Positions 1 to 64,000 of a stretch of 64,000 bases of DNA are shown piece by piece. The stretch's first letter is position 1. Each line of letters starts with the position of its first letter. The translations under genes were made by a program, and so were the position numbers. Below the pieces are notes generated by a model, which ran no database searches, was not told where the DNA came from, and was given only the letters and a program-made list of their open reading frames with translations. Source of the DNA: Acidobacteriaceae bacterium (GTDB lineage: Bacteria; Acidobacteriota; Terriglobia; Terriglobales; Acidobacteriaceae); NCBI GenBank assembly GCA_031296325.1, contig JARLFY010000018.1, positions 1-64,000 of the forward strand, in the 5' to 3' direction.

Positions 1-600
1 GCCGTTCCTGCGCCCGGAGCTGTGCTGGAGGTCGTCCAGCTAAACGTTCCCGCCGGGGTCGACGTTCCGCCGCTCAGGGTTGAGGACGTCAGCGTCTGCC
101 CGTAGGTGATGCCAGTCGCGGTCGGCCAAGTGATTGGAGACGGAGTCGCCTTCGCTACCGTTACGTTCGCGCTGCCGATGACCGTGCTGTAATCCGTCGT
201 GTCGGACGGGGTAAACGTCACACTCTGCGCTGCAGTTCCTGCGCCAGGAGCTGTGCTGGAGGTCGTCCAGCTAAACGTTCCCGCTGGGGTCGACGTTCCG
301 CCGCTCAGGGTTGAGGACGTCAGCGTCTGCCCGTAGGTGATGCCAGTCGCGGTCGGCCATGTGATTGGAGACGGAGTCGCCTTCGCCACCGTTACGTTCG
401 CACTGCCGATGACTGTGCTGTAATCCGTTGTATCGGACGGGGTAAACGTCACACTCTGCGCTGCAGTTCCAGTCCCCGGTTCCGTCGAGGGGGTTGTCCA
501 AGTGAAGGTTCCGTTCGAGGATCCACCGCTCAGCGTCGAAGAGGCCAAGGCTTGTCCATAGGTGATGCTGCTGGCGGTTGGCCAAGTCACGACCGGTGTC
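1..600 (-). repeat. 231-bp tandem repeats encoding Ig-like modules
   Basis: The marker GTCGTCCA/GTTGTCCA recurs at 31, 262 and 493, an exact 231-bp (77-codon) period. The first two units differ at only a handful of positions; the third (about 470-600) is more diverged. The array continues past base 1. High identity suggests recent duplication or gene conversion. Confidence 0.9.
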
Positions 601-2768
601 GCCTGGTTCACGATCAGCGTGACGCTGGCCGTCCCCGTCCCCGTATAGGTCGATGTATAGGACGCGCTCGGAGTATAGGTTACGTTCAACGTATTCGAGC
701 CAGCGGAGAGTACCGTTCCCGACACGGGGCTGTAGACATAGGTTCCGACGGCATTGGCTGTGGTGTTGCCTCCGGCGTTGCCCACGGCATTCAACTGCGT
801 GCTGCTCAAAGCCGTGCCATAGGTGATGGCAGCCGGGGTGGCCCAGGTAGCGGCGGCATGTTCGTCGGCGGTGACGTTAAGCGACCCGGTTTGCGCACTG
901 GAGAATGTTGAGCTGGAAACAGTTGCCCCAACCGTCTCGCTCGCAGTCGTGGCTCCTGCCGTGGCGTTAGCCGAGACGCTCGTCGTAACCGTAAACGCAT
1001 AGTTGGCGCTGGTGGCAATTCCGGTGGTCTGCGTGCAGGTCAGCGTACTCACCGAGCAGCTCCAGCCGCCGGTTGAATCCGTCTCTGTAATGGCGGTGGC
1101 CGTCAGCGCCGAGGGTAGCGTAATGGCCAGAGTGATGGGCAAGTCCGGAGTAGCGTTGAGCGCGGTGCTGCCATTGGCCAAACCAACCGTGATGGAATCA
1201 GCACTATCGCCCTCGTTGAAGGTTGTCGGGCTGCTGCCCAGAGTAATAGTCATCGAGGGAACCACCACCGGAGTCACGGCGTTGGAGAGGTCGAAGAGCG
1301 CGTATTCCAGCATCTTCTCCTGCGCCACCTGACTGTCCCCAGCCAGGGTCGGGCACTCAGCGGGGAATATTTCGCCCCCCACGTTGGAGACATTTTCCAC
1401 ATGATAATCGTTGAACATCACCCGACCGTACTGCGAGGCTTCAGCGGCGCCAACCGGCGTATTGAAGCTCATCTGCATGATTGGAGTACCGGTGTAGTTG
1501 CTTCCGGTCTCCTGATTCAGGGTCAGCCAGGTCTGGGTTGGCGGAGTTACGGATGCCACATCGATGCGCAAGGTGCTGATCTCAACCTGTCCATCGGTGC
1601 CAGTATCTGCCGTTCCCAGTGTTCCATTAGCCGCGTATCCGCTTTCGTAGAGCCAGTCGGAGAGCGTTGTGCCGCCGGTGAAGCTGGTATTGAGGGTACC
1701 AATTCCATAGCCAGTACCGCTGGATCCAAGGGTGCCGCCCGATGCAGAAGGAGTGCTCAAGGAACTCCAGGTAGCCGCCCCCGAGAAGCTCGCTCCCGAG
1801 TGCGTTTCTGAGGATTTCAGCCAGACATCACTATAGTGGGTAGCAAAGACTCGCCCGCCTGCGCTCGTATAATCGAGTATTTTGTCGATATTTGCTGTTG
1901 ATTCCGTTAAGCTTGAATCTCCCTGACAGGGAAATATCAACATGTCGTAGCTATTCAGGGCCGTAGCACTCGTTCCCCCGATGAGCGCGGTTTCCAACGG
2001 AGTCGACGCACTGATGACCGCTCCAGGTTTTCCATCGCCCTGATAGAAGTGGACGCGACCGCCCGTAGACCCGGTACAGCCGCTGGGGACGTGGCCCGCG
2101 TCGTCTGTGAACTCGCAATCGTTGAGACCCAGACCGTAGTTCGCGCTGCGCAAGACGCACTCCTCGGCATCGGCGGATCCGGTGGAGATGGCGATCAAGG
2201 GAATGTTCCCCTGAGCCGCCGTGAGCGTACTGGTCGGCTGCGGATTCACATAGCCCGAGTTGTGACTGGACGGCATCTCCAGAACAATGCCCGTGATGGC
2301 CGTGGTGCCGACATTCTCGGTAAACTCGCTGACCCACTTGCCCGCCTGGATGACCAGCGTGTAGTTGGTGCTTACCGGCACATTGCTCAGCGTAAAGGTT
2401 CCATCCACCGCAGTGTAGGTATAGGAATAGACGCCACTCCCCGATACCACCACGGTCGGCAGCGAACTCGCCGCCGTAAGGCATCCCGTCGCCGCCGTTC
2501 CCGGACACGTCGCCCCCGAAGCCGGAACCGTTACTGTCCCCGTCGTCACATAGACCAGCACATTGGGCAGCACGTTCGTTCCATTGGGCATATAGACCTT
2601 GCCGCTGATGGTGGTGGTCGCCGCAAAGGCCTGCGCACTGAACAACGCCAGCGCCAGCAGCACCGCCGCTCGCCCTGCGCCAAGAGGCCTGAATATGTTT
2701 TTAAAAGAGCCAAAAGCAGTGGAAATGGAGGCAATCAACGTACGAGCACAGCTTTTCAAATCTGCCAT
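1..2768 (-). CDS. Secreted MBG/Ig-like repeat protein, 3' end beyond the window
   Basis: I translated this frame by hand: it is open from an ATG at 2768 to the window edge (at least 922 residues). The N-terminus is a long Sec signal peptide (basic start, hydrophobic VLLALALFSAQAFA, cleavage near residue 50), followed by a carboxypeptidase-regulatory-like segment (SGKVYMPNGT...) and a roughly 300-residue extracellular region of unknown function containing DYTSAGGRVFATHY. Around residues 500-630 is a cell-surface-type beta domain (MTITLGSSPTTFNEG), then MBG/Ig-like modules of about 77 residues, each with WPTATGITYGQTL...FTPSDTTDYSTV. The last three modules are 231-bp tandem repeats, nearly identical in DNA, running off the window. 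AGGAG lies about 12 nt before the start. Probably exported to the surface or medium; function unknown. The reading frame is certain, the role is not. Confidence 0.85.
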   Translation of the reverse strand, partial: MADLKSCARTLIASISTAFGSFKNIFRPLGAGRAAVLLALALFSAQAFAATTTISGKVYMPNGTNVLPNVLVYVTTGTVTVPASGATCPGTAATGCLTAASSLPTVVVSGSGVYSYTYTAVDGTFTLSNVPVSTNYTLVIQAGKWVSEFTENVGTTAITGIVLEMPSSHNSGYVNPQPTSTLTAAQGNIPLIAISTGSADAEECVLRSANYGLGLNDCEFTDDAGHVPSGCTGSTGGRVHFYQGDGKPGAVISASTPLETALIGGTSATALNSYDMLIFPCQGDSSLTESTANIDKILDYTSAGGRVFATHYSDVWLKSSETHSGASFSGAATWSSLSTPSASGGTLGSSGTGYGIGTLNTSFTGGTTLSDWLYESGYAANGTLGTADTGTDGQVEISTLRIDVASVTPPTQTWLTLNQETGSNYTGTPIMQMSFNTPVGAAEASQYGRVMFNDYHVENVSNVGGEIFPAECPTLAGDSQVAQEKMLEYALFDLSNAVTPVVVPSMTITLGSSPTTFNEGDSADSITVGLANGSTALNATPDLPITLAITLPSALTATAITETDSTGGWSCSVSTLTCTQTTGIATSANYAFTVTTSVSANATAGATTASETVGATVSSSTFSSAQTGSLNVTADEHAAATWATPAAITYGTALSSTQLNAVGNAGGNTTANAVGTYVYSPVSGTVLSAGSNTLNVTYTPSASYTSTYTGTGTASVTLIVNQATPVVTWPTASSITYGQALASSTLSGGSSNGTFTWTTPSTEPGTGTAAQSVTFTPSDTTDYSTVIGSANVTVAKATPSPITWPTATGITYGQTLTSSTLSGGTSTPAGTFSWTTSSTAPGAGTAAQSVTFTPSDTTDYSTVIGSANVTVAKATPSPITWPTATGITYGQTLTSSTLSGGTSTPAGTFSWTTSSTAPGAGT

Positions 2769-3377
2769 GGTGGGGGTAAAACTCCTAACTTAGTCTCTGA
2801 ATACGGCTCTGCTTTGAAAGCAGTAAGGCTCTACTCGTGACGCAAGTGAATAAAAACGTTTTGCTTCCGTTACCTGCGGCAAAACACATCTCGCCTGAAG
2901 CTTGCGACCTGCAAGCATCTAATAACAAGTTTGTTACAAATCAACTTTGCCTGTTTTCGACTATTTATACAGAAGGCTAGCCCCGAGTGGTTTCGGAGTT
3001 TGCAATGATGTTTGGCAAGAATCTCCTAAAAGGTAACACAGATGGTTCATTTTCAAAGAGTTAATTTTCTGTTATGACGTTACTCAACGAGTAACGTTTC
3101 GAGGACCGTAAATTCTGATTCGGAAACAAGCTTGAAATCAATAATTCACTCCGGAAGATTGCGCATGATTTGTATGTTGCTGATTATAAATAAACTAAAG
3201 CCCGTATCCGAGAGACTTCCGGATCAGCCTCAACGCGCTTTGCTCCGCTATTGATCTTTCTACGGCTATCTATTCCGCTCGAAAATTTTCCACAATCACG
3301 CTGAAATCGTTCACAACGCTATCTATATATGTAATCCGCTAACCATATGCTGAACAGCCTTCGGCTTGAACGCCTTG
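2769..3377. other. 609-bp A+T-rich intergenic region
   Basis: No supportable gene. It separates the start of the Ig-repeat gene from the end of mnmE, both on the minus strand, so it should hold the Ig-gene promoter. It contains a 21-bp inverted repeat at 3077-3097 and short symmetric A+T-rich motifs near 2930-2950. No clear terminator is seen after mnmE. Confidence 0.6.
3077..3097. promoter_or_regulatory. Perfect inverted repeat, possible operator
   Basis: ACGTTACTC - AAC - GAGTAACGT: 9-bp perfect arms around a 3-nt centre, about 310 bp upstream of the Ig-repeat gene. It is too A+T-rich and lacks a T-tract for a good terminator, so a protein-binding site is more likely. The role is inferred. 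Confidence 0.35.
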
Positions 3378-4823
3378 CTATTTGCCGATGCAGAAGCGGG
3401 AGAAGATCTGGCTGAGGACGTCTTCGCTGGTGGTCGCACCGGTCAGGGCGTCGAGTCCGCGCAGGGATTCGTAGAGATCCAGCAGCAGCATCTCGTGCGG
3501 AGTCCGCGCCGCCACAGCCGCCTGCGCCGCATCGAGGCCGCGCAACGCCTGTTCCACCGCTTGATGCTGGCGCAGATTGGTCAACATTCCCGCCTCGCGC
3601 AGCCCTCCGTCGGCTCCCGCAACAGCGCTCACAATCGCCGCTCGCAACGCGGAGATTCCTTCGCCAGTCAGCGCAGAGGTTGAGATTTCTCGCGGAGTTT
3701 TCTCCGCAGCATCGGGCACGAGGACCGCAAACCCTGCGTCTGCAACCGGAGAATCGCCGCCTGCGGAAACTCCCGCCGCAGCCAGATCGCTCTTGTTCCA
3801 CGCCAGCAGCAGGCTACTCCCGACAGCACTGCCATTTTCTCCAGCCGCAGACTCCAGAACTGCGCGATCCTCTTCGCGTAGGCCGGTCGTTGCGTCGACG
3901 ACCAACAGCACCACGTCGGCCTCGGCCATCGCCTCGCGCGATCGCGCAATGCCCAGCCGCTCAGCCTCATCGACCCCGGCGTGATCGCGCAACCCCGCCG
4001 TGTCGATCAGCTCGACCGGAATGCCCTCGATTGCCACGCGCTCGGCCACGGTGTCTCGCGTCGTCCCCGGAGCGGCGGTCACGATGGCTCGCTCGCGCTC
4101 CACCAACCGATTGAACAGGCTGGACTTACCTGCATTGGGCCGACCCACGATCGCCAGACGGAAGCCCTCGCGCACGATGCGTCCGTAGGCGAAGCTGCGC
4201 TCCAACTCCGCCAGCGGCTGGCGAATCGTCGCAATCTGAGCGGCGATCTGGGCTGACGCCATCACGTCGATGTCATCCTCGGCGAAGTCGATTCCGGCCT
4301 CCATCGCCGCGATCAGCCCGACCAGTTCCGCCTTGACCGGAGCGACCGTCTTGGCCAGCGAGCCGCCCAACTGCCGCGCCGCCACTCGCGCCTGCTCCAG
4401 CGTGGACGAGCCAATCAGGTCGTTGACCGCCTCGGCCTGCGTCAGGTCGAGGCGCCCAGCCAGAAACGCCCGCTGGGTAAACTCTCCCGGCTCGGCCAGG
4501 CGCGCCCCCTGCGCGCAACACTGGCGCACGATGTACTCCAGCAGAACCGGCGATCCATGCGCCGCAATCTCGACGACATCCTCGCCAGTGTAGGAGTTTG
4601 GCGCAGCAAAAAACGTCGCCACAGCCTCGTCGAGCGTCTCTCCGCTGGCCGCATCGATCACCTCGCCGAAGCGTGCTCGTCCCGCCGCAAGCTCATGGCG
4701 CAGACGCAGCAGCGGCGCAGAGATCTCCCGCGCCCGCTCGCCCGACAGACGCACCACGCCGATTCCACCGCGCCCCACCGCGGTCGAGATCGCCACAATC
4801 GTCTCCTGCTCTATCCCATTCAT
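3378..4823 (-). CDS. mnmE: tRNA modification GTPase MnmE
   Basis: With MnmG it forms the enzyme that installs (carboxymethyl)aminomethyl groups at C5 of wobble U34 in tRNAs. The 481-residue protein has the full family layout: N-terminal folate-binding domain (DTIVAxSTAxGRGGIGVVRLSG-like start at residues 6-28, PNSYTGED near 75), helical domain, inserted G domain with P-loop GRPNAGKSS (227-235), TTRD, DTAG and NKSD, and the invariant C-terminal FCIGK whose Cys is needed for tRNA modification. It starts 7 nt after the MqnC-like gene stops, so the two are probably co-transcribed. Its partner mnmG is at 19517-21796. Confidence 0.97.
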   Translation of the reverse strand: MNGIEQETIVAISTAVGRGGIGVVRLSGERAREISAPLLRLRHELAAGRARFGEVIDAASGETLDEAVATFFAAPNSYTGEDVVEIAAHGSPVLLEYIVRQCCAQGARLAEPGEFTQRAFLAGRLDLTQAEAVNDLIGSSTLEQARVAARQLGGSLAKTVAPVKAELVGLIAAMEAGIDFAEDDIDVMASAQIAAQIATIRQPLAELERSFAYGRIVREGFRLAIVGRPNAGKSSLFNRLVERERAIVTAAPGTTRDTVAERVAIEGIPVELIDTAGLRDHAGVDEAERLGIARSREAMAEADVVLLVVDATTGLREEDRAVLESAAGENGSAVGSSLLLAWNKSDLAAAGVSAGGDSPVADAGFAVLVPDAAEKTPREISTSALTGEGISALRAAIVSAVAGADGGLREAGMLTNLRQHQAVEQALRGLDAAQAAVAARTPHEMLLLDLYESLRGLDALTGATTSEDVLSQIFSRFCIGK

Positions 4824-4830
4824 CTCGGCT

Positions 4831-5733
4831 CTAGTTCAGAAACATCGTTCGGTAAAGCGCGTCCCGCTGAACGGGCTGGAAGCCGGCGTCGCGGATGATG
4901 CGGCGCAGGTCTTCTTCGCTGGCGCTGCTCTCGTCTGGCGTTACAGAACCCGCGTCGTTGGCCCCAAAGCGCAGTCCCATCTGCAAAACCTTGAGACTCT
5001 GCGTCGTGGCGCCAGCCTGAATGTTCGCGATGTTGTCGAGGAAGATGCGCGCGATGGCCAGCGTCTTCAACTGCTCGACCGCAGTCGGCTCGGCGTTCGG
5101 CCGCTTGCACGAGGGAAGGCTCTGCGCAACGAAGGCCGTGAAGCCGTTGGTCTTCTGCTGCAATTGCCGCACTGCTGCGAGAAGATCCACGCGCTGCTCG
5201 ATCGAGTTCTCCGCGCCGCAAGACATTGTCGCAACGGTCTGCATTCCCAGACTATGCGCCGCAGCGTGTACCTCGATCCACTCATCCAGGCTGCACTGCT
5301 CGCGATCGCCTACGATGGAACTCAGCCCAGCATCGCGCAGCCGTGCGATAGTCTCTTGCAGCCCCAACCCGCAGCTCGCGGCCAGCGCCACAATCTCCGT
5401 CGCCGACAGACTCTCGACCCAGAGCGAGGGAAAGCGTTGCCGAACGCCGCCGAAGACTCGCTCCAGCCACTCGATGCCGCGCGCACTCAACCCGCCGCTA
5501 AGCAGACGAACTCCCGTGCTGCCCATCTCGACCGAGGCGCGAATCTCTTCGCAGAGCCGGTCGAGCGAGGCGCCGTCCGCCTGTGTGTCTGCGAGAGGGA
5601 CCTCGCGCAGCAGCGCGTAGCTGACAACGCCCTCTGGATGCAGCCGTCGGCGCAGCGCATCGGCCTCCATGCCAAGGCCAATCAGATCGTCGCTGCGAAA
5701 GCAATTCAGAGCCTGTTCGTGGCTGATTCCCAT
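4831..5733 (-). CDS. MqnC/MqnE-like TIM-barrel protein lacking the radical-SAM Cys motif
   Basis: The 300-residue protein aligns end to end with cyclic dehypoxanthine futalosine synthase (MqnC) and relatives: DLIGLGMEADALRRRLHP at the N-terminus, then LDEWIEVHAAAHSLGMQTVATM, GFTAFVAQSLP, LKTLAIARIFLDNIANIQA, LRFGANDAGSV and a final LRRIIRDAGFQPVQRDALY. However, the segment after RLHPEGVVSY (residue 40), where the family carries CxxxCxxC for its 4Fe-4S cluster, is replaced by a short cysteine-free linker. The glycine-rich GGGAE(I/L) segment near residue 135 and the post-FGAND loop are also shortened. The frame is continuous, so this is not a simple frameshift. It therefore probably cannot do radical-SAM chemistry; a regulatory or scaffold role in menaquinone synthesis is possible. 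Promoter-proximal to mnmE. Confidence 0.8.
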   Translation of the reverse strand: MGISHEQALNCFRSDDLIGLGMEADALRRRLHPEGVVSYALLREVPLADTQADGASLDRLCEEIRASVEMGSTGVRLLSGGLSARGIEWLERVFGGVRQRFPSLWVESLSATEIVALAASCGLGLQETIARLRDAGLSSIVGDREQCSLDEWIEVHAAAHSLGMQTVATMSCGAENSIEQRVDLLAAVRQLQQKTNGFTAFVAQSLPSCKRPNAEPTAVEQLKTLAIARIFLDNIANIQAGATTQSLKVLQMGLRFGANDAGSVTPDESSASEEDLRRIIRDAGFQPVQRDALYRTMFLN

Positions 5734-5796
5734 GCCTCTATTCTACTCAGAACCTGCCCGGAAGCTCTGGAACTGGCAGTGGGAGAAAAAGCTTAA

Positions 5797-5834
5797 CACG
5801 GATGACACGGATAGAAGCACGGATCTACGCGGAT
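5797..5834. repeat. Short tandem CACGGAT motif array
   Basis: CACGGAT occurs at 5797, 5806 and 5818 and CGCGGAT at 5828, at 9-12 bp spacing, in the intergenic region between two divergent genes. Function unknown; it may be a dispersed low-complexity repeat or a binding array. Confidence 0.5.
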
Positions 5835-5967
5835 AAGGCAGGATGATTCGGAACTGGACTCTGCTATCGTCAGGAAGCATAATGCTGCCGTATGGTTAAG
5901 GCGCGGGTGCAGTGAACCTACGTCCTTCCAAACGTGAACTCGTATAGAGTTCTTTCAGGTGAGTCCC

Positions 5968-7311
5968 ATGCATGGTCTATCCCTTCTTTGTCGCAGGCTA
6001 CACTCCCTGATAACGCTGGTCGTTCTCGCCGGACTGTTGCCCGTGTGCGCCTCGGCGCAGAGGCCGTCCTCGTCTCCGCTGGTCGTCAAGCTCACGATTC
6101 ACGACACGATTCAGCCGATCACCGCCGACTATCTGAAGCGCGGATTGGACGATGCGGCCAGCCGCCACGCCGAGGCAGTACTGGTCTCGCTGGGAACGCC
6201 CGGCGGCCTGCTTTCCTCGACCCGCGAGATGGTCGCCGCGATTGAGGCCTCGCCGGTGCCGGTGATCGTCTTCATCGAGCCGGCGGGTAACCGCGCGGGA
6301 TCCGCCGGATTCTTCCTGCTGGAGTCCGCCGACGTTGCCGCGATGGCTCCCGGAACCAACGCAGGAGCGGCCCACCCAATCCTTGAAGGCATGACCATGG
6401 ATCCGGTGCTGAAGCAAAAGATGGAGAACGATGCGGCGGCGTTTCTGCGCTCCTACGTGACGGTGCGCGGACGCGATGCCGCCTCCGCCGAGGACGCCGT
6501 GCGCAACTCCAAGTCCTACAGCGAGGCCGAAGCGCTCAAGCTGCACCTGATTGACACGGTCGCGCCCGACGACGACGCTCTGCTCGCCACTCTCAACGGT
6601 CGCACCATCAAACGCTTCAACGGCGCCAGCCAAACGCTGCACTTCTCCCACGCGGAGTTGGTCGCCATGCCTCCGTCCACCCGCGAGCGGCTGCTGACGC
6701 GACTCACCAGCCCCGACCTCGACGTGCTACTTCTGCTTTGCGGAGGGCTGCTGATCTACCTGGAGTTCAATGTTCCCGGAACCATCGTCCCCGGCGCTCT
6801 GGGGACGCTGATGGTTCTGCTCGCCATCTTTGGCCTGAACCTTCTGCCGGTGCAGCATACCGCGGTCCTGCTTCTCTTCGCCGCGCTGGCGCTGATGGTT
6901 CTGGAGGCGAAGTTCGCCAGCCACGGAGTGCTGGGCGTGGTCGGCGTACTCTGTCTGGTCTTCGGACTGGCCACGCTGGTCAACGGCCCCACGCCGGAGA
7001 TGCGCGTCCACTTTGGAGTAGCCGCCGGAGCGGGAGTCGGCTTCGGAGTCATCACCTTCGGATTGGCGTGGATCGCCTTCAAGGCCCGTCGCGCCAAGCG
7101 ACTGACCGGGGCACAGGCCATGCTGGATCAGGTCGCCATCGCCATCACGCCCATCGCTCCGGTCGGAGAGCTTCCCCTCGGCCAGGTGGAGGTTCGCGGC
7201 GAGTTCTGGAAGGCCGCGCTACCTGCTGGAACATCCCCCGTTCCCGCCGGAACCGAACTCATCGTGCGCGCCGTAGACGGCCTGACCCTGACCGTCGTAC
7301 GGCGTGGATGA
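5968..7311 (+). CDS. NfeD-type membrane-bound serine protease (ClpP class)
   Basis: 447 residues. A signal peptide (LITLVVLAGLLPVCASA) precedes a ClpP/crotonase-fold protease domain (about 35-230) with VSLGTPGG and a Ser in AGNRAGSAGFF, matching the stomatin-operon-partner protease family. Next come four to five hydrophobic segments (about 250-370: LDVLLLLCGGLLIYLEF, GTLMVLLAIFGLNLL and others) and a C-terminal NfeD OB-fold domain ending in LTLTVVRRG. The protease domain is periplasmic by inference; the family is linked to membrane-protein quality control with stomatin/SPFH partners, none of which is adjacent. AGGTGAG ends 5 nt before the ATG at 5968, so I prefer this start to the in-frame GTG at 5959. 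Confidence 0.88.
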   Translation: MHGLSLLCRRLHSLITLVVLAGLLPVCASAQRPSSSPLVVKLTIHDTIQPITADYLKRGLDDAASRHAEAVLVSLGTPGGLLSSTREMVAAIEASPVPVIVFIEPAGNRAGSAGFFLLESADVAAMAPGTNAGAAHPILEGMTMDPVLKQKMENDAAAFLRSYVTVRGRDAASAEDAVRNSKSYSEAEALKLHLIDTVAPDDDALLATLNGRTIKRFNGASQTLHFSHAELVAMPPSTRERLLTRLTSPDLDVLLLLCGGLLIYLEFNVPGTIVPGALGTLMVLLAIFGLNLLPVQHTAVLLLFAALALMVLEAKFASHGVLGVVGVLCLVFGLATLVNGPTPEMRVHFGVAAGAGVGFGVITFGLAWIAFKARRAKRLTGAQAMLDQVAIAITPIAPVGELPLGQVEVRGEFWKAALPAGTSPVPAGTELIVRAVDGLTLTVVRRG

Positions 7312-7360
7312 TCCCAGCACACCCTGCTCTGTATGCTTGTTATTCCACAGCACTTTTGTT

Positions 7361-7397
7361 TGTCATTCCGCAGCGAAGCGGAGGAATCTGCTTTTGC
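7361..7397 (+). repeat. Dispersed palindromic repeat, type A
   Basis: TGTCATTCCGCAGCGAAGCG followed by GAGGAATCTGCTTTTGC. The core CCGCAGCGAAGCGG can fold, and the outer ATTCC/GGAAT arms extend the stem. It ends 14 nt before the rsmD start codon. Confidence 0.85.
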
Positions 7398-7411
7398 CTG
7401 ATAATGGATAA

Positions 7412-8059
7412 ATGCGCGTAATCGCTGGAACCTATCGCTCCCGACAACTGATCGCCCCTCGCGGCTCTGACACCCGCCCCACCAGCGACCGGCTGCGCGA
7501 GACCCTGTTCAACATTCTGGCTCCTCGCGTTGCAGGATGCCGCTTCGCCGATCTCTACGCGGGAACCGGAGCGGTCGGAATCGAAGCAATCAGTCGCGGC
7601 GCGGCGCAGGTCTGGTTCGCGGAGAAGGCCGAGCCAGCGCTGGCGGCGATCCGCGATAACCTGAAGGCGCTCAAGATCGCTCGCGGCTTCACCATCGAGG
7701 AGCGCGGGACGGGAGCGCTTCTGGAGCGGCTAGCCAAGAAAGCACAGAAGGCGCCAGCGCAGAGTCTTCCGGCTGAAGCAGCGGAGACACTCGCAACCGC
7801 AACGAGTTATGGCCAGCCTAGCGATGGGCTTGATCTTGTCTACCTCGATCCGCCGTGGGAGGCCGAAGCGGAGTTCGCCAACACGCTGCACCTGCTGGGC
7901 AGCGCGCGCGGCAGGCTGGTTCTTGCGCCCGACGCGCTGGTCGTCGCCGAACACAAGAGCAAGGATCCCCTTGCCGCGCGCTACGGCGAGTTGGTGCAGA
8001 CGCGCACCCTCAAGCAGGGCGACGCCGCGCTTAGCTTCTACGCGATCGCGGCGGAGTAA
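7412..8059 (+). CDS. rsmD: 16S rRNA (guanine966-N2)-methyltransferase RsmD
   Basis: The 215-residue protein begins MRVIAGTYRSRQLIAPRGSDTRPTSDRLRETLFNIL, a signature of RsmD. The SAM-binding motif I is FADLYAGTGAVGIEAISRGA and the catalytic motif is YLDPPW (usually DPPY). It methylates the N2 of G966 in small-subunit rRNA. A roughly 25-residue Ala/Gln-rich insert (about 110-140) extends it slightly beyond the usual ~190-200 residues. A type A repeat sits just upstream. It ends at 8059, directly abutting the convergent gene at 8060, with no intervening base. Confidence 0.95.
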   Translation: MRVIAGTYRSRQLIAPRGSDTRPTSDRLRETLFNILAPRVAGCRFADLYAGTGAVGIEAISRGAAQVWFAEKAEPALAAIRDNLKALKIARGFTIEERGTGALLERLAKKAQKAPAQSLPAEAAETLATATSYGQPSDGLDLVYLDPPWEAEAEFANTLHLLGSARGRLVLAPDALVVAEHKSKDPLAARYGELVQTRTLKQGDAALSFYAIAAE

Positions 8060-9214
8060 TCAGCCCAGCGAGTCGAGTGCCTGACCGATGTCGGCGAGCA
8101 GGTCGTCGATGTGTTCCAACCCGGTGCTGAGGCGGATGAAGCCCTCGGGAACGTCGTCTCCGCCCCAGCGCGCACGGCGTTCGGCGCAGGTACAGGTGCC
8201 GCCAAAGCTGGTGGCCTCGGTGATGAGCTTCGCCTTGGCGAGGAAGGCTTCGGCAGCGGCGCGGTCGGCCAGAGTGAAGCTGAGAATCGCGCCGAAGTAG
8301 TGCATCTGGCGAGCGGCGATCGCGTGGCCGGGGTGCGTCGGCAGACCTGCGTAGAGAACCTTGTGGACAACATCGGTGCGGGTCGTCAGATACTCGGCGA
8401 TGCGCTGCGCGTTGAACGAGCTTCGTTCCAGCCGTAGCGGGAGCGTTTCGATGGATCGTAGCGCGAGCCATGCCTCCATCGGGCCCAGAATGCCGCCCAT
8501 TAACGTGCGCCACTGCTCGACCTGCTGGCGAAGTTCGAGGTCGCGCACGGCGACGTGGCCGAGAATAATATCGCTGTGGCCGCTCATCGACTTGGTGTCG
8601 CTGGCCACGGCGAAGTCCGCGCCCAGAGCCAGCGCGCGCAGACCGAGCGGGGTCGAACTGGTGTTGTCGACGGCGACCAAAGCTCCGGCCTTGTGCGCCC
8701 GCTCGCACAGCGCGGTGATGTCGCAGACCTCCATCAGCGGGTTGCTGGGCGACTCGATCCAGAGCAGCTTTGCGCCCTCCAGACACTCGCCCTGCGCGTT
8801 GTCGGCGGTGGGAGCGAGGCGCACGACGACGCCCATCTTGACGAAGTACTCCTGCATCAGCGCACGCGCGGCGAAGTAACAGTTCGCGGGAAGAACGACC
8901 ACGTCGCCCGGCTTCAGCACGGCTCCGAAGACCGAGGCGCAGGCCGCCATCCCGGAGGCGAAGACCAACGCCTTGGCGCGGTAGGACTTGCCCGCGTTGG
9001 CATGGCCGTCTGCGAAGACGCCGGACTCCATCTGCCCAATGATTTGCTCCAGCGCGATCCACGTGGGATTACTCATTCGCCCATAGGTGAACGGCGATTC
9101 ATTCGGATCGCCCGGCGTGTGGAAGGGAGCGGCGAAGACGGGGCTGGGATGTAGCGGCTCGCCAGCTACCGCGCGAGTCAGGGTCGAGCGAAGAATCTTG
9201 GTCGAATCATGCAT
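8060..9214 (-). CDS. PLP-dependent Cys/Met metabolism enzyme (cystathionine gamma-lyase/synthase type)
   Basis: 384 residues of the Cys/Met metabolism PLP family (fold type I). Visible: ALVFASGMAACASVF (phosphate-binding loop), LLWIESPSNPLMEVCDI, VAVDNTSSTPLGLRAL (PLP ring Asp), the Schiff-base lysine in SDTKSMSGHSD, and the C-terminal FIRLSTGLEHIDDLLADI. Members act in transsulfuration (cystathionine synthesis or cleavage) or use O-acyl-homoserine; the sequence alone does not fix the substrate. The active site is complete. Start: ATG at 9214; the Shine-Dalgarno sequence is weak. Confidence 0.85.
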   Translation of the reverse strand: MHDSTKILRSTLTRAVAGEPLHPSPVFAAPFHTPGDPNESPFTYGRMSNPTWIALEQIIGQMESGVFADGHANAGKSYRAKALVFASGMAACASVFGAVLKPGDVVVLPANCYFAARALMQEYFVKMGVVVRLAPTADNAQGECLEGAKLLWIESPSNPLMEVCDITALCERAHKAGALVAVDNTSSTPLGLRALALGADFAVASDTKSMSGHSDIILGHVAVRDLELRQQVEQWRTLMGGILGPMEAWLALRSIETLPLRLERSSFNAQRIAEYLTTRTDVVHKVLYAGLPTHPGHAIAARQMHYFGAILSFTLADRAAAEAFLAKAKLITEATSFGGTCTCAERRARWGGDDVPEGFIRLSTGLEHIDDLLADIGQALDSLG

Positions 9215-9273
9215 GTCGTTGGGTTAATCCTAACTCCTTCCGCAAAATCGCTTTCTGCGCTCAACCATTGGCC

Positions 9274-10356
9274 CTACGATCTTCGCGGAGAATTCTTTAC
9301 GGCGAAGTGTTCCCAGCCTCCGGGCTTGAGCGGCGTCCGACGTCCTGCGGAATCGACCAGCAAGATCGTTTTTTCGCGCAGCAGAGTCCCAATGCGCGTC
9401 ACCCGCACTCCGGCGATCGAGCGCGGCACACGCACCGCAGACGGGGCTGCGAAGAGCAACTCGTAGTCCTCACCGCCATTGAGAGCCCGTTTCAGAGCCT
9501 GTTCCTCTGACGACTGCGCAGCTAGCGGATGAATCGGCAGAGCGGAGGCGTTGACCTCTGCGCCCACGCCGGACTCCTGGCACAGATGCGCAAGATCGGT
9601 CGAGAGGCCGTCGCTCAGATCGATGGCGGAGCTGGCCAGACGGCGACGCAGAAGCGTCTGCCCGACCGCAAGACGGGGCTGCGGAAACATCTGCGGGTGC
9701 GCGGCCAGCAGCTCTGGCGAAGACTCCCACCCCTTCCGCAGAGAACGCGGAAGGGAGGAGGCACCCGACTTCGACTCTGCGGCGCGAGCCTGCTCGGCGC
9801 GAACCTGCATCGCTGCCAGTTCGGCGGCGGCTCCTCCCAGTTGGCCGGTGACGTAGAGGGCGTCGCCAGCGTGGGCGGTGCTGCGCCGCAGAGCGCGTCC
9901 CGCCGGAGCCGTTCCAACCAGAACGATGTCGGCGAGGATCTGCTCGCCGGGAGCCTGAGCGGTGTCTCCGCCGGCAAGCGAGACATGGTGCAGCTCGGCG
10001 AGAGCGCGCAGACCGGCGAAGAATCGCTCCACCCAAGCGCGACCGGAGCGCGTAGCGAGCTGTTCTGCCGGCAGAGCGAGCGAGAGAAACGCCGCCAGAG
10101 GGCGCGCTCCCATCGCCGCCAGATCGCTCAAGCCGCGGGCCAGTGCGCGGTGTCCGACCGACTCCGCCGGGTGCCAGTCGCGGCGAAAGTGGCGACCTTC
10201 CAGAGTGAAATCGGTGGTCACCAAAATCTCGTGCCCGCGCGGCGGACGCAGAATAGCGCAGTCGTCGCCAATGCCCAAGGCCACGCCGCGCGCCTGCGCC
10301 GCCCATCCTGAACGGATTCCCTCGATCAGCGCCAACTCTCCCATTGCTCTCTTCAT
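9274..10356 (-). CDS. thiL: Thiamine-monophosphate kinase
   Basis: Phosphorylates thiamine monophosphate to thiamine diphosphate, the last step of coenzyme synthesis. The 360-residue protein has the PurM/ThiL fold: GELALIEGIR start, GIGDDCAILRPP (Mg-ATP binding aspartates), VTTDFTLEGRHFRRDW, SDLAAMGARPLAAFLSLALP, GGDTAQAP, VTGQLGGAAAEL, DLSDGLSTDLAHLC and NGGEDYELLFA. An insertion around 185-215 (AESKSGASSLPRSLRKGWES) makes it longer than the ~320-residue E. coli enzyme. It lies 59 bp upstream of the Cys/Met enzyme on the same strand and may share its transcript. Start: ATG at 10356, with another at 10344. Confidence 0.95.
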   Translation of the reverse strand: MKRAMGELALIEGIRSGWAAQARGVALGIGDDCAILRPPRGHEILVTTDFTLEGRHFRRDWHPAESVGHRALARGLSDLAAMGARPLAAFLSLALPAEQLATRSGRAWVERFFAGLRALAELHHVSLAGGDTAQAPGEQILADIVLVGTAPAGRALRRSTAHAGDALYVTGQLGGAAAELAAMQVRAEQARAAESKSGASSLPRSLRKGWESSPELLAAHPQMFPQPRLAVGQTLLRRRLASSAIDLSDGLSTDLAHLCQESGVGAEVNASALPIHPLAAQSSEEQALKRALNGGEDYELLFAAPSAVRVPRSIAGVRVTRIGTLLREKTILLVDSAGRRTPLKPGGWEHFAVKNSPRRS

Positions 10357-10673
10357 CGTGAGGCCAAGGATAAACCGTCACAAGCAGGAAGCACGAACCG
10401 GCTCGCCAGAAGGGGAAGAAAATACGAATTTTATAGTGTGAAAATCCGCTAAAATCCGAGGTTTTTCTTAATGTCCGACCGCATTATTGCGTTGCGTTCC
10501 CAGACTGGGACTGTTAAACTAAAAACTGCGACAACGGGAATCGGGAAATCGAGATGCAGATCGCAAATGGCGATTAGCGAAATCGATTTCAACCCTGGTC
10601 ACTACGCTCAACGCGTAACCCTGCTCACCGATCGACAGAGCAAAGACCAAATCCAACAGTAAAGGTTCGGTTC
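10357..10673. other. 317-bp divergent intergenic region
   Basis: It lies between thiL (minus) and the M23 peptidase gene (plus) and should hold both promoters. A+T-rich stretches occur near 10425-10470. A 63-codon frame at 10471-10662 has no recognisable similarity or ribosome site and is not called. No riboswitch consensus is seen despite the adjacent thiamine gene. Confidence 0.5.
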
Positions 10674-11696
10674 TTGACTCTAAAAACATTCAATATGAAA
10701 AAGCGATATTATCTGGTACTCGTCAGCCGCGATGAGCAAGGCGGGCTGCGCAAGATTCCTGTTCCGCTGCACTATGCCTATGGGATTGCAGCGGTGGCGC
10801 TGATTGGATTGTTTACGCTGGCAGGGCTGACCGGATCCTACTCCCGCATGTTGATCAAGACGGCGCGCTTCAACCAGTTGCGCAATGACAACCTGCTTCT
10901 CCAGAAGGACTACGCCCATCTGGAGACACAGGCGCATGAGACGGACGTGCAGGCGGCCTCGCTCGGCTCACTGGCCACCGAGGTCTCGGCGATCTATGGA
11001 CTGACCGCCAGCAAGCTCTCCGATCCCACGGGCCACACCAAGCTGAGTCCGGCGCCGAAGTCGGCCGGGACCAAGGACGTGCGCGCCGATCTGGTGACCG
11101 AGACGGCCTCCAACTTCTCCGACGATAACTACTATAAGTCGCTGAACACCTTCTACGGCCTGCGCGATTCAGCGATCAGCGGAGCCACAACCCACGCCAT
11201 CGACGGCGGAGCTGCCCGCTTCGGCGCGCTCTCTGCCATCAGCGGAGTCTCCGACGTCTCCATTGACTCGCCCACCCTGTGGCCGGTCATTGGACCGATC
11301 CGCTCCAGCTTTGGACAGCGCGAAGATCCCGTCGCGGGCAACGGCGAGGGAGAGTTCCACACCGGAATCGACATCGCCGCCTCCATTGGAACGCCGATCC
11401 GCGCCACCGCCGCAGGAACGGTGAAGTCCGCCGCTATGGTGAACGGATACGGACGCGAGGTCGTCATCGACCACGGCCACAACATCGAGACCTGCTACGC
11501 GCACATGGCGGGATTCACCGTCATCGCAGGACAGAACGTCGTTCGCGGACAGGTGATCGGCTATGTAGGAATGAGCGGACGTACCACCGGAGCACACCTG
11601 CACTACGAGGTACGCATCCACAACACCCCAGTCAACCCCTACAAGTACCTGCGCACCACCCTGGCCGGCATGGACACAGAGTCCGCCAGCAGATAG
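10674..11696 (+). CDS. M23-family peptidoglycan endopeptidase, membrane anchored
   Basis: 340 residues. A cytoplasmic N-terminus (YYLVLVSRDEQGGLRKIPVPLHY) is followed by one transmembrane helix (GIAAVALIGLFTLAGLTGSY), a coiled-coil-like stretch (about 65-105) and a C-terminal LytM/M23 domain with zinc ligands FHTGIDIA (HxxxD) and HLHYEV (HxH), both intact. The architecture matches divisome or elongation-associated LytM factors that cut peptide cross-links in the periplasm. AAAGG 7 nt before TTG at 10674 supports that start; ATG at 10695 is the alternative, without a Shine-Dalgarno. Confidence 0.9.
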   Translation: MTLKTFNMKKRYYLVLVSRDEQGGLRKIPVPLHYAYGIAAVALIGLFTLAGLTGSYSRMLIKTARFNQLRNDNLLLQKDYAHLETQAHETDVQAASLGSLATEVSAIYGLTASKLSDPTGHTKLSPAPKSAGTKDVRADLVTETASNFSDDNYYKSLNTFYGLRDSAISGATTHAIDGGAARFGALSAISGVSDVSIDSPTLWPVIGPIRSSFGQREDPVAGNGEGEFHTGIDIAASIGTPIRATAAGTVKSAAMVNGYGREVVIDHGHNIETCYAHMAGFTVIAGQNVVRGQVIGYVGMSGRTTGAHLHYEVRIHNTPVNPYKYLRTTLAGMDTESASR

Positions 11697-11751
11697 AACT
11701 TTTTGGGGAATTTGCATAGACCCAATTTGTCTGCCATTCCGCAGCTTTGTT

Positions 11752-11787
11752 TGTCATTCCGCAGCGAAGCGGAGGAATCTGCTTTTC
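11752..11787 (+). repeat. Dispersed palindromic repeat, type A
   Basis: TGTCATTCCGCAGCGAAGCG then GAGGAATCTGCTTTT, identical over the core to the copy before rsmD. Confidence 0.85.
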
Positions 11788-11856
11788 TTTGTCTGCCGCT
11801 GTCTGTTCTGTGATCGTTGTCCTTCTCGAATCAATGGATGGGACTCCCGGCGAAAT

Positions 11857-11888
11857 GCGGGGATCCTTCGCTTTGCTCAGGATGACAA
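11857..11888 (-). repeat. Dispersed palindromic repeat, type B
   Basis: Reverse orientation: TGCGGGGATCCTTCGCTTTG then CTCAGGATGACA. Type B differs from type A by TGTCATTCTGAGCG and GAATCCCCGC arms. Confidence 0.75.
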
Positions 11889-11940
11889 AATTGAGTTATC
11901 TACGGCAAGAGTAAAAATACTCTACCCTGACAACGACAAC

Positions 11941-11974
11941 AGCAGATTCCTCCGCTCACGCTGCGGAATGACAA
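11941..11974 (-). repeat. Dispersed palindromic repeat, type A
   Basis: Reverse orientation: AGCAGATTCCTCCGCTCACG then CTGCGGAATGACAA, followed by the element end motif GGTCTATCGTAATTCGAG and AAATGCT. Confidence 0.8.
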
Positions 11975-12072
11975 GGAATCCGGTCTATCGTAATTCGAGA
12001 AATGCTTAGCCGCCACTGTTGCTATTGCCTGACAAGGGCCAAGGTCCCGCCCCCTATCCTTCAACCAAACAT

Positions 12073-13077
12073 CTACTGACCACTTCCGCTAGCGGTGTCT
12101 GCGCCGTCTGGCGTGGTCAACTGCTTCAGCAGCAGAAGCGGCACGGTAGCGGTCAGCACGGCGCGATCCTTGTGCTGCTCAATCTGGATCGACTCCGTAA
12201 AGCCGCGCAACGCCGCTGCATCCGGCGACTCCGCCTGCTCCGCGACCTTGGGCTGCAAAGCCAGAAAAAGGTGGAGCAGCGAGTTGAGCGCCTCGGTGGA
12301 GCGAGCGGCGGCGTCCTCGCTGGTAGCGATCTGCTCGACACGCAGATGCAATGCGCCGGGGCCGTAGCGCAGGCTGGCCACCAGCGTAGCGTCTTCGGGC
12401 AGCGGAAGTTGCATCCCGAAGAGGCTGATGTGTCCGCCCTCGGAGAAGGGAAGTCCGACGTGGCCAATCGCCCACGCACTCGACAGCATCGGCACGTCGC
12501 GGTAGTGTGCCGATAGCAACGTCGATCCGCCGAACGGCGAGGCCGCAGAGCGATAGCGATCCAGCATGGCGTGAATCTGCTCGGTGGTCGGCATGTTCGA
12601 CGCGGCGATGGTGTCGTAGCCAAGCTGCGCGATGCGCAGGCTGCGTCCCTCCACCGGCACGGTATAGATGGTGTGTCCGGCGTACTGCTCCTGCAAACTG
12701 GCGATGCTGGCCAGATAACGAGTCAGGCGCACCCCATCGAATCGCCCTTCGAAGACCTCCGAGTAGGCGACCGGGCCGTTTGGCCCATTGGGATTATTCA
12801 TCTGGTGCAGAGCGAAGGCGACAGAGTCCAGATCGCGCTCCGGCACAATTCCCGTGGCGTCGACGAACTGCTGATACTCCAGGCTTCGCGCAACCGTCTT
12901 ACGGTCGAGGTGGGTTGCGGCACGCAGCGGCTTCAGGTTCAGGTAGAGGATCGCGTCCGACTCCGGCAAAAGTCGCGCAGCCTCGGGCGGCGCTTCCTTG
13001 CGCAGCCAGACAGCAGCAAGCAGCGCTACCACCAGCGCCAGCATCAGTAGCAGCGAGTAAACCGTCCGTTTCCGCAT
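12073..13077 (-). CDS. Uncharacterised membrane-anchored protein
   Basis: I do not recognise a characterised family. The 334-residue protein starts MRKRTVYSLLLMLALVVALLAAVWLRKE, an uncleaved signal anchor or signal peptide without a lipobox Cys, then a soluble, probably periplasmic, mixed alpha/beta domain beginning LLPESDAILYLNLKPLRAAT. That opening resembles DUF3352-type proteins, where an N-terminal anchor is followed by PADxxxxxxxD/NLxxL repeats, but the match is weak. The C-terminal tail is low complexity (DGADTASGSGQ). It lies 51 bp downstream of the ccdC-like gene on the same strand. Confidence 0.65.
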   Translation of the reverse strand: MRKRTVYSLLLMLALVVALLAAVWLRKEAPPEAARLLPESDAILYLNLKPLRAATHLDRKTVARSLEYQQFVDATGIVPERDLDSVAFALHQMNNPNGPNGPVAYSEVFEGRFDGVRLTRYLASIASLQEQYAGHTIYTVPVEGRSLRIAQLGYDTIAASNMPTTEQIHAMLDRYRSAASPFGGSTLLSAHYRDVPMLSSAWAIGHVGLPFSEGGHISLFGMQLPLPEDATLVASLRYGPGALHLRVEQIATSEDAAARSTEALNSLLHLFLALQPKVAEQAESPDAAALRGFTESIQIEQHKDRAVLTATVPLLLLKQLTTPDGADTASGSGQ

Positions 13078-13128
13078 CCTGCCTTCTACTCTACGCTAGA
13101 CCGTTCATTCGATTGGAAAAATATTCTA

Positions 13129-13614
13129 TTAGACGGAGGATGAGTCGGGAGTGCCGCGAACAATCTGGCGATACTCGAAGAACATGCGCAGACGCCAGCG
13201 CAGGATCATGCCAAAGGCCAGCACGAAGAAGATTGCGGCGGTCTGGTTGAGGTCGAGAAAGCGGTCGATGTAGCTGCGCGCCAGAATGCGAATGATGGCC
13301 AGCGCGATGATGACCAGAAAGAAGGAGTTCGACCGCTCCATCATGATGGCCTTGCCGTCGTGGATCAGGCGCGAGGTGCGCAGCAGCGGGTAAGCCAGAA
13401 CCACCGCCCCCAGCAGGAAGGCGCCAATCGCCCAGAGCAGGGAGATGCGGAAGGCTGGAGCGATAAACATGCAGAAACCAGTGGCCATGCCCATCGGCGG
13501 GATAAGAATCTTCTTCAGCGTTACGGCGCGCCGCCCCTCCTGCACGCGCCAGACGAGAACCGCCGAAGCGCCCACCAGAGAGGTCAGAACCGATATTTCG
13601 CGCACAGGAAGCAT
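13129..13614 (-). CDS. CcdC-family membrane protein
   Basis: A 161-residue integral membrane protein with four to five hydrophobic helices. Its motifs match CcdC-like proteins: LKKILIPPMGMATGFCMFI, the P(L)LR..RLIHDGKAIMMERSNSFF segment after helix 3, and IRILARSYI. In Bacillus CcdC is linked genetically to cytochrome c maturation, though its biochemistry is unclear. AGAGGA precedes the ATG by about 6 nt. It is flanked on the same strand by xseA upstream (113 bp) and the uncharacterised anchor protein downstream. Confidence 0.8.
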   Translation of the reverse strand: MLPVREISVLTSLVGASAVLVWRVQEGRRAVTLKKILIPPMGMATGFCMFIAPAFRISLLWAIGAFLLGAVVLAYPLLRTSRLIHDGKAIMMERSNSFFLVIIALAIIRILARSYIDRFLDLNQTAAIFFVLAFGMILRWRLRMFFEYRQIVRGTPDSSSV

Positions 13615-13727
13615 AAATCCTCTCGGTATTAAGGATGCGGCGGCAGACGAGTTGGATGCGAAACTCTCCAGACTATTATGCCGGAGCGCACGGCGATCCG
13701 CCGATTTATACGATGGAAATCACTCGA

Positions 13728-15281
13728 TCAGGCGGAGTCGGTGGACTTGACCTCGGCGGTGAGTGTTCCGGTGGCGAGACGGGCGCGGATGGTCTGACCG
13801 GGGTTGACCTCAGCAGCATTGCGCAAAAGCTGCCCGTTTTCGATATAGACCAGCGCGTAGCCGCGGTTCAGCACGGCCAGCGGCGAGAGAGCCTGCAAGC
13901 GAGCGGTTGCACGATCGAGGCGCGTGGAGCAGGCGGCGAGGCGACGCTCGACAAGCCGGGGCAGGGATTGGCTCGCGGCCTCCAGACGGCGTTGCGCAAG
14001 GCCAAGCCGAGCGGCTGGACTCTGCCGTTCGAGACGCACCGCGAGGGCGGCCAGTTGGCTGGAGCGAGTGCGCAGACGGCGTTGCGCTGCCGATTCCATA
14101 CGGTGGCTCAGGTCGTCCAGCCGCTGGCTGCGGCGGCCCAGCAGCGATTGCAGCCGACCCTGTATCTGCCCAATGGAGAGCGCGGTAAATCGCTGGCGCG
14201 CCTGCATCAGTTGGTAGCGAATGGCGCGGCGGGCGCGGGCGTCCAACGCCTGAATGCGCTCGTCGATGCGGTGTTGCGCGGCGGTGATGACCTCGGCGGC
14301 GGCAGACGGCGTGGGAGCGCGCAGGTCGGCGACGAAGTCGGCAATGGTGAAGTCCGTCTCATGGCCGACGGCCGAGACGACCGGAAGCGCCGAGGCGGCG
14401 ATGGTTCTGGCCAGAGCCTCGTCGTTGAATCCGGCCAGGTCTTCGAGCGAGCCTCCGCCGCGCGCAATCAGGATGAGATCGACCTTGCCGGGGAGCGAAC
14501 CTCTGCCCCGCAGGCTCTGGTTGAAGTAGCGCACTCCGGCGGCGACCGAGGCGGCACACTCCGAACCCTGCATCAGCGCGGGATAGATCAGCAGATTCAG
14601 ACGCGCGTGACGGCGGCGCACGACCTTGATAATGTCGTGCAGCACGGCTCCTCCGGTCGAGGTAATAACGCCGAGGGTACGCGGAAAGGCGGGCAACGGT
14701 CGCTTGCGGTCGGCGTCGAAGAGTCCCTCGGCCAGCAGATGGGCCTTGAGCTGTTCGTACGCAAGTTGCAAGGCTCCTGCGCCGCGCGGCTCCATCGTCT
14801 CGGCGATAAGCTGGAGCTGTCCGCGCGACTCGTAGACCGAGATGCGACCGCGCACCAGAACCGCCAGCCCATCCTGCGGGCGGAAGCGGAGAAGCTGCGC
14901 CTGTCGACGAAAGAGAACCACGGGAAGCTGCGCATCGCCGTCCTTCAGCGTGAAGTAGACGTGTCCAGAGGGCGCAGGGCGGCAGTTGGAGATCTCGCCC
15001 TCCACCCACAGATCGGCGTAGCTGCGCTCGACGTGCTGGCGGAGGTCCATGACCAGCTCGCGAACGCTCCACGGCGCAGCCGAGCTGCCAGGATTGGGTA
15101 CGGTCTGGGGCGCGGAATGGGGCGCAGGCGAAGCTACAGACTGATCTGCATCCTTCTTTCTGCTGGGCGGCGCAGCCTTTCGCGTACGCTTGGCGGCACT
15201 GGGAGCTAGCCAGAGATCGGCCAGAGTCCCCTGCCTGCTGTCGTCCTGAATGCGCTTCGCCATACCGAATGAGTCTAGCAT
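13728..15281 (-). CDS. xseA: Exodeoxyribonuclease VII large subunit
   Basis: XseA degrades single-stranded DNA in both directions with the small subunit XseB, which is not in this window. The OB-fold domain (about 70-170) has DLWVEGEISNCRPAPSGHVYFTLKD; the catalytic domain has the RPLPAFPRTLGVITSTGGAVLHDI segment, ILIARGGGSLEDLAGFNDE and PVVSAVGHETDFTIADFVAD; a long helical C-terminal region follows. At 517 residues it is longer than the ~450 typical because of a 65-residue basic, Pro/Ala-rich N-terminal extension (RTRKAAPPSRKKD). ATG at 15281 or 15263 are both possible starts; neither has a strong Shine-Dalgarno. Confidence 0.95.
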   Translation of the reverse strand: MLDSFGMAKRIQDDSRQGTLADLWLAPSAAKRTRKAAPPSRKKDADQSVASPAPHSAPQTVPNPGSSAAPWSVRELVMDLRQHVERSYADLWVEGEISNCRPAPSGHVYFTLKDGDAQLPVVLFRRQAQLLRFRPQDGLAVLVRGRISVYESRGQLQLIAETMEPRGAGALQLAYEQLKAHLLAEGLFDADRKRPLPAFPRTLGVITSTGGAVLHDIIKVVRRRHARLNLLIYPALMQGSECAASVAAGVRYFNQSLRGRGSLPGKVDLILIARGGGSLEDLAGFNDEALARTIAASALPVVSAVGHETDFTIADFVADLRAPTPSAAAEVITAAQHRIDERIQALDARARRAIRYQLMQARQRFTALSIGQIQGRLQSLLGRRSQRLDDLSHRMESAAQRRLRTRSSQLAALAVRLERQSPAARLGLAQRRLEAASQSLPRLVERRLAACSTRLDRATARLQALSPLAVLNRGYALVYIENGQLLRNAAEVNPGQTIRARLATGTLTAEVKSTDSA

Positions 15282-15361
15282 CGGCAGGCAGCAGAGACTC
15301 CTTGTTTTGAAAGGGAGCGGCTTTAGACGCGCCGCAAGTCGCCTATTTTCAACGGGGATTT

Positions 15362-15473
15362 AGTGCATTTTCACCAATGATACAGAGTTCCGTGGCGTGA
15401 GCGAAGAGCAGATTCCTTCGCTTCGCTACGGAATGACAAACATAGTTGCTCTATATCAATAGTGAAAATGCTT
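15362..15473 (-). repeat. Near-complete palindromic element with type A core
   Basis: The core AGCAGATTCCTTCGCTTCGC to GGAATGACA (15407-15438) is flanked by terminal inverted repeats: TGCATTTTCAC at 15363 and GTGAAAATGC at 15463. Whole element about 110 bp, between nadD (stop 15497) and xseA (start 15281). Confidence 0.75.
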
Positions 15474-15496
15474 TATCCCTGACACACGGCCTTCGC

Positions 15497-16102
15497 TCAA
15501 CGATAGAGAGCGCGACTCTGGATATACTCGGCGACGGCGGCGGGCAGCAGGCCGGGGCAAGGGTCGGCGGCGCGCAGGCGAAGGCGAAGGTCGGTGGCGG
15601 AGACCTCCTCCTGCACCGTAGGCAGAAGGTGGACGCGCGCGCGTTGCGATGCAGTGAGGGCCAGCGCGGCCAGTTGCGGATCCGAGAGAGGGAAGTCGGG
15701 ACGGCTGACCACGATCCACTCGGCGAGTTCCAGCAGGCGTTCGGGGCTGCGCCAGCGACGCAGGTCGAGAAAGCTGTCGGCTCCGGTCAGCACGAAGAGA
15801 GTTGCGCTGGGCATTTCGCAGGCCAGCGCAGCCAGAGTGTCGACGGTGTAGTTGGGGGAGCCATCGACCCGTGGCGCGTCGACCGTGGAGACGGCAAAGC
15901 GAGGATCGGCGACGCAGGCCAGACGGGTCATCTCCAGCCGATCGGCGAAGGATGCCGCAGCGGACTCGGACTTCAGCGGCTGCTGGCCCACCGGAGCGAA
16001 GAGGACGCGGTCGAGGGCGAAGGCGTCTGCCGCTGCGCCTGCAATGGCCAGATGGCCGCGATGGATGGGGTCGAAGGTTCCGCCGAAGAGGGCTACGCGC
16101 AT
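15497..16102 (-). CDS. nadD: Nicotinate-nucleotide adenylyltransferase
   Basis: Transfers AMP from ATP to nicotinate mononucleotide in NAD synthesis. The 201-residue protein has the nucleotidyltransferase opening RVALFGGTFDPIHRGHLAIA with the HxGH motif, FAPVGQQPLK substrate loop, SPNYTVDTLAAL, LTGADSFLDLRRWRSPERLLELAEWIVVSRP, and VSATDLRLRL replacing the usual ISSTxIR. Length is normal. Downstream of the OMP pair on the same strand, separated from it by a perfect palindrome at 16167-16192. Confidence 0.96.
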   Translation of the reverse strand: MRVALFGGTFDPIHRGHLAIAGAAADAFALDRVLFAPVGQQPLKSESAAASFADRLEMTRLACVADPRFAVSTVDAPRVDGSPNYTVDTLAALACEMPSATLFVLTGADSFLDLRRWRSPERLLELAEWIVVSRPDFPLSDPQLAALALTASQRARVHLLPTVQEEVSATDLRLRLRAADPCPGLLPAAVAEYIQSRALYR

Positions 16103-16166
16103 TCTGTCATGCTAGAGGATTTTTTGAGTGCGAGTCATGCAGCGCGAGTTGCTCGCGAAGCACAAC

Positions 16167-16192
16167 GCCCTGTCAGAGTACTCTGACAGGGC
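16167..16192. terminator. 26-bp perfect palindrome after the OMP gene
   Basis: GCCCTGTCAGAGT followed by its exact reverse complement ACTCTGACAGGGC. It is 27 nt beyond the stop of the minus-strand OMP gene at 16219 and 65 nt before the nadD start. There is no T-tract on either side, so it may be a hairpin limiting read-through or a dimeric-regulator site for nadD. Confidence 0.45.
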
Positions 16193-16218
16193 GGAGGAAC
16201 AGTAGGCCGGAGCGCAGA

Positions 16219-16860
16219 CTAGCGAACGCGGAAGACCAGACCGGTACCAATCGTAACCAGGTAATTACTTTGGTTCGGGATGGAAATATTCGCTACCTGA
16301 TAGTGGGCCAGAACGCTGGCGCGCGCTTCAAACATGCGCCAGTCGATATGCTTGGCGATCTTGCGATCCGCGCCAATTCCACCAGCATAGATGATGTTGT
16401 TGGTGTAGCTGGCCGCATAGGGGATTCTGGTGTGGCCGACACCGAAGCCGCCGATGACGTAGGGAGTCGTTCCCATGAACTCCTTTTTGGGAGCGACGCG
16501 CAGGCTCAGGATGCCGTCCTGGCGATCCAACTGCGAACCGTACTCATTGATGCGGTAGGTATCGCCGCGGAAGTCGATGCCGACGACGACCGGAGGAGCC
16601 TTCAACTTATTCAAATAGGGAACGCTCGGCATATGCACGTTCTGCGTGTACGGAATGTGGTGAATGTCATAGTACGCACCGTAGGAGGGTCCGAAGAGCC
16701 AGGGACGGTCCACGTTTCCCCTGCCCGGAGCCGGATTCAGCCTGTAGCCATCCTGCGTGAATTGCTGGGCATCCACGGTGACAAAGAATCCAGACTGGGC
16801 CTTGGCTACGGAGGATGCTAGGACAACGGTAAGAACAAAAACTATGGATCGCAGTTTCAT
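16219..16860 (-). CDS. Outer-membrane beta-barrel-like protein, paralogue 1
   Basis: A 213-residue secreted protein. Signal peptide MKLRSIVFVLTVVLASSVAKAQ, then alternating hydrophobic strands typical of an eight-stranded barrel, a conserved KHIDWR near residue 170 and a final strand LVTIGTGLVFRVR. It shares the MKLRS start, the TTPYVIGGFGVG/KPYVQASIGVG strand, the HIDWR motif and the ending with the neighbour at 17062-17652, so the two are tandem duplicates. The fold is inferred; ligand unknown. Confidence 0.78.
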   Translation of the reverse strand: MKLRSIVFVLTVVLASSVAKAQSGFFVTVDAQQFTQDGYRLNPAPGRGNVDRPWLFGPSYGAYYDIHHIPYTQNVHMPSVPYLNKLKAPPVVVGIDFRGDTYRINEYGSQLDRQDGILSLRVAPKKEFMGTTPYVIGGFGVGHTRIPYAASYTNNIIYAGGIGADRKIAKHIDWRMFEARASVLAHYQVANISIPNQSNYLVTIGTGLVFRVR

Positions 16861-17025
16861 CGGTGTTCCTTTTGCGAGGAGTTATTGGCGCACCGATGAG
16901 CATATAGAAATGAAACAAGAATGTCAGCAATTTTCTATAGCAGGAGTGTTTTCGCAGTGAATACGGGGTGTCGCCGAGGCGTCTTCCCTGCGTTTTTGAA
17001 GTGTTTCCTAAAATATAGCAAAACC

Positions 17026-17051
17026 GCGCGCCTCTGTTTTCAGAAGCGCGC
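17026..17051 (-). terminator. Rho-independent terminator of OMP paralogue 2
   Basis: GCGCGCCTCTG - TTTT - CAGAAGCGCGC: 10 of 11 arm bases pair. On the minus strand the stem is followed by GGTTTTGCTATATTTT. It begins 10 nt after the stop of the gene at 17062. Confidence 0.8.
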
Positions 17052-17061
17052 ACGATTGTTT

Positions 17062-17652
17062 TTAGAAGCGAAAGACGAATCCAGAGCTGAAGCTGACCTG
17101 ATTCGACGAAGGCACGGAGAGGCCGTTTCCGGTGCCTACGCTTGCGCTGCTGACCGTGGTCAGCGAGCCGTAACCAATCTCCGCAACGCGCCAGTCGATG
17201 TGCTTCTGTAGGGTGTAGTCCACGCCACCGTACAGGGCGTAGTCGAACTTATTGATGTGAACCGCACTGGAGGGAGCCTTCGTGGTTCCAACGCCGATCG
17301 AGGCTTGCACGTAGGGCTTGATCGGGCGGACAAACGGCTTGGCAGAGACGCGCACGCCGGTCAGAAAGCTCTTCAACAGGGCGTTATTGGCGTGCAGATC
17401 CGACTCGCGCACGTCCAGGCCTAAAGTGAGGAGATCGCCCGGAGCACGGAAGAAATCGTAGTATCCGCCAATATCGAACCCGTAGAAGACCTGCGAGGTG
17501 GAGTTCTGGCCGAGAAACGCGAAGGCGCCGCTGTCTGCGGTGGAGTTACTGACGCGAATCGCTACGGGGTTGAGGTACAGCCCAACCTGAGCGTGGGCCG
17601 CCAGAGTCGTCAGAGCGAGAACAGCAACAGCAGCGAGAGAGCGAAGCTTCAT
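17062..17652 (-). CDS. Outer-membrane beta-barrel-like protein, paralogue 2
   Basis: A 196-residue protein with signal peptide MKLRSLAAVAVLALTTLAAHAQ and a mature part rich in amphipathic strands (VFYGFDIGGYYDFF, LLTLGLDVRESDL, IKPYVQASIGVGTT, FDYALYGGVDYTL). It ends VSFSSGFVFRF, with the C-terminal aromatic Phe that the BAM complex recognises in outer-membrane proteins. KHIDWRVAEIGYG matches the paralogue at 16219. A terminator follows at 17026-17051, so the two paralogues are separate transcripts. Function unknown. Confidence 0.8.
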   Translation of the reverse strand: MKLRSLAAVAVLALTTLAAHAQVGLYLNPVAIRVSNSTADSGAFAFLGQNSTSQVFYGFDIGGYYDFFRAPGDLLTLGLDVRESDLHANNALLKSFLTGVRVSAKPFVRPIKPYVQASIGVGTTKAPSSAVHINKFDYALYGGVDYTLQKHIDWRVAEIGYGSLTTVSSASVGTGNGLSVPSSNQVSFSSGFVFRF

Positions 17653-17805
17653 GGGGTTTCCTCAATAAATAACGTAACTCTGATGCGGCTCCGCAATATG
17701 GAGCGTCCTATCAAGTCTATAGAAAGATTTGCAGGCAGAGCAGTGGGGTTGCCAGAAAGAGCAACCCGCGATCTATTCCGAGAGCGTCGTTCGTTGTGCC
17801 AGACC

Positions 17806-19416
17806 CTACCTGCCGAAGGCGGGCCGCATCCGGGCAACGGGCTTGGTCTTCTCCTGAACGTTCTCCGGCGAGACGAGCAGCGGAACCTCCAGCGTACCCA
17901 CCTTGTTGGAGACCGTGTCCAGAATTCCGGCGCGGAGCGTGATCTGTCCTGGCGGCAGGTCGATCTTCTGGGTAAAGGTGAACGGCTTGCTGATCAGCTC
18001 CTCGTACTTCTCCAGCGTCAGCGACATCTTGACCGTCTGGGTCAGCAACGCGACCCGGCCCCGGATGACATCGTAACCAATAACGTCGAACTCCAGCGCT
18101 CCATGGAATGTTTCGTCGGCATCTGTAGTGAAGGCGATCTCGCTGGACGGAAAGCCGTAGTGAACCTCGTAGTGTACGAGAGCTTTTGCTGCGGCTTTGG
18201 CGGATTTCTTGTCTGTCGGAGCGGGAGCAGGAGCGGGCGTAGCGCTGGCCCACACACCCGCGTCGAACAGGAACTGCGTGGCTGCGGGAGCGTTGCCCTC
18301 CATCGCCGCCTTCATCAGAGCCGGCCCCGGAGCAGGAACGTCGGGGGTCGGAACCCGCTCGGCGTTGTAGCCCTTGCGGAAGACCAGATGCACGCCGGAC
18401 TGGTTCACCGTCACGCTGATGTGGTGGTAGCGCCCGTCGTCCTTCACGCTGGGCGGAATGTAGGTCATCGTGTAGAAGTGCGATCCGTCGTCGATCACCT
18501 TGGCGATGCCCGGAGCAAGATCGTTGGTGTTGTAGATCGCCTCGCCACCGGTATCCTCGGCCACCGCCTCCACCTTCAGCTTGGGAGCCATGTCGGCGTC
18601 AGTAACTCCGGTCGGATCCATCGGACAGACCGCAATCTGCGACTTGGTCAGAAGCTCGTAGGTGTCCATATAGTGACCCACCAGAGTCGAATCCATATCG
18701 CCCCAGCCGTAGCCTCCATCGCGCATGATGTCGATGGGCATATTGGGAGTAACCCAGATCAGGTTCTTCCGCCCCTTCACGCTGGCGACGTATGCGGAGA
18801 TCTGATCGATCGCCTGAAAGGTCGTGTATTTGCTCGACAGGCGATTCCCGGTCGTGCCGAAGTCGATGCGGTCGGTGTTAACGGCCTTGGTCAGCGCGTC
18901 GCGGTCGGAGGTAAAACTCTGCAACATATGCAGCCCGTTCTCCGCGAGCCAGAAGACCGCGACCTGCGTTCCCTGCGGCATCGTCGTCAGGTACTTGGTT
19001 ATGGCCAGCTTTGCGTTGACCATGTCGAACGACTGGGTGTGCATGGCGTCGAGCAGGAAGATGTTGACCGGCCCGCTGGCGGGCATCTGGTGGCTGTTGG
19101 TATACACCTGATCCGGCAGCTTCGGAGCGGCAGGCCCAGCGGCGGGAACGGTCGAGCTGAACTCCTTGAAGCTGCGGATCGGCTGCGGCTTGCCGTTCTC
19201 CTCCAGCGCAAAGTCGGAGCGCTTCAGCCCGGCCACGGGATTGCCCTTGGCGTCGGTAACCATCACGTCCACCACAATCTCGCGCGAGGTGACGTGCAGC
19301 GTCGTAGTGGCCGCCTCGGACGCAGCACTCGCCTGAGCCTGCACGGTGTTGGCAACCAGAATCGGTAGGCAGGTGGCCAAGCCAACCGCAATGACGCTCG
19401 TCTTACTGGGTCGCAT
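17806..19416 (-). CDS. VWFA-related domain secreted protein (Acidobacterial family)
   Basis: 536 residues. The signal peptide ends near VQAQA. LHVTSREIVVDVMVTDAKGNPVAGLKRSDFALEENGKPQPIRSF is the standard opening of the VWFA-related acidobacterial family. The von Willebrand A-like domain (about 115-320) has VNIFLLDAMHTQSFDM where MIDAS-type domains carry DxSxS; only part of the metal site is kept, as is usual in this family. After a Pro/Ala/Lys linker (about 385-405) comes a beta-rich C-terminal domain. Extracytoplasmic; probably protein-protein interaction. Divergent from mnmG with 100 bp between starts. Confidence 0.85.
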   Translation of the reverse strand: MRPSKTSVIAVGLATCLPILVANTVQAQASAASEAATTTLHVTSREIVVDVMVTDAKGNPVAGLKRSDFALEENGKPQPIRSFKEFSSTVPAAGPAAPKLPDQVYTNSHQMPASGPVNIFLLDAMHTQSFDMVNAKLAITKYLTTMPQGTQVAVFWLAENGLHMLQSFTSDRDALTKAVNTDRIDFGTTGNRLSSKYTTFQAIDQISAYVASVKGRKNLIWVTPNMPIDIMRDGGYGWGDMDSTLVGHYMDTYELLTKSQIAVCPMDPTGVTDADMAPKLKVEAVAEDTGGEAIYNTNDLAPGIAKVIDDGSHFYTMTYIPPSVKDDGRYHHISVTVNQSGVHLVFRKGYNAERVPTPDVPAPGPALMKAAMEGNAPAATQFLFDAGVWASATPAPAPAPTDKKSAKAAAKALVHYEVHYGFPSSEIAFTTDADETFHGALEFDVIGYDVIRGRVALLTQTVKMSLTLEKYEELISKPFTFTQKIDLPPGQITLRAGILDTVSNKVGTLEVPLLVSPENVQEKTKPVARMRPAFGR

Positions 19417-19516
19417 CGTTCTCTTCTCTGTTTGGAGTAGCCGCTCGGATTAGCTCTACCATCTTAGACCCGAAGCGCTTCAAGAAGATGCTGTGGAACG
19501 CCTAGAATAGAGTTCT

Positions 19517-21796
19517 ATGGCGTTTACCGAACAGTTCGATGTGGTTGTAGTCGGAGCAGGCCACGCGGGCTGCGAGGCGGCAATGGCCGCAGCGCGCATG
19601 GGCCTGCGCACGGCTCTGTTCACCCTGAACCTTGACCTGATCGCGCAGATGAGCTGTAACCCGGCCATCGGCGGCATCGCCAAGGGTCACCTCGTGCGCG
19701 AGATCGACGCTCTGGGCGGCGTAATGGGCGAGGTCGCCGACGCCTGCGGAATCCAGTTTCGCCTGCTCAACACCAGCCGCGGCCCAGCCGTCTGGTCGCC
19801 CCGCGCGCAGTGCGACAAGGCCCTCTACCGCGTCAAGATGCGAGAGCTGCTGGAGAGCCAGCCCAACCTCTTCATCAAACAGGCCGAGGTCGTGGACTTT
19901 GAGGTTCAAGGAGCGAGGTCCGAGGTTCAAGGCGAAGCAGATTCCTCCGCTACGCTACGGAATGACAAAAATATGCGCGTCACTGGTCTGCTTTTGCGCG
20001 ATGGCCGCTTGATTCACGCAGGCGCGGTGGTTGTAACCACGGGAACCTTCCTCAACGGCGTCATCCACTGCGGCGAGCAGCAGTATGCCGCAGGACGCAG
20101 CGGAGAGCCAGCCAGCGTCCTGCTGGGCGAGGCGCTCAAGCGGCTCGGCCTGCGCGAGTGTCGCCTGAAGACGGGAACTCCGCCGCGCCTCGACGGACGC
20201 ACCATCGACTGGACGAAGTTCGTCGAACAGCCCGGCGACGCCGACCCAACGCCCTTCAGCTTTCGCGCCAACTTGAAGACACACGCCACCAATCTTGTTT
20301 GTCATTCTGAGCGGAGCGAAGAATCCCCGCATTTCGTTCGCAGTGGCGATGAAGTACCCCAAAATAAGGAATTCTCTCGCCCGGACAACAGATCAGCGCC
20401 GCAATCGCAGGGCGCAACGTGGGTTCCCGCGCTGCGTCAGGTGAGCTGCTATATCGCCACAACAACGCCGGAGACGATGCGCCTGATCCGCGAGAACGCG
20501 CATCGCTCGGCGATGTACTCCGGCCAGATCACCGGCATCGGCCCGCGCTACTGCCCGTCGATCGAGGCCAAGATCGTGCAGTTTCCCGATAAGACGCAGC
20601 ACCAGTTCTTCCTCGAACCCGAGGGCCTGAACACCCACGAGGTCTACATCAACGGCATGAGCACCAGTCTGCCAATGGAGGTGCAGGCCGCAATGGTTCA
20701 CTCCATTCCCGGCCTCGAAATCGCCGAGATGCTGCGCCCCGGCTACGCCATCGAGTACGACGCCATCGACCCGACCGAGTTGGATCGCACGCTCGCGGTC
20801 AAGAAGTTTGCAGGGCTGTATCTTGCCGGTCAGATCAACGGCACCAGCGGCTACGAAGAGGCCGCCTGTCAGGGCCTGATGGCCGGAATCAACGCGGCTC
20901 TCGTCGTTCGCGCACAACTCCATCCCACCCATCGCGAACCGACTGCGATGGATGGCCCACCCGTCAGCAAAACCTTCACCCTTGACCGCACCGAGGCCTA
21001 CACCGGCATCCTGATCGACGACCTGATCTCCAAGGGAACCGACGAGCCGTACCGCATGTTCACCTCGCGCGCGGAGTTTCGCCTGCATCTGCGCATCGAC
21101 AATGCCGACCGCAGACTGACTCCGCACGGACGCAGACTGGGCCTGATCGACGACGCAGCCTGGGCTGCCTACGAGGCGAAGCAAGCGCGCGCAGCGGCCT
21201 TCGAGCGGCTCCTACAGACGACGAAGGTGGATCTCGACGCGCTTCCTGCGGCGTTGGCCGAGGCTCTGCGCGGCGACGTGGAAGCCCTGCGCGCACAGAG
21301 CTACGCACAGATGCTGCGCCGCCCCGAGGTGACGATCGAGGCGCTCTGGCCCGTTCTGACCGCATCGATTGCGTCCGTGCCGGAGTTGCGCCTCTGGCTC
21401 ACAAGTTCGCAGACGGCAACTGTTTCTCATGTGTCATTCCGCAGTGTAGCGGAGGAATCTGCTTCTGCTCCTCACTCCGCAGCGAACTCCTGCAAGCTGC
21501 CCGCCTGGGTGCGCAACGAGATGAAGACGGTCGAAACCGAGTTGAAGTACGCAGGCTATCTGGAGCAGCAGCGCAAGTCGATGGCCAAGCTGAAACGCGA
21601 CGAGCAGCGCGCGATTCCGCCGCTCTTCGACTACGCCGCATGCAGCGGCCTCTCCCGCGAGATGGTCGAAACGCTCAGCCGGGTGCGTCCGCAAACCCTC
21701 GGCCAAGCCAGCCGCATTCAGGGCGTCACTCCCGCCGCAGTCAGCCTGATCAACTGCTTTCTGGAGATTCACGCGCGCCGCTCTTCCGCGAAGTAG
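19517..21796 (+). CDS. mnmG: tRNA uridine 5-carboxymethylaminomethyl modification enzyme MnmG with three repeat-derived insertions
   Basis: FAD-dependent partner of MnmE in wobble-U34 modification. FAD motif [20 protein letters not shown] near residue 10; also [103 protein letters not shown] and C-terminal [16 protein letters not shown]. All family blocks are present, but it has 759 residues against about 620-650 normally. The excess is in three inserts encoded by dispersed palindromic repeats: near residues 130-153 ([11 protein letters not shown]), 256-304 ([18 protein letters not shown]) and 630-661 ([12 protein letters not shown]). None brings a stop codon and each lies between conserved blocks, so the enzyme is probably active. 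Confidence 0.95.
19936..19967 (-). repeat. Type A palindromic repeat inside mnmG (insert 1)
   Basis: AGCAGATTCCTCCGCTACGC then TACGGAATGACA, read in frame as [11 protein letters not shown] direct repeat GAGGTTCAAGG (19901 and 19922) immediately precedes it. Confidence 0.85.
20300..20346 (+). repeat. Type B palindromic repeat inside mnmG (insert 2)
   Basis: TGTCATTCTGAGCGGAGCGA then AGAATCCCCGCATTTCGTTCG, read in frame as [15 protein letters not shown]. Downstream GTACCCCAAAATAAGG resembles the flank CTACCCCATTGGGG after the intergenic type B copy at 62514, so more than the core was inserted. Confidence 0.85.
21432..21468 (+). repeat. Type A palindromic repeat inside mnmG (insert 3)
   Basis: TGTCATTCCGCAGTGTAGCG then GAGGAATCTGCTTCTGC, read in frame as [12 protein letters not shown]. 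Confidence 0.85.
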
Positions 21797-21943
21797 ACAA
21801 ACAATGAATTCTCCCTCAGAACCTGTCTAAAACTGCGGAATTGCGCAATTTCCGCCCCTGTGGTCTCTGAATTTTTGCCCCTGTTTTTGTCTCTGAGATA
21901 GGGTCAGGCTTTAGCCCGAACACCAGAATCGGCGCAGGAACAA

Positions 21944-21957
21944 GGGGCTTTAGCCCC
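21944..21957. repeat. GGGGCTTTAGCCCC hairpin motif
   Basis: Perfect arms GGGGCT/AGCCCC around TT, preceded at 21907 by the related GGCTTTAGCC. The region between mnmG and folC holds nothing else recognisable. Similar GGGCCTTYRGCCC motifs occur at 52389 and 62619. Confidence 0.5.
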
Positions 21958-22009
21958 CGGGACACAGCCTGAAACGCGGCGAACCATAAATTCGCACTAG
22001 AATAGTATT

Positions 22010-23389
22010 ATGTCCTACGTCTCAGCGGTCGATCACCTGCATGGCCTCGGTTTGGAGCTTGCCTCTTCGGCTCCCAAGCGGAAGTTCGACCTCGCCCACA
22101 TGCGAGTTCTGGCCGCTGCTCTGGGCGATCCGCAACAGAGGTTCCCATCCGTTCTGATCGCCGGAACCAACGGCAAAGGAAGCACCGCAGCAACGCTGGC
22201 CAGCATCTGCGCCGCCGCTGGCCTGCGCACCGCGCTCTACACCTCGCCGCACCTCGTCCGCGTCACCGAGCGCATCCGTACCACGGGGCCTGTGCAGTCC
22301 GGCGCATTGATCGAGATCGGCGAGGAGGACTTCGCCCGCCTCTACTTCCACGTCGACGAGACGGCGCGAAGGCTTGTCGCGACCGGAGATCTGCCCCACA
22401 CGCCTAGCTTCTTCGAGTCGCTGACCGCGCTGGCCTTCCTCTACTTCGCCGAGCGCAAAGTAGAGATCGCCATCGTAGAGGTTGGACTCGGCGGACGTCT
22501 GGACGCGACCAACATCGTCGACCCGCTGCTCTCGATCATCACCGACATCGCGCTCGACCATCAGGAGTATCTGGGCGACACCATCGCCCAGATCGCCCGC
22601 GAAAAGGCCGGAATCCTGCGTTGCAACGGAACTTTGGTCACTCTGCCGCAGCTCGCCGAGGCCAATCAGTCGATTGGGGAGATCGCCGTTGCGCTAGACG
22701 TTCATGGCATCAACGCCGCCGAGTTCCTGCCCGACCGCAGCCGCTCGCCGCAGCCTTCGGAGAACACAGCCACTCCGCTGCGCGCGAACCACTACACGAT
22801 CACCTGCGAAGGAAAGCCGCTCAATGTGCAGTCGCCGCTGGCCGGAGAACACCAGCGCCGCAACCTTGCGCTGGCCATTGCAGCAGCGACCACATTACGT
22901 AACAAAAACAGTTACAATATTGCAAACTCCGCGATTGAAGCGGGGATTCGCAACACCACATGGCCCGCTCGTCTCGAATTTCTGCCTCCCGACCTGCTTC
23001 TCGATGTAGCCCACAATCCAGCAGGAGCATGGACTCTGCGCGCAGCCATCGCCGCTCTGCCCGAAGAGCAACCGCGCACGCTGATCTTCAGTTGCCTGCG
23101 CGATAAAGACCTGACGGAGATGGCGCGAATCCTCTTTCCGCTCTTTGACTCGGCGGGCGAACGACCGCTCGACCACATCGTCTTCGCCCCCATCCACAGC
23201 GAACGCGCCGCCTCGCTCGACGCGCTACGACAAGCCGCCGCTGCACTGGAGATTCCCGCTCACACAGCGAACTCTCCCGCCGAGGCGCTGAAACTGGCCC
23301 GTACGCTGACTCCCGCTGGAGGTTTGATCGTTGCCACAGGCTCGATCTACTTGGTTGGCGAACTGCGAGAGGCGGTTCTGGAGCGATGA
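22010..23389 (+). CDS. folC: Folylpolyglutamate synthase / dihydrofolate synthase
   Basis: A Mur-ligase-superfamily ATPase that adds glutamate to (dihydro)folate. 459 residues: P-loop VLIAGTNGKGSTAATLASI, LYTSPHLVRVTERIR, SFFESLTALAFLYF, EVGLGGRLDATNIVDPLLSIITDIALDHQEYLGDT, IAREKAGIL (conserved Lys), AGEHQRRNLALAI and LLLDVAHNPAG. All catalytic segments are present. It overlaps plsC by 4 nt (ATGA), so translation is probably coupled. Confidence 0.95.
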   Translation: MSYVSAVDHLHGLGLELASSAPKRKFDLAHMRVLAAALGDPQQRFPSVLIAGTNGKGSTAATLASICAAAGLRTALYTSPHLVRVTERIRTTGPVQSGALIEIGEEDFARLYFHVDETARRLVATGDLPHTPSFFESLTALAFLYFAERKVEIAIVEVGLGGRLDATNIVDPLLSIITDIALDHQEYLGDTIAQIAREKAGILRCNGTLVTLPQLAEANQSIGEIAVALDVHGINAAEFLPDRSRSPQPSENTATPLRANHYTITCEGKPLNVQSPLAGEHQRRNLALAIAAATTLRNKNSYNIANSAIEAGIRNTTWPARLEFLPPDLLLDVAHNPAGAWTLRAAIAALPEEQPRTLIFSCLRDKDLTEMARILFPLFDSAGERPLDHIVFAPIHSERAASLDALRQAAAALEIPAHTANSPAEALKLARTLTPAGGLIVATGSIYLVGELREAVLER

Positions 23390-24192
23390 ACCAATCCTTG
23401 AACCAAGACGCGCTCCCGACGGAGACAGGCCAACTGCTGGACCCGCCGCCTACCCACCACGTTCCAGCGCCCCTGCGCTACCTCACCCGCATTGTCCTGA
23501 TCCCCATGATGGCTCTGGTAACGGTCTTCTTCGGCTCCCTCTCGCTGCTCTGCGGCCTTTGGGATCGCTCGGGACGTCAACAACACCTTGTCGCGCGCGC
23601 CTGGGCCGCCGCCATGCTGGGCTGTGCACTCTCTCGCGTACGACTGGTTGGCAAGGAGAAACTCAAGGACTACCCAGTCGCCGTCTATGCCTCGAACCAC
23701 CTGAGCTACATGGACACGCCCGCGCTCTTCGCCAAACTTCCCTTTCAATTTCGCATTCTGGCCAAAAAAGGCCTCTGGAAGGTTCCCTTCGTCGGCTGGT
23801 ATTTGAACCGCTCAGGCCAGGTGCCGATCGACTCGCACAACTCTCGTTCGGCAATCTCCGGCCTGCTGCGCGGAGTTGCCACCTTGAAGGCCGGAATGCC
23901 TCTACTCGTCTTCCCGGAGGGAGCGCGCAGCCCGAACGGACACATGCAGGTCGCTAACTCCGGTTGCGCCTTTATGGCTCTACGAGCAGGCGTCCCGCTG
24001 GTTCCTCTGGCGCTGATCGGAACCTACGAACTGCTTCCCATTCACGTCTACTGCCTGCGTCCGCGCCCACTGAAGATCATCGTCGGCGACCCCATCCCAA
24101 CCGAGGGGATGACGACCAAGGACGCCGACGCACTGACCGCTCGCCTCTACGCCGAGATCGAGAAGATGTACTATCAGCACTCGGAGCTTTGA
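23386..24192 (+). CDS. 1-acyl-sn-glycerol-3-phosphate acyltransferase
   Basis: A 268-residue PlsC-family membrane acyltransferase that makes phosphatidate from lysophosphatidate. One strong hydrophobic helix (LIPMMALVTVFFGSLSLLCGL, about 45-65) precedes the acyltransferase domain: YASNHLSYMDTPAL carries the HX4D catalytic motif, then GWYLNRSGQVPID, LLVFPEGARSPNG (glycerol-phosphate binding) and VPLVPLALIGTYELLP. Starts in the folC stop codon overlap. Confidence 0.92.
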   Translation: MNQSLNQDALPTETGQLLDPPPTHHVPAPLRYLTRIVLIPMMALVTVFFGSLSLLCGLWDRSGRQQHLVARAWAAAMLGCALSRVRLVGKEKLKDYPVAVYASNHLSYMDTPALFAKLPFQFRILAKKGLWKVPFVGWYLNRSGQVPIDSHNSRSAISGLLRGVATLKAGMPLLVFPEGARSPNGHMQVANSGCAFMALRAGVPLVPLALIGTYELLPIHVYCLRPRPLKIIVGDPIPTEGMTTKDADALTARLYAEIEKMYYQHSEL

Positions 24193-24197
24193 CAGCC

Positions 24198-24965
24198 ATG
24201 ACCAGACCCCACATCGCCATCCCCATCCCTACCAGCACCGACCCCGAATACAACGATCAGGGTTGGAAGCAGTACGCTGCTGCCGTCGAGCGCAGCGGGG
24301 GCGAGGCCATCGCAGTCCCCCTGAACGATCCTCCCGCAGTGACCGCCCGCCTGATTGCCGGTTGTCAGGGAGTCCTGTTGCCGGGGAGCGGCGCAGACGT
24401 CAACCCGCAGAAGTATGGACAGGAACCCGCTCCAGAATGCGCCCCGACCGATCAACTCCGCGAGAATGTTGATGAACTTCTCCTTCAGGACGCACACAAC
24501 ATGGGCAAGCCGATCCTGACCATCTGCTTCGGAACCCAGATGCTGAACGTCTGGCGCGGGGGATCCTTGGTGCAGCACCTGACCGGAACAGCCGTGAACC
24601 ACAAGGCGGGCCGCACGGTTCCGGTCGCCCACACCGCCGCAATTGCTCCAGATTCCCTGCTAAGCCAGATGGTCATCGACGAAGAAGCTGGCCACCATCT
24701 CCTCCTTCCAGTAAATTCGAGCCATCATCAAGCTATAGCAACTCCCGGAGATGGCCTGCGAGTCACCGCTCACACTCCCGAGGACGGCGTCGTCGAAGCA
24801 ATTGAGAACACGCCGGATGGAGTCGGAGGCCGCTTTGTTCTTGGCGTGCAATGGCACCCCGAGCGCAGCTTCGACGCAAGCGCAACCTCTCGCGCAATCT
24901 TCGAGCGCTTTATAGCCGAAGCCAAGGCCTGGACCCCACTTCCACCCTCTACCCCAAAGAACTAA
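24198..24965 (+). CDS. Class I glutamine amidotransferase-like hydrolase (peptidase C26)
   Basis: 255 residues in the gamma-glutamyl-gamma-aminobutyrate hydrolase (PuuD-like) family: HIAIPIPTSTDP start, LLPGSGADVNPQKYGQ, nucleophile Cys in ILTICFGTQMLNVWRGGSLVQ, NSSHHQA, and the His-Glu pair in VLGVQWHPERS. Usual family signatures are GxCxGxQ; here it is CFGTQ, still with the nucleophile. Substrate not determined by sequence. ATG at 24198 follows plsC by 5 nt. Confidence 0.88.
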   Translation: MTRPHIAIPIPTSTDPEYNDQGWKQYAAAVERSGGEAIAVPLNDPPAVTARLIAGCQGVLLPGSGADVNPQKYGQEPAPECAPTDQLRENVDELLLQDAHNMGKPILTICFGTQMLNVWRGGSLVQHLTGTAVNHKAGRTVPVAHTAAIAPDSLLSQMVIDEEAGHHLLLPVNSSHHQAIATPGDGLRVTAHTPEDGVVEAIENTPDGVGGRFVLGVQWHPERSFDASATSRAIFERFIAEAKAWTPLPPSTPKN

Positions 24966-24973
24966 GGCCGCCC

Positions 24974-25618
24974 TTGACTCCCGAACTGATCGCCCAATTA
25001 CTCCAACCCTACACAGACCAGCCAATCAAGCAGTCTGGAGATTTACCCCCCATAAAACCAGATTGGCCAAAGATCCACGCGCAGCTCGCCATCTATCTTG
25101 ACCTGATCCTGAAGTGGAACGCGCGCACCAACCTTACCGCTATCCGCACTCCCGAGGAGATCGTACAGCGCCACTTTGGCGAGAGCCTCTTCGCTGGAGC
25201 ACACTTGGGAGCCTGCGCGACACTTCTGGACTTTGGCTCGGGAGCCGGATTCCCTGGACTCCCCATCCAGCTTCTGCGACCCGATATCGCGGTTACACTG
25301 GCTGAATCGCAGGGAAAGAAGGCAGCCTTTCTGCGCGAGGTGATTCGCAGCCTCGGCCTGCCGGCGAAGGTCTGGGCCCATCGTGTGGAGGCGATGCCCC
25401 ATGCTAACCGCTTCGACGTGGTCACTCTACGCGCAGTCGATAACATGGAGACAGCAGTCCACGGGGCTATCCTTCGCGTCAAAGAGCGAGTCCTGATTAT
25501 GGGAAACTCTCGCCCGTCGAGCTACCCCAAGCTTGCCGCCGACTTTCACCTCTCAGAGCCAATCCCCATACCTCTATCCAACGAGACAGCGCTCCTAATC
25601 GCCCACCGCATCCATTAG
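24974..25618 (+). CDS. rsmG: 16S rRNA (guanine527-N7)-methyltransferase RsmG
   Basis: 214 residues. SAM-binding motif LLDFGSGAGFPGLPIQLLRPDIAVTLAESQGKKAAFLREV and preceding KWNARTNLTAIRTPEEIVQRHFGESL identify GidB/RsmG, which methylates N7 of G527. AAGG 7 nt before TTG at 24974 and a position 8 nt after the previous stop support this start; the longer in-frame reading to 24851 would overlap the amidotransferase. Together with mnmG and parAB it forms the classic gidA-gidB-parA-parB neighbourhood, here with folC, plsC and the amidotransferase inserted. Confidence 0.93.
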   Translation: MTPELIAQLLQPYTDQPIKQSGDLPPIKPDWPKIHAQLAIYLDLILKWNARTNLTAIRTPEEIVQRHFGESLFAGAHLGACATLLDFGSGAGFPGLPIQLLRPDIAVTLAESQGKKAAFLREVIRSLGLPAKVWAHRVEAMPHANRFDVVTLRAVDNMETAVHGAILRVKERVLIMGNSRPSSYPKLAADFHLSEPIPIPLSNETALLIAHRIH

Positions 25619-25641
25619 GCCTTGCTATGAGCCGATTCACT

Positions 25642-25680
25642 TGTCATTCCGTAGCAAAGCGAAGGAATCTGCTTTTGCTC
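25642..25680 (+). repeat. Dispersed palindromic repeat, type A
   Basis: TGTCATTCCGTAGCAAAGCG then AAGGAATCTGCTTTTGCTC, 23 nt after the rsmG stop. Confidence 0.85.
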
Positions 25681-25741
25681 GCTCCACGAAGGGCTGCACA
25701 CCCCTAAAGCACTACGATTATCCAAGAGCCGCCAACACCAA

Positions 25742-25757
25742 TGTTCCACGTGGAACA
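25742..25757. promoter_or_regulatory. parS centromere site 1
   Basis: TGTTCCACGTGGAACA, a perfect 16-bp palindrome matching the bacterial parS consensus (TGTTNCACGTGNAACA form). ParB from 26990-27898 is the expected ligand. Confidence 0.93.
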
Positions 25758-25787
25758 AATACAAAGAATCACCACACATAAGCTCAA

Positions 25788-25803
25788 TGTTCCACGTGGA
25801 ACA
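25788..25803. promoter_or_regulatory. parS centromere site 2
   Basis: A second identical TGTTCCACGTGGAACA, 46 bp centre to centre from site 1 and 160 bp before parA. Confidence 0.93.
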
Positions 25804-25962
25804 TCAACCAGCATGCAATCAAGTTGAAATAGTTTTCCACACCCAACCCACCCCATACCCCCTGTAATCGCCACTATTCGAGCCTCTCCTAACTTTCTCC
25901 ACAGGAAGGCAGGATTCTGCACAGGCATCACGTCTTGCACTAATCGACCCAGACCGCTACTC

Positions 25963-26886
25963 TTGCTTTACATCGTGCCCACTCCATCTTTAGACCCGAA
26001 CCCGCAATCATCCTCCCTCGACACCCCCGCAACCAAGGTGATCGCTGTAGTTAATCAGAAGGGTGGAGTCGGCAAGACCACCACCGCCATCAATCTGGCC
26101 GCCGGACTGGCGCTCGAAGGACTGCCAACCCTGCTGATCGACTGCGACCCACAAGCAAACGCATCGGGTGGACTCGGCTTCGCGCGCAATGAGGAGCGAC
26201 TCAGCGTATACGACGTCCTGATGGGATTGTCGACGCTGGAGGAAACGATTCTCTCCACAGAGATCGAGCCGCTCAAGTTGTTGCCGGGAAGCAAGAACAT
26301 GATTGGAGCCAATCTGGAGCTGGTCTCGCAGGAGCGGCGAGAGTATCGCCTGCGCGAGGCCATTCTGCCCGTCCGCAGCAACTACCCCTTCATTATTCTG
26401 GACTGTCCGCCAGCGCTCGACCTGCTTACCTTGAACGCGCTGGTCGCCGCCGACGGCCTGCTGGTGGCCATGCAGGCGGAGTACTTCGCTCTGGAGGGGG
26501 TTACGGAACTGATGCAGACGTTGGACAGTGTCTGCCAGGCCCTCAATCCTACGCTCTCTCTCGAAGGCGTTCTGTTGACGATGTATGACGACCGAACCAA
26601 CCTCTCGCAGCAGGTCACGGATAACCTGAAGACCTTCTTCGGAGAAAAGTTGCTGACGACGACCATTCCACGCAACATTCGTCTTGCCGAGGCTCCCAGT
26701 CACGGCAAGCCGGTACAACTCTACGATCCACGCTCCAAGGGTGCAGAGGCCTACAACGCGCTTGCCGTAGAGGTGATGCAGCGCAATGGAGTTGTCAGTC
26801 CCAGAGCCAGAAAGCTCATGGAGGCCAGCAAGAACTCCGCCGATGAGTCAAAGAGGGTTCCTCGCTTCTGGCCCTACTCGAAGTAA
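25963..26886 (+). CDS. parA: Chromosome-partitioning ATPase ParA (Soj)
   Basis: 307 residues. Deviant Walker [23 protein letters not shown], Walker A' [16 protein letters not shown], Walker [18 protein letters not shown] and YLTMYDDRT-type segment [15 protein letters not shown] are intact. It works with ParB and the two parS sites to segregate origins. The first ~25 residues are a non-conserved extension ([20 protein letters not shown]). Start uncertain: TTG at 25963 or GTG at 25975; neither has a clear Shine-Dalgarno, so a leaderless message is possible. parB follows after 103 bp. Confidence 0.96.
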
Positions 26887-26989
26887 CTCCACCTCGGTAT
26901 CAATTTGGAGCGCCTGTTCCGGCGCTCAGCAATCTGCGGCACCTGTAACTTCAATCTGATACGCCGCAACCAGAAAAGAGGATTCAACG

Positions 26990-27898
26990 ATGGACGCAAC
27001 TGTAGCGCCGACACCCCACAAGCACCGCGCGGCTCTTGGCAAGGGAATCGAATCCCTGCTAGGACCACGCCAGACCGTAGCTGCCGCAGCCCCATCGACG
27101 GGAAAGCCGCTTGAGATTGCTCTCGACAAGATCGAGCGCAACCCTCACCAGACGCGCACTGCCTTCGACGAAGCCAAGCTCGCCGAACTGGCGCAGTCGA
27201 TCGCAGCAACCGGAGTGGTGCAGCCCGTGGTTGTGCGCGAGCTTCCCGGCGGACGCTATCAACTCATCATGGGCGAGCGTCGCTGGCGTGCGTCGCAGTC
27301 GGCGGGAAAAGCGACGATCCCGGCCATCATTCGTCTTGTCTCCGACGAGCAAGCTCTGGAGATGACCATCGTCGAGAACCTACAGCGCGCGGATCTGAAT
27401 CCGATGGAGCAGGCGCGCGCGTTTGAGCGACTCAGCCGCGAGTTCAAACTGACGCAGGAGCAGATGGCCGTGCGCACCGGAAAGGATCGCGCCAGTGTTG
27501 GCAACTTCCTTCGTTTGTTGAAGTTGCCTGCGTCCATCCAGAATCTTGTGGAGTCTGGACACCTCAGTTTTGGTCACGGACGCGCTCTGTTGGCGTTGGA
27601 GTCGCCAGAGCGGATGGTAGGAGCTGCGACCAAAATCATGTCGCTGGCGATGTCTGTACGGCAGACTGAGACCTACGTGCAGGGACTGATCAATCCCGAG
27701 TTGAAGCCAAAGGCGAAGCAGGAGGCAGCCAAGGTTAAGGCTCTCGATCCCAACGTCCACGAGGCGCAGGATCGCATTCAGCGGCGGCTTGGTCTCAAGG
27801 TACACATCGAGGACAAGAGCGGCAAGGGCCGGGTCATCATCGAATACACCGGGATTGACGACTTCGACGCAATCCTGACAGCTCTGGGCGAGGATTAA
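26990..27898 (+). CDS. parB: Chromosome-partitioning protein ParB
   Basis: 302 residues. N-terminal ParA-stimulating HRAALGKGIESLLG, ParB/Srx CTPase domain with ALDKIERNPHQTRTAFDEAKLAELAQSIAATGVVQPVVVRELPGGRYQLIMGERRWRAS (GERR motif), IVENLQRADLNPMEQARAFERL, helix-turn-helix EQMAVRTGKDRASVGNFLRLLKLP and GHGRALL, then a C-terminal dimerisation domain. AGAGGA precedes the ATG by 7 nt. Its stop overlaps the convergent DUF2461 gene by 4 bp. Confidence 0.97.
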   Translation: MDATVAPTPHKHRAALGKGIESLLGPRQTVAAAAPSTGKPLEIALDKIERNPHQTRTAFDEAKLAELAQSIAATGVVQPVVVRELPGGRYQLIMGERRWRASQSAGKATIPAIIRLVSDEQALEMTIVENLQRADLNPMEQARAFERLSREFKLTQEQMAVRTGKDRASVGNFLRLLKLPASIQNLVESGHLSFGHGRALLALESPERMVGAATKIMSLAMSVRQTETYVQGLINPELKPKAKQEAAKVKALDPNVHEAQDRIQRRLGLKVHIEDKSGKGRVIIEYTGIDDFDAILTALGED

Positions 27899-28581
27899 TC
27901 TTTTTCCGTTGACTCTGTAAGCGGTGCGTTCAAGAGGTGAACGATTGGCGCGGCCAGTGCGAATCGCCTGACGATCTCCTGCAACAGCACGGGCTGGGTC
28001 GCCAGCTCCGCCGGCAGAGTCGCCGCAACGCCCCACTGCCGACAGAGCAGCAGATCCAGCGCGGGAGAATCGGCGGAGAAGCCACGCGGCGGCCGCGTCA
28101 ACCGATTACCCTCGAACTCGCTCATTGCGGTGCGCAGCTTGCGGCCTGCCAGCAGATCGCGCAGCTCTTCGTGGTGGACTTCCAGATAGCGACGAATCGC
28201 CAATGTTTGCGCGGGTGTGGGCATATAGATGCCCGCTGCGATGATGGTCTCCTTCGCGCTGAAGTGGAAGTAGAAGCCTGCGCCAGAGGTCTTCTCCATG
28301 CCAGCGCGCGCCCACCATGCGGCTGCATGAGTCTTGTACGGACTCTTGTCGGCGGCAAAGCGCGTGTCGCGGTAGATGCGAAACAGGCACTTCGGCGCGG
28401 GACGAACGTGCTCTGGCGCAAAGTCAGCCAGAGCCTCATTCACCTCTTCTACCAGCGCCAACATCGGCGCCTTGATCTCGCGCTCGTAGACCGCCTTGCG
28501 CGGATCGAACCACGCTCGATCATTGTGCCGCGCCAGCGAGCGCAGAAATTTAAGCGCCTCCGGCCTGAAGTACGTCCCCAT
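27895..28581 (-). CDS. DUF2461 family protein
   Basis: 228 residues matching the conserved DUF2461 (TIGR02453) family: YFRPEALKFLRSLARHNDRAWFDPRKAVYEREIKAPM, FRIYRDTRFAADKSPYKTHAAAWW, GAGFYFHFSAKETIIAAGIYMP. The family is widespread, small and cytoplasmic, with no established activity. Convergent with parB and only 2 bp upstream of the E2 gene stop side on the other flank (sucB start lies further upstream), so no shared role is implied. Confidence 0.88.
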   Translation of the reverse strand: MGTYFRPEALKFLRSLARHNDRAWFDPRKAVYEREIKAPMLALVEEVNEALADFAPEHVRPAPKCLFRIYRDTRFAADKSPYKTHAAAWWARAGMEKTSGAGFYFHFSAKETIIAAGIYMPTPAQTLAIRRYLEVHHEELRDLLAGRKLRTAMSEFEGNRLTRPPRGFSADSPALDLLLCRQWGVAATLPAELATQPVLLQEIVRRFALAAPIVHLLNAPLTESTEKD

Positions 28582-28583
28582 TC

Positions 28584-30182
28584 CTAGCCGATCTCTTCAT
28601 TCCAGTTTTCGAGATAGGATTTGAACTCGGACATGAACTTACCGGCGTCGGATCCGTCTACGATGCGGTGGTCGAAGCCCAGGCTGAAGTGCTGGATCCA
28701 GCGAATGGCGATGGAGTCGTTGCCGTCCTCGTCGGTCAGCACCGTGGCCTCCTTGTTCATCCCGCCGATGCCCAGAATAGCCGACTGCGGCTGGTTGATG
28801 ATGGGCAAGCCGAACAGCTCGCCGAAGATTCCCGAGTTGGTCAGGGTAAAGGTTCCGCCGGAGATCTCGTCCGGGGCGAGCTTCTTGCCTCGTGCGCGCG
28901 CCGCTACGTCCACAATGGCGCGGGCGATGCCCAGGAAGTTGCGCTCCTCGGTCTGCTTGATGACCGGAACGATCAGCCCCCACTCCAACGCCACCGCAAT
29001 GCCGATGTTGATGTTCTTGTTATAGCGAATGGCGTCGCCTTCAATCACCGCATTGACGATGGGGAACTTGCGCAGAGCCGCGATGGCGGCGCGCGTGATG
29101 AAGGGCATGTAGGTCAGCTTGACGCCGTTACGCTGCTCATACTTCGCCTTTTCTTTGCCGCGAATGCCCACGATGCGCGTCATATCCACCTTGAAGACGG
29201 AATGGACATGCGGGCTGGTCTGCTTGGATTCAACCATGCGACGCGCAATAATGCTGCGCATCTTGGTCATCGGCACAATCTCGCCGAGTGCCGGAGCCGA
29301 TGTCGGCGCGGCGGGAGCTGGGGCAGAGGCCGCAGGCTTGGCCGGAGCCGCAGCGGGCTTGGCCACAGGATTCTCCATATAGCTGATAATGTCGGTCTTG
29401 GTGATGCGTCCGGCTGAGCCGGAGCCAGAAACTTGGCTGAGGTCTACATTATTCTCCTTGGCGATCTTGCGTACCAAAGGCGAAGAACGCTGCGACTCGC
29501 CGACCGATGCCTGCACCGCAGCGGGTGCAACTGGGGCGGAGACGGCTGGCGCTGCGGGGGCTATTGGAGCGGCTGCGGGGGCTGCCGCAGGCTTGGCTGC
29601 TCCACCGCCGATGACCGCGACGACCGTGTTGATGCCAACGGTCGAGCCTTCGGGAAACTTGATCTCGCTGAGAACGCCAGCGGCGGGCGAAGGAATCTCC
29701 GCGTCCACCTTGTCGGTCGAAATCTCAAAGAGCGGCTCATCGCGCTCAACCTTGTCGCCAACCTTCTTCAGCCACTTGGTAATCGTTCCCTCAGTGATCG
29801 ACTCGCCCATCTGCGGCATGGGGACGTCGGTACCCGAGGCCTCGCCGGGGGTGGATTCCGCAGCGGGCGCAGCAACAGCAGGCGTAGCGGCTGCATCGGC
29901 AACAGGCGCAGCAACAGCGGCGGACGGCGCGGCAACAGCCTCTCCCTCTTCGGCGACGACGCAGACGACGGTGTTGATCTGCACCGTGCTGCCCTCTGTC
30001 ACTTTGATCTCTACAAGGGTTCCAGCGGCGGGCGAGGGAATCTCCGCGTCCACCTTATCGGTGGAGATCTCGAAGAGCGGCTCGTCGCGCGCGACCGTGT
30101 CGCCAATCTTCTTGAGCCACTTGGTGAGGGTACCTTCGGTGATCGATTCGCCCATCTGGGGCATTACAACGTCAGTCGGCAT
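28584..30182 (-). CDS. sucB: 2-oxoacid dehydrogenase E2 (dihydrolipoamide acyl/succinyltransferase), two lipoyl domains
   Basis: 532 residues. Two N-terminal lipoyl domains carry lipoate-attachment lysines in STDKVDAEIPSP at about residues 43 and 158, joined by Ala/Pro-rich linkers. A peripheral-subunit-binding domain (SPLVRKIAKENNVDLSQVSGSGSAGRITKTDII, about 240-275) and the CAT domain follow, ending with the active-site HRIVDGSDAGKF. The DKVDAEIPSP form is typical of 2-oxoglutarate or branched-chain E2, so the substrate is not settled. AAGGA 8 nt before ATG at 30182 sets the start; the upstream frame is spurious. lipB and lpdA lie upstream on the same strand, an E3-lipoylation-E2 grouping without E1. 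Confidence 0.9.
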   Translation of the reverse strand: MPTDVVMPQMGESITEGTLTKWLKKIGDTVARDEPLFEISTDKVDAEIPSPAAGTLVEIKVTEGSTVQINTVVCVVAEEGEAVAAPSAAVAAPVADAAATPAVAAPAAESTPGEASGTDVPMPQMGESITEGTITKWLKKVGDKVERDEPLFEISTDKVDAEIPSPAAGVLSEIKFPEGSTVGINTVVAVIGGGAAKPAAAPAAAPIAPAAPAVSAPVAPAAVQASVGESQRSSPLVRKIAKENNVDLSQVSGSGSAGRITKTDIISYMENPVAKPAAAPAKPAASAPAPAAPTSAPALGEIVPMTKMRSIIARRMVESKQTSPHVHSVFKVDMTRIVGIRGKEKAKYEQRNGVKLTYMPFITRAAIAALRKFPIVNAVIEGDAIRYNKNINIGIAVALEWGLIVPVIKQTEERNFLGIARAIVDVAARARGKKLAPDEISGGTFTLTNSGIFGELFGLPIINQPQSAILGIGGMNKEATVLTDEDGNDSIAIRWIQHFSLGFDHRIVDGSDAGKFMSEFKSYLENWNEEIG

Positions 30183-30330
30183 GAGGATTCCTTCCAGAGT
30201 TCGTGGGCGCCGCAAATACGTTCGTCCGCCCTTGGATTATAAGGCTTGGAGTTGCAGGTTTGCTGTGATCGAGAGAACGAAACGCGTTTTGGCCCTGAAG
30301 AATAGATGCGCGGAAAGCAGCCGAAGGCAC

Positions 30331-31164
30331 TCATTTTTGCGCTCCCGACGAAACAGTTTTGGCGGGAGCCAGCAGTTGCTCCAGCGACTCGCACCACAGC
30401 ATCTGGCGATCGAAGACACGGCCAAAGTTGCGCGCCGTAGCGTTGATGGCGCGCTCCATCGTCGGCTGCGCACTGGCATCGGCCTCCATCTCCAGACTGG
30501 TGACGCCGCGATCTTTGATCCCGCACGGCACAATCCAGTCGAAGTCGCGCAGGTCGGTCGTAACGTTCAGCGCGAAGCCGTGCGAGGTCACTCCCTGCGA
30601 GACGTGTACGCCGATTGCGGCCAGCTTCTTCTCGCGAATCTTCTGATTTAGAGTTGCGTCGGACGTGGGTGCCCCATCCATAACAGTCTTTCCGTCATGA
30701 GTGGGATCTAAGCCAGTCGCAGAATCTCCGCCGCCAAAGGTCCAGACTCCGGTGATCTTTGGAATGCGTTTGGCCATCACACCGAAGTCGGCGCAGGTGC
30801 GGATCAACGCCTCTTCCAACATGCGCACAAAGTCGACCGGCCCCAGATGCGGCCCGCTCTTGCCCGGCCACTCGCCGCGCAGATCGACGATGGGGTAGCC
30901 GACCAACTGCCCCGGCCCATGGTAGGTCACGTCCCCGCCGCGATTGATCTCGTGCAGGGTAACGCCGCGGCTGGCTAGTAGCTCGTCGCTGGCCAGAATA
31001 TTGGAGCGCGATGCGTTACGACCCAGCGTAATCACCGGAGGATGTTCGAGCAACAGCAGCGTGTCGCCGATCGCGTCAGCCTTGCGCGCAGCGATGACGC
31101 GCTGCTGGATCGCCAGCGCGTCATCGTAGGGAACGCGTCCGAGATGGAGTAAATGGATGAACAA
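30331..31164 (-). CDS. lipB: Octanoyltransferase LipB with repeat-derived insertion
   Basis: Transfers octanoyl from acyl carrier protein to lipoyl domains, including those of the adjacent E2. Conserved: ITLGRNASRSNIL, EINRGGDVTYHGPGQLVGYPIVDLR, KLAAIGVHVSQGVTSHGFALNV with the catalytic Lys, and WIVPCGI with the catalytic Cys. Between GVWTF and KKLAAIGV, where LipB has only a few residues, there are about 36 extra (including LDPTHDGKTVMDGAPTSDA), encoded by a dispersed repeat. Start is probably TTG at 31164, 30 nt after the lpdA stop; no strong Shine-Dalgarno is seen, and the longer frame to 31323 overlaps lpdA. Confidence 0.92.
   Translation of the reverse strand: MFIHLLHLGRVPYDDALAIQQRVIAARKADAIGDTLLLLEHPPVITLGRNASRSNILASDELLASRGVTLHEINRGGDVTYHGPGQLVGYPIVDLRGEWPGKSGPHLGPVDFVRMLEEALIRTCADFGVMAKRIPKITGVWTFGGGDSATGLDPTHDGKTVMDGAPTSDATLNQKIREKKLAAIGVHVSQGVTSHGFALNVTTDLRDFDWIVPCGIKDRGVTSLEMEADASAQPTMERAINATARNFGRVFDRQMLWCESLEQLLAPAKTVSSGAQK
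30665..30708 (-). repeat. Type C repeat inserted in frame in lipB
   Basis: On the minus strand GATCCCACTCAT ... ATGGATGGGGCACCCAC, matching the intergenic copies at 52551 and 62678 (ATCCCACCCATCGC ... GCGATGGATGGGGCACYC) at both arms, with a diverged centre. Confidence 0.75.
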
Positions 31165-31193
31165 GATTGTGCGAAGCTGATTTTCTCCAAGCC

Positions 31194-32615
31194 TTATACG
31201 TTGACAGCCTTGCCTTCGACGCTGCTGAAGGCGTCGAGCAGTGCCTCGGCGACCGTCGGATGCGCGTGGACGGTGAACATCATCTCCTCGACCGTGGCCT
31301 CCAACTCCAGCGCAGTAACGCACTCGGCGATGATCTCCGTCGCGGCTGGGCCGATGATGTGGACGCCGAGAATCTCGCCGTATTTGGCGTCGCTGACGAC
31401 CTTCACAAAGCCGTCGTGTGCGTCCAGAATCGTCGCCTTGGAGTTGCCGACAAACGGGAACTTGCCAATCTTCACCGTGTAGCCCTGCTCCTTGGCCTTG
31501 GCCTCCGAGAGGCCCACGCTGGCGATCTGCGGCTCGCAGTAGGTGCAGCCCGGAATGCGCCGACGATTGATCGGACGCGCGTACTTCCCTGCCATTCGCG
31601 CCGCAACGATCAGCCCCGCCATGCTGCCAACGTGCGCCAACTGCGGCATTCCGCCAACAATGTCGCCGATGGCGTAGATTCCCGGCTCAACCGTCTCCAT
31701 CCACTCGTTGGTCATGATGAAGCCGCGCTCGGTGGCGATCTTCGTCTTCTCCAGCCCCAGGCCTTCCGTCCGAGGCGCACGTCCCACGGCCACCAGAACC
31801 TTCTCCGCCTGCTTGCTCTGCGGCTTGCCGTTCTGGTCGATCCAGCTCACCAGAGCGCCGTCCTTGTTCTTCTCGATCTTCGTATCCTTGACCGATAGGT
31901 TGATGTCGAAGCCGCGCTTCTTCATCAACCGCGTCAACTCCTTGCTGATCTCTTCGTCCTCCACCGGAACGATGCGTGGCAGCATCTCGAGGATCGTTAC
32001 CTCCGCGCCAAAGCTCTTGAAGATCGACGCGAACTCGATGCCCACCGCACCCGATCCGATGACCACCAGCGACTTCGGCACCTCTGCAATCTGTAGAATC
32101 TCGTAGTTGGTCAGGATCGTCTCGTCAGCCTCGTAGCCCGGCAGCATGCGCGCGTTGGAGCCGGTAGCCAGAACAATCTTCTTGGCTTTGATAGTCTGCG
32201 TCTTGCCGTCCACCCCTTTCACCTCGACCGCGTGAACGCCGTCCTTGGCCGCCCCAGTCAGCGTGCCATAGCCCTTGAAGGTGGTGATCTTGTTCTTCTT
32301 CATCAGGAAGTCGAGGCCTTTGGTGTGGCGCGTAATGACGTCATCCTTGCGCGCGATCACAGTCTTCCAGTTCAGCTTCGGCTCGGAGACGCCCTCGATC
32401 CCATAGCGATCCGCGTGATGGATCTGATCCCACAGCTCGGAGCTGAACAGCAGCGCCTTGGTCGGAATGCATCCCCACAGCAGACAGGTTCCGCCCAGCC
32501 GGTCGTTCGCATCGACCAGCGCAACCTTCAAGCCATACTGCGAGGCGCGAATCGCGCAGGTGTATCCAGCCGGGCCACCACCAACTACCACCACATCGAA
32601 GATCGTCTCTGCCAC
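31194..32615 (-). CDS. lpdA: Dihydrolipoamide dehydrogenase (E3)
   Basis: 473-residue flavoprotein disulfide reductase that reoxidises E2 lipoyl groups. FAD motif DVVVVGGGPAGYTCAIRASQYG, redox disulfide GGTCLLWGCIPTKALL (CLLWGC replaces the common CLNVGC), NAD motif VVIGSGAVGIEFASIF, second FAD motif YAIGDIVG, and the C-terminal interface VHAHPTVAEALLDAF with the His-Glu catalytic region at HAHPT. All redox residues are present. First gene of the lpdA-lipB-sucB group. Confidence 0.95.
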   Translation of the reverse strand: MAETIFDVVVVGGGPAGYTCAIRASQYGLKVALVDANDRLGGTCLLWGCIPTKALLFSSELWDQIHHADRYGIEGVSEPKLNWKTVIARKDDVITRHTKGLDFLMKKNKITTFKGYGTLTGAAKDGVHAVEVKGVDGKTQTIKAKKIVLATGSNARMLPGYEADETILTNYEILQIAEVPKSLVVIGSGAVGIEFASIFKSFGAEVTILEMLPRIVPVEDEEISKELTRLMKKRGFDINLSVKDTKIEKNKDGALVSWIDQNGKPQSKQAEKVLVAVGRAPRTEGLGLEKTKIATERGFIMTNEWMETVEPGIYAIGDIVGGMPQLAHVGSMAGLIVAARMAGKYARPINRRRIPGCTYCEPQIASVGLSEAKAKEQGYTVKIGKFPFVGNSKATILDAHDGFVKVVSDAKYGEILGVHIIGPAATEIIAECVTALELEATVEEMMFTVHAHPTVAEALLDAFSSVEGKAVNV

Positions 32616-32773
32616 AGTCGGCTCCTATCGTCTCTGGAATTCTTGACTACTATATCTCTACTGCCCAATTTTACGCTTGGATTCGCCTAACACTCAGATG
32701 CTCCAGCCGTATCCCGCGACGCACTCTCATCGCAATAGTACTTTTCAAATTTACGGTATGCCCATAAATGCAT

Positions 32774-32821
32774 TGTCATTCTGACCCTCAAGCGAAGCGA
32801 AGGGGAAGAATCCCCGCATTG
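32774..32821 (+). repeat. Dispersed palindromic repeat, type B variant
   Basis: TGTCATTCTGACCCTCAAGC then GAAGCGAAGGGGAAGAATCC and CCGC, an expanded core. Its right flank ACAATCTACCCCTTTG matches that of the copy at 62514. Confidence 0.75.
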
Positions 32822-32858
32822 CTCTTAGCGCAACAATCTACCCCTTTGCTGAAAAACT

Positions 32859-33494
32859 CTACCAGGCAATATAGACTCCTTTGCCGACCCACTCCGACGA
32901 GCCGATCTGCCGCATCATAAACTCCGCCACATCGGTGCGTGAGATGCGCGAGGCCCCCGGCGGCAACGCCTCGCCATCGACCCGACAGCCGCGCCCCGGC
33001 CCATTGGTCAGCATCGGCGGCATCACCATCGTCCAGTCCAACCCGCTGGCGGAGAGCGTCTCCCACTGTGCGATCTGCGAGGCCACCGGCCACTTCAGAA
33101 TCGTCTTGTAGACAATATGATGAACGATCCAGCGTTGAACCGCGGACTGCTTCTTCATCGAGTCTTCCCGTGCCCCAGCCGAACCGAGCGCGATAATCCT
33201 CCGCACCCTGGTCTCCCGCATCGCCGCCACAATCAGCGGCACAGCGCGCTCCAGCACATCCTCTCGCCGCCACGATCGAGCACCCAGCGCGGAGAGAACC
33301 ACGTCGGCCCCATCAATAGTCTGGCGAACCGCCACAGGATCGAAGGCGCTGCCCGCGACGACGCGCACCTGCTCGCGTTGTGCGAACACCTCCGGCCTCC
33401 TCACCAGCGCCGAAACCTCATATCCCGCCACCAGCGATCTCTCCGTCAACAACCTGCCCGTACTTCCGCTGGCTCCAAAGATGGCTACCTTCAT
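32859..33494 (-). CDS. NAD(P)-binding SDR-like oxidoreductase
   Basis: 211 residues of the atypical SDR (NmrA/YwnB-like) type: MKVAIFGASGSTGRLLTERSLVAGYEVSALVR is the Rossmann start with GxxGxxG, followed by GADVVLSALGA, RRIIALGSAGA, LDWTMVMPPMLTNGPG and ISRTDVAEFMMRQI. The catalytic Tyr-Lys of classical SDRs is not visible. GGAGG 7 nt before ATG at 33494 fixes the start. Substrate unknown. Confidence 0.88.
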   Translation of the reverse strand: MKVAIFGASGSTGRLLTERSLVAGYEVSALVRRPEVFAQREQVRVVAGSAFDPVAVRQTIDGADVVLSALGARSWRREDVLERAVPLIVAAMRETRVRRIIALGSAGAREDSMKKQSAVQRWIVHHIVYKTILKWPVASQIAQWETLSASGLDWTMVMPPMLTNGPGRGCRVDGEALPPGASRISRTDVAEFMMRQIGSSEWVGKGVYIAW

Positions 33495-34076
33495 GGAATG
33501 CCTCCCGAGGTTCATGTCCAATTATCCACCGGGCAGGGTTCTTGGTTGTTAATAAAATGGAGTTTATAAATTCCTGAAATAAAGCGTTTTGTCCTTCTTT
33601 CCCGAGATACGGACAGGTTTGCTTGCGGGCTTTTGACTCCTGCCTGTGCAGAAGTGCGATAAATAGGGTGCTTCCGCACAGCAGTACACAGGTCTTGCTT
33701 CTTCTTCGACATTCTCCATCCAGTTTCCTAAATCAGGACAGGGGAATAAATATCGTGCAATGTGATAGATATGACAGTAATCCACATTTCCAGCGGGAAC
33801 GGTTACTGCTACTAGTATTTCTCTGTATTTATTAAGTTTTTAAGTAGTAGCCGTACGCCGTAGAGCTTTTGCATCCAGCCCCTCCCAGCCACATTCGCAT
33901 CGCCCTCGCATCGCACACATCCGTCCACTCTTCCACAAATTAATTCATCGCCGGTGGAGCTTAAACCCAATAGAATCGAGAGGACGACGCAATGGGAGTG
34001 CAAACAGCACCGAATTCGGTGTAAAGTTTGGCCAGCATCCTATTGCAACCAAAGAATGCCCGGAGAGATTTCCAAG
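33495..34076. other. 582-bp A+T-rich region upstream of dnaN
   Basis: No supportable gene. It contains DnaA-box-like TAATCCACA (33778-33786) and the weaker TCTTCCACA (33929-33937) and is notably A+T-rich for this genome around 33530-33850. It should hold the dnaN promoter; a role in replication initiation is possible but not shown. Confidence 0.5.
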
Positions 34077-35315
34077 ATGACTGAAGATCAGGATGCAACG
34101 CCCGTAGCAACGGAAACAATTCCCGTAGCAACGCAGGAGCCCGAGATGACGACTGAAGTCGCGCCCACTGGAAACGCCGCGCCCACCGGAAACCTTGAGA
34201 TCAGCGTCTCCCGCGCCGAACTACTGCGCGAGCTGACTGCGGCTCAGTCTGTCGTGGAGCGTAAGACGACCATCCCGATCCTCTCCAACTTTCTCTTCGA
34301 GGCCAGCGAAGACCGGCTCTCGATTACCGCCACGGACCTCGATCAAGGTCTGCGCACCAGTTGCACAGCCAAGGTCAAGAAGCCCGGAGCCTGCACTATT
34401 CCCGCGCGCAAGCTCTACGACTACATCAAACTGCTGCCCGAGGGCGACATCTCCATCAAACTGATGGACAATCACTGGGTGCAGATCCGCGCCGGTCGCT
34501 CCAACACCAAGATGGTTGGCATGGCTCGCGCCAACTACCCGCTGGTTCCCGAGTTCCCCGCCTCTGGAGCGGTCAAGATCTCCGTCTCTGCGCTGAAGAA
34601 CATGATCTCGAAGACGATCTTCGCCATCTCCAACGAGGAGAGCCGCTACACCCTGAACGGAGCGCTGCTGGTGCTCAAGGCGGAGTCGATGGCCATGGTC
34701 GCCACCGACGGCCACCGTCTGGCGCACATCGAGAAGCTGGGCGAGTCGCTCGACGGCATCAACGGCGAGAAGAAGACCCTGATTCCGCGCAAGGCACTCA
34801 GCGAGTTGCTCTCTCTGCTCAACTCCACCGAGGCCGAATCGATGGAGTTCGCCGACGATGAGCAGACGCTCTTCTTCCGCGTGGGCAATCGTGTGCTGAC
34901 CAGCCGCAAACTGACCGGCCAGTTCCCCAACTACGAGGCGGTTCTGCCGCGTGACAACAACAAGTTCGTCATCGTCCGCTCGGAGGACCTGATGGGATGC
35001 ATTCAGCGCGTCGCCCAGTTCGCCGACGAGCGCTCGGGAGCCATCAAGATTCGTCTGGAGCAGAACGAGTTGAAGCTCTCTTCCTCGTCCACCGACTCTG
35101 GCGAATCCGAGGACACCATCGAGACGCCCTACAACTACGACCCCATCGTAGTTGGCTTCAATAGCCAGTACCTGATCGACTTCCTCAAGGCCATTGGCAA
35201 CACCGGCGAGGTTCGCCTGGAGTTCAAGGACGCGCAGTCCGCCGGACAGATGCGCCCCGAGGACGGCTCGGACGACGTCAAATACCGCTACATCCTGATG
35301 CCCATGAGGATCTGA
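34077..35315 (+). CDS. dnaN: DNA polymerase III beta subunit (sliding clamp)
   Basis: 412 residues. The three clamp domains start at LEISVSRAELLRELTAAQSVVERKTTIPILSNFLF, with ATDLDQGLRTSCTAKV, YTLNGALLVLKAESMAMVATDGHRLAHIE, TGQFPNYEAVLPRDNNK and the C-terminal RYILMPMRI hydrophobic-pocket strand. The clamp normally begins at about residue 1; here a roughly 35-residue low-complexity N-terminal extension (ATPVATETIPVATQEPE, APTGNAAPTGN) precedes it, built from short internal duplications. GGAGAG 9 nt before ATG at 34077 supports this start; ATG at 34056 and the frame to 33954 are less likely. dnaA is not in the window. Confidence 0.96.
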   Translation: MTEDQDATPVATETIPVATQEPEMTTEVAPTGNAAPTGNLEISVSRAELLRELTAAQSVVERKTTIPILSNFLFEASEDRLSITATDLDQGLRTSCTAKVKKPGACTIPARKLYDYIKLLPEGDISIKLMDNHWVQIRAGRSNTKMVGMARANYPLVPEFPASGAVKISVSALKNMISKTIFAISNEESRYTLNGALLVLKAESMAMVATDGHRLAHIEKLGESLDGINGEKKTLIPRKALSELLSLLNSTEAESMEFADDEQTLFFRVGNRVLTSRKLTGQFPNYEAVLPRDNNKFVIVRSEDLMGCIQRVAQFADERSGAIKIRLEQNELKLSSSSTDSGESEDTIETPYNYDPIVVGFNSQYLIDFLKAIGNTGEVRLEFKDAQSAGQMRPEDGSDDVKYRYILMPMRI

Positions 35316-35321
35316 TCTTAC

Positions 35322-38318
35322 TCACGGCCCCTGTTGGATCGATACCGTAGCGAATCCCTGCGTACCGGTTGACATGGCGATTTTGGTCACCTCGGCGACT
35401 CCCGCAATCTTCATGGGAACGAAGCTGATCGTTCCTCCTGCGTTTGAGACGGCGGAGGTTGGCGTCGCGACGGCCAGCAGCGGAGTCACCGGACAGCGTC
35501 CGCGCGTTGGACACGGCATCGCCACCGCGCTCGCCGTCTGGTAGAGGGAGACCGCAGAGCTGGCCACCGGATCGCTACTCGTGTCGGTCACCATCGCGCC
35601 GACCGGAGCGAAGGTTCCCGCCAAAGCGATAGACTGATTCGCTCCGCTGGTCAGCGCCAGTCGCCACGCCGACGGATCGACACCCACGGACGCGAAGCTT
35701 GCGCACACAGCGGCTGGAATCGTCCACACGCAGGCCTGCCCCGTCGCCTGCACCCCTGCCGCCAGCGGCCCTGCCACCGCCGCAGTCTGCGCCACTCCGT
35801 TTGCGTCGATCAGGCTCGTTCCCGGCGAGACGGTCATAGCCCCAGATCCGGTCCAACTCACCGTCGTTTCCACCACCGCCGCGCCGTTCTGGATGACGCT
35901 TACCTGCGGAGTCCAGATCGCCGTCGCTCCTGCCGCAATGTACTCCACCGATTGCAGCATCGTCACACTGCGCGCAACCGCCAACAGCGTCGTCGTCTGC
36001 ACCGCGCCCACCGCCGCCGCCTGTACCGAGACCGTTCCGAAGGCCGTCGGAGTCAGCAGCGTCGAAGCCGTTCCAGTCGAGTCCGTCAGCAAGACGCAGG
36101 GCGTCACCGCGCAGCCGCTCAGTTGTGCCGCAACGCTGCCCGTCAGCGTAGAGAAGGTCACCGGCATGCCCGCCACCGGCGTCACGCCGTCGCCCAGAAA
36201 CACGCGCACCGCGAAGGGGACCGCCGCAGTCGTTCCCACTGACACTGGCCCAATCGGCACAGAGAGCAGAGCCATCCGATCCGGCGCGACGGCGCTGCTA
36301 TAGGTCAGCGCGCCCGTCATCACTGTCGATCCTCCCGTGGAGAGATCGATCACCGAAACATCGACCTGCCCCGTTGGATTCGCCGCAAACGCGCTCTCTG
36401 CCGGGGCCACGGCGACGATCGTCGATGCCGTCCAACTGGCCACCACCGCCGTTACGCCATTCACCGTAACCTTGTTGCCTGCGCGGAATCCCATCCCACT
36501 GATCGTAATCAGTCCGCCGCTCGGGCTGACGCTCGCGGGAGCGACCGAGTCCGCATAGAGTACGCGCGCCTGGTACGCGAAGTCTGGCCGCCCATCGCCT
36601 CGCGCATCCGCAATGACGAAGCGCAGAGCCTCGGCTTGCGTCGTCGCAACGCTGGTCGCCGTCATTCCCAGCGTCGTTGTGTTGAATGCGGAAGCTGTCG
36701 CCGCAACCGTCGGCAGGGTTCCCGTAGCATCGCCTTCGGCCCACACTCCGATCAGAGGCATCGCCTTCCTTGTCGTTGCCAGTCCGCTCTCGTCCAGAGC
36801 CGTCACCTCCAGCGTAGCCGTTCTCCCCGCCTGTGCGTTGAAGCTCGACCAGGCCGAATGCTCATGCGCGCACAACACCGCCGTCCACCATCCTCCTGCC
36901 GCAACCGATGCCGGAGACGACTCTACACCGTCGCCGCTGGTATCGCAGTTGCTCGCCGCATCGCTCGGCGCAAAGTCGGTCTCCACTGCGCTCCATGGGT
37001 ACAGATTCACCTGCAAGGGATATTGAGTGTACTTGCTCTGCGAGGCTCCAGAAGGAGTGACTTGTCCTGATCCATAAGGCCCGACCGCATGTGTTCCAAC
37101 GTACAGCGGATTGATCGCCTCAGTCGTTATCAAACCCAGCATTGGGCCGTTCTGTGCATTCGCAGGATCGATATCCGGAACCCAGCCCATGTAGTAGAAG
37201 CCCTCGCGTTGGCCGTCCGTTGTCCCCATGCTCTCGGTCAACCCGGAGGCGACTCCCGTCACCGGGTTCCCGGCATTCTGCTGAAACGAATATCCGCTCA
37301 CGGCAGACACATCCTCCCACGGCTCGGGAATCGACCACCCGCCCTGCTGGCGCTGCAACACCACATTGACTCCCTGCATTCCTTCGCCTGTAGGAAAGCT
37401 CACCGTTCCGTAGGCAACGCTGGCCTGCGTGTAGCTCCATATCTTTCCCCCCGCAGGAGGAGTAACGGGAAACGAGTACATCACCGACATCGGATAGAGC
37501 GACGAGATCGACGCCACATCGTCGTCGCGCAGAGTAAACGGCTGTTGCAGGCAAAGGTAGGTGTATGCGCCGCACACAATGTCGATCGGATGCATGATCG
37601 GCCAGTGCAGTGCCTGGTTGGCTGTTGCCTGTGGATTTCCTGTGAAAACATTGTCGTTGGTCTGCGACCAGCCCAGCCCGAGTACTCGCCCGAAGGCCCG
37701 CTCCAACTGGTATTGCAACTGGTACTGCTGCTGCGGCAAAGCTCCGGTGCAGCGCCCATTCAACACCAGAATCGCGTGCTGGATCACTCCTGCTGTGGAG
37801 ATCGAGTCCACACTCTCCGTTACTCCATTCTGGCGACACTCCGCCGGGTTGCTCGCCCCTCCACCCAGCAGCATGTCCGTCACCGAGCCGTCGCTGTCAT
37901 AGATCACCGCAATCGGAATTGCCGCGTAGTTTGTACTCTGCACATCACTCGGAAAGACCGGCCCGTTTACCCCCAGATAGGAGTTCGCCGCACTCACATG
38001 CTCGGCCAAAGCTCCTCCGTGGCTGACTACGATCGACGCGGTCGGAACGTTCCATACGCTGGCCGCCGCCGCTACAATCGCATCGGCGGCGGCGTGGTTC
38101 ACCGAAGCGCTCAAGTCTCCCGGATCGGTAAAGTAGCTTGGATTTATGTCCCAACCCACCGGAATCCCGCTATTTGTGAAGTAGGGTGGGCCGGTCACCC
38201 AGCGCGGCCCCGCCGCTCCCGCGTTGATCGCCACGCCCAGCGCTGTCAGCAAGACGACGGCCTGTCTCCAGCCAAGTCCTCTCGGCCCGATCTCGATTCC
38301 CGCCTCAGCGCGTCGCAT
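35322..38318 (-). CDS. Large secreted matrixin-like protein with IPT/Ig-like domains, zinc site lost
   Basis: 998 residues. Signal peptide ends near INAGAAG. The N-terminal ~250 residues resemble secreted metzincins: WDINPSYFTDP..., then LERAFGRVLGLGWSQ (about 205-219) aligns with HExGHxLGLGHS, and WPIMHPID with the Met-turn, but all three zinc His and the Glu are replaced (R, A, R, W). An IPT/TIG domain (SPSGGLITISGMGFRAGNKVTVNG) and Big_1-like domains (VAGMPVTFSTLTGS) follow. A non-catalytic binding role is inferred. AGAAGG 6 nt before ATG at 38318, which overlaps the stop of the upstream gene by 14 nt, fixes the start and implies coupling. Confidence 0.85.
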   Translation of the reverse strand: MRRAEAGIEIGPRGLGWRQAVVLLTALGVAINAGAAGPRWVTGPPYFTNSGIPVGWDINPSYFTDPGDLSASVNHAAADAIVAAAASVWNVPTASIVVSHGGALAEHVSAANSYLGVNGPVFPSDVQSTNYAAIPIAVIYDSDGSVTDMLLGGGASNPAECRQNGVTESVDSISTAGVIQHAILVLNGRCTGALPQQQYQLQYQLERAFGRVLGLGWSQTNDNVFTGNPQATANQALHWPIMHPIDIVCGAYTYLCLQQPFTLRDDDVASISSLYPMSVMYSFPVTPPAGGKIWSYTQASVAYGTVSFPTGEGMQGVNVVLQRQQGGWSIPEPWEDVSAVSGYSFQQNAGNPVTGVASGLTESMGTTDGQREGFYYMGWVPDIDPANAQNGPMLGLITTEAINPLYVGTHAVGPYGSGQVTPSGASQSKYTQYPLQVNLYPWSAVETDFAPSDAASNCDTSGDGVESSPASVAAGGWWTAVLCAHEHSAWSSFNAQAGRTATLEVTALDESGLATTRKAMPLIGVWAEGDATGTLPTVAATASAFNTTTLGMTATSVATTQAEALRFVIADARGDGRPDFAYQARVLYADSVAPASVSPSGGLITISGMGFRAGNKVTVNGVTAVVASWTASTIVAVAPAESAFAANPTGQVDVSVIDLSTGGSTVMTGALTYSSAVAPDRMALLSVPIGPVSVGTTAAVPFAVRVFLGDGVTPVAGMPVTFSTLTGSVAAQLSGCAVTPCVLLTDSTGTASTLLTPTAFGTVSVQAAAVGAVQTTTLLAVARSVTMLQSVEYIAAGATAIWTPQVSVIQNGAAVVETTVSWTGSGAMTVSPGTSLIDANGVAQTAAVAGPLAAGVQATGQACVWTIPAAVCASFASVGVDPSAWRLALTSGANQSIALAGTFAPVGAMVTDTSSDPVASSAVSLYQTASAVAMPCPTRGRCPVTPLLAVATPTSAVSNAGGTISFVPMKIAGVAEVTKIAMSTGTQGFATVSIQQGP

Positions 38319-38994
38319 GCTCGGCCTTCTCCCAACTCCGCAGCAAACCCAGAACCGTCGCGTATCCCGCACTCTGCGCGTCGGAGGAGGTCGTAGCCGC
38401 AGACGCAGTGTCCACCACTACGTCCGAGCCAGCAACCTCAGCCGACGGCCTCGCCTGCAACCGCGCACTCTCGGCCCTGTACGTCATCGTGCGAACCACC
38501 CGCGTCCCCACCCAGCGCAGATCCGCCACACGTCCATCCACCAGCAAAGAGTTCTTCGTCGAAGCCGCTGCGTCCCCAACCTTCGGCCCCGTGCCGCGAA
38601 TCGGAATGGCTCCATCCATCCCTCCCACCGGAGAACTCAGCCCCGCCGCGCTCGGCGGATAGAGCAGCATCAGGTACCTCTGACCGACGTGAAACGGCTC
38701 GTCCTCCGCTGGGCACAATCCAGCCCACTCGCGCAGCGTGTAGGCCTCTCCGCTCACCCCCCGGATCGCGTCCTCCACGGCAAAATCAATCTCCACCACG
38801 CCGGTCGAGCCGCCCGTTCCCGGCAGCCGACGCACCCCCGTCACCTCTCCCGTAAAGATGACCCCGGCCTGCCGCGTCATCGCCCGCAGCGCCTCATGGG
38901 TCGTCTGCGGAGGAGTCGCCTGCGCCAGCCCGAACTCCGTTCCCAGAGCCAGAGCCAAGGCGCAGCCCATTCGCAACGCCCATCTCTTCGCCAT
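38305..38994 (-). CDS. Secreted NTR/TIMP-like hypothetical protein
   Basis: 229 residues. Signal peptide MAKRWALRMGCALALALGTEFGLAQA; then AGVIFTGEVTGVRRLP, VEIDFAVEDAIRGVSGEAYTLREWAGLCP, FHVGQRYLMLLYPP, an arrangement like an OB-fold NTR/TIMP-type domain. It is translationally coupled to the pseudo-metzincin gene (14-nt overlap). TIMP-like inhibitors bind metzincins, so the pairing suggests a complex, but the fold call is by eye. The C-terminal ~60 residues are low complexity. Confidence 0.65.
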   Translation of the reverse strand: MAKRWALRMGCALALALGTEFGLAQATPPQTTHEALRAMTRQAGVIFTGEVTGVRRLPGTGGSTGVVEIDFAVEDAIRGVSGEAYTLREWAGLCPAEDEPFHVGQRYLMLLYPPSAAGLSSPVGGMDGAIPIRGTGPKVGDAAASTKNSLLVDGRVADLRWVGTRVVRTMTYRAESARLQARPSAEVAGSDVVVDTASAATTSSDAQSAGYATVLGLLRSWEKAEHATR

Positions 38995-39128
38995 AGCGCA
39001 CCTCCACCGTTACCCAGTCTTTCGTCATGGGTACGAAGGCGTGCGTCATTGTCGCGTTCTCACACAATACTGTCGCGGAATCGGACATCCAGAGCGTCTT
39101 CATCGTTACAGCAAGGTAGGAAAACAAT

Positions 39129-39160
39129 TGTCATTCTGAGCGAAGCGAAGAATCCCCGCT
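39129..39160 (+). repeat. Dispersed palindromic repeat, type B
   Basis: TGTCATTCTGAGCGAAGCGA then AGAATCCCCGCT. Its end reaches the stop codon of the flavin reductase gene (TAG, 39159-39161). Confidence 0.85.
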
Positions 39161-39689
39161 ATGGCATCTTCGACTTCAGTTGGATCATTTCGCCGTCCAC
39201 CGCAAATCGTCCAAACCCGTGATGGTGGATGGTCTTCGGATTCTTCTGCGCCGGGTCGATCCACGCCTTGACCACCTCAAGAATAAAGAGGTTGTACTTG
39301 TTGACCAGGCGAGTATCGACCACCTTGCACTCCAGATTGGCGAAGCATTCGACCACCAGCGGCGCGACCACGCACTCGGCGGGTCTCGGCGTCAGATGGA
39401 ACTTCGCAAACTTGTCCGTATCTAGGCCCGAGCAGTTGCCGATCTCCACGACCTTGGGGGCAAGTTCCAGCGACGGAATGGCGATGACGCATTGTTTGGT
39501 GGCGCGCAACGCGGCAAAGCTGTAATCGGCGTTGCTGACGACGCAGGCGACCAGCGGCGGAGTGAACTCGACCATCGTCTGCCAGGACATCGCCATGACG
39601 TTGGCGCGCCCCTTGCGAGCGGTCGTCAGCAAGACCACCGGTCCCGGTTCCAGCAATTGATAGACCTTCGATAACGCCAGATCTTTCAT
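39159..39689 (-). CDS. Flavin reductase family protein
   Basis: 176 residues with the FMN-binding split-barrel fold of flavin reductase-like proteins: YQLLEPGPVVLLTTARKGRANVMAMSWQTMVEFTPPLVACVVSNADYSFAALRATKQCVIAIP, GLDTDKFAKFHLTPRPA, and NLFILEVVKAWIDP. Probably binds FMN and reduces it or a small substrate with NAD(P)H; partner unknown. The final codon lies at the edge of a type B palindromic repeat. Confidence 0.85.
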   Translation of the reverse strand: MKDLALSKVYQLLEPGPVVLLTTARKGRANVMAMSWQTMVEFTPPLVACVVSNADYSFAALRATKQCVIAIPSLELAPKVVEIGNCSGLDTDKFAKFHLTPRPAECVVAPLVVECFANLECKVVDTRLVNKYNLFILEVVKAWIDPAQKNPKTIHHHGFGRFAVDGEMIQLKSKMP

Positions 39690-39718
39690 ACGGTCACTGC
39701 TCCTGAAACCTTGTAGAT

Positions 39719-41422
39719 TCAGACTTTGCGTTCATACGGGACGTAGACTGGCTCCCATATATTCGCCTGAATCTGCTGCTTCAACTCCTCTTCGTCGGCC
39801 ACCTGAGCCTGCCCCTCGCGCAGAGCCTGCCGTCCCACGGCCAGAGCGATCGAGCGGCTGAGCTTGCGCGCGGTTGCGATCGACGGCAGCAGGCTGGCCG
39901 TCTTGTCCTTTGCCGTGGGCACCAGCCGCGCCAGTTCCTTGGCTGCTGCCAGAATCATCGCATCGGTGACGCGCCTCGCCTTGGCCGAAATAATTCCCAA
40001 TGCCAGCCCGGGAAAGATGTAGGAGTTATTGGTTTGGACGATGGGGATCGTCTTTCCGGCAAACTCCACCGGCCCAAACGGGCTTCCAGTTCCGATCAGA
40101 GCGCGTCCCTCGGTCCAGTTCATCAGGTCCTGCGGTTTGGCTTCGCAGCAGGAGATGGGGTTGGAGAGCGGGAGCAGGATCGGTCGTTCAGCGTGCTTGG
40201 CCATCTCGCGGATCGCCTCTTCGCTGAAGGCTCCCGCCTGGCCGGAGACGCCGATCAGCACGGTCGGCTTGGCGTGGCGCGCCACATCCAGCAGATCGAT
40301 CTCCCCGTTGGTATGGTGCCAATCCTTGACCTCCTGCTTGCTGCGAGCGTAGGGAAGCTGCTCGGATCGAACGCCCTTACCCCCCTCGACGATCAGCCCG
40401 TAGCGGCCAATCGCGTAGATGCAGCTCCGCGCCTCCGCCTCGGAGACTCCCTTGTCCTGCATCAGTTGCAAGATCAGGTTGGTGATACCGATTCCCGCCG
40501 TGCCGAAGCCCATCACGACGATGCGCTGCTTCTCCAGCGGCACTCCGGTCACGTTGATCGCAGAGAGCAGAGTCGCCGCAGCAATCGCCGCCGTACCCTG
40601 AATGTCGTCGTTGAAGGTGCAGAGCTGATCGCGATAACGATCCAGCAGACGAGTCGCGTTGGTTCGCGCAAAGTCCTCCCACTGCAGGAGAACGTGGGGC
40701 CAGCGCTTCTTTACCGCGCTGACAAAGGTCTCGACGAAGGTGTCGTACTTTTCGCCGCGAATCCGGTGATGTTGCCAGCCAACGTACAGAGGGCAGTCCA
40801 GCCGATCCTGATTGTCGGTTCCCACGTCCAGCAGGATCGGAAGACAATGCTCGGGATGAATGCCGCCGAGAGCGGTGTAGAGAGCCATCTTGCCGATGGG
40901 GATTCCCATTCCTCCCGCGCCTTGATCGCCCAGCCCGAGAATCCGCTCCCCATCGCTGACGACGATGCACTTCACGTCGTCGTAGCACGGATGATTCAGG
41001 ATCTGCTCAATGCGATCCATGTTCGGATAGCTGAGAAACAGGCCGCGCGGCTTCTTCCATATCTCGCTGAAGCGCTGACACCCCTCGCCCACGGTCGGGG
41101 TGTAGACCAGAGGCATCATCTCCTCGATATGGTGAACCAGAAGCGCATAGAACAGCGTCTCGTTCATGTCCTGCAGGTCGCGTAGAGAGCTGTATTGATG
41201 GAAGAGGTCGGGCTGATCACGCAGAAACTGAAGCCGTCGCTTGACCTGTCCTTCAAGACTGCCCACGGTGGGCGGCAACAATCCATGCAGGTCGAATGCG
41301 TCGCGTTCCGAGTTGGAAAATGCCGTCCCCTTGTTGAGTCGGGGAGAGTTAATTAGATCGAATCCAGAAAGAGAAACCTGACAGATCTCGCCGCTTGCGT
41401 CTTGCGGTAGCTCATCGCCCAT
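39719..41422 (-). CDS. maeA: NAD-dependent malic enzyme
   Basis: Oxidative decarboxylation of malate to pyruvate. 567 residues, the size of the NAD-type SfcA/MaeA enzymes: MPLVYTPTVGEGCQRFSEIWKKPRGLFLSYPNMDRI, VVSDGERILGLGDQGAGGMGIPIGKMALYTALGGI (malate and metal binding), FNDDIQGTAAIAAATLL (metal Asp pair), VVMGFGTAGIGITNLIL (NAD Rossmann) and LPLSNP. Active-site Tyr and Lys regions are intact. 29 bp upstream of the flavin reductase on the same strand. Confidence 0.95.
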   Translation of the reverse strand: MGDELPQDASGEICQVSLSGFDLINSPRLNKGTAFSNSERDAFDLHGLLPPTVGSLEGQVKRRLQFLRDQPDLFHQYSSLRDLQDMNETLFYALLVHHIEEMMPLVYTPTVGEGCQRFSEIWKKPRGLFLSYPNMDRIEQILNHPCYDDVKCIVVSDGERILGLGDQGAGGMGIPIGKMALYTALGGIHPEHCLPILLDVGTDNQDRLDCPLYVGWQHHRIRGEKYDTFVETFVSAVKKRWPHVLLQWEDFARTNATRLLDRYRDQLCTFNDDIQGTAAIAAATLLSAINVTGVPLEKQRIVVMGFGTAGIGITNLILQLMQDKGVSEAEARSCIYAIGRYGLIVEGGKGVRSEQLPYARSKQEVKDWHHTNGEIDLLDVARHAKPTVLIGVSGQAGAFSEEAIREMAKHAERPILLPLSNPISCCEAKPQDLMNWTEGRALIGTGSPFGPVEFAGKTIPIVQTNNSYIFPGLALGIISAKARRVTDAMILAAAKELARLVPTAKDKTASLLPSIATARKLSRSIALAVGRQALREGQAQVADEEELKQQIQANIWEPVYVPYERKV

Positions 41423-41548
41423 TCGTATGCTCTCCTGTCCGACTTCATCTCATCGGTTTATAGCCCAATTTTACGCGTAAACGCTGGCTTGCACAGTAAC
41501 GCTAGCCCGCCATGGATGGCAGGAGTCGGGATCCTGAATGTTTTGTGA

Positions 41549-41590
41549 TGGTCGAGGCGGAGAGATTCGAGCCTCCCCCCTTGAATCTAT
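41549..41590 (-). other. tRNA 3'-end-like fragment
   Basis: On the minus strand GGAGG-CTCGAAT-CTCTC resembles a T-arm and is followed by CGCCTCG-A-CCA, the spacing of a tRNA 3' end. No matching acceptor 5' strand or anticodon arm is found upstream, and the T-stem has a mismatch. A degraded tRNA remnant or chance. Confidence 0.22.
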
Positions 41591-41599
41591 CGCAGACTT

Positions 41600-41712
41600 A
41601 ATCTCTTCTCGAATTACTGTAGACCCTAAATTATTTGTCATTCCGTAGCGCAAGCGGAGGTATCTGCTTATGGCTCGCTCTACGACGGTCTACACTATTA
41701 CCGAAAATTCAC
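41600..41712 (+). repeat. Complete palindromic element, type A, overlapping the radical-SAM gene end
   Basis: Ends TCTCGAATTACTGTAGACC (41608) and GGTCTACACTATTACCGAAA (41687) are inverted copies; the core TGTCATTCCGTAGCGCAAGC to TATCTGCTT is 41636-41669. The right end supplies the last four codons and stop of the gene at 41698. Confidence 0.8.
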
Positions 41713-42828
41713 TACGTTCTCATTCGATGCAAGATGGATCTGCTCCAGTCCTGCGGCAGGCTTCGCTTTGGGATGAGCCATCATGCCAGCGATAACCACT
41801 CCAGTGCGCGTATAGGATTTCTCGCAGTCCAGACTCGAGGGTCCGCGCATGTTCCCTTCCATGTAGGCCAGCCCGGGACAGCGCGCGCAGGTTCCACTGT
41901 TATGCGAACAGGTGGAACAGACCGGAAGATCGTTCACCGTAATCGAACGAACCTCGTTCATCTGCGGCGAGTGCTTCCAGATGTCGATGAATTTGGTTGT
42001 ACGCAGGTTTCCCGTGGGCAGAGGGAATTGCACGCAGGGATACACGTCGCCATACGGCGAAATGTAGCAAAAGGTGTGCCCAGCGCTGCATGGCAACATC
42101 TCCATGGCGTCCTCTTCGGCAAGCGGCCCCTTGGGGAGGTCACAGAACTCTTCCGGACTGGTTCCCAGAAGCGAGGGATCGCGAAACACCTGCTGTAGTT
42201 CGGTTTGACCAATGCCCAGATTCAAAATCGAGCGATCGCCATCCATCATTGGAGTAATGGTTGGATCGACCGTGTACTGCGCGCCGAATTCAGCGGCCAG
42301 TTCCTGTACTCCGGTATAGTCCTGAAAATTGTTACGCATCAAGACATTGGCGAAGATTACTTTGACCCCGCGCTCCGCCAGAAGTCTGGCCCCGGCCAGC
42401 GATCTCTTGAACGAACCCGGCAGTTTGCTGATCGCGTCATGCACCTCTGGACGATGCGAGTAGACGCTGATCTGAACCGATTCCGGAGCCAGAGCCTTGA
42501 TTCGATCGGCCTCTGCTTTGTGGATCATCACCGCATTCGTCTTCAGCTTGAGGCAGAACATCAGGCTGCGAGCGTGCTGGGCAATCTCGAAGAAATCGCG
42601 GCGCATCAAAATCTCTCCGCCGCTGAGGGTCAGGAAGAACACGCCGGCCTCGGCCATTTGGTCGAGCAGATCCTTGATCTCGGCAGTGTTCATCTCGCCG
42701 TGATCGTCGTGATCCAGATAGCAATGCACACAGCGCTCGTTGCAGCGATAGGTCAGGTCGAGTTGAACGCCGAGCGGAACGCCCAGCCGCTGGGCCGTGT
42801 TGCTCATCTCACGAATAAGCTGAGTCAT
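41698..42828 (-). CDS. SPASM radical-SAM peptide maturase
   Basis: 376 residues. LDLTYRCNERCVHCYLD contains CxxxCxxC (Cys29, 33, 36) for the SAM-binding 4Fe-4S cluster, with LTLSGGEILMR as the SAM-binding GGE motif. The C-terminal SPASM domain has CSAGHTFCYISPYGDVYPCVQFPLPTGNLR, IWKHSPQM, VCSTCSHNSGTCARCPGLAYMEGN and a last Cys in LDCEKSY, enough for auxiliary clusters. It resembles PqqE/AlbA-type enzymes that crosslink or form thioethers in ribosomal peptides. GGAGG 5 nt before ATG at 42828 sets the start. Last gene of the minus-strand cluster with pqqD-like, kinase, peptidase and precursor; its C-terminal VNFR is encoded by a palindromic element. Confidence 0.92.
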   Translation of the reverse strand: MTQLIREMSNTAQRLGVPLGVQLDLTYRCNERCVHCYLDHDDHGEMNTAEIKDLLDQMAEAGVFFLTLSGGEILMRRDFFEIAQHARSLMFCLKLKTNAVMIHKAEADRIKALAPESVQISVYSHRPEVHDAISKLPGSFKRSLAGARLLAERGVKVIFANVLMRNNFQDYTGVQELAAEFGAQYTVDPTITPMMDGDRSILNLGIGQTELQQVFRDPSLLGTSPEEFCDLPKGPLAEEDAMEMLPCSAGHTFCYISPYGDVYPCVQFPLPTGNLRTTKFIDIWKHSPQMNEVRSITVNDLPVCSTCSHNSGTCARCPGLAYMEGNMRGPSSLDCEKSYTRTGVVIAGMMAHPKAKPAAGLEQIHLASNENVVNFR

Positions 42829-42894
42829 GGCGCCTCCCTTTGTCACTACGAGGATCTGATTGAAATCCGTGGCCCGTATCGCGATGCAGAGAAA

Positions 42895-43191
42895 TTATTG
42901 CGCGTCCACAATGGGTGCATTGGAGACCTTCAGAATGCCATGCTCTTCCAACCCTGCGACCAGTTCCTCGGCATCGCGCAAGGCGACCGCCGGATCCACA
43001 TCGAACTCCGCGCAGAGCTTTCCAGTCACAATATCTGCCAACGGGGTAACTCCATCGGCGGCCTGCCAGATCGCGGTTGCGGTCTGGTTCAGGCTGAACA
43101 GGGTGGAGTCGCGGCCAGACATAATCATCATCTCACCGCCCAGCTTGCGCGCAGCAACGTCTTTGTTTCTAGCGATATAAATAGTGCTCAT
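42895..43191 (-). CDS. PqqD-like RiPP recognition element protein
   Basis: 98 residues. IARNKDVAARKLGGEMMIMSGRDSTLFSLNQTATAIWQAADGVTPLADIVTGKL matches the PqqD fold (winged helix), which binds the leader of a precursor peptide and presents it to a modifying enzyme. ATG at 43191 overlaps the kinase stop (ATGA) and has GGGAG 8 nt upstream. Expected to bind the YLKPAF-containing leader encoded at 44564-44728. Confidence 0.92.
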   Translation of the reverse strand: MSTIYIARNKDVAARKLGGEMMIMSGRDSTLFSLNQTATAIWQAADGVTPLADIVTGKLCAEFDVDPAVALRDAEELVAGLEEHGILKVSNAPIVDAQ

Positions 43192-44003
43192 CCAATTAAC
43201 TCCCAAATGCGTGAATCTGGAACGAAGGTCAGACGCCGAACCGGAACCGTTTGCACCAGATTGCATACGGAGTCGAAGACGTGACCCACCAATTCCGTAT
43301 CGTGGGCGAAGAAAAGCACGCTCTCCATTACTGCACGAACGGCGTCGGCCTCGCTTATTGGATCGATTCGGTTCTCCGGTCCCTGACGAAGCAGATAAAC
43401 GGCCGCCAGCGGCGCACGCACCTTGTCTCCATGCTGTGCGAGTTCCCCTGAAAACGGGGTTCCGAAGGCGATATATCCATCTCCTTCGCGGCGGATATAG
43501 GAGATTTCGTCGGTCAGCAAAGTAGCGTCCGCTGGCGCAAGCCGCGAGATTGTGGTCTTTCCGGCTCCAGAGACTCCGGCGAAGAGGAACGCCCGCCCAT
43601 TGCGCACCACGCTTGCCGAATGCACCAACAAGCCGCCCTGTTTGGCCAGAATCAGCGAATGCACGATGCGAAACGCCGCGTCGATCGCGTAGGGAGCGGC
43701 GGTCTGCCGTATGCGCCCATGGCGCAGGTCCGAATCCAGCTCAGCGTGGAAGTCTCCACGCTCCAGAACCCACCGGCCCTGCTCAAAACGAACGCTGAGA
43801 TCTTCGTCTGGATCGATTGCGCCAGAGAGGCTGGCGGAAGAAACAATCTCCACCTCAAATTTGAAGACAGGCTTTGCCGTCGGATTCACATAAACGCCGT
43901 AACGCTTCTCTAGAATCTCGACAAACTCCGGGCTGGTGGTGCGAACCAGAATCGGCATGGAACCGATTTCTACGACGACATCTTGCGCAGTTGCAGCGAT
44001 CAT
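43188..44003 (-). CDS. HPr(Ser)-kinase-like P-loop kinase of a RiPP cluster
   Basis: 271 residues. An N-terminal domain of about 110 residues precedes an HprK-type kinase domain: LLVHSASVVRNGRAFLFAGVSGAGKTTISRL with Walker A GVSGAGKT (143-150), LLTDEISYIRREGDGYIAFGTPFSGEL and EAVYLLRQG-like APLAAVYLLRQGPENRIDPI. It lacks the regulatory domain of true HprK. Homologues in lasso-peptide clusters phosphorylate a C-terminal Ser of the precursor; the precursor here ends in Ser. The ATG at 44003 overlaps the peptidase stop (TGATG). Confidence 0.9.
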   Translation of the reverse strand: MIAATAQDVVVEIGSMPILVRTTSPEFVEILEKRYGVYVNPTAKPVFKFEVEIVSSASLSGAIDPDEDLSVRFEQGRWVLERGDFHAELDSDLRHGRIRQTAAPYAIDAAFRIVHSLILAKQGGLLVHSASVVRNGRAFLFAGVSGAGKTTISRLAPADATLLTDEISYIRREGDGYIAFGTPFSGELAQHGDKVRAPLAAVYLLRQGPENRIDPISEADAVRAVMESVLFFAHDTELVGHVFDSVCNLVQTVPVRRLTFVPDSRIWELIG

Positions 44004-44491
44004 CAACCTCCCCACAGCAGAGTGTTTCTTCTTTTCAGTCTTCCCAGGCGAAGCAGGAGTCGAACGCAAAGTTCCGAGCGTTGCAAGATTCGGGATACGA
44101 CGCCATTTCTCCAAACGGGAGTGAGGGCGACCGGACGACCGTCTCGGATGATGGAGACCACCGCACCCAGAACTTCATCGCGTCGGAAAGGGAGATCGTC
44201 GTGCGGGAGCGAATCGCCCTGCGTGACGAAGAGATCGCCCCGTTGCTCAACCAATCTGTGGGCTACAAACGCCTGATTGCGATAGCACAAGACCTGTTCG
44301 CCGGGAAGAAGTTGCTCCGCGCATTGCTTGCGAACGGTAAGAATATCTCCAGGCCACACCGAGGGGAGCATACTGGTTCCCGTGACCTTCAAACGGACTT
44401 CTCCGAATTGGCGGAGAGCTTCGACCGCCAGATCACGCTTGGCTGCCTCGTGAACCTCTCCGACCCGATCCATCGAATTACATCTTTCCAT
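44003..44491 (-). CDS. S24/S26 signal-peptidase-like protease of the RiPP cluster
   Basis: About 162 residues. VTGTSMLPSVWPGDILTV has the nucleophile Ser (about Ser40) in the SxMxP motif; LLPGEQVLCYRNQAFVAHRLVEQRGDLFVTQGDSLPHDD has His where E. coli leader peptidase has the general-base Lys, like the ER/SipW-type signal peptidases, and DEVLGAVVSI closes the core. No clear N-terminal membrane anchor; a weakly hydrophobic C-terminal stretch. It could remove the leader of the precursor. Start not certain: ATG 44491 or 44473. Confidence 0.85.
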   Translation of the reverse strand: MERCNSMDRVGEVHEAAKRDLAVEALRQFGEVRLKVTGTSMLPSVWPGDILTVRKQCAEQLLPGEQVLCYRNQAFVAHRLVEQRGDLFVTQGDSLPHDDLPFRRDEVLGAVVSIIRDGRPVALTPVWRNGVVSRILQRSELCVRLLLRLGRLKRRNTLLWGG

Positions 44492-44517
44492 CCATTCACC
44501 GCCTACGTTGCAGGTCT

Positions 44518-44549
44518 GCCCGTCCAGTGACAAGCGCCGCTGGACGGGC
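44518..44549 (-). terminator. Perfect 10-bp hairpin between precursor and peptidase genes
   Basis: GCCCGTCCAG and CTGGACGGGC with a 12-nt loop, 14 nt after the precursor stop. No T-tract follows, so it is more likely an attenuator or RNA-stabilising hairpin that lets the precursor be made in excess. Confidence 0.6.
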
Positions 44550-44563
44550 TACGACCAGCCGAA

Positions 44564-44728
44564 CTAAGACAACTTGCGGTTTGAATGGCACCCAGATTGC
44601 GTAGAGGTCACCTTTCCGCAGCTCAGAGCGCTGGTTTCAAAGACGCTCTCGAAGCGAAAAGCCGGTTTCAGATAAGGCGCCTTACTGGCTGGTTCCTGTG
44701 CGGCATTGGATTGTTCGGTCTTGTTCAT
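44564..44728 (-). CDS. Putative RiPP precursor peptide
   Basis: 54 residues. The hydrophilic leader contains APYLKPAFRFESVFET, which fits the YxxPxL(F)xxx...T pattern recognised by RiPP recognition elements. The candidate core is SALSCGKVTSTQSGC plus HSNRKLS, with Cys37, Cys47 and a C-terminal Ser54. AAGGAG ends 9 nt before ATG at 44728 (an ATG at 44734 is too close to it). It sits directly upstream of the peptidase, kinase, PqqD-like and radical-SAM genes. The exact modification is unknown: a Cys thioether and C-terminal Ser phosphorylation are inferences. Confidence 0.82.
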   Translation of the reverse strand: MNKTEQSNAAQEPASKAPYLKPAFRFESVFETSALSCGKVTSTQSGCHSNRKLS

Positions 44729-44777
44729 CGTCATAATCTCCTTCTTAGTCAGAGGCTGAAAAGCCCGTTTCCATTGC

Positions 44778-46736
44778 CTAGAACTGCGATGTCTGGATGG
44801 CGTTGAAGGCAGCGCCAGTATTCGAGGTAGAACACAGGTTCGTGGCTGTTCCGTTGAGCTGCATGAAGTACATCTGGGAGGCTCCAACCTCCGACCCGGA
44901 CGGAACCGAGTTGTCGATAACGATTCCACCGGTTCCGAAACAATTGTTCTGATTGGCCTCCGCCAGATACTGGGCATAGACGGGGGCGCCAGAACTGACG
45001 TTATAAGACAGAACGCAGATACTGCCGGTACCTTGCGCACAACTGCCAATCCCCGACTTGGCGTCCAGAATGGAAAAGAAGATGTAGTCTTTCCCGGTTG
45101 TCGTTTTGCCGCCCGAGACGGCGCATGCGCTTCCCGCACCATTACAGAACTCGGTTACCGGAGAAGGATATACCGGGTTAGTTTGGTTGATTACCGTAGA
45201 GACGGAAGTTCCCATCGCCGACGCGGCTCCAATTGGAATTCGGTAAAGAATGCCGCCGCCAGTAGCCCCGGCGTTGGCGACTACATAGAGGTTTCCGGCC
45301 ACCCCTCCGGTGGAGGAGTAATAAATGTTGTCAAAGTCGCCATCAAACAACATCATTGTGCCTGTTCCGAGAGCCTTTAATGTTCCCGAACCACTGGTAA
45401 ACGATGTGGCGAATTGATAGACGGCATTGTTACTCCCAGAATTGTGCCCAACGAAAACGTAGACTTTTCCGGCGGCGGAGTCCACCAACGGAGCGTCGTA
45501 GATTCCGTAGGTGCTGCCAGAGGCCAGACCACTCGACGTACCGCGAATAGCCCCGGAACTGGTTACAGAGTAGAGATAACCGGCAGTGCTGCCTACGAAG
45601 ATGTATCCGGTGGTCGGATCGTAAACGGGAGAGGCCAGTAACTTCGCGTTAGTACCAAGATTGAGAGGGTTCCCCTCGGCGGGGGTTCCGTTAAACACCC
45701 CTGTGAACGAGTGCAGAGTGCCACCGTCATCGCCGACCCACATCTTGTCATCCGCGTAGTCATAGTATGGCGCCGACCAGGTGTCGTTCTGCGCTACGGA
45801 CGAATACATCAGCGGGATCTGAGTCATGCAGGGAGCCGTGCAGTTGCGATAGAGAGCGAGGGTGGTATTGTTCGTGGTGGTGTTCAGGGATACTACGGAA
45901 GAGCTGGCTTTCCACTTGAGAAGCACCAGGCTGGCAGCGCTGCCGGTGGTCTGAATAAACGCCACCTGCGTACCATCCAGAGAGAGCACGGGAGAGGTCT
46001 TCACCAAGGCGCTGTTGGCGGTCGTGGAGTTGTAAGCAAAGGCGGTGTTAAAGGCCCAGTAGGTGCTGGGGACAGCTCCGCCACTCGTTCCGGCGCCGCA
46101 GCCTGTGCCAGAGGGGCCGGATGTTCCGTAGAGTTCGTTGTAGGCCAGAATCGTCGGCTGGGTCGTCGTCGCTCCCGCCGTACCCGTCGGGTAAACCACG
46201 TAATCCGAGGTGCAACTGGCGGCCGTGGTGGAGAAGTTGTTGTAGGAGAACTTTGCCGGATAGGCGTTGGGATTAACCTGCCCCGTCGTACTGATTAATT
46301 TGCTCCAGTCCTTATGGATGGCTGTCGATGTCGAGGGATCCTTTACATTTTGCAGCGGCAGGATCGGGCGCTTGGACGGATCCCTGCGCATCTGCTGTAG
46401 AGCATAACGAGTGCTGTGCAGCACGGCCTGCGATTGGGCATCCTTTTCCTTTGCTTCCTCTCCCTTCAGACCAAGCTCAGCCGCCGTTGCGGGAGCGGAA
46501 AAAACCAGGCGGTGGTGCGTCCAGTCCGTGGGTGTCCCCGTCGTTATGACTGGCTCGGACTGCCCCAGAGCCGAGACCGTCGTCGCGGTCAGCAGCAGTG
46601 CGGTCAAAAAACAATAAACTCTACGGGAGGACTTCGATCCGTTTTTGTGTTGCGGAACAGTCAGTCCAACGCTTTGCAGCGAATCGGACACCACTTCAAA
46701 TTGACTACAGGCGTTTGCGCAGAGTATAGATTCCAT
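44778..46736 (-). CDS. Secreted beta-propeller-like protein
   Basis: About 652 residues. A signal-anchor region (YCFLTALLLTATTVSALGQSE) lies some 45 residues in. The body shows repeated propeller-like blades: YYDYADDKMWVGDDGGTLHSFTGVF, SPVYDPTTGYIFVGSTAGYLYSVTSSG, APLVDSAAGKVYVFVGHN, GNLYVVANAG, reminiscent of PQQ/quinoprotein-type propellers. Rich in Ser/Thr/Gly. Its stop is 50 nt before the precursor gene on the same strand, so it may be in the same transcript. AGGGAG before ATG at 46736 favours that start over GTG at 46778. Role in the peptide pathway is unproven. Confidence 0.78.
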   Translation of the reverse strand: MESILCANACSQFEVVSDSLQSVGLTVPQHKNGSKSSRRVYCFLTALLLTATTVSALGQSEPVITTGTPTDWTHHRLVFSAPATAAELGLKGEEAKEKDAQSQAVLHSTRYALQQMRRDPSKRPILPLQNVKDPSTSTAIHKDWSKLISTTGQVNPNAYPAKFSYNNFSTTAASCTSDYVVYPTGTAGATTTQPTILAYNELYGTSGPSGTGCGAGTSGGAVPSTYWAFNTAFAYNSTTANSALVKTSPVLSLDGTQVAFIQTTGSAASLVLLKWKASSSVVSLNTTTNNTTLALYRNCTAPCMTQIPLMYSSVAQNDTWSAPYYDYADDKMWVGDDGGTLHSFTGVFNGTPAEGNPLNLGTNAKLLASPVYDPTTGYIFVGSTAGYLYSVTSSGAIRGTSSGLASGSTYGIYDAPLVDSAAGKVYVFVGHNSGSNNAVYQFATSFTSGSGTLKALGTGTMMLFDGDFDNIYYSSTGGVAGNLYVVANAGATGGGILYRIPIGAASAMGTSVSTVINQTNPVYPSPVTEFCNGAGSACAVSGGKTTTGKDYIFFSILDAKSGIGSCAQGTGSICVLSYNVSSGAPVYAQYLAEANQNNCFGTGGIVIDNSVPSGSEVGASQMYFMQLNGTATNLCSTSNTGAAFNAIQTSQF

Positions 46737-47038
46737 CAGACTGAATTTCTCCCTTTTGGCCCAGACTACAAAGAACACACAACGAGGAACTAAATTGCAT
46801 TTCGTCGCCTAATCGACTAAAAACCTTATAGGTATTCCCTGGAGGCGAAGGCCGGAGATAGACTCCTCCTCTACTCGCCTCGATTTCGGCTCTGCTTATG
46901 AGCCAGACTAGCATAGCTACGAAGCACAACTGTACTCGTTAGCAACACTTTAACGCATATCGGTATAGCTAGTACGACTTAAAGAAAAACTACCATCTCC
47001 CATATCTGCTTACAACACTTTTATGCATTACAGTAAGA
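46737..47038. promoter_or_regulatory. Divergent control region of the RiPP cluster with a direct repeat
   Basis: 302 bp between the minus-strand operon and the plus-strand nucleotidyltransferase gene. Two imperfect copies of GTTAGCAACACTTTAACGCA (46938) and GCTTACAACACTTTTATGCA (47008) lie 70 bp apart, each continuing with a match such as TA-C-GTA. They look like a regulator or promoter-element duplication. Specific -35/-10 hexamers were not assigned. Confidence 0.4.
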
Positions 47039-48280
47039 ATGAAATTGCTCTCGTTGCAGCCTTGCAGCTTTCTCTCTGTGGGCAAAATCAGAAGGAACTG
47101 GATCGTCGTGCCTGACTGCGCTGTGCCAAACTCGATCCAATTGCTTCTCCACTGCGCCCGTGGCGGCAACGCTGACCGTGATGGCGTTCGAGAGTTGGCC
47201 CGAGAGATCGCGGATTGGGATGCCCTGACCACGGCTGCGGAGTACCACGGATTAACGGCTCTGCTCTGCCGTTTACTGGAAGAGTCCTGTCCCGATCTGG
47301 TTGCGCAGGATGTGGCCAGCCTCCTCCGCAAGGACTACCGCGACTCCGCCGCGCGCAACCTGATTCTGACCTCGCAGATGTTCTCTCTGGTTGATCTGTT
47401 TCAGGCCAAGGGCGTCAACGTGCTGGCGCTCAAAGGCCCCGTTTTGGCCGAACTGCTCTATCCAGACCCCGTGCTGCGCCCTTTTTCGGATCTGGATCTT
47501 CTGGTGCGCAAGCAGGACGTGGCACACGCCTCGTCGATTCTCGCGCAGGAGGGATACGCCCTCAGTCCCCATTTGGCGCGCCTGTCGCTGCGCACTCTGC
47601 TGCGCCTCAACTACGCGTTGCTCTTCCGCCATGGACGCGGGGCGTATGTGGATCTTCAATGGGAGGTTGGCCCATCCGACTATCCCTTCCGCTTTGATAT
47701 GGAAATCCTGTGGCGCTCGTCGAGCCAGACTCGGATCGACGGGCGAGAGGTTGCATGCCTCTCGCCGGAGAGTCTGCTGCTGTATCTGTGCGTGCACGGA
47801 ACGAAACACATGTGGTCGCGTCTGCTGTGGATGGGAGATGTCGCCAGATTGGTGCGGACGCCCCTGAATTGGCCAGAAGTTTTGGCCCTCGCAGCAGAGG
47901 CAAAGTGCAGCAGGCCGCTCTTGTTGGGCCTGTTGCTGGCGCACGAATTGCTGGAGGCTCCCCTTCCCGAAGAGGTTCTGCAACTCGCTCTCTCCACTCA
48001 GGCCGTTCAATTGCGGGCAACTCAGGCGACCCGGCGACTGCTGTGTGCCCAGCCTTCCGAACCACGAAGCTGGGAGTTTACAGTCTTTAACGCTCGAATG
48101 GCGGAACGGAGTTGGGAGAAGGTGCGGCACTGCGCTTCGATGCTCAAGGCTCCAACGGAATGGGAGTTGGAAATACTGCCTCTGCCTGAGAGATTGTTCT
48201 TCCTCTACTATCCCGTGCGTCTAGCGCGGATCGCTCTAAAGTACGGATCACGCCTGACCCAGCGTCTGCCCCATAAATAA
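47039..48280 (+). CDS. NTP_transf_5-type nucleotidyltransferase family protein
   Basis: 413 residues. The diagnostic segment LALKGPVLAELLYPDPVLRPFSDLDLLV (about 129-156) carries the G and DxD (Asp151, Asp153) of the uncharacterised nucleotidyltransferase family found in exopolysaccharide and lasso-peptide clusters; LQWEVGPSDYPFRFD and LCVHGTKHMWSRLLWMGDVARLV follow. In some lasso clusters such a protein works after the HprK-like kinase to extend or decorate the phosphate. Divergent from the cluster; convergent with ribF. Confidence 0.85.
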   Translation: MKLLSLQPCSFLSVGKIRRNWIVVPDCAVPNSIQLLLHCARGGNADRDGVRELAREIADWDALTTAAEYHGLTALLCRLLEESCPDLVAQDVASLLRKDYRDSAARNLILTSQMFSLVDLFQAKGVNVLALKGPVLAELLYPDPVLRPFSDLDLLVRKQDVAHASSILAQEGYALSPHLARLSLRTLLRLNYALLFRHGRGAYVDLQWEVGPSDYPFRFDMEILWRSSSQTRIDGREVACLSPESLLLYLCVHGTKHMWSRLLWMGDVARLVRTPLNWPEVLALAAEAKCSRPLLLGLLLAHELLEAPLPEEVLQLALSTQAVQLRATQATRRLLCAQPSEPRSWEFTVFNARMAERSWEKVRHCASMLKAPTEWELEILPLPERLFFLYYPVRLARIALKYGSRLTQRLPHK

Positions 48281-48320
48281 GGATGGGGGGCAGATGGAAG
48301 GCCAGCGCCATGTCTGTGGT

Positions 48321-49343
48321 TCAGGCTGGAGTAAGGCGCGGCTTTGGCGCTTGGCTCTGCGGCTTTGACGCTTCGAGGGCGTGGGCCAAGGCGAAGTAGC
48401 GTTGGGCGCGGGAGACGTCCTGGGTGATCTGGGCGAGGAGAGATTTCGGGCTGGAGAAGCGGCGCTCGTGACGCAGGCGGCGCAGGAAGGTCAGGCGGAG
48501 CGGGGTCTGCCGGGTGAGGGCCTGCGCGCCTTCGAGTGGGTGGAAGTTGAGCAGGTGCGACTCTACGGCGAAGGAGTCCGGGCCGAAGGTGGGGCGGTTG
48601 CCAATGTTGGTGACGGCCTGAAAGGTTTCGGCGTGAGGGGTTCCGTGGCCGACCTCGAGCGTGGTGACGTAGACGCCGTGGGCGGGAAGAATCTCGACAT
48701 AGGGGGCGAGGTTGATGGTGGGGACGGCGTGGCGGGTGCCGAAGCCACGGCCTGAGGCGGGAGTGCTGTCGATGGCGAAGGGGCGACCGAGCAGGACGCG
48801 GGCCAGACTGACGTTGCCCGAGGCGATGATGCGACGGATGCGGCTCGACGAAATGGAGTTGCCACGCAGGCTGCGCGGGGCGTAGACGATGACGTTGAAG
48901 CCAAGCTCGCGGCCCAGAGATTCAAGGCTGTCGGGGCCGGTTACGGCGGCCTCGGCGTGATGCCCAAAGCGGAAGTTCTCTCCCTCGTGGATCTCGACGG
49001 CGTGGACGGCTTTGACCAGAACGCGGGTGGCGAAGTCGCGCGCAGGCATGTGGCGGAGGGCGTCGGTGAAGGGAAGGACGAGTGCTGCGTCGATGCCGGT
49101 GGCGGCGAGGTACTCCAGCTTGCCCGCGAGGCTGGTGATGAGATGATGCGGACGCTCCGGCGTGAGGACACGGGCGGGATGCGGGTCGAAGGTGATGGCG
49201 AGAGAACGGGCTCCGAGGAAGCTCGCGCGGGAGATGACCTCGGCGATAACGCCCTGGTGACCCAGATGCACCCCGTCGAAGTTGCCGATGGTGGCAACGG
49301 TGGGGAGGACGGGGAGATCGGCGAGTTGAGTGTAGATGCGCAT
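48321..49343 (-). CDS. ribF: Bifunctional riboflavin kinase / FAD synthetase
   Basis: Makes FMN, then FAD. 340 residues: FAD-synthetase domain with VATIGNFDGVHLGHQGVI (HxGH), ITFDPHPARVLTPERPHHLITSLAGKLEYL, FATRVLVKAVHAVEIHEGENFRFGHHAEA and SSSRIRRIIASGNVSLARVLLGRPF; kinase domain with GRGFGTRHAVPTINLAP, HGVYVTTLEVG, AVTNIGNRPTFG and VESHLLNF. All motifs are present. A ~20-residue Ser/Lys/Pro tail is non-conserved. Confidence 0.96.
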   Translation of the reverse strand: MRIYTQLADLPVLPTVATIGNFDGVHLGHQGVIAEVISRASFLGARSLAITFDPHPARVLTPERPHHLITSLAGKLEYLAATGIDAALVLPFTDALRHMPARDFATRVLVKAVHAVEIHEGENFRFGHHAEAAVTGPDSLESLGRELGFNVIVYAPRSLRGNSISSSRIRRIIASGNVSLARVLLGRPFAIDSTPASGRGFGTRHAVPTINLAPYVEILPAHGVYVTTLEVGHGTPHAETFQAVTNIGNRPTFGPDSFAVESHLLNFHPLEGAQALTRQTPLRLTFLRRLRHERRFSSPKSLLAQITQDVSRAQRYFALAHALEASKPQSQAPKPRLTPA

Positions 49344-49431
49344 TTGGTTCTCTTCAAGGGTAATGCAGGCGAGGCATATTGTTGACGGCTCGTTTGAGCG
49401 TCAACCATTTACGGCAAAGGCAAAGGCGAGA

Positions 49432-49463
49432 AGCAGATTCCTCCGCTTCGCTACGGAATGACA
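49432..49463 (-). repeat. Dispersed palindromic repeat, type A, with degenerate tail copies
   Basis: AGCAGATTCCTCCGCTTCGC then TACGGAATGACA. It is followed by partial copies ending ATGACAAAC at 49481, 49524 and 49550, and preceded by GGCAAAGGCAAAGGC. Confidence 0.8.
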
Positions 49464-49612
49464 AACATAAAGGCTACGGAATGACAAACAAAAACGAGCA
49501 ACGGCAACAACAGATCCCCTTCGGGGATGACAAACGAAGAACTGCTAAATGACAAACGAAGAGGGGGCGGACTGACAATTCAAAAGGTTTCGGATAAATC
49601 AACATGGATAGC

Positions 49613-50452
49613 TCAGGAGGGTGGCTCGATCGGCGCGGGTGGTTGCGGGTCGATGTCGAAGGTGATTTGCAGGCCGTCGTGGGCGAGGCGGATGTGGGGA
49701 GGCAGCGCGGCGTTGGTGGGAGCGTGATCCAGACCATGCGAGATGTGGGTGAAGTAGGCGCGGCGCGGTTGGAGCCGCTCGACGATGGCGATGGAGTTGG
49801 CCAGATGCGAGTGCGTGGGGTGTGGCTCGATGCGAAGAGCGTCGAGGATCAGGACGTCGAGATCGGCGAGCAGAGGATAGCTCTCGTCGGGCAGGCTGCT
49901 GAGATCGGTGAGGTAGGCCGCGGAGCCGAAGCGGTAGCCGGTGATGCGCTGGCGACCATGGTTGACTGGGATGCGCTGGAAACGGACTCCGAAGAGGTCT
50001 ACCGCCGCGCCGGGCGTGGATGGGATGCGGTGCAGGGCGACATGGGCGCTGGTGGGGTAACGGTGGGTGGAGCGCGTGTCGAAGGTGTAGTCGAAGATGC
50101 GCTCGATGGTCTCGGCGGTGGGTTCGTCGGCGTAGAGGGGAAGGCCCTCGGCGTTGTGAAAGCTGAGGGGGCGGAGGTCGTCCATGCCGAGGATGTGGTC
50201 GGCGTGGCCGTGGGTGTAGAAGACCGCGTCGAGGCGGCGGATGCCCTCGCGCACCGCTTGAGCGTGGAAGTCCGGGCCGGTGTCGAGGACAACGTTGCGC
50301 CCATCCCATTGCAGCAGGACGGAGGGACGGGTGCGACGGTTGTGCGCGTCTCCCTGCGGCGAGACCGCAGAGGCGCAGACGGCACAGTCACAGCCGAGCG
50401 TGGGAACGCCCATTGATGTGCCGGTACCGAGAAAGGTTAAGGTGGCTTGCAT
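49613..50452 (-). CDS. MBL-fold metallohydrolase, PhnP-like
   Basis: 279 residues. TFLGTGTSMGVPTLGCDCAVC (start and Cys-rich loop resembling the structural zinc site of PhnP), VVLDTGPDFHAQAV, the metal motif YTHGHADHILGMDDLRPL (HxHxDH), VNHGRQRITGYRFG, ILDALR and a C-terminal FTHISHGLDH. Likely a phosphodiesterase acting on small phosphoesters; no phosphonate genes are nearby, so the substrate is open. Confidence 0.9.
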   Translation of the reverse strand: MQATLTFLGTGTSMGVPTLGCDCAVCASAVSPQGDAHNRRTRPSVLLQWDGRNVVLDTGPDFHAQAVREGIRRLDAVFYTHGHADHILGMDDLRPLSFHNAEGLPLYADEPTAETIERIFDYTFDTRSTHRYPTSAHVALHRIPSTPGAAVDLFGVRFQRIPVNHGRQRITGYRFGSAAYLTDLSSLPDESYPLLADLDVLILDALRIEPHPTHSHLANSIAIVERLQPRRAYFTHISHGLDHAPTNAALPPHIRLAHDGLQITFDIDPQPPAPIEPPS

Positions 50453-50491
50453 TGGCCAAAGTGATGCTACACGAACGTTTATGGGGATCCG

Positions 50492-50530
50492 AGCGAAATA
50501 CGGGGATTCTTCGCTGCGCTCAGAATGACA
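50492..50530 (-). repeat. Dispersed palindromic repeat, type B
   Basis: CGAAATACGGGGATTCTTCG then CTGCGCTCAGAATGACA, upstream of the MBL gene start. Confidence 0.8.
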
Positions 50531-50590
50531 TTTCTTATACGAAGGTCGATCCGCACCGGATCGACCTTACTTCCATTCCCAGCGCGAAAA

Positions 50591-51286
50591 CTAGCGGACG
50601 ATGGTGGGGCGACCGGGAGGGATGGGGCCTGCTCCGGGGGGCGGCGGCTGGCGGCTGGCGGCAGAGCGGGTGAGGGCCTGCGTGACCTCCAGGAAGCCCA
50701 TGCGAATCTCAAAGAGAGAGGTGTCGAGCAGGCGGGTCTCCTGCTCAGTGAGGTTGCCGCGAGTCTTCTCGGCGATGACGGCGAGCATGTCGATGCTCTG
50801 GCGCGCTCCCATCAGGTCGATCTTGGGTTGCTGGCCGGGCTGGGTGTTTCCGCCAAGCTGAATGATTGCAGTCATATAGATGGACTGGACGATCTGCGCG
50901 AAGCTCATGGCGGGCGGGTGATCCATGCCGGGATTGGCGGCGCGGACGGCGGTCTCCAAGTGATCGGTGGTCGCCTTGTAGGCGGCGTGGGCCTGCTCCA
51001 TCTCGCTGGCCGTGGGCGGCGGCGGAAGGTTGGGATTTACTGCGGAGGGTTCTGCTGGCTGTTCGGAAGGCTCGGGAGCGGCGTGGGGAGACTTGAACTC
51101 GATCGGCTCGGCGGCGTGGTGCGAGGTCTCCGACGGCACAGCACTTTCAACCGGCGCGGAGGCTGCGCGGGGCTCGCGGGCGGGCGAGGGATCGGCGTCT
51201 GGACGGGGTGTTCCATCGGAGGTGAACTTGCGGCGGTCGGTGACGACGAAGGGCTTGTTGCTTTCGGGCTTGGTGTATTCGGACAT
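50591..51286 (-). CDS. DUF1844 domain protein
   Basis: 231 residues. The first ~120 are charged and Pro/Ala-rich, probably disordered; the C-terminal ~90 residues MSFAQIVQSIYMTAIIQLGG, IDLMGARQSIDMLAVIAEKTRGNLTEQETRLLDTSLFEIRMGFLEV form the DUF1844 helical domain, a small conserved domain of unknown function common in Acidobacteriota. 57 bp after ygfZ on the same strand. Confidence 0.85.
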   Translation of the reverse strand: MSEYTKPESNKPFVVTDRRKFTSDGTPRPDADPSPAREPRAASAPVESAVPSETSHHAAEPIEFKSPHAAPEPSEQPAEPSAVNPNLPPPPTASEMEQAHAAYKATTDHLETAVRAANPGMDHPPAMSFAQIVQSIYMTAIIQLGGNTQPGQQPKIDLMGARQSIDMLAVIAEKTRGNLTEQETRLLDTSLFEIRMGFLEVTQALTRSAASRQPPPPGAGPIPPGRPTIVR

Positions 51287-51343
51287 AGGGGAACACTCTT
51301 TCCGTGGAAACTGATTTCAATTCTAGTCTGCTATAACGAGAAT

Positions 51344-52333
51344 TTACAGGATGGCGAATGGCAGCGGGATCGGAGTCGCGGTGCCTCCGAGATAGGTCAG
51401 GGGCAGGTTGCGGTCGAGAGCCTCGCGGCGAATGATTCCGAGGGCGAGTTGCGTCGGCTCGGTGTGGCTGGGGAGAAGGATGGAGGCGACGCTGGTGAGT
51501 TCGGCTACGGGAACGCCGTCGGCTTCGAGCGAGGTGCCGGGAGTGGGAAGCGATCCGGTGAGGGCGAAGCCGCTGAGAGCGCGGTGAACCTTGCCACGCG
51601 AACGGATGCGCTCGACGATCTCCTGGCCGATGTAGCAGCCCTTGGTGAAGTGCAGGGCGCGGGTTTGGCTGGTCTCCTGCGGCAGGTCGCGTTCACGAAT
51701 GTCGGTGCCGTAGCGCGGAGTTCCTTCGAGCAGGCGGAGGTCTTCGAGGGACTCTGAGTTTGCCTGTGCGGCTCCTGCGGCGACGAGCGCGGCGGCAAGC
51801 TGCTGGGTTGTCGCTGGATCGGCCCAGAGTTCGAGGCGCGGAACCAACGGGCTATGCGCGTGGAGGATGTCGACCGGTGCGGCGTTCCAGAGAGTGGATT
51901 CGAGGTAAAGCGAGTCGTGCGGCTGTGTGGCGAGGCCGATAGAGGTCAGCAGTGCGGCCGATTGCGGGCCAACGAGAAGAAGGCCGGAGCGTGGCTCGGA
52001 GATCTCGGCTAGCTCCACGTCGTCCATGATGATGAAGTGGTCGAGCTGGGCGAGGAGCTTGGCGAGCTGATCGCGGCTGGTCTGGAGCAGGATCGCATCG
52101 GGAAGCAGGAAGGCGGTCAGATCGCCCTGAATCTGTCCCTGCGCGTTGAGGACGAAGTTGTAGCAACCCACTCCGGGAGTGAGCTGCTGGATCGAGTTGG
52201 TGACCATGCCGTTGAGCCAGCGCAGGCGGTCGGGGCCAGTGACACGCAGCCATCCGACGTTGTCGAGAGGCGCTAGGGCGGCGGATTGGAGCAGGGCGGC
52301 GAGGGACGCGTTGGAGTCTTGTGAGCTGGTCAT
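51344..52333 (-). CDS. ygfZ: Folate-binding protein YgfZ (GcvT family)
   Basis: 329 residues of the aminomethyltransferase fold. LLQSAALAPLDNVGWLRVTGPDRLRWLNGMVTNSIQQL is the N-terminal signature and FTKGCYIGQEIVERIRSRGKVHRALSGFAL contains the YgfZ motif KGCYxGQE. In other bacteria YgfZ helps maintain certain Fe-S enzymes with folate. The start is ATG at 52333: the open frame continues upstream to 52612 only by running antisense through repeats, and homology begins after MTSSQ. Confidence 0.9.
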   Translation of the reverse strand: MTSSQDSNASLAALLQSAALAPLDNVGWLRVTGPDRLRWLNGMVTNSIQQLTPGVGCYNFVLNAQGQIQGDLTAFLLPDAILLQTSRDQLAKLLAQLDHFIIMDDVELAEISEPRSGLLLVGPQSAALLTSIGLATQPHDSLYLESTLWNAAPVDILHAHSPLVPRLELWADPATTQQLAAALVAAGAAQANSESLEDLRLLEGTPRYGTDIRERDLPQETSQTRALHFTKGCYIGQEIVERIRSRGKVHRALSGFALTGSLPTPGTSLEADGVPVAELTSVASILLPSHTEPTQLALGIIRREALDRNLPLTYLGGTATPIPLPFAIL

Positions 52334-52550
52334 ATTTGAATTAGATCGAGTGCGGCGAGCGAACGATTCCTCTTCGGGATTTCGATAGGTCGGGCCTTCA
52401 GCCCTCGGTCTTGTGCGGGCCTTGGATCTCGGGCTTCGCCCAAGGCTGGTATAGGGCGCGCCTTGGTCGCTTTCGGGCAAAGGCAAAGGGCAAAAGAACA
52501 TAGGCAAAGGCAAAGGCGAGAGCAAAGACAACATCAAAGACAACAGTAAA

Positions 52551-52615
52551 GGCTGGTGGTGCGATCTGTATTCATCCCACCCATCGCGATGTTGCTGCGA
52601 TGGATGGGGCACTCG
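52551..52615 (+). repeat. Type C dispersed repeat
   Basis: GGCTGGTGGTGCGATCTGTA then TTCATCCCACCCATCGC and, after a short spacer, GCGATGGATGGGGCACTCG. The CCCACCCATCGC and GCGATGGATGGGG arms pair. Confidence 0.8.
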
Positions 52616-52633
52616 TTATGAAGCAAGGGCGAG

Positions 52634-52665
52634 AAGCAGATTCCTCCGCTTCGCTACGGAAGGAC
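52634..52665 (-). repeat. Dispersed palindromic repeat, type A
   Basis: AGCAGATTCCTCCGCTTCGC then TACGGAAGGACA; a partial copy GCTGCGGAAGGACA follows at 52678. Confidence 0.8.
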
Positions 52666-52790
52666 AAGCGAAGTTCGCTGCGGAAGGACAAGCGAAGAAA
52701 GAGCAACGGGCAAGAACAAAGCGTTATGCAGAGAACTGCGTACACTGTGATTATAGCGACCGGATATGGCGGTGGCGTGGAGGTTTGGTG

Positions 52791-54533
52791 GTGAGTTCGA
52801 TGCGGCGTTTGATTGGGGCAGAGTGGTTGCGCAGAGGATTGTTGGCGCTGGCTTTGGTTGCGCTTGGTGGCGGCGTTGTGTTCGCGCAGGGATCAGGCGC
52901 ATCGGGTGCGGAGGCGAAACAGGGTTCCGCAAGTGCGCAATCTTCATCGCCAAGTACGCCGCAGACAGTGCCGAATGCGCTGCCGGTGGCTTCTCCTTCG
53001 CCGAGCACTGCTTCTCCCTCGCCGAGCGCAGCTCCTCTGCCGAACACGGTTCCCCCGAGCGCGACTTCTCCGCTGACCAAGGCGCAGGCCAGGGAGCTGT
53101 TTCAATCCGTCGACGAGATTCTGGCGTTCGTCAGCAAGGATACGGATCTGCCGATTGTGCATGGCGTGAAGCGCAAGATGCTGACGCGCGATGCGGTGAA
53201 CAAATATCTGCGGGGAAAGTTCGATGAGGATGCGGGAGCGAAGCGGCTACAGCGATCGGAGATTGTGCTGAAGAAGTTCGGCCTGCTGGATCGCGACTTC
53301 AACCTGCGTCCATTTATGATCTCGCTGCTGACCGAGCAGGTGGCGGGCTTCTACGACAGCAAGACCAAGACGGTGAACCTGCTGGATTGGATCGCTCCCG
53401 AGGAACAGAAGCCGGTATTGGCGCATGAATTGACCCATGCGTTGCAGGATCAGAGGGTGGGGCTGTCGAAGTGGTCGTCGGTGGGATCGAATGCGATTGC
53501 CAGGAATGCGATGGAAGACAATCAGCACATCCAGACCGACGAGGCGGATACGGCGCGCGATGCGGTGGCCGAGGGACAGGCGATGGTGACCTTCCTCGAC
53601 TACTCGCTGCGCGAGACGGGCAAGACGCTACAGAGCGCGCCGGAGTTGATGGAGAGGCTGAAGGGATCGCTGTCGGATACCAGCGGATCGCCAATTCTGG
53701 AGCGGGCTCCGCTGCTGTTGCAACGGTCGCTGCTGTTTCCCTACAGCGAGGGGATGTGCTTCGAGGACGCGATTCTGGTGAAAAACGGCAAGGACGCGGC
53801 CTTTGGCGCGGTTCTGGCTAGCCCGCCGAACTCTAGCTTCGAGATTCTGCACCCGGAGGCCTACATGGCGCACACTCCGGTTCCGGTGCTGCGGTTGCCG
53901 GATATTCATCCGCTGATTGACGCGCAGTACACGCCATATGACGTGGGAGTGATGGGGGAGTTCGATGTGCAGATTCTGACCGAGTTGTTTGGCGGGCAGG
54001 AGATTGCGGCGGCTCTGGCTCCAGAGTGGCGCGGAGGCATCTACTATGCAGCGCAGAGGAGATCTGCGGTGACGGCGGCGGAGAAGGCCTCGACCGCGTC
54101 GATTGCTCTGCTGTATGAGTCGAAGTGGAGGAATGAGGACTCGGCGCGGTCGTTCCTGCGCGTCTATGCGGGGGAGCTGCCGCGCAAATACTCTGGGCTG
54201 GCGCGCCGGACGCAGGACGAGGCCGACGAGAGCGAGCAGGTCTACTCGACCAGCGAGGGCGACGTGCTGCTGTCGATCGACGGGACGGGAGTGTTTATCA
54301 GCGAGGGATTTCCCCTGGAACTGGCGAGGAAGCTGCGAGATCGCGTGGGGAAGGCGCAGTCCGATGGGCCGCTGGAGGTGGCGGGAGCAGGAAATAGAGG
54401 CGGCTCGAATGCCTTCGCGCGGGACGCTGGGGCCTTTGATCCGGGGCTGTCGCTGGCGCAGAAGATTTCTTCGGCGGGCGTGATGAAGGCGGCGATAGAC
54501 GACGCGGAACGATATACTCTGAAGCGGCAATAA
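52791..54533 (+). CDS. Secreted zinc metallopeptidase-like protein (HELTH)
   Basis: About 580 residues. A signal peptide (LLALALVALGGGVVFAQ) and a long Ser/Pro/Ala linker precede a domain with VLAHELTHALQDQ, a complete HExxH, and further Glu/Asp residues in AVAEGQAMVTFLDY (likely third ligand). FYDSKTKTVNLLDW precedes it, as in gluzincin-like peptidases. The C-terminal region (about 300-560) is helical and unrecognised. GGAGG 7 nt before GTG at 52791 supports that start; ATG at 52800 is the alternative. Periplasmic protease by inference. Confidence 0.78.
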   Translation: MSSMRRLIGAEWLRRGLLALALVALGGGVVFAQGSGASGAEAKQGSASAQSSSPSTPQTVPNALPVASPSPSTASPSPSAAPLPNTVPPSATSPLTKAQARELFQSVDEILAFVSKDTDLPIVHGVKRKMLTRDAVNKYLRGKFDEDAGAKRLQRSEIVLKKFGLLDRDFNLRPFMISLLTEQVAGFYDSKTKTVNLLDWIAPEEQKPVLAHELTHALQDQRVGLSKWSSVGSNAIARNAMEDNQHIQTDEADTARDAVAEGQAMVTFLDYSLRETGKTLQSAPELMERLKGSLSDTSGSPILERAPLLLQRSLLFPYSEGMCFEDAILVKNGKDAAFGAVLASPPNSSFEILHPEAYMAHTPVPVLRLPDIHPLIDAQYTPYDVGVMGEFDVQILTELFGGQEIAAALAPEWRGGIYYAAQRRSAVTAAEKASTASIALLYESKWRNEDSARSFLRVYAGELPRKYSGLARRTQDEADESEQVYSTSEGDVLLSIDGTGVFISEGFPLELARKLRDRVGKAQSDGPLEVAGAGNRGGSNAFARDAGAFDPGLSLAQKISSAGVMKAAIDDAERYTLKRQ

Positions 54534-54581
54534 AGATGGGATCGACGCGCAGCGAGCGCGGACGAGATTGGAGCGAAGTAC

Positions 54582-55442
54582 ATGCAGATTGCAGAGATTG
54601 GCATCATCGGAGGCAGCGGCCTGTACGCCATGCCGGGGTTGACGGGAGTACGCGAGCATGTGGTGGAGACGCCCTTTGGCAATCCCTCGGACGCGTTCAT
54701 TCTGGGCGAGTTGGAAGGGCGCAAGGTGGCGTTTCTGGCGCGGCACGGACGCGGGCACAGGATTCTGCCCAGCGAGCTGAACTTTCGCGCCAACATCTAT
54801 GCGATGAAATCGCTGGGCGTGGAGCAGATTCTCTCCGTCTCCGCCGTGGGTTCGTTGAAGGAAGAGCATAAGCCGACCGACTTCGTGATTGCCGATCAGT
54901 TTATCGACCGAACCTTCGCGCGCAATGGGACGTTCTTTGGCGAAGGGATTGTGGCGCACGTTGGGTTTGGCGATCCGGTCTGCGCTTGCGTTGGCAAGGC
55001 TCTGGCAGATGCCTGCGCGGAGGTTGGCGTGGTGGGCAAGCGTGGCGGAACCTACGTCTGCATGGAAGGCCCGCAGTTTTCCACCCGGGCGGAGTCGAAC
55101 CTGTATCGCAGCTGGGGCGCGGATGTGATTGGGATGACCAATCTACAGGAGGCCAAGCTGGCCCGCGAGGCGGAGATCTGCTACGCCACAATGGCGATGG
55201 TTACGGACTATGATTGCTGGCGCGAGGGACATGACGACGTGACGGTCGATCAAATTATTGCGGTCTCGCACAAGAACGCGGACAACGCAGCGAAGGTTGT
55301 ACGAGCCGCAGTGGCGAAGATGCCGAAGGAGAGAACCTGTTCGTGCGGCAGTGCACTGAAGTTTGCCGTGATGACGGATCCAAAGGCAATTCCACAAGCG
55401 GCACGGGAGCGACTTGGATTGCTGATTGGCAAGTATTTGTAG
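54582..55442 (+). CDS. mtnP: S-methyl-5'-thioadenosine phosphorylase
   Basis: Cleaves methylthioadenosine with phosphate in methionine salvage. 286 residues: [128 protein letters not shown]. It is the PNP/MTAP fold with the expected Met, Asn/Asp and Thr residues; the TNLQEA form is a variant of TNxPEA. GGAG 8 nt before the ATG. A hairpin follows immediately. Confidence 0.92.
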
Positions 55443-55472
55443 GCTACATATTCGCGTTGGCGAATATGTAGC
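55443..55472 (+). terminator. Hairpin terminator after mtnP
   Basis: GCTACATATTCGC - GTTG - GCGAATATGTAGC: perfect 13-bp stem starting at the base after the mtnP stop codon, followed by a T-rich TGTATTGTATT. A partial duplicate (ATATGTGTAGCTGTA) follows at 55494. Confidence 0.65.
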
Positions 55473-55542
55473 TGTATTGTATTCGCCTAGACGTATATGT
55501 GTAGCTGTAATTGAAGTTACGGATTGATTGGGAGGTAGGAGT

Positions 55543-56481
55543 ATGTCGATACTAGTGGTTGGATCTGTGGCGTTCGATAGTATTAGTACGCCTCACGGGA
55601 AAGTGGATCACTGTCTGGGCGGCGCTGCGACGTACTTTGCGCTGGCTGCGAGCTACTTCGCCGATGTACGCGTGATTGCGGTGGTTGGCGAGGACTTCCT
55701 GCCCCAGCATGAGGCTGTGTTAACGGCGCGAGGCATCGACACGCGGGGCATCGAGACTGCGCCGGGGCTGAGCTTTCATTGGATGGGCGCGTATGCCGGA
55801 GCGATGAATGAGGCTGAGACGCTGAACACGGACCTCAACGTCTTCGCGGATTTCGAGCCAAAGATTCCCGCAGCCTATCTCGATAGCGAGTATTTATTTC
55901 TGGCCAACATCGATCCCTTGTTGCAGGCTCGGGTGCGCAACCAGATGCCGGATGTGAAGCTGGTCTGCGGCGATACGATGAACTACTGGATCTCTGCACA
56001 TGCGGAGAATCTGGCGAAGGTGTTGCGCGAACTCGACGTGCTGCTGATCAATGACGGCGAGGCGCGAATGCTGTCGGGCGAGCAGAACGCGACGAAGGCG
56101 GCGGCGAAGGTGTTGTCGATGGGGCCAAAGTCGCTGGTGATGAAGCATGGCGAGTACGGAGCGACGGCCTTCTTCGGAGCGCATTCGTTTGCAGGCAAGG
56201 CGACGTCGAGGCCGTTCCGCGCTCCTGCGATGCCGATGGCCGAGGTGGTCGATCCGACTGGAGCGGGCGACTCGTTTGCCGGAGGATTCTATGGATACAT
56301 CGCTTCGCAGCCGGAGTTGACGCCGGAGGTCTTTCGGCGGGCGATGTTCTACGGCGGCGTGATGGGATCGTTTGCGTGTGAGCGATTTGGCACGGAGCGC
56401 TTGCAGTCCTTGACACGCGAGGAGATCGAAACTCGCTTCAAGTTATTTAGGGAGATGTCGCACCTTGCCCCAGAGATCTAG
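55543..56481 (+). CDS. PfkB-family sugar/nucleoside kinase
   Basis: 312 residues of the ribokinase-like fold: SILVVGSVAFDSISTPHG, LGGAATYFALAASYF, VVGEDFLPQHE, LLINDGEAR, LVMKHGEYGATAF and the active-site anion hole VVDPTGAGDSFAGGFYGY with catalytic Asp. The substrate cannot be assigned. TAGGAG and GGAGG lie just before ATG at 55543. The GT39-like gene starts 13 nt after its stop. Confidence 0.92.
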   Translation: MSILVVGSVAFDSISTPHGKVDHCLGGAATYFALAASYFADVRVIAVVGEDFLPQHEAVLTARGIDTRGIETAPGLSFHWMGAYAGAMNEAETLNTDLNVFADFEPKIPAAYLDSEYLFLANIDPLLQARVRNQMPDVKLVCGDTMNYWISAHAENLAKVLRELDVLLINDGEARMLSGEQNATKAAAKVLSMGPKSLVMKHGEYGATAFFGAHSFAGKATSRPFRAPAMPMAEVVDPTGAGDSFAGGFYGYIASQPELTPEVFRRAMFYGGVMGSFACERFGTERLQSLTREEIETRFKLFREMSHLAPEI

Positions 56482-56494
56482 AAAAGAACGGACG

Positions 56495-58273
56495 ATGACG
56501 GCACCGCGCGGATCGCGACTCTTTGGGAGTGGGCGATCCGGCGCGCCGGCTGTTGCTGCGGATTTCAACTCGGACGCAGTGGAGCCAGCGACGCGCGAGG
56601 AGATCTTTCCTGTGGCGATGGCGGCGGTGCTGCTGGGATTCATGGCACTGATCGTCTGCTATACGCGCGGCTATCTGCTGCTGTATGGCGACGCTGTGGC
56701 GCATCTGGGAATTGCGCGGCGAATTCTGGACACGCGCAATCCGGGGTTGGTGCAGTTGGGCGGAGTTTGGCTGCCGCTGCCGCATCTGTTGATGCTGCCG
56801 TTTGTGCAGAAGATGGAGTGGTGGCAGAACGGGCTGGCCGGGGCCTGGCCTTCGCTGATCTGCTACATTCTGGGCGTAATTGGCTTTTTTCGCCTGAGTC
56901 GGCGGATGTTGGCGCCGCGCTGGGCTTTGGCGGCGACGGCGTTCTATGCGCTGAATCCGAATCTGCTGTATCTGGCCACGACGGCGATGACGGAGCCGCT
57001 GTTTCTGGCGCTGCTGATCTGGCTGGCGCTGGTGACGGTGGAGTGCGTGGAGGCGATTCGCGCGGATCAAGCGACGCAGGTGAAGCGGCGGCTGATCGCT
57101 CTCGGACTGCTGATCTTTGCCGCCGTGTTTACGCGCTACGACGGATGGATTGCGGGCGCGGCGGTGTGGTGCGTGGTGGCCTGGCAACTACTGCGCGCGC
57201 GCGGATTGTGGCGACGCGTGGGTGTGTCGTTCGCGGTGTTTACGCTGCTGGCGGTTGCCGGGCCGCTGCTGTGGCTGTGGTACAACCGACACTTTTGTCA
57301 CGATCCGCTGGACTTTATGCGCGGGCCTTACTCGGCTCCGGCGATTGAACGCAGGACCTCGCCTCCGGGATCGAAGCACTATCGCGGGTGGCATAATCCG
57401 GGCTGGGCGGTGCTGTTTTATACGCGCACGGCGCAGGTGGATGCGGCGGCGTGGGAGACGGGATTTGCGCTGCTGCTGGCCAGCGTTGCGGGGATCTGGG
57501 TTGCGCTGCGACAGAAGATTGCGCGGGCTGCGCTGTTGCTGTGGATTCCGCTTCCCTTCTACGTCTACTCGGTGGCTTATGGGTCAGTGCCGATCTTTAT
57601 ACCTGAGCTTTATCCGCACTCGTTTTACAACGCTCGCTATGGGATGGAGATGCTGCCGGCGTTGGTGTTGTTTGCTGCGGTGGCTGCGGCGGCGTGGGAG
57701 CGGAGTCGCGCGAAAACGGTTTCGCCCAGCGCTGGAGCGGGCAAGACGGTGCGACCGCTTTATCTGGTGGGGATCGCGTTGGCCGTGGCGAATGCGCTGG
57801 GATTGGTTTATGGAACGGCAGTGGTGCAGAAGTGCGCTGGGTTGATTGAGCATCGCCCAAGCACCTTGCTGGCGCGTTACGATATGCCGCTGGTGTTGAA
57901 AGAGGGGGTGGTGAACGCGACCACGCGGGTTCCGTTCGAGCGAAATCTGGCGCTGGCTCTGGCGGATCTGCCAGCGGGCGCGCCGATATTGATGCAGGAA
58001 TCGGATCACATTGGGGCGTTGCAGGACGCGGGGATTGCACTGCGCCAGACGATCAACGAGAGCGACTACGACAGTTGGCATGCGGCCTTGCAGGCTCCGG
58101 CGGATCATGCGGCGTATGTCGTTGCCCTGACCGACGACGCGGTTGCGAAGGCTGTGGGCGAACACCCGGAGGGCCTACAGGAGTTGACGATTTTGTGCGG
58201 CACAGGACAGCCCTGCGCGCGCATCTATCAGTCAGATCGGTTTGCTGCGACGGGGGCGGCAAGGAGCAAGTAG
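56495..58273 (+). CDS. Polytopic membrane glycosyltransferase-like protein (GT39/ArnT type)
   Basis: About 592 residues with 10-12 hydrophobic helices. An early luminal acidic motif YGDAVAHLGIARRILDTRNPGL matches the D/E-containing first loop of GT-C enzymes; RYDGWIAGAAVWCVVAW and LYPHSFYNARYGMEMLPALVLF are further conserved-looking blocks. The C-terminal ~150 residues are soluble. It probably uses a polyprenyl-phosphate sugar donor on the periplasmic side; acceptor unknown. ATG at 56495 preferred over TTG at 56465. Confidence 0.78.
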   Translation: MTAPRGSRLFGSGRSGAPAVAADFNSDAVEPATREEIFPVAMAAVLLGFMALIVCYTRGYLLLYGDAVAHLGIARRILDTRNPGLVQLGGVWLPLPHLLMLPFVQKMEWWQNGLAGAWPSLICYILGVIGFFRLSRRMLAPRWALAATAFYALNPNLLYLATTAMTEPLFLALLIWLALVTVECVEAIRADQATQVKRRLIALGLLIFAAVFTRYDGWIAGAAVWCVVAWQLLRARGLWRRVGVSFAVFTLLAVAGPLLWLWYNRHFCHDPLDFMRGPYSAPAIERRTSPPGSKHYRGWHNPGWAVLFYTRTAQVDAAAWETGFALLLASVAGIWVALRQKIARAALLLWIPLPFYVYSVAYGSVPIFIPELYPHSFYNARYGMEMLPALVLFAAVAAAAWERSRAKTVSPSAGAGKTVRPLYLVGIALAVANALGLVYGTAVVQKCAGLIEHRPSTLLARYDMPLVLKEGVVNATTRVPFERNLALALADLPAGAPILMQESDHIGALQDAGIALRQTINESDYDSWHAALQAPADHAAYVVALTDDAVAKAVGEHPEGLQELTILCGTGQPCARIYQSDRFAATGAARSK

Positions 58274-58379
58274 GACATTTTCCGCAATGGGGAAGTCCAT
58301 CGTGGAGCGAGAAAAACAGATTCCTTCGCTTCGCTACGGAATGACAAAAAATAGGTCTATAGCGACAGTGAAAATGCTG
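58272..58379 (-). repeat. Complete palindromic element, type A
   Basis: Core AACAGATTCCTTCGCTTCGC to GGAATGACA (58316-58346), left end GGACATTTTCCGCAATGG (58274), right end GTGAAAATGCTG (58369); whole element about 107 bp. Confidence 0.8.
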
Positions 58380-58419
58380 TAATGCGGTGCTACTATCGCT
58401 GCGAAGTCAAAATAATCCT

Positions 58420-59124
58420 ATGATCGTAAACTTACCGATTCACTTCAGCACGATTGAGCAAGTGGTGTTTCTGCAAGGCACCACGACGCGGTTGTTAATG
58501 GCCTGCGCCATGGGCGGACTGATCGGCATGGAGCGGGAGTGGCGGCACAAGGCCTCGGGGCTGCGCACCAACATGCTGCTGTGCATGGGATGCGCTCTGT
58601 TTACGGTGCTGTCAGGCGTGCTGGCCGGGGCGGAGACGGGCGACAAGAGTCGCGTGGCGTCAAACATTGTGCAGGGGATTGGGTTCCTCGGCGCGGGCTT
58701 GATTCTGCATACGCGCAATCGGGTTCTGGGGCTGACCAGCGCGGCTACGGTCTTCGTGGTGGCGTCGATTGGGATGGCCTGCGGAGCGGGGTTATACGTC
58801 GAGGCGGCGATTGCTACGGCGATTGTGTTTATTGCGCTGCGGTTCATTGGAGTGCTGGAGACGCGCTCGGGATGGAAGCGTTACCCGATGCTGTATGAGG
58901 TGCGCGGGAGCGACGAGGGTCGGATGTTTACAGCGATTCTGGCGGTACTCGATCGCGAACAGATACGGCTGAATATTGTGGAACGAGACAGAGTGGGCGA
59001 TTTGGATCGAGTCACGTTTACTCTGCTTGCCAGCGGCGCTCGGCATAGTCAGTTGCTTGCGGAGTTGGTGGCGAGCGATGCGACGGATCAGGTGGTTGCG
59101 TTCCGCGATGAAGAGGAAGATTAG
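58420..59124 (+). CDS. MgtC/SapB family membrane protein
   Basis: 234 residues. LLMACAMGGLIGMEREWRHKASGLRTNMLLCMGCALFTVLSG is the MgtC signature (ERE...GLRT), followed by SNIVQGIGFLGAGLIL and LTSAATVFVVASIGMACGAGLY; four to five helices, then an ACT-like cytoplasmic C-terminal domain (about 150-230). MgtC proteins affect magnesium/phosphate adaptation and virulence in pathogens. Start: ATG at 58420; the frame back to 58387 is not conserved. A palindromic element follows at the stop codon. Confidence 0.9.
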   Translation: MIVNLPIHFSTIEQVVFLQGTTTRLLMACAMGGLIGMEREWRHKASGLRTNMLLCMGCALFTVLSGVLAGAETGDKSRVASNIVQGIGFLGAGLILHTRNRVLGLTSAATVFVVASIGMACGAGLYVEAAIATAIVFIALRFIGVLETRSGWKRYPMLYEVRGSDEGRMFTAILAVLDREQIRLNIVERDRVGDLDRVTFTLLASGARHSQLLAELVASDATDQVVAFRDEEED

Positions 59125-59236
59125 AGCATTTTCGGTAATGGTGTGAACCGTAGTAGTGCGAACGAAATGCGGGGATTCTTTGCTTCGCTCAGAATGACAA
59201 TCCGTTTCTGGTCTACAGTAATTCGAGAGATGCTCC
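59124..59236 (-). repeat. Complete palindromic element, type B, filling the mgtC-dapF gap
   Basis: Left end GAGCATTTTCGGTAATGGTG starts at the mgtC stop; core ATGCGGGGATTCTTTGCTTC to CAGAATGACA (59166-59199); right end GGTCTACAGTAATTCGAGAG abuts the dapF ribosome site. Confidence 0.8.
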
Positions 59237-59246
59237 AAGGAGAATG

Positions 59247-60089
59247 ATGATTGATTTTGTGAAGGCTCATGCCTGCGGCAATGACTTTTTGATTCTGGAC
59301 GAGGCGTTGGCGGGCGGCGCTCATGCGGCGTTGGCGCAGAGGCTCTGCTCGCGAAACACCAGCGTTGGCGCGGATGGAATCGAGTTTCTGGAGCGCCGCT
59401 CGAATGGCGAATTCTATCTGCGGCTGTTCAACGCCGATGGCAGCGAGGCGGAGCTGTCGGGCAACGGGACGCGCTGCGTGGCGGCGTGGCTGGCCGAGAG
59501 CGAGGGACTCAAGCAGGTTGCGCTGGGAACGTTGGGCGGGGTGCGAAGTTGTCGCGTGATTGGTCGAGAGGGCGCGAGCTACCTGATCGAGAGCGAGATG
59601 GGAGTGCCGCAGGTGGAGGCGCGAACGATTGAGATTCCCGGAGTGGGCGCGGTCGCAGGAGCAGTGGTGAACGTGGGGAATCCTCACTTCGTGCTGTTCG
59701 TCGAGCGCGAGGACTTTGGCGCGCATGGGCTGAGCTGGCAGGAGTTGGGGGCGAAGATTGCGACCAGCCCGCTGTTTGCTCATGGAACCAACGTCGAGTT
59801 TGTGCAGGTGCGCTCGGCGACGGAGATTGCGTTTCGCATCTATGAGCGCGGCTGCGGGCCGACGACCTCTTCGGGGACGGGGACCTGCGCGTCAACCTCT
59901 GCATCGATGGCGCTGCGCGGGACGGCGCGCGAGTTGAAGGCGATTGCCGAGGGCGGGGCGCAGAGAACGGTTTGGCCCACGAACGACGCGGTGATGCGCC
60001 TGACCGGGCCAGCGGAGATCGTATGTCAGGGGAAGGCGTTTCAAGTGAATGCAGCGGTGGCGGGCAAGCCAGCGGTGGTGCTGTTTTGA
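59247..60089 (+). CDS. dapF: Diaminopimelate epimerase-like protein with Ser at both catalytic Cys positions
   Basis: 280 residues. GNDFLILD, NTSVGADGIEF, LFNADGSEAELSGNGTRCVAAWL, VNVGNPHFVLFV, HGTNVEFVQV and YERGCGPTTSSGTGTCAS follow the DapF pattern (LL- to meso-diaminopimelate, for lysine and peptidoglycan). The two catalytic cysteines, normally in CGNGxRC and ACGTG, are both Ser (Ser71, Ser209). This may be a subfamily with altered chemistry rather than a dead protein, since the rest of the site and length are kept. AAGGAG precedes the ATG pair at 59244/59247; 59247 has better spacing. Overlaps ldcA. Confidence 0.85.
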   Translation: MIDFVKAHACGNDFLILDEALAGGAHAALAQRLCSRNTSVGADGIEFLERRSNGEFYLRLFNADGSEAELSGNGTRCVAAWLAESEGLKQVALGTLGGVRSCRVIGREGASYLIESEMGVPQVEARTIEIPGVGAVAGAVVNVGNPHFVLFVEREDFGAHGLSWQELGAKIATSPLFAHGTNVEFVQVRSATEIAFRIYERGCGPTTSSGTGTCASTSASMALRGTARELKAIAEGGAQRTVWPTNDAVMRLTGPAEIVCQGKAFQVNAAVAGKPAVVLF

Positions 60090-61036
60090 GTGGGTTGATC
60101 AAGCCTGCGGCGCTGCGGGCGGGGGGTACGCTGGCGGTGCTGTCTCCGGCGAGTACGCCGCCACGCAACGAGGTGCAGGCCGGAATGGAGGCGCTGCAGG
60201 GGCTTGGCTACAAGACTGTGCTGATGCCGAATGCACGCAAGCCGGGACCGATGTATTACGCGGGAACGGTGGAGCAGCGGCTTGCGGATTTGCACGCGGC
60301 GTTTGCCGATCCTGCGATTGATGGGATCGTTTGCACGCGTGGCGGATGGGGCTCGGCGGAGCTGCTGCCGCATCTCAACGCGGAGCTGATTCGCGCCAAC
60401 GCCAAGGCCTTTGTGGGATACAGCGATCACACCTCGTTGCATAACTGGTTGATGCGCGTGGCGGGGATGATGAGCTTCTATGGTCCGATGGTTGCGTCGG
60501 ACTTTTCTCGCACAGAGGGCGTGGATTCGGCGAGTTGGGGGCATGTCTTCGGCGGCGATGCGAACTGGTCGTTGGGCGCGGACGATGGGTTGAGGGTGTT
60601 GCGTCCGGGGCTGGCGGAAGGGACGCTGGCGGGTGGATGTCTGTCGATCTTTGCCGAGGCTCTGGGTACGCCCTATGCGGCGTTGCCTGCGAGCGCGGAG
60701 AAGCCGCGGATTCTGTTTCTAGAAGACGTGGGGACGAAGCCGTATCAGTGGGATCGGATGTTGCTGCACCTGCGTTATGCGGGGATGCTGGATCATGTGG
60801 CGGGCATCGTCTTCGGCGATATGCGGCAGTGCGTTGCGCCGGAGGAAGAGATCTGGCTGGAGGACGCGATCCTTCATGCGCTGGCGGACTTTGCCGGGCC
60901 GATTGCGATTGGGCTGCGCTGTGGGCATGTGGATGGCGCGAATATTACGCTGCCGCTTGGGGTGCGCGTTCGGCTGGACCTGAGCGCGGAGGGGAATCCG
61001 CGTGTGGACTTTCTGGAAGCGGCGGTTACGGTCTAG
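60086..61036 (+). CDS. ldcA: Murein LD-carboxypeptidase (peptidase S66)
   Basis: 316 residues. Removes the terminal D-Ala from tetrapeptides during wall recycling. LAVLSPAS, GIVCTRGGWGSAELLPHL, nucleophile Ser in FVGYSDHTSLHNWL, ILFLEDVGTKPYQWDRML and GLRCGHVDGANITLPLG give the Ser-Glu-His triad. Start inferred as TTG at 60086 in the dapF stop codon (TTGA); TTG at 60095 is possible. Between dapF and mpl, with mpl 13 nt downstream, so a recycling operon. Confidence 0.92.
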   Translation: MSGLIKPAALRAGGTLAVLSPASTPPRNEVQAGMEALQGLGYKTVLMPNARKPGPMYYAGTVEQRLADLHAAFADPAIDGIVCTRGGWGSAELLPHLNAELIRANAKAFVGYSDHTSLHNWLMRVAGMMSFYGPMVASDFSRTEGVDSASWGHVFGGDANWSLGADDGLRVLRPGLAEGTLAGGCLSIFAEALGTPYAALPASAEKPRILFLEDVGTKPYQWDRMLLHLRYAGMLDHVAGIVFGDMRQCVAPEEEIWLEDAILHALADFAGPIAIGLRCGHVDGANITLPLGVRVRLDLSAEGNPRVDFLEAAVTV

Positions 61037-61048
61037 TCTTGAGTAATT

Positions 61049-62500
61049 ATGCATAGTTCAAAACATATCCATCTGATTGGCGTGTGCGGTACGGCGATGG
61101 CCTCGCTGGCGGGGATGCTGAAGGCGCAGGGACACCGGATCTCCGGCTCGGACGCAGCGGCTTATCCGCCGATGAGCGACGTTCTGGAGGAGTTGGGGAT
61201 CACGCTGCATCAGCCTTACGCGGAGGCAAATCTGGAGCCGCGACCGGATCTGGTGATTGTGGGCAACGCCATCTCGCGCGGCAACGTTGAGTTGGAGCGT
61301 GTGCTGGATACGCGGATTCCGTTTACCTCGATGGCGGCGGTGCTGCACGACGAGTTTCTGGCGGGGCGCGAGTCGCTGGTGGTGGCCGGGACGCATGGCA
61401 AGACGACGACGACCAGCATGCTGGCGTGGATCTACGAGGTGGCTTCGCGTACGCAGCCGCAGTTTGCCCCGTCGTTTCTGATCGGCGGCGTGGCGGAGAA
61501 CTTTGGCACCAGCTTCCGGGTACGGCCTCTGGTTGGTGGGGTGCTACAGCCGTTCCTTCTGGAAGGCGACGAGTACGATACCGCCTTCTTCGACAAGGGG
61601 CCAAAGTTTCTGCACTACTTTCCCGATGCGGCGATTCTGACCCATGTGGAGTTTGACCATGCGGACATCTACGTCGATCTGGCGGCGGTGAAGACGGCCT
61701 TCAAGCGACTGGTGAATCTGATTCCGCGACGCGGCAGGCTGATCGCGTTCGATGGCAGCGAGAACGTGAGCGAGTGTGTGGGGCGGGCGTTTTGCGCGGT
61801 GGAGCGGTATGGGTTTCAAGTCGATTCGCATTGGCGATTGACCGACCTGCGGCAGGAGGGAGTGGTTTCGACGTGGACTCTGTTGCGCGGCGGCGAGCGA
61901 TTTGCCGAGCTGCAATTACCGATGGCCGGAGAGCACAATGCGTTGAACGCTACGGCGGCGGCGGCGTTGGCGGCAGGACAGGGCGTTTCGGCGGCGGCGA
62001 TTGTGGAGGCGCTGGCGAGCTTTCGCTCGGTGAAGCGGCGGCTGGAGGTTCGCGCCGAGGTCGACGGGGTTACGATCATCGACGACTTTGCGCATCATCC
62101 AACGGCGATTCGCGAAACGCTGCGTGCGTTGCGCGGGGCTTATCCGGGGCGCAGATTGTGGGCTGTGCTGGAGCCGCGCTCGAATACGTTGCGGCGCAAT
62201 GTCTTCGAGCAGGAGCTGGTGGAGAGCCTTGCGCTGGCCGATCGCAGCGTGCTGGCGGCGATCTTCAAGTCGGAGGCGATTCCGGCTGACGAGCGACTGC
62301 ATCCAGAGAACGTGGTGGCGGCGTTGCAGGCTCGCGGGATGCCGTCGGCGGTCTATGCCGATGCGGACGGGATCGTCGCGGCGATTGCGCCAGAGCTGCG
62401 CGCGGGCGATGTGGTGGCGATCCTGTCCAATGGCGGATTCGGCGGAATCTATGAGAAGCTGCCGCAGGCAATACATCGTTCGATGGCCGTAAGGGCGTAG
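61049..62500 (+). CDS. mpl: UDP-N-acetylmuramate:L-Ala-gamma-D-Glu-meso-DAP ligase
   Basis: 483 residues. Reattaches recycled murein tripeptide to UDP-MurNAc. HIHLIGVCGTAMASLAGMLKAQGHRISGSDAAAYPPMSDVLEELGI, NAISRGNVELERVL, P-loop VVAGTHGKTTTTSMLAWIYE, LIGGVAENFGTSFRV, LEGDEYDTAFFDKGPKFLHYFPDAAILTHVEFDHADIY and FAHHPTAIRETLRAL fit Mpl rather than MurC (FDKRxK/FDKGPK, EYDTAF). With ldcA and dapF it gives a coherent recycling set. Confidence 0.94.
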   Translation: MHSSKHIHLIGVCGTAMASLAGMLKAQGHRISGSDAAAYPPMSDVLEELGITLHQPYAEANLEPRPDLVIVGNAISRGNVELERVLDTRIPFTSMAAVLHDEFLAGRESLVVAGTHGKTTTTSMLAWIYEVASRTQPQFAPSFLIGGVAENFGTSFRVRPLVGGVLQPFLLEGDEYDTAFFDKGPKFLHYFPDAAILTHVEFDHADIYVDLAAVKTAFKRLVNLIPRRGRLIAFDGSENVSECVGRAFCAVERYGFQVDSHWRLTDLRQEGVVSTWTLLRGGERFAELQLPMAGEHNALNATAAAALAAGQGVSAAAIVEALASFRSVKRRLEVRAEVDGVTIIDDFAHHPTAIRETLRALRGAYPGRRLWAVLEPRSNTLRRNVFEQELVESLALADRSVLAAIFKSEAIPADERLHPENVVAALQARGMPSAVYADADGIVAAIAPELRAGDVVAILSNGGFGGIYEKLPQAIHRSMAVRA

Positions 62501-62513
62501 GACCAAAATGAAT

Positions 62514-62550
62514 TGTCATTCTGAGCGTAGCGAAGAATCCCCGCATTCTG
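62514..62550 (+). repeat. Dispersed palindromic repeat, type B
   Basis: TGTCATTCTGAGCGTAGCGA then AGAATCCCCGCATTCTG, 14 nt after the mpl stop. Confidence 0.85.
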
Positions 62551-62677
62551 TTCGCGGTGTCACAATCTACCCCATTGGGGAAATGCGCTGGGCGGTATCG
62601 TTCCGTGGAGGATGATAGGACGGGCCTTTGGCCCTTTACAGGCAACGTCAAATGCAGCGGCAACGGCAAAAGCAACG

Positions 62678-62745
62678 GCTGGTGGTGCGATATGTATTCA
62701 TCCCACCCATCGCAAGAGACAGGAGCGCGATGGATGGGGCACCCG
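62678..62745 (+). repeat. Type C dispersed repeat
   Basis: GGCTGGTGGTGCGATATGTA then TTCATCCCACCCATCGC, spacer, and GCGCGATGGATGGGGCACCC; nearly identical to 52551-52615. Confidence 0.8.
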
Positions 62746-62778
62746 GCGATGGGGTATGCCGCCATCGAGCGACAAACA

Positions 62779-62810
62779 AGCAGATTCCTCCGCTTTGCTA
62801 CGAAATGACA
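62779..62810 (-). repeat. Dispersed palindromic repeat, type A
   Basis: AGCAGATTCCTCCGCTTTGC then TACGAAATGACA, followed by the right-end motif at 62819. Confidence 0.8.
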
Positions 62811-62883
62811 AACAAATTGGTCTATAGCTATTCCGAAAAGGCTTCAGACTGTATCGAGCAGTCAAAGATGATAGGCAGGGCTG

Positions 62884-64000
62884 CTATTCGCGAGGCTCTA
62901 GCGGCTGTACGCGTCCGCCTAGAACCATGCGGGCGACTCGTCTGTCTGCATTGACGTAGACCGTGCCTGTGATGGGTGGATTGCGTCGCGCGACCATCAG
63001 CGGCATTTCGTAGAGGAAACGAAGATCCATAAAATGCACTGCGGTCCAATCCGCCGTACCTGCCGGAGCGTCGATTGCCGCCACCATGCCAATCTCGGTG
63101 ACGACCGGCCAGCTTGACCAGTCGAGATAGGTCTCTCCCAGACGACTTCGCTTCGCCACCAGAGTCGCCAGCGTGGTCGGCGGCTTGTAGAAGAGATCGT
63201 GCTCCGGATCCGTCTGGACCGTTGATCGCAGCGAATCCACCGTGGCCATCTGATAGAACTGTGGCGTCTCTACGACCGTGTGCCAGCGATACGGATTGAT
63301 GGGATACGGGCTGGCCGTCACACGCAGAACCGGCGCGGGCTGCACGGGCGACTCCGACCCGGTCGAGGGGTCTTGTTCGCCGAGGTCTCTTGGCCCGTAG
63401 TTTGCCTGCGCGGCCAGACGCATCGCTTTGGAGTGTTCGACCTCGCGCCATCCCCAGATGGCCACCATCGCCGTCAGGGCAAAGATCGCCCAGCCGCGCC
63501 CGCGATAGATCTCGCGGCGCGCTCCGACCTCGTTGTTGATAAGGCCGATGAGTACGGGGGCGATCAACGCAAGCAGCAGAATCACAAACAAGACCGGCTC
63601 GAAGATGAAGACGATCGACCCTGCGTACCAGTGCGAGTTGAAGGGGAAGAAGGGACGCACGCCGTAGTTGTTGGTCCAGTCCAGCAGAATGTGGCTGAGC
63701 AGCGCGATCAGGATGAATCCGTAGAGCAGGCCCCAGCGCACGGGAGCCGTGGTCAACGGTCTGGCGTTCTGCGGATCGCCAGCAGCCCGCCGCGCCGCGC
63801 GCCGAACTCGCCAGCGATGGAAGAGCCAGATGGCTCCGATCACGGCAAGCCCGTCGAAGGGCAGCCCGATCAGCGTGTGGGTGATGCCGCGGTGATGCGC
63901 GAAGCCCGCAACCGGGCCTTCGGCCGACCAGAGCGTGTCCAGATCGGGGGCCTCGGCCGCCAGCGTCATGGCCAGCGTGGCATAGGCCGCCTTGCGGTTG
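62884..64000 (-). CDS. DUF457/YdjM-type membrane protein (putative metal-dependent hydrolase), 5' end beyond the window
   Basis: At least 371 residues; the frame stays open past the first in-window ATG (63969) to the edge (NRKAAYATLA before it), so the start is probably outside. LAAEAPDLDTLWSAEGPVAGFAHHRGITHTLIGLP has the PDxD and HHRGxTH motifs of the YdjM-like membrane-bound hydrolase family; GLLYGFILIALLSHILLDWTNNYGVRPFFPF, GSIVFIFEPVLFVILLLALIAPVLIGL are membrane segments. The C-terminal ~170 residues are soluble and beta-rich. Exact activity unknown. Confidence 0.85.
   Translation of the reverse strand, partial: NRKAAYATLAMTLAAEAPDLDTLWSAEGPVAGFAHHRGITHTLIGLPFDGLAVIGAIWLFHRWRVRRAARRAAGDPQNARPLTTAPVRWGLLYGFILIALLSHILLDWTNNYGVRPFFPFNSHWYAGSIVFIFEPVLFVILLLALIAPVLIGLINNEVGARREIYRGRGWAIFALTAMVAIWGWREVEHSKAMRLAAQANYGPRDLGEQDPSTGSESPVQPAPVLRVTASPYPINPYRWHTVVETPQFYQMATVDSLRSTVQTDPEHDLFYKPPTTLATLVAKRSRLGETYLDWSSWPVVTEIGMVAAIDAPAGTADWTAVHFMDLRFLYEMPLMVARRNPPITGTVYVNADRRVARMVLGGRVQPLEPRE

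Follow-up and report, generated by a model that had tools for sequence, protein, structure and literature searches.

A soil acidobacterium carries a gene cluster that probably makes a RiPP and that would pair two features of lasso systems, the way the leader is recognised and the phosphorylation of a C-terminal Ser, with a radical-SAM/SPASM enzyme and a protease of the signal peptidase type (Table 1). The cluster lies in the window, a stretch of 64,000 nucleotides from an Acidobacteriaceae bacterium. The original prediction of a peptide-tailoring cluster was supported: the five-family gene set is real, and the co-occurrence test proposed with the prediction gave a positive result. Dozens of loci and genomes have the set, more than chance would give, and homologous short peptides occur with it. 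We found no description of the cluster in the open-licence PMC papers searched, and it is apparently a conserved gene cluster new to the literature. If our reading is true, the leader recognition and the phosphorylation of a C-terminal Ser known from lasso peptides behave as modules, open to combination with quite different core chemistry.

Table 1. Genes of the cluster and their positions in the window
Feature	Position	Strand	Basis
Precursor peptide, 56 aa	44564..44734	-	Family member: fixed leader motif, two Cys, terminal Ser
S26/S24-type signal-peptidase-like protease, putative leader peptidase	44003..44491	-	Sub-threshold matches and conserved residues
HprK-like kinase, putative C-terminal Ser kinase	43188..44003	-	PEPCK/HPr-kinase fold, H-G-G-G-K-[ST]-D-E motif
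PqqD-type leader-binding protein (RRE)	42895..43191	-	PF05402, 55.7 bits, cut-off 23.4
Radical-SAM/SPASM enzyme	41698..42828	-	PF04055 and PF13186; conserved CX3CX2C and SPASM Cys
Secreted beta-propeller protein, ~650 aa	44778..46736	-	Propeller fold and hydrophobic N-terminus; co-occurs with the peptide
NTP_transf_5 nucleotidyltransferase-like protein, divergent	47039..48280	+	PF14907; K132, D151, D153 conserved

Three of the protein families named earlier, radical-SAM/SPASM, PqqD and NTP_transf_5, were confirmed by matches above the Pfam cut-offs (PF04055, PF13186, PF05402 and PF14907), and the last of these, at 206.7 bits on the plus strand, also confirms the divergent nucleotidyltransferase. 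The kinase and the protease scored below the Pfam and NCBIfam cut-offs, and their assignment is based on conserved motifs and, for the kinase, also on fold. Overlap of the minus-strand genes was found at two junctions, between the protease and kinase genes (1 nt) and between the kinase and PqqD genes (4 nt), but at the third junction the radical-SAM gene, read from its ATG, is separated from the PqqD gene by 66 nt; a GTG at 42846 is another possible start of the radical-SAM gene. The peptide has the 54 residues first given for it when read from the second ATG (44728), which sits at a better distance from AAGGAG than does the first. It does not head the run of genes as had been thought, because the beta-propeller gene precedes it on that strand, with a gap of 43 nt between the two. 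The propeller gene falls within the interval 41698-48280 for which the cluster was first described, yet it was absent from that description.

Comparison of sequences established a peptide family, its fixed features, its co-occurrence with the enzymes and the gene order. The window peptide consists of a leader with YxKP and ETSALS followed by the core CGKVTSTQSGCHSNRKLS. The leader consensus of the family is KPYxKPxxxxExVFETxAL[AST] and that of the core is C-G-K-x8-C-x6-S (the 18-residue core is also given as C-x9-C-x6-S). YxxP is found in 87/88 leaders, a count that the search pattern and the filter helped in part to raise, with its Tyr at position -18 relative to Cys1, and residue -1 is A, S or T in 83/88. 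A terminal Ser ends 89 of the 91 distinct cores, as compared with 73/875 other ORFs from the same loci; the two family peptides that lack it as read look like broken copies. Ser at other core positions is not invariant. No model in NCBIfam or Pfam matched the peptide.

These figures depend on how the family was collected. Six of the 105 raw peptide ORFs were removed as spurious frames before counting. The motif filter fixed Ala(-3), Leu(-2), Cys1 and Lys3 and aided YxxP, so the invariance of these is in part an outcome of the selection itself. The filter put no constraint on residue -1, Cys2 or the terminal Ser, but the search profile and the confirmation step took in the whole peptide. The filter also excluded 3/71 loci (L068, L079 and L097), leaving 68 for the neighbourhood counts; cluster genes are present in these three, and their peptides are included among the 91 cores. 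Weak peptide matches (E 0.016-0.085 and E 0.004-0.01; E 0.39 and 1.0 in the window's own genome) were not counted as members. Four of the loci at E 0.016-0.085, L015-L018, showed no enzyme set; L011 is a further match in this range.

A short precursor conserved next to a leader-binding protein and modifying enzymes is a general feature of RiPP clusters, and it is present here. The association with the HprK-like kinase is strict. Across 399 genomes of the class, 54 have both peptide and kinase, 343 have neither, and two have one alone: G180 has the peptide with no strong kinase match and G059 the kinase with no strong peptide match (Fisher 1e-64, relatedness ignored). The two genes are within 6 kb of each other in 51 of the 54. 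With lax cut-offs the overlap is 56 genomes, out of 61 with the peptide and 73 with the kinase. Twenty-two loci had no kinase match, and the 16 of them checked genome-wide are all but L059, L060, L062, L067, L100 and L105 (L060 and L067 share assemblies with L052 and L053). A kinase is found elsewhere in the genome in 15/16, and in 7 of those 15 it sits in a protease-kinase-PqqD-radical-SAM run; in G437 all kinase matches were weak. We propose that one enzyme set can serve multiple precursors per genome. A search of plasmids for relatives of the kinase gave just three weak partial matches.

The kinase carries the motif H129, G144, G147, G149, K150, [ST]151, D166, E167. Excerpts of PMC10368454 give H148, G163, G166, G168, K169, S170, D186, D187 for the related kinase BsfK. 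The spacing from His to Lys-[ST] is equal in the two, and the acidic pair is one residue nearer in our kinase. In 48/48 kinases of the present type, Asp-Glu replaces the Asp-Asp that ends the lasso-kinase motif. The HprK-related kinase A model (HPr-rel-A) gave 30 bits against a cut-off of 200, and among solved structures the kinase sequence found P-loop proteins and PEPCK only, with HPr kinase absent. According to excerpts of the literature, HPr kinases occur in lasso clusters (PMC4289311), and the Ser targeted by lasso kinases is a C-terminal one common to such precursors (PMC9266682).

The step that we consider best supported is phosphorylation of the invariant C-terminal Ser, which the kinase likely carries out, judging from the Ser-ended cores and from the genome-by-genome tracking of kinase and peptide. 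The presence of a kinase by itself leaves the modified site unfixed, because BsfK acts on Ser3 of a precursor whose last residue is Asp (PMC10368454). This, together with the Asp-to-Glu change in the kinase motif, speaks for another role of the terminal Ser, for example in recognition by the radical-SAM enzyme or an exporter, with the kinase targeting the PqqD protein or some other Ser or protein. We regard such a role as unlikely, since published phosphorylated lasso precursors mostly use the C-terminal Ser (excerpts of PMC9266682 and PMC10368454) and Ser elsewhere in the cores varies.

In the scheme that we prefer, the PqqD protein would bind the leader through the YxKP motif, and the kinase would act on the terminal Ser as above. 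All chemical steps, among them phosphorylation, radical crosslinking and any nucleotidyl or sugar transfer, are inferred from sequence, as are the cut site, export and role. The radical-SAM/SPASM enzyme would alter the core, and Cys is the likeliest site of radical chemistry because 82/88 cores contain neither Trp nor Tyr. The likeliest chemistry at the two conserved Cys is a thioether, with chances that we put slightly short of even. The protease has S41, H79, D94 and D100 conserved (numbering from 44494) and matches a signal peptidase model, though below threshold (29.1 bits, cut-off 51.85). It likely cuts the leader, a role that the original prediction overlooked, and we lean slightly towards cleavage after AL[AST], ahead of the first Cys, which would free the 18-residue peptide. 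The nucleotidyltransferase-like protein might then decorate the phosphate, although only 30/68 loci have its gene at most 6 kb from the peptide, which speaks against the scheme. It is a role which we consider possible and propose tentatively by analogy with the presumed role of PsmN in pseudomycoidin; PsmN is required for hexoses on the C-terminal Ser (excerpts of PMC9266682). The near-constant 18-residue core, the terminal Ser and the layout of one set for many precursors allow direct tests of the kinase and of what NTP_transf_5 proteins do in RiPP clusters.

The nearest known systems are the phosphorylated lasso clusters of paeninodin, pseudomycoidin and bsf (Bradymonas). They likewise have a YxxP leader, a separate PqqD-type RRE, an HPr-kinase-like kinase for the precursor, whose motif resembles the one found here, and often a nucleotidyltransferase, and in paeninodin and pseudomycoidin the kinase target is the C-terminal Ser, as we propose here. 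The lasso YxxPxL motif spans -17 to -12 (excerpts of PMC10368454), near which the leader Tyr of our family lies. The present cluster differs in its radical-SAM/SPASM enzyme and S26-type protease, in a core with CX9C and mostly no Asp or Glu, and in the Asp-Glu end of the kinase motif. It could still be a derived lasso cluster that has kept the leader, RRE, kinase and nucleotidyltransferase of a phosphorylated lasso system, is served by a cyclase and a B2 peptidase from outside it and uses the radical-SAM enzyme for an extra tailoring step. The YxxP leaders, the lasso-kinase motif, the lasso PqqD model as top NCBIfam match of the PqqD protein (31.1 bits, cut-off 70) and the pairing of kinase with nucleotidyltransferase in bsf and pseudomycoidin clusters (excerpts of PMC9266682 and PMC10368454) all fit this. 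We nevertheless consider it very unlikely: the window's genome, which is 88.8% complete, has no B2-type domain (PF13471), there is no cyclase among the 7 cluster proteins, and 73/88 cores, like that of the window, lack any Asp or Glu and with it the ring residue expected at core position 7-9. A lasso cluster as such was rejected for these reasons, which agrees with the earlier view that this is not a standard lasso system.

Other curated systems were rejected as the identity of the cluster because every match of the radical-SAM protein was below the NCBIfam cut-off. SynChlorMet likewise has an HprK-like protein (ScmC), a PqqD-type protein (ScmD) and SPASM enzymes (ScmE and ScmF), and ScmC is the top NCBIfam match of the kinase. 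The scores were 42.3 bits for ScmC (cut-off 125), 15.2 for ScmD (100), 91.7 for ScmE (400) and 58.8 for ScmF (400). Among 377 genomes from the phylum to which G443 belongs, one has ScmC over the cut-off. The contig concerned (10,149 bases) begins 77 bases before the ScmC gene, which is followed by a signal-peptidase-like ORF; PqqD, radical-SAM and the family peptide were not found on it, and the Scm cassette was rejected as parent. Mycofactocin, PQQ and GeoRSP also pair a PqqD-type protein with a PqqE/MftC-like SPASM enzyme, but the present cluster has a variable core, a kinase and a C-terminal Ser, and the radical-SAM protein scored 135.9 bits with MftC, its top match (cut-off 265), 101 with the PQQ maturase (381.35) and 103.9 with the GeoRSP maturase (400). 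Sactipeptide maturases share a SPASM enzyme and a Cys-bearing core, but the protein falls far under the cut-offs of their models StsB (104.8 bits), AlbA (70.6 bits) and SkfB. To our knowledge, the kinase and nucleotidyltransferase are not part of sactipeptide systems.

Besides the enzymes, the secreted beta-propeller tracks the peptide, although less strictly than does the kinase: it is present in 38/55 peptide genomes and in 5/344 others (Fisher 2e-34, relatedness ignored). Propeller searches without composition correction over-called and were kept out of the counts. The product is probably exported and would act together with the propeller encoded beside it; the conservation of this protein suggests a dedicated product function in soil Acidobacteriota. 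Related loci also contain ABC-2 exporters, which the original prediction did not have.

PQQ is the prosthetic group of propeller dehydrogenases, and the peptide may similarly be a ligand or prosthetic group of the propeller, with satellite precursor-propeller pairs modified in trans. For this speak, besides the genome counts, the 32/58 propeller genes that have a peptide at most 4 kb away, a tandem propeller-peptide-propeller-peptide in L048, six pairs without adjoining enzymes (L053, L054, L060, L064, L084 and L085) and another secreted family, one member of which has a PQQ_2-type propeller, that fills the place of the propeller in 8 loci. However, in several pair loci the contig ends near the peptide, and enzymes could lie beyond. 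In addition, 17/55 peptide genomes have no propeller and 5 genomes have a propeller without a peptide, and none of the 10 propeller genes examined out of 26 away from peptides has a peptide or enzyme nearby. An ABC-2 permease with no propeller beside the peptide, as in 8/68 loci, fits a free product. A ligand role is thus improbable, and we give as little weight to the wider idea of a new RiPP class whose C-terminally phosphorylated, radical-modified products are dedicated propeller ligands or prosthetic groups, made by one central enzyme set for scattered satellite pairs. In the window, GTG 46778 is another possible start of the propeller gene.

The gene cluster of the original prediction stands with corrections: the protease and kinase genes overlap, as do those for the kinase and PqqD, the PqqD and radical-SAM genes do not, and a secreted protein gene precedes the peptide. 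The proposed peptide tailoring was right in outline, as the peptide family recurs beside protease, kinase, PqqD and radical-SAM genes. On the sequence evidence, the locus is best read as a RiPP cluster that would treat its leader much as lasso systems do and phosphorylate a C-terminal Ser; unlike in lasso clusters, the core would be handled by a radical-SAM/SPASM enzyme together with a signal-peptidase-like protease. The chemistry, the cut site and the role of the secreted protein, a beta-propeller, are what we infer. Searched to E 0.1, Pfam and NCBIfam gave no match for the peptide or the secreted protein, and no published description was found in the open-licence papers searched; together these suggest that the system is novel, and a subscription-journal or preprint account is possible.

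Genes of the cluster in the window
Feature	Coordinates	Strand	Transcription order
Secreted protein	46736-44778	minus	first
56-aa peptide	44734-44564	minus	second
S26/S24-type protease	44491-44003	minus	third
HprK-like protein	44003-43188	minus	fourth
PqqD protein	43191-42895	minus	fifth
Radical-SAM/SPASM protein	42828-41698	minus	last
NTP_transf_5 protein	47039-48280	opposite to the other six genes	

The peptide is a real family. Relatives occur in two other genomes of the same genus (69% and 54% identity) and in one genome of another family (47%). Protease, kinase, PqqD and radical-SAM genes adjoin all three, and the same-genus pair also carries the nucleotidyltransferase together with the secreted protein. 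With four peptides as queries, genome_contigs (described as covering 84,980 species) yielded 71 loci. Acidobacteriota groups label 51 of them; the others are labelled Nevskia, Burkholderiales, Ramlibacter, Proteobacteria, Rokuibacteriota, Armatimonadota or Chthonomonadia, Fermentibacteria, Eisenbacteria, Elusimicrobia, a delta proteobacterium or plain bacterium, and most records are MAGs whose labels may be wrong. In the window's class, 61/399 genomes have a match at E 0.01. The spread is patchy, with matches below E 1e-6 in 3 of 37 genomes of the window's genus (G000, G017, G034).

Within 6 kb of the peptide, 68 loci carry the protease in 47 cases, kinase in 46, PqqD in 53, radical SAM in 50 and nucleotidyltransferase in 30; the 37 loci with 4 kb on both sides give 30, 31, 33, 32 and 20, respectively. 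Kinase, PqqD and radical SAM share the peptide's strand in 44/68 loci and in 30/37 with full flanks. Other neighbours among the 68 are the propeller family (23), an ABC-2 permease (8) and the secreted family f9 (8); propeller and permease were never found together at one of these loci. In L086, the permease and its ATPase score above the cut-offs of ABC2_membrane and ABC_tran. A second arrangement, kinase, PqqD, radical SAM, peptide and then protease, was observed in L014, L093, L094, L096, L104, L107 and L109; nothing near these genes matched the propeller, an exporter or the nucleotidyltransferase. In L098, L110, L111, L113 and L116, large secreted f9 proteins come after the peptide; four of these loci have them in tandem, and a small secreted protein (f21) is present in four. 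In L098 the f9 representatives hit PQQ_2 and CBM96; the match in L116 is a weak one, to a propeller.

The kinase and the peptide co-occur. At strict cut-offs (E below 1e-6 for the peptide and below 1e-45 for the kinase), each occurs in 55 of 399 class genomes and both in 54 (Fisher 1e-64, relatedness uncorrected); in 51 of these 54, the best pair shares a contig and is within 6 kb. Lax cut-offs give 61 and 73 genomes with 56 in common, and the matches of each search span 23 of 135 genera. Twenty-two loci lack a kinase match, and 16 were traced to their genomes. A full-length kinase lies elsewhere in 15 (E 1.7e-63 or better); the exception, G437, has weak matches only. In seven genomes (G427-G433) this kinase sits in a protease-kinase-PqqD-radical-SAM run (L119-L125), so a lone peptide is probably modified by enzymes encoded elsewhere in the genome, in trans. 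In the remaining eight (L126-L133; about 1.5 kb read on each side), the kinase is alone in six and accompanied by protease and PqqD in two. A second, more divergent kinase group (E about 1e-18 to 1e-27) was seen in 18 class genomes without a strong peptide match, including G132, G150, G190, G236, G285, G288, G342, G381 and G415.

The predicted kinase model (pLDDT 90.5) shows a PEPCK/HPr-kinase fold. Its top structural match is PEPCK (Z 16.0, 4.2 A over 238 residues; TM 0.52); HPr kinase 1knx comes next, at E 1e-4, though its superposition is poor (TM 0.24). H129, G144, G147, G149, K150, [ST]151, D166 and E167 (numbering of window:43191-44006) are conserved in 44 to 48 of the 48 sequences aligned, depending on the position. 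BsfK, the kinase of the Bradymonas lasso cluster bsf, has H148, G163, G166, G168, K169 and S170 at equal spacing, whereas in the cluster kinase the two acidic residues sit one position closer and are Asp-Glu rather than Asp-Asp. Paeninodin-type lasso kinases phosphorylate the C-terminal Ser, and PsmN, a nucleotidyltransferase-type protein, is responsible for hexoses on pseudomycoidin phosphoserine (PMC9266682). The precursor BsfA has a terminal Asp and carries its modification on Ser3, with help from the RRE BsfB1, so the target site of such a kinase can differ from a C-terminal Ser (PMC10368454).

Of 105 raw peptide ORFs, 99 were kept, giving 88 distinct cores counted from ALxC onward. Ser is terminal in 87; of three further peptides missed by the motif filter, two end in Ser, for a total of 89/91. 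Among the other ORFs at these loci, 73 of 875 end in Ser. L067, an exception, has an early stop, then Thr, Ser, stop; in L079, the other, the frame runs on, and Lys-Thr-Ser followed by a stop at the usual place is found in a different frame over this DNA. Cys-x9-Cys is found in 72/88 cores, seven residues after the second Cys in 68 and a length of 18 in 69, among which Cys11 occurs in 66 and Ser18 in all 69. Trp and Tyr are absent from 82/88, which argues against aryl crosslinks in most cores, and Asp and Glu from 73/88, which argues against lasso rings in most. The residue before the first Cys is A, S or T in 83/88, with Ala at -3, the pattern favoured by signal peptidases like the cluster protease. 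That protease conserves S41, H79, D94 and D100, a Ser-His-Asp set like that of archaeal and ER signal peptidases; the radical-SAM protein conserves CX3CX2C and the SPASM cysteines. Much longer cores of about 58 aa, starting ACGK, ending in Ser and with Cys residues 43 apart, were found in L108:7998-8240, L112:7983-8240 and L115:2876-3439 (labelled Fermentibacteria, Eisenbacteria), where a radical-SAM gene adjoins the peptide and the kinase is elsewhere in the genome. L099, L100, L101 and L105 share near-identical cores, CGKCTSGPFSQFACSTI[EQ]RNS, beside a PqqD gene and protease, with a SpoIID-domain protein (PF08486 in L101) in the region about 2 kb upstream of the peptide and no radical-SAM match within the locus.

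The propeller model (pLDDT 74.7, pTM 0.85) resembles many beta-propellers, including the designed Cake9, YxaL and BAM complex chain B, which we take to be BamB. Of the 399 class genomes, 43 have the propeller and 55 the peptide, with 38 having both (Fisher 2e-34); for 32 of 58 listed propeller genes, the distance to a peptide is within 4 kb. Seventeen peptide genomes lack it and five have it without the peptide; near 10 of the 26 genes away from peptides, all those examined, there was no enzyme or convincing peptide (one ORF at E 0.02). These observations argue against an obligate propeller-peptide pair. Of ten loci with no enzyme near the peptide, six have the propeller, and several of these contigs end close by. 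Stand-alone propeller-family members (L182-L191) carry an N-terminal DWTHHH-like signature, with cluster genes absent nearby.
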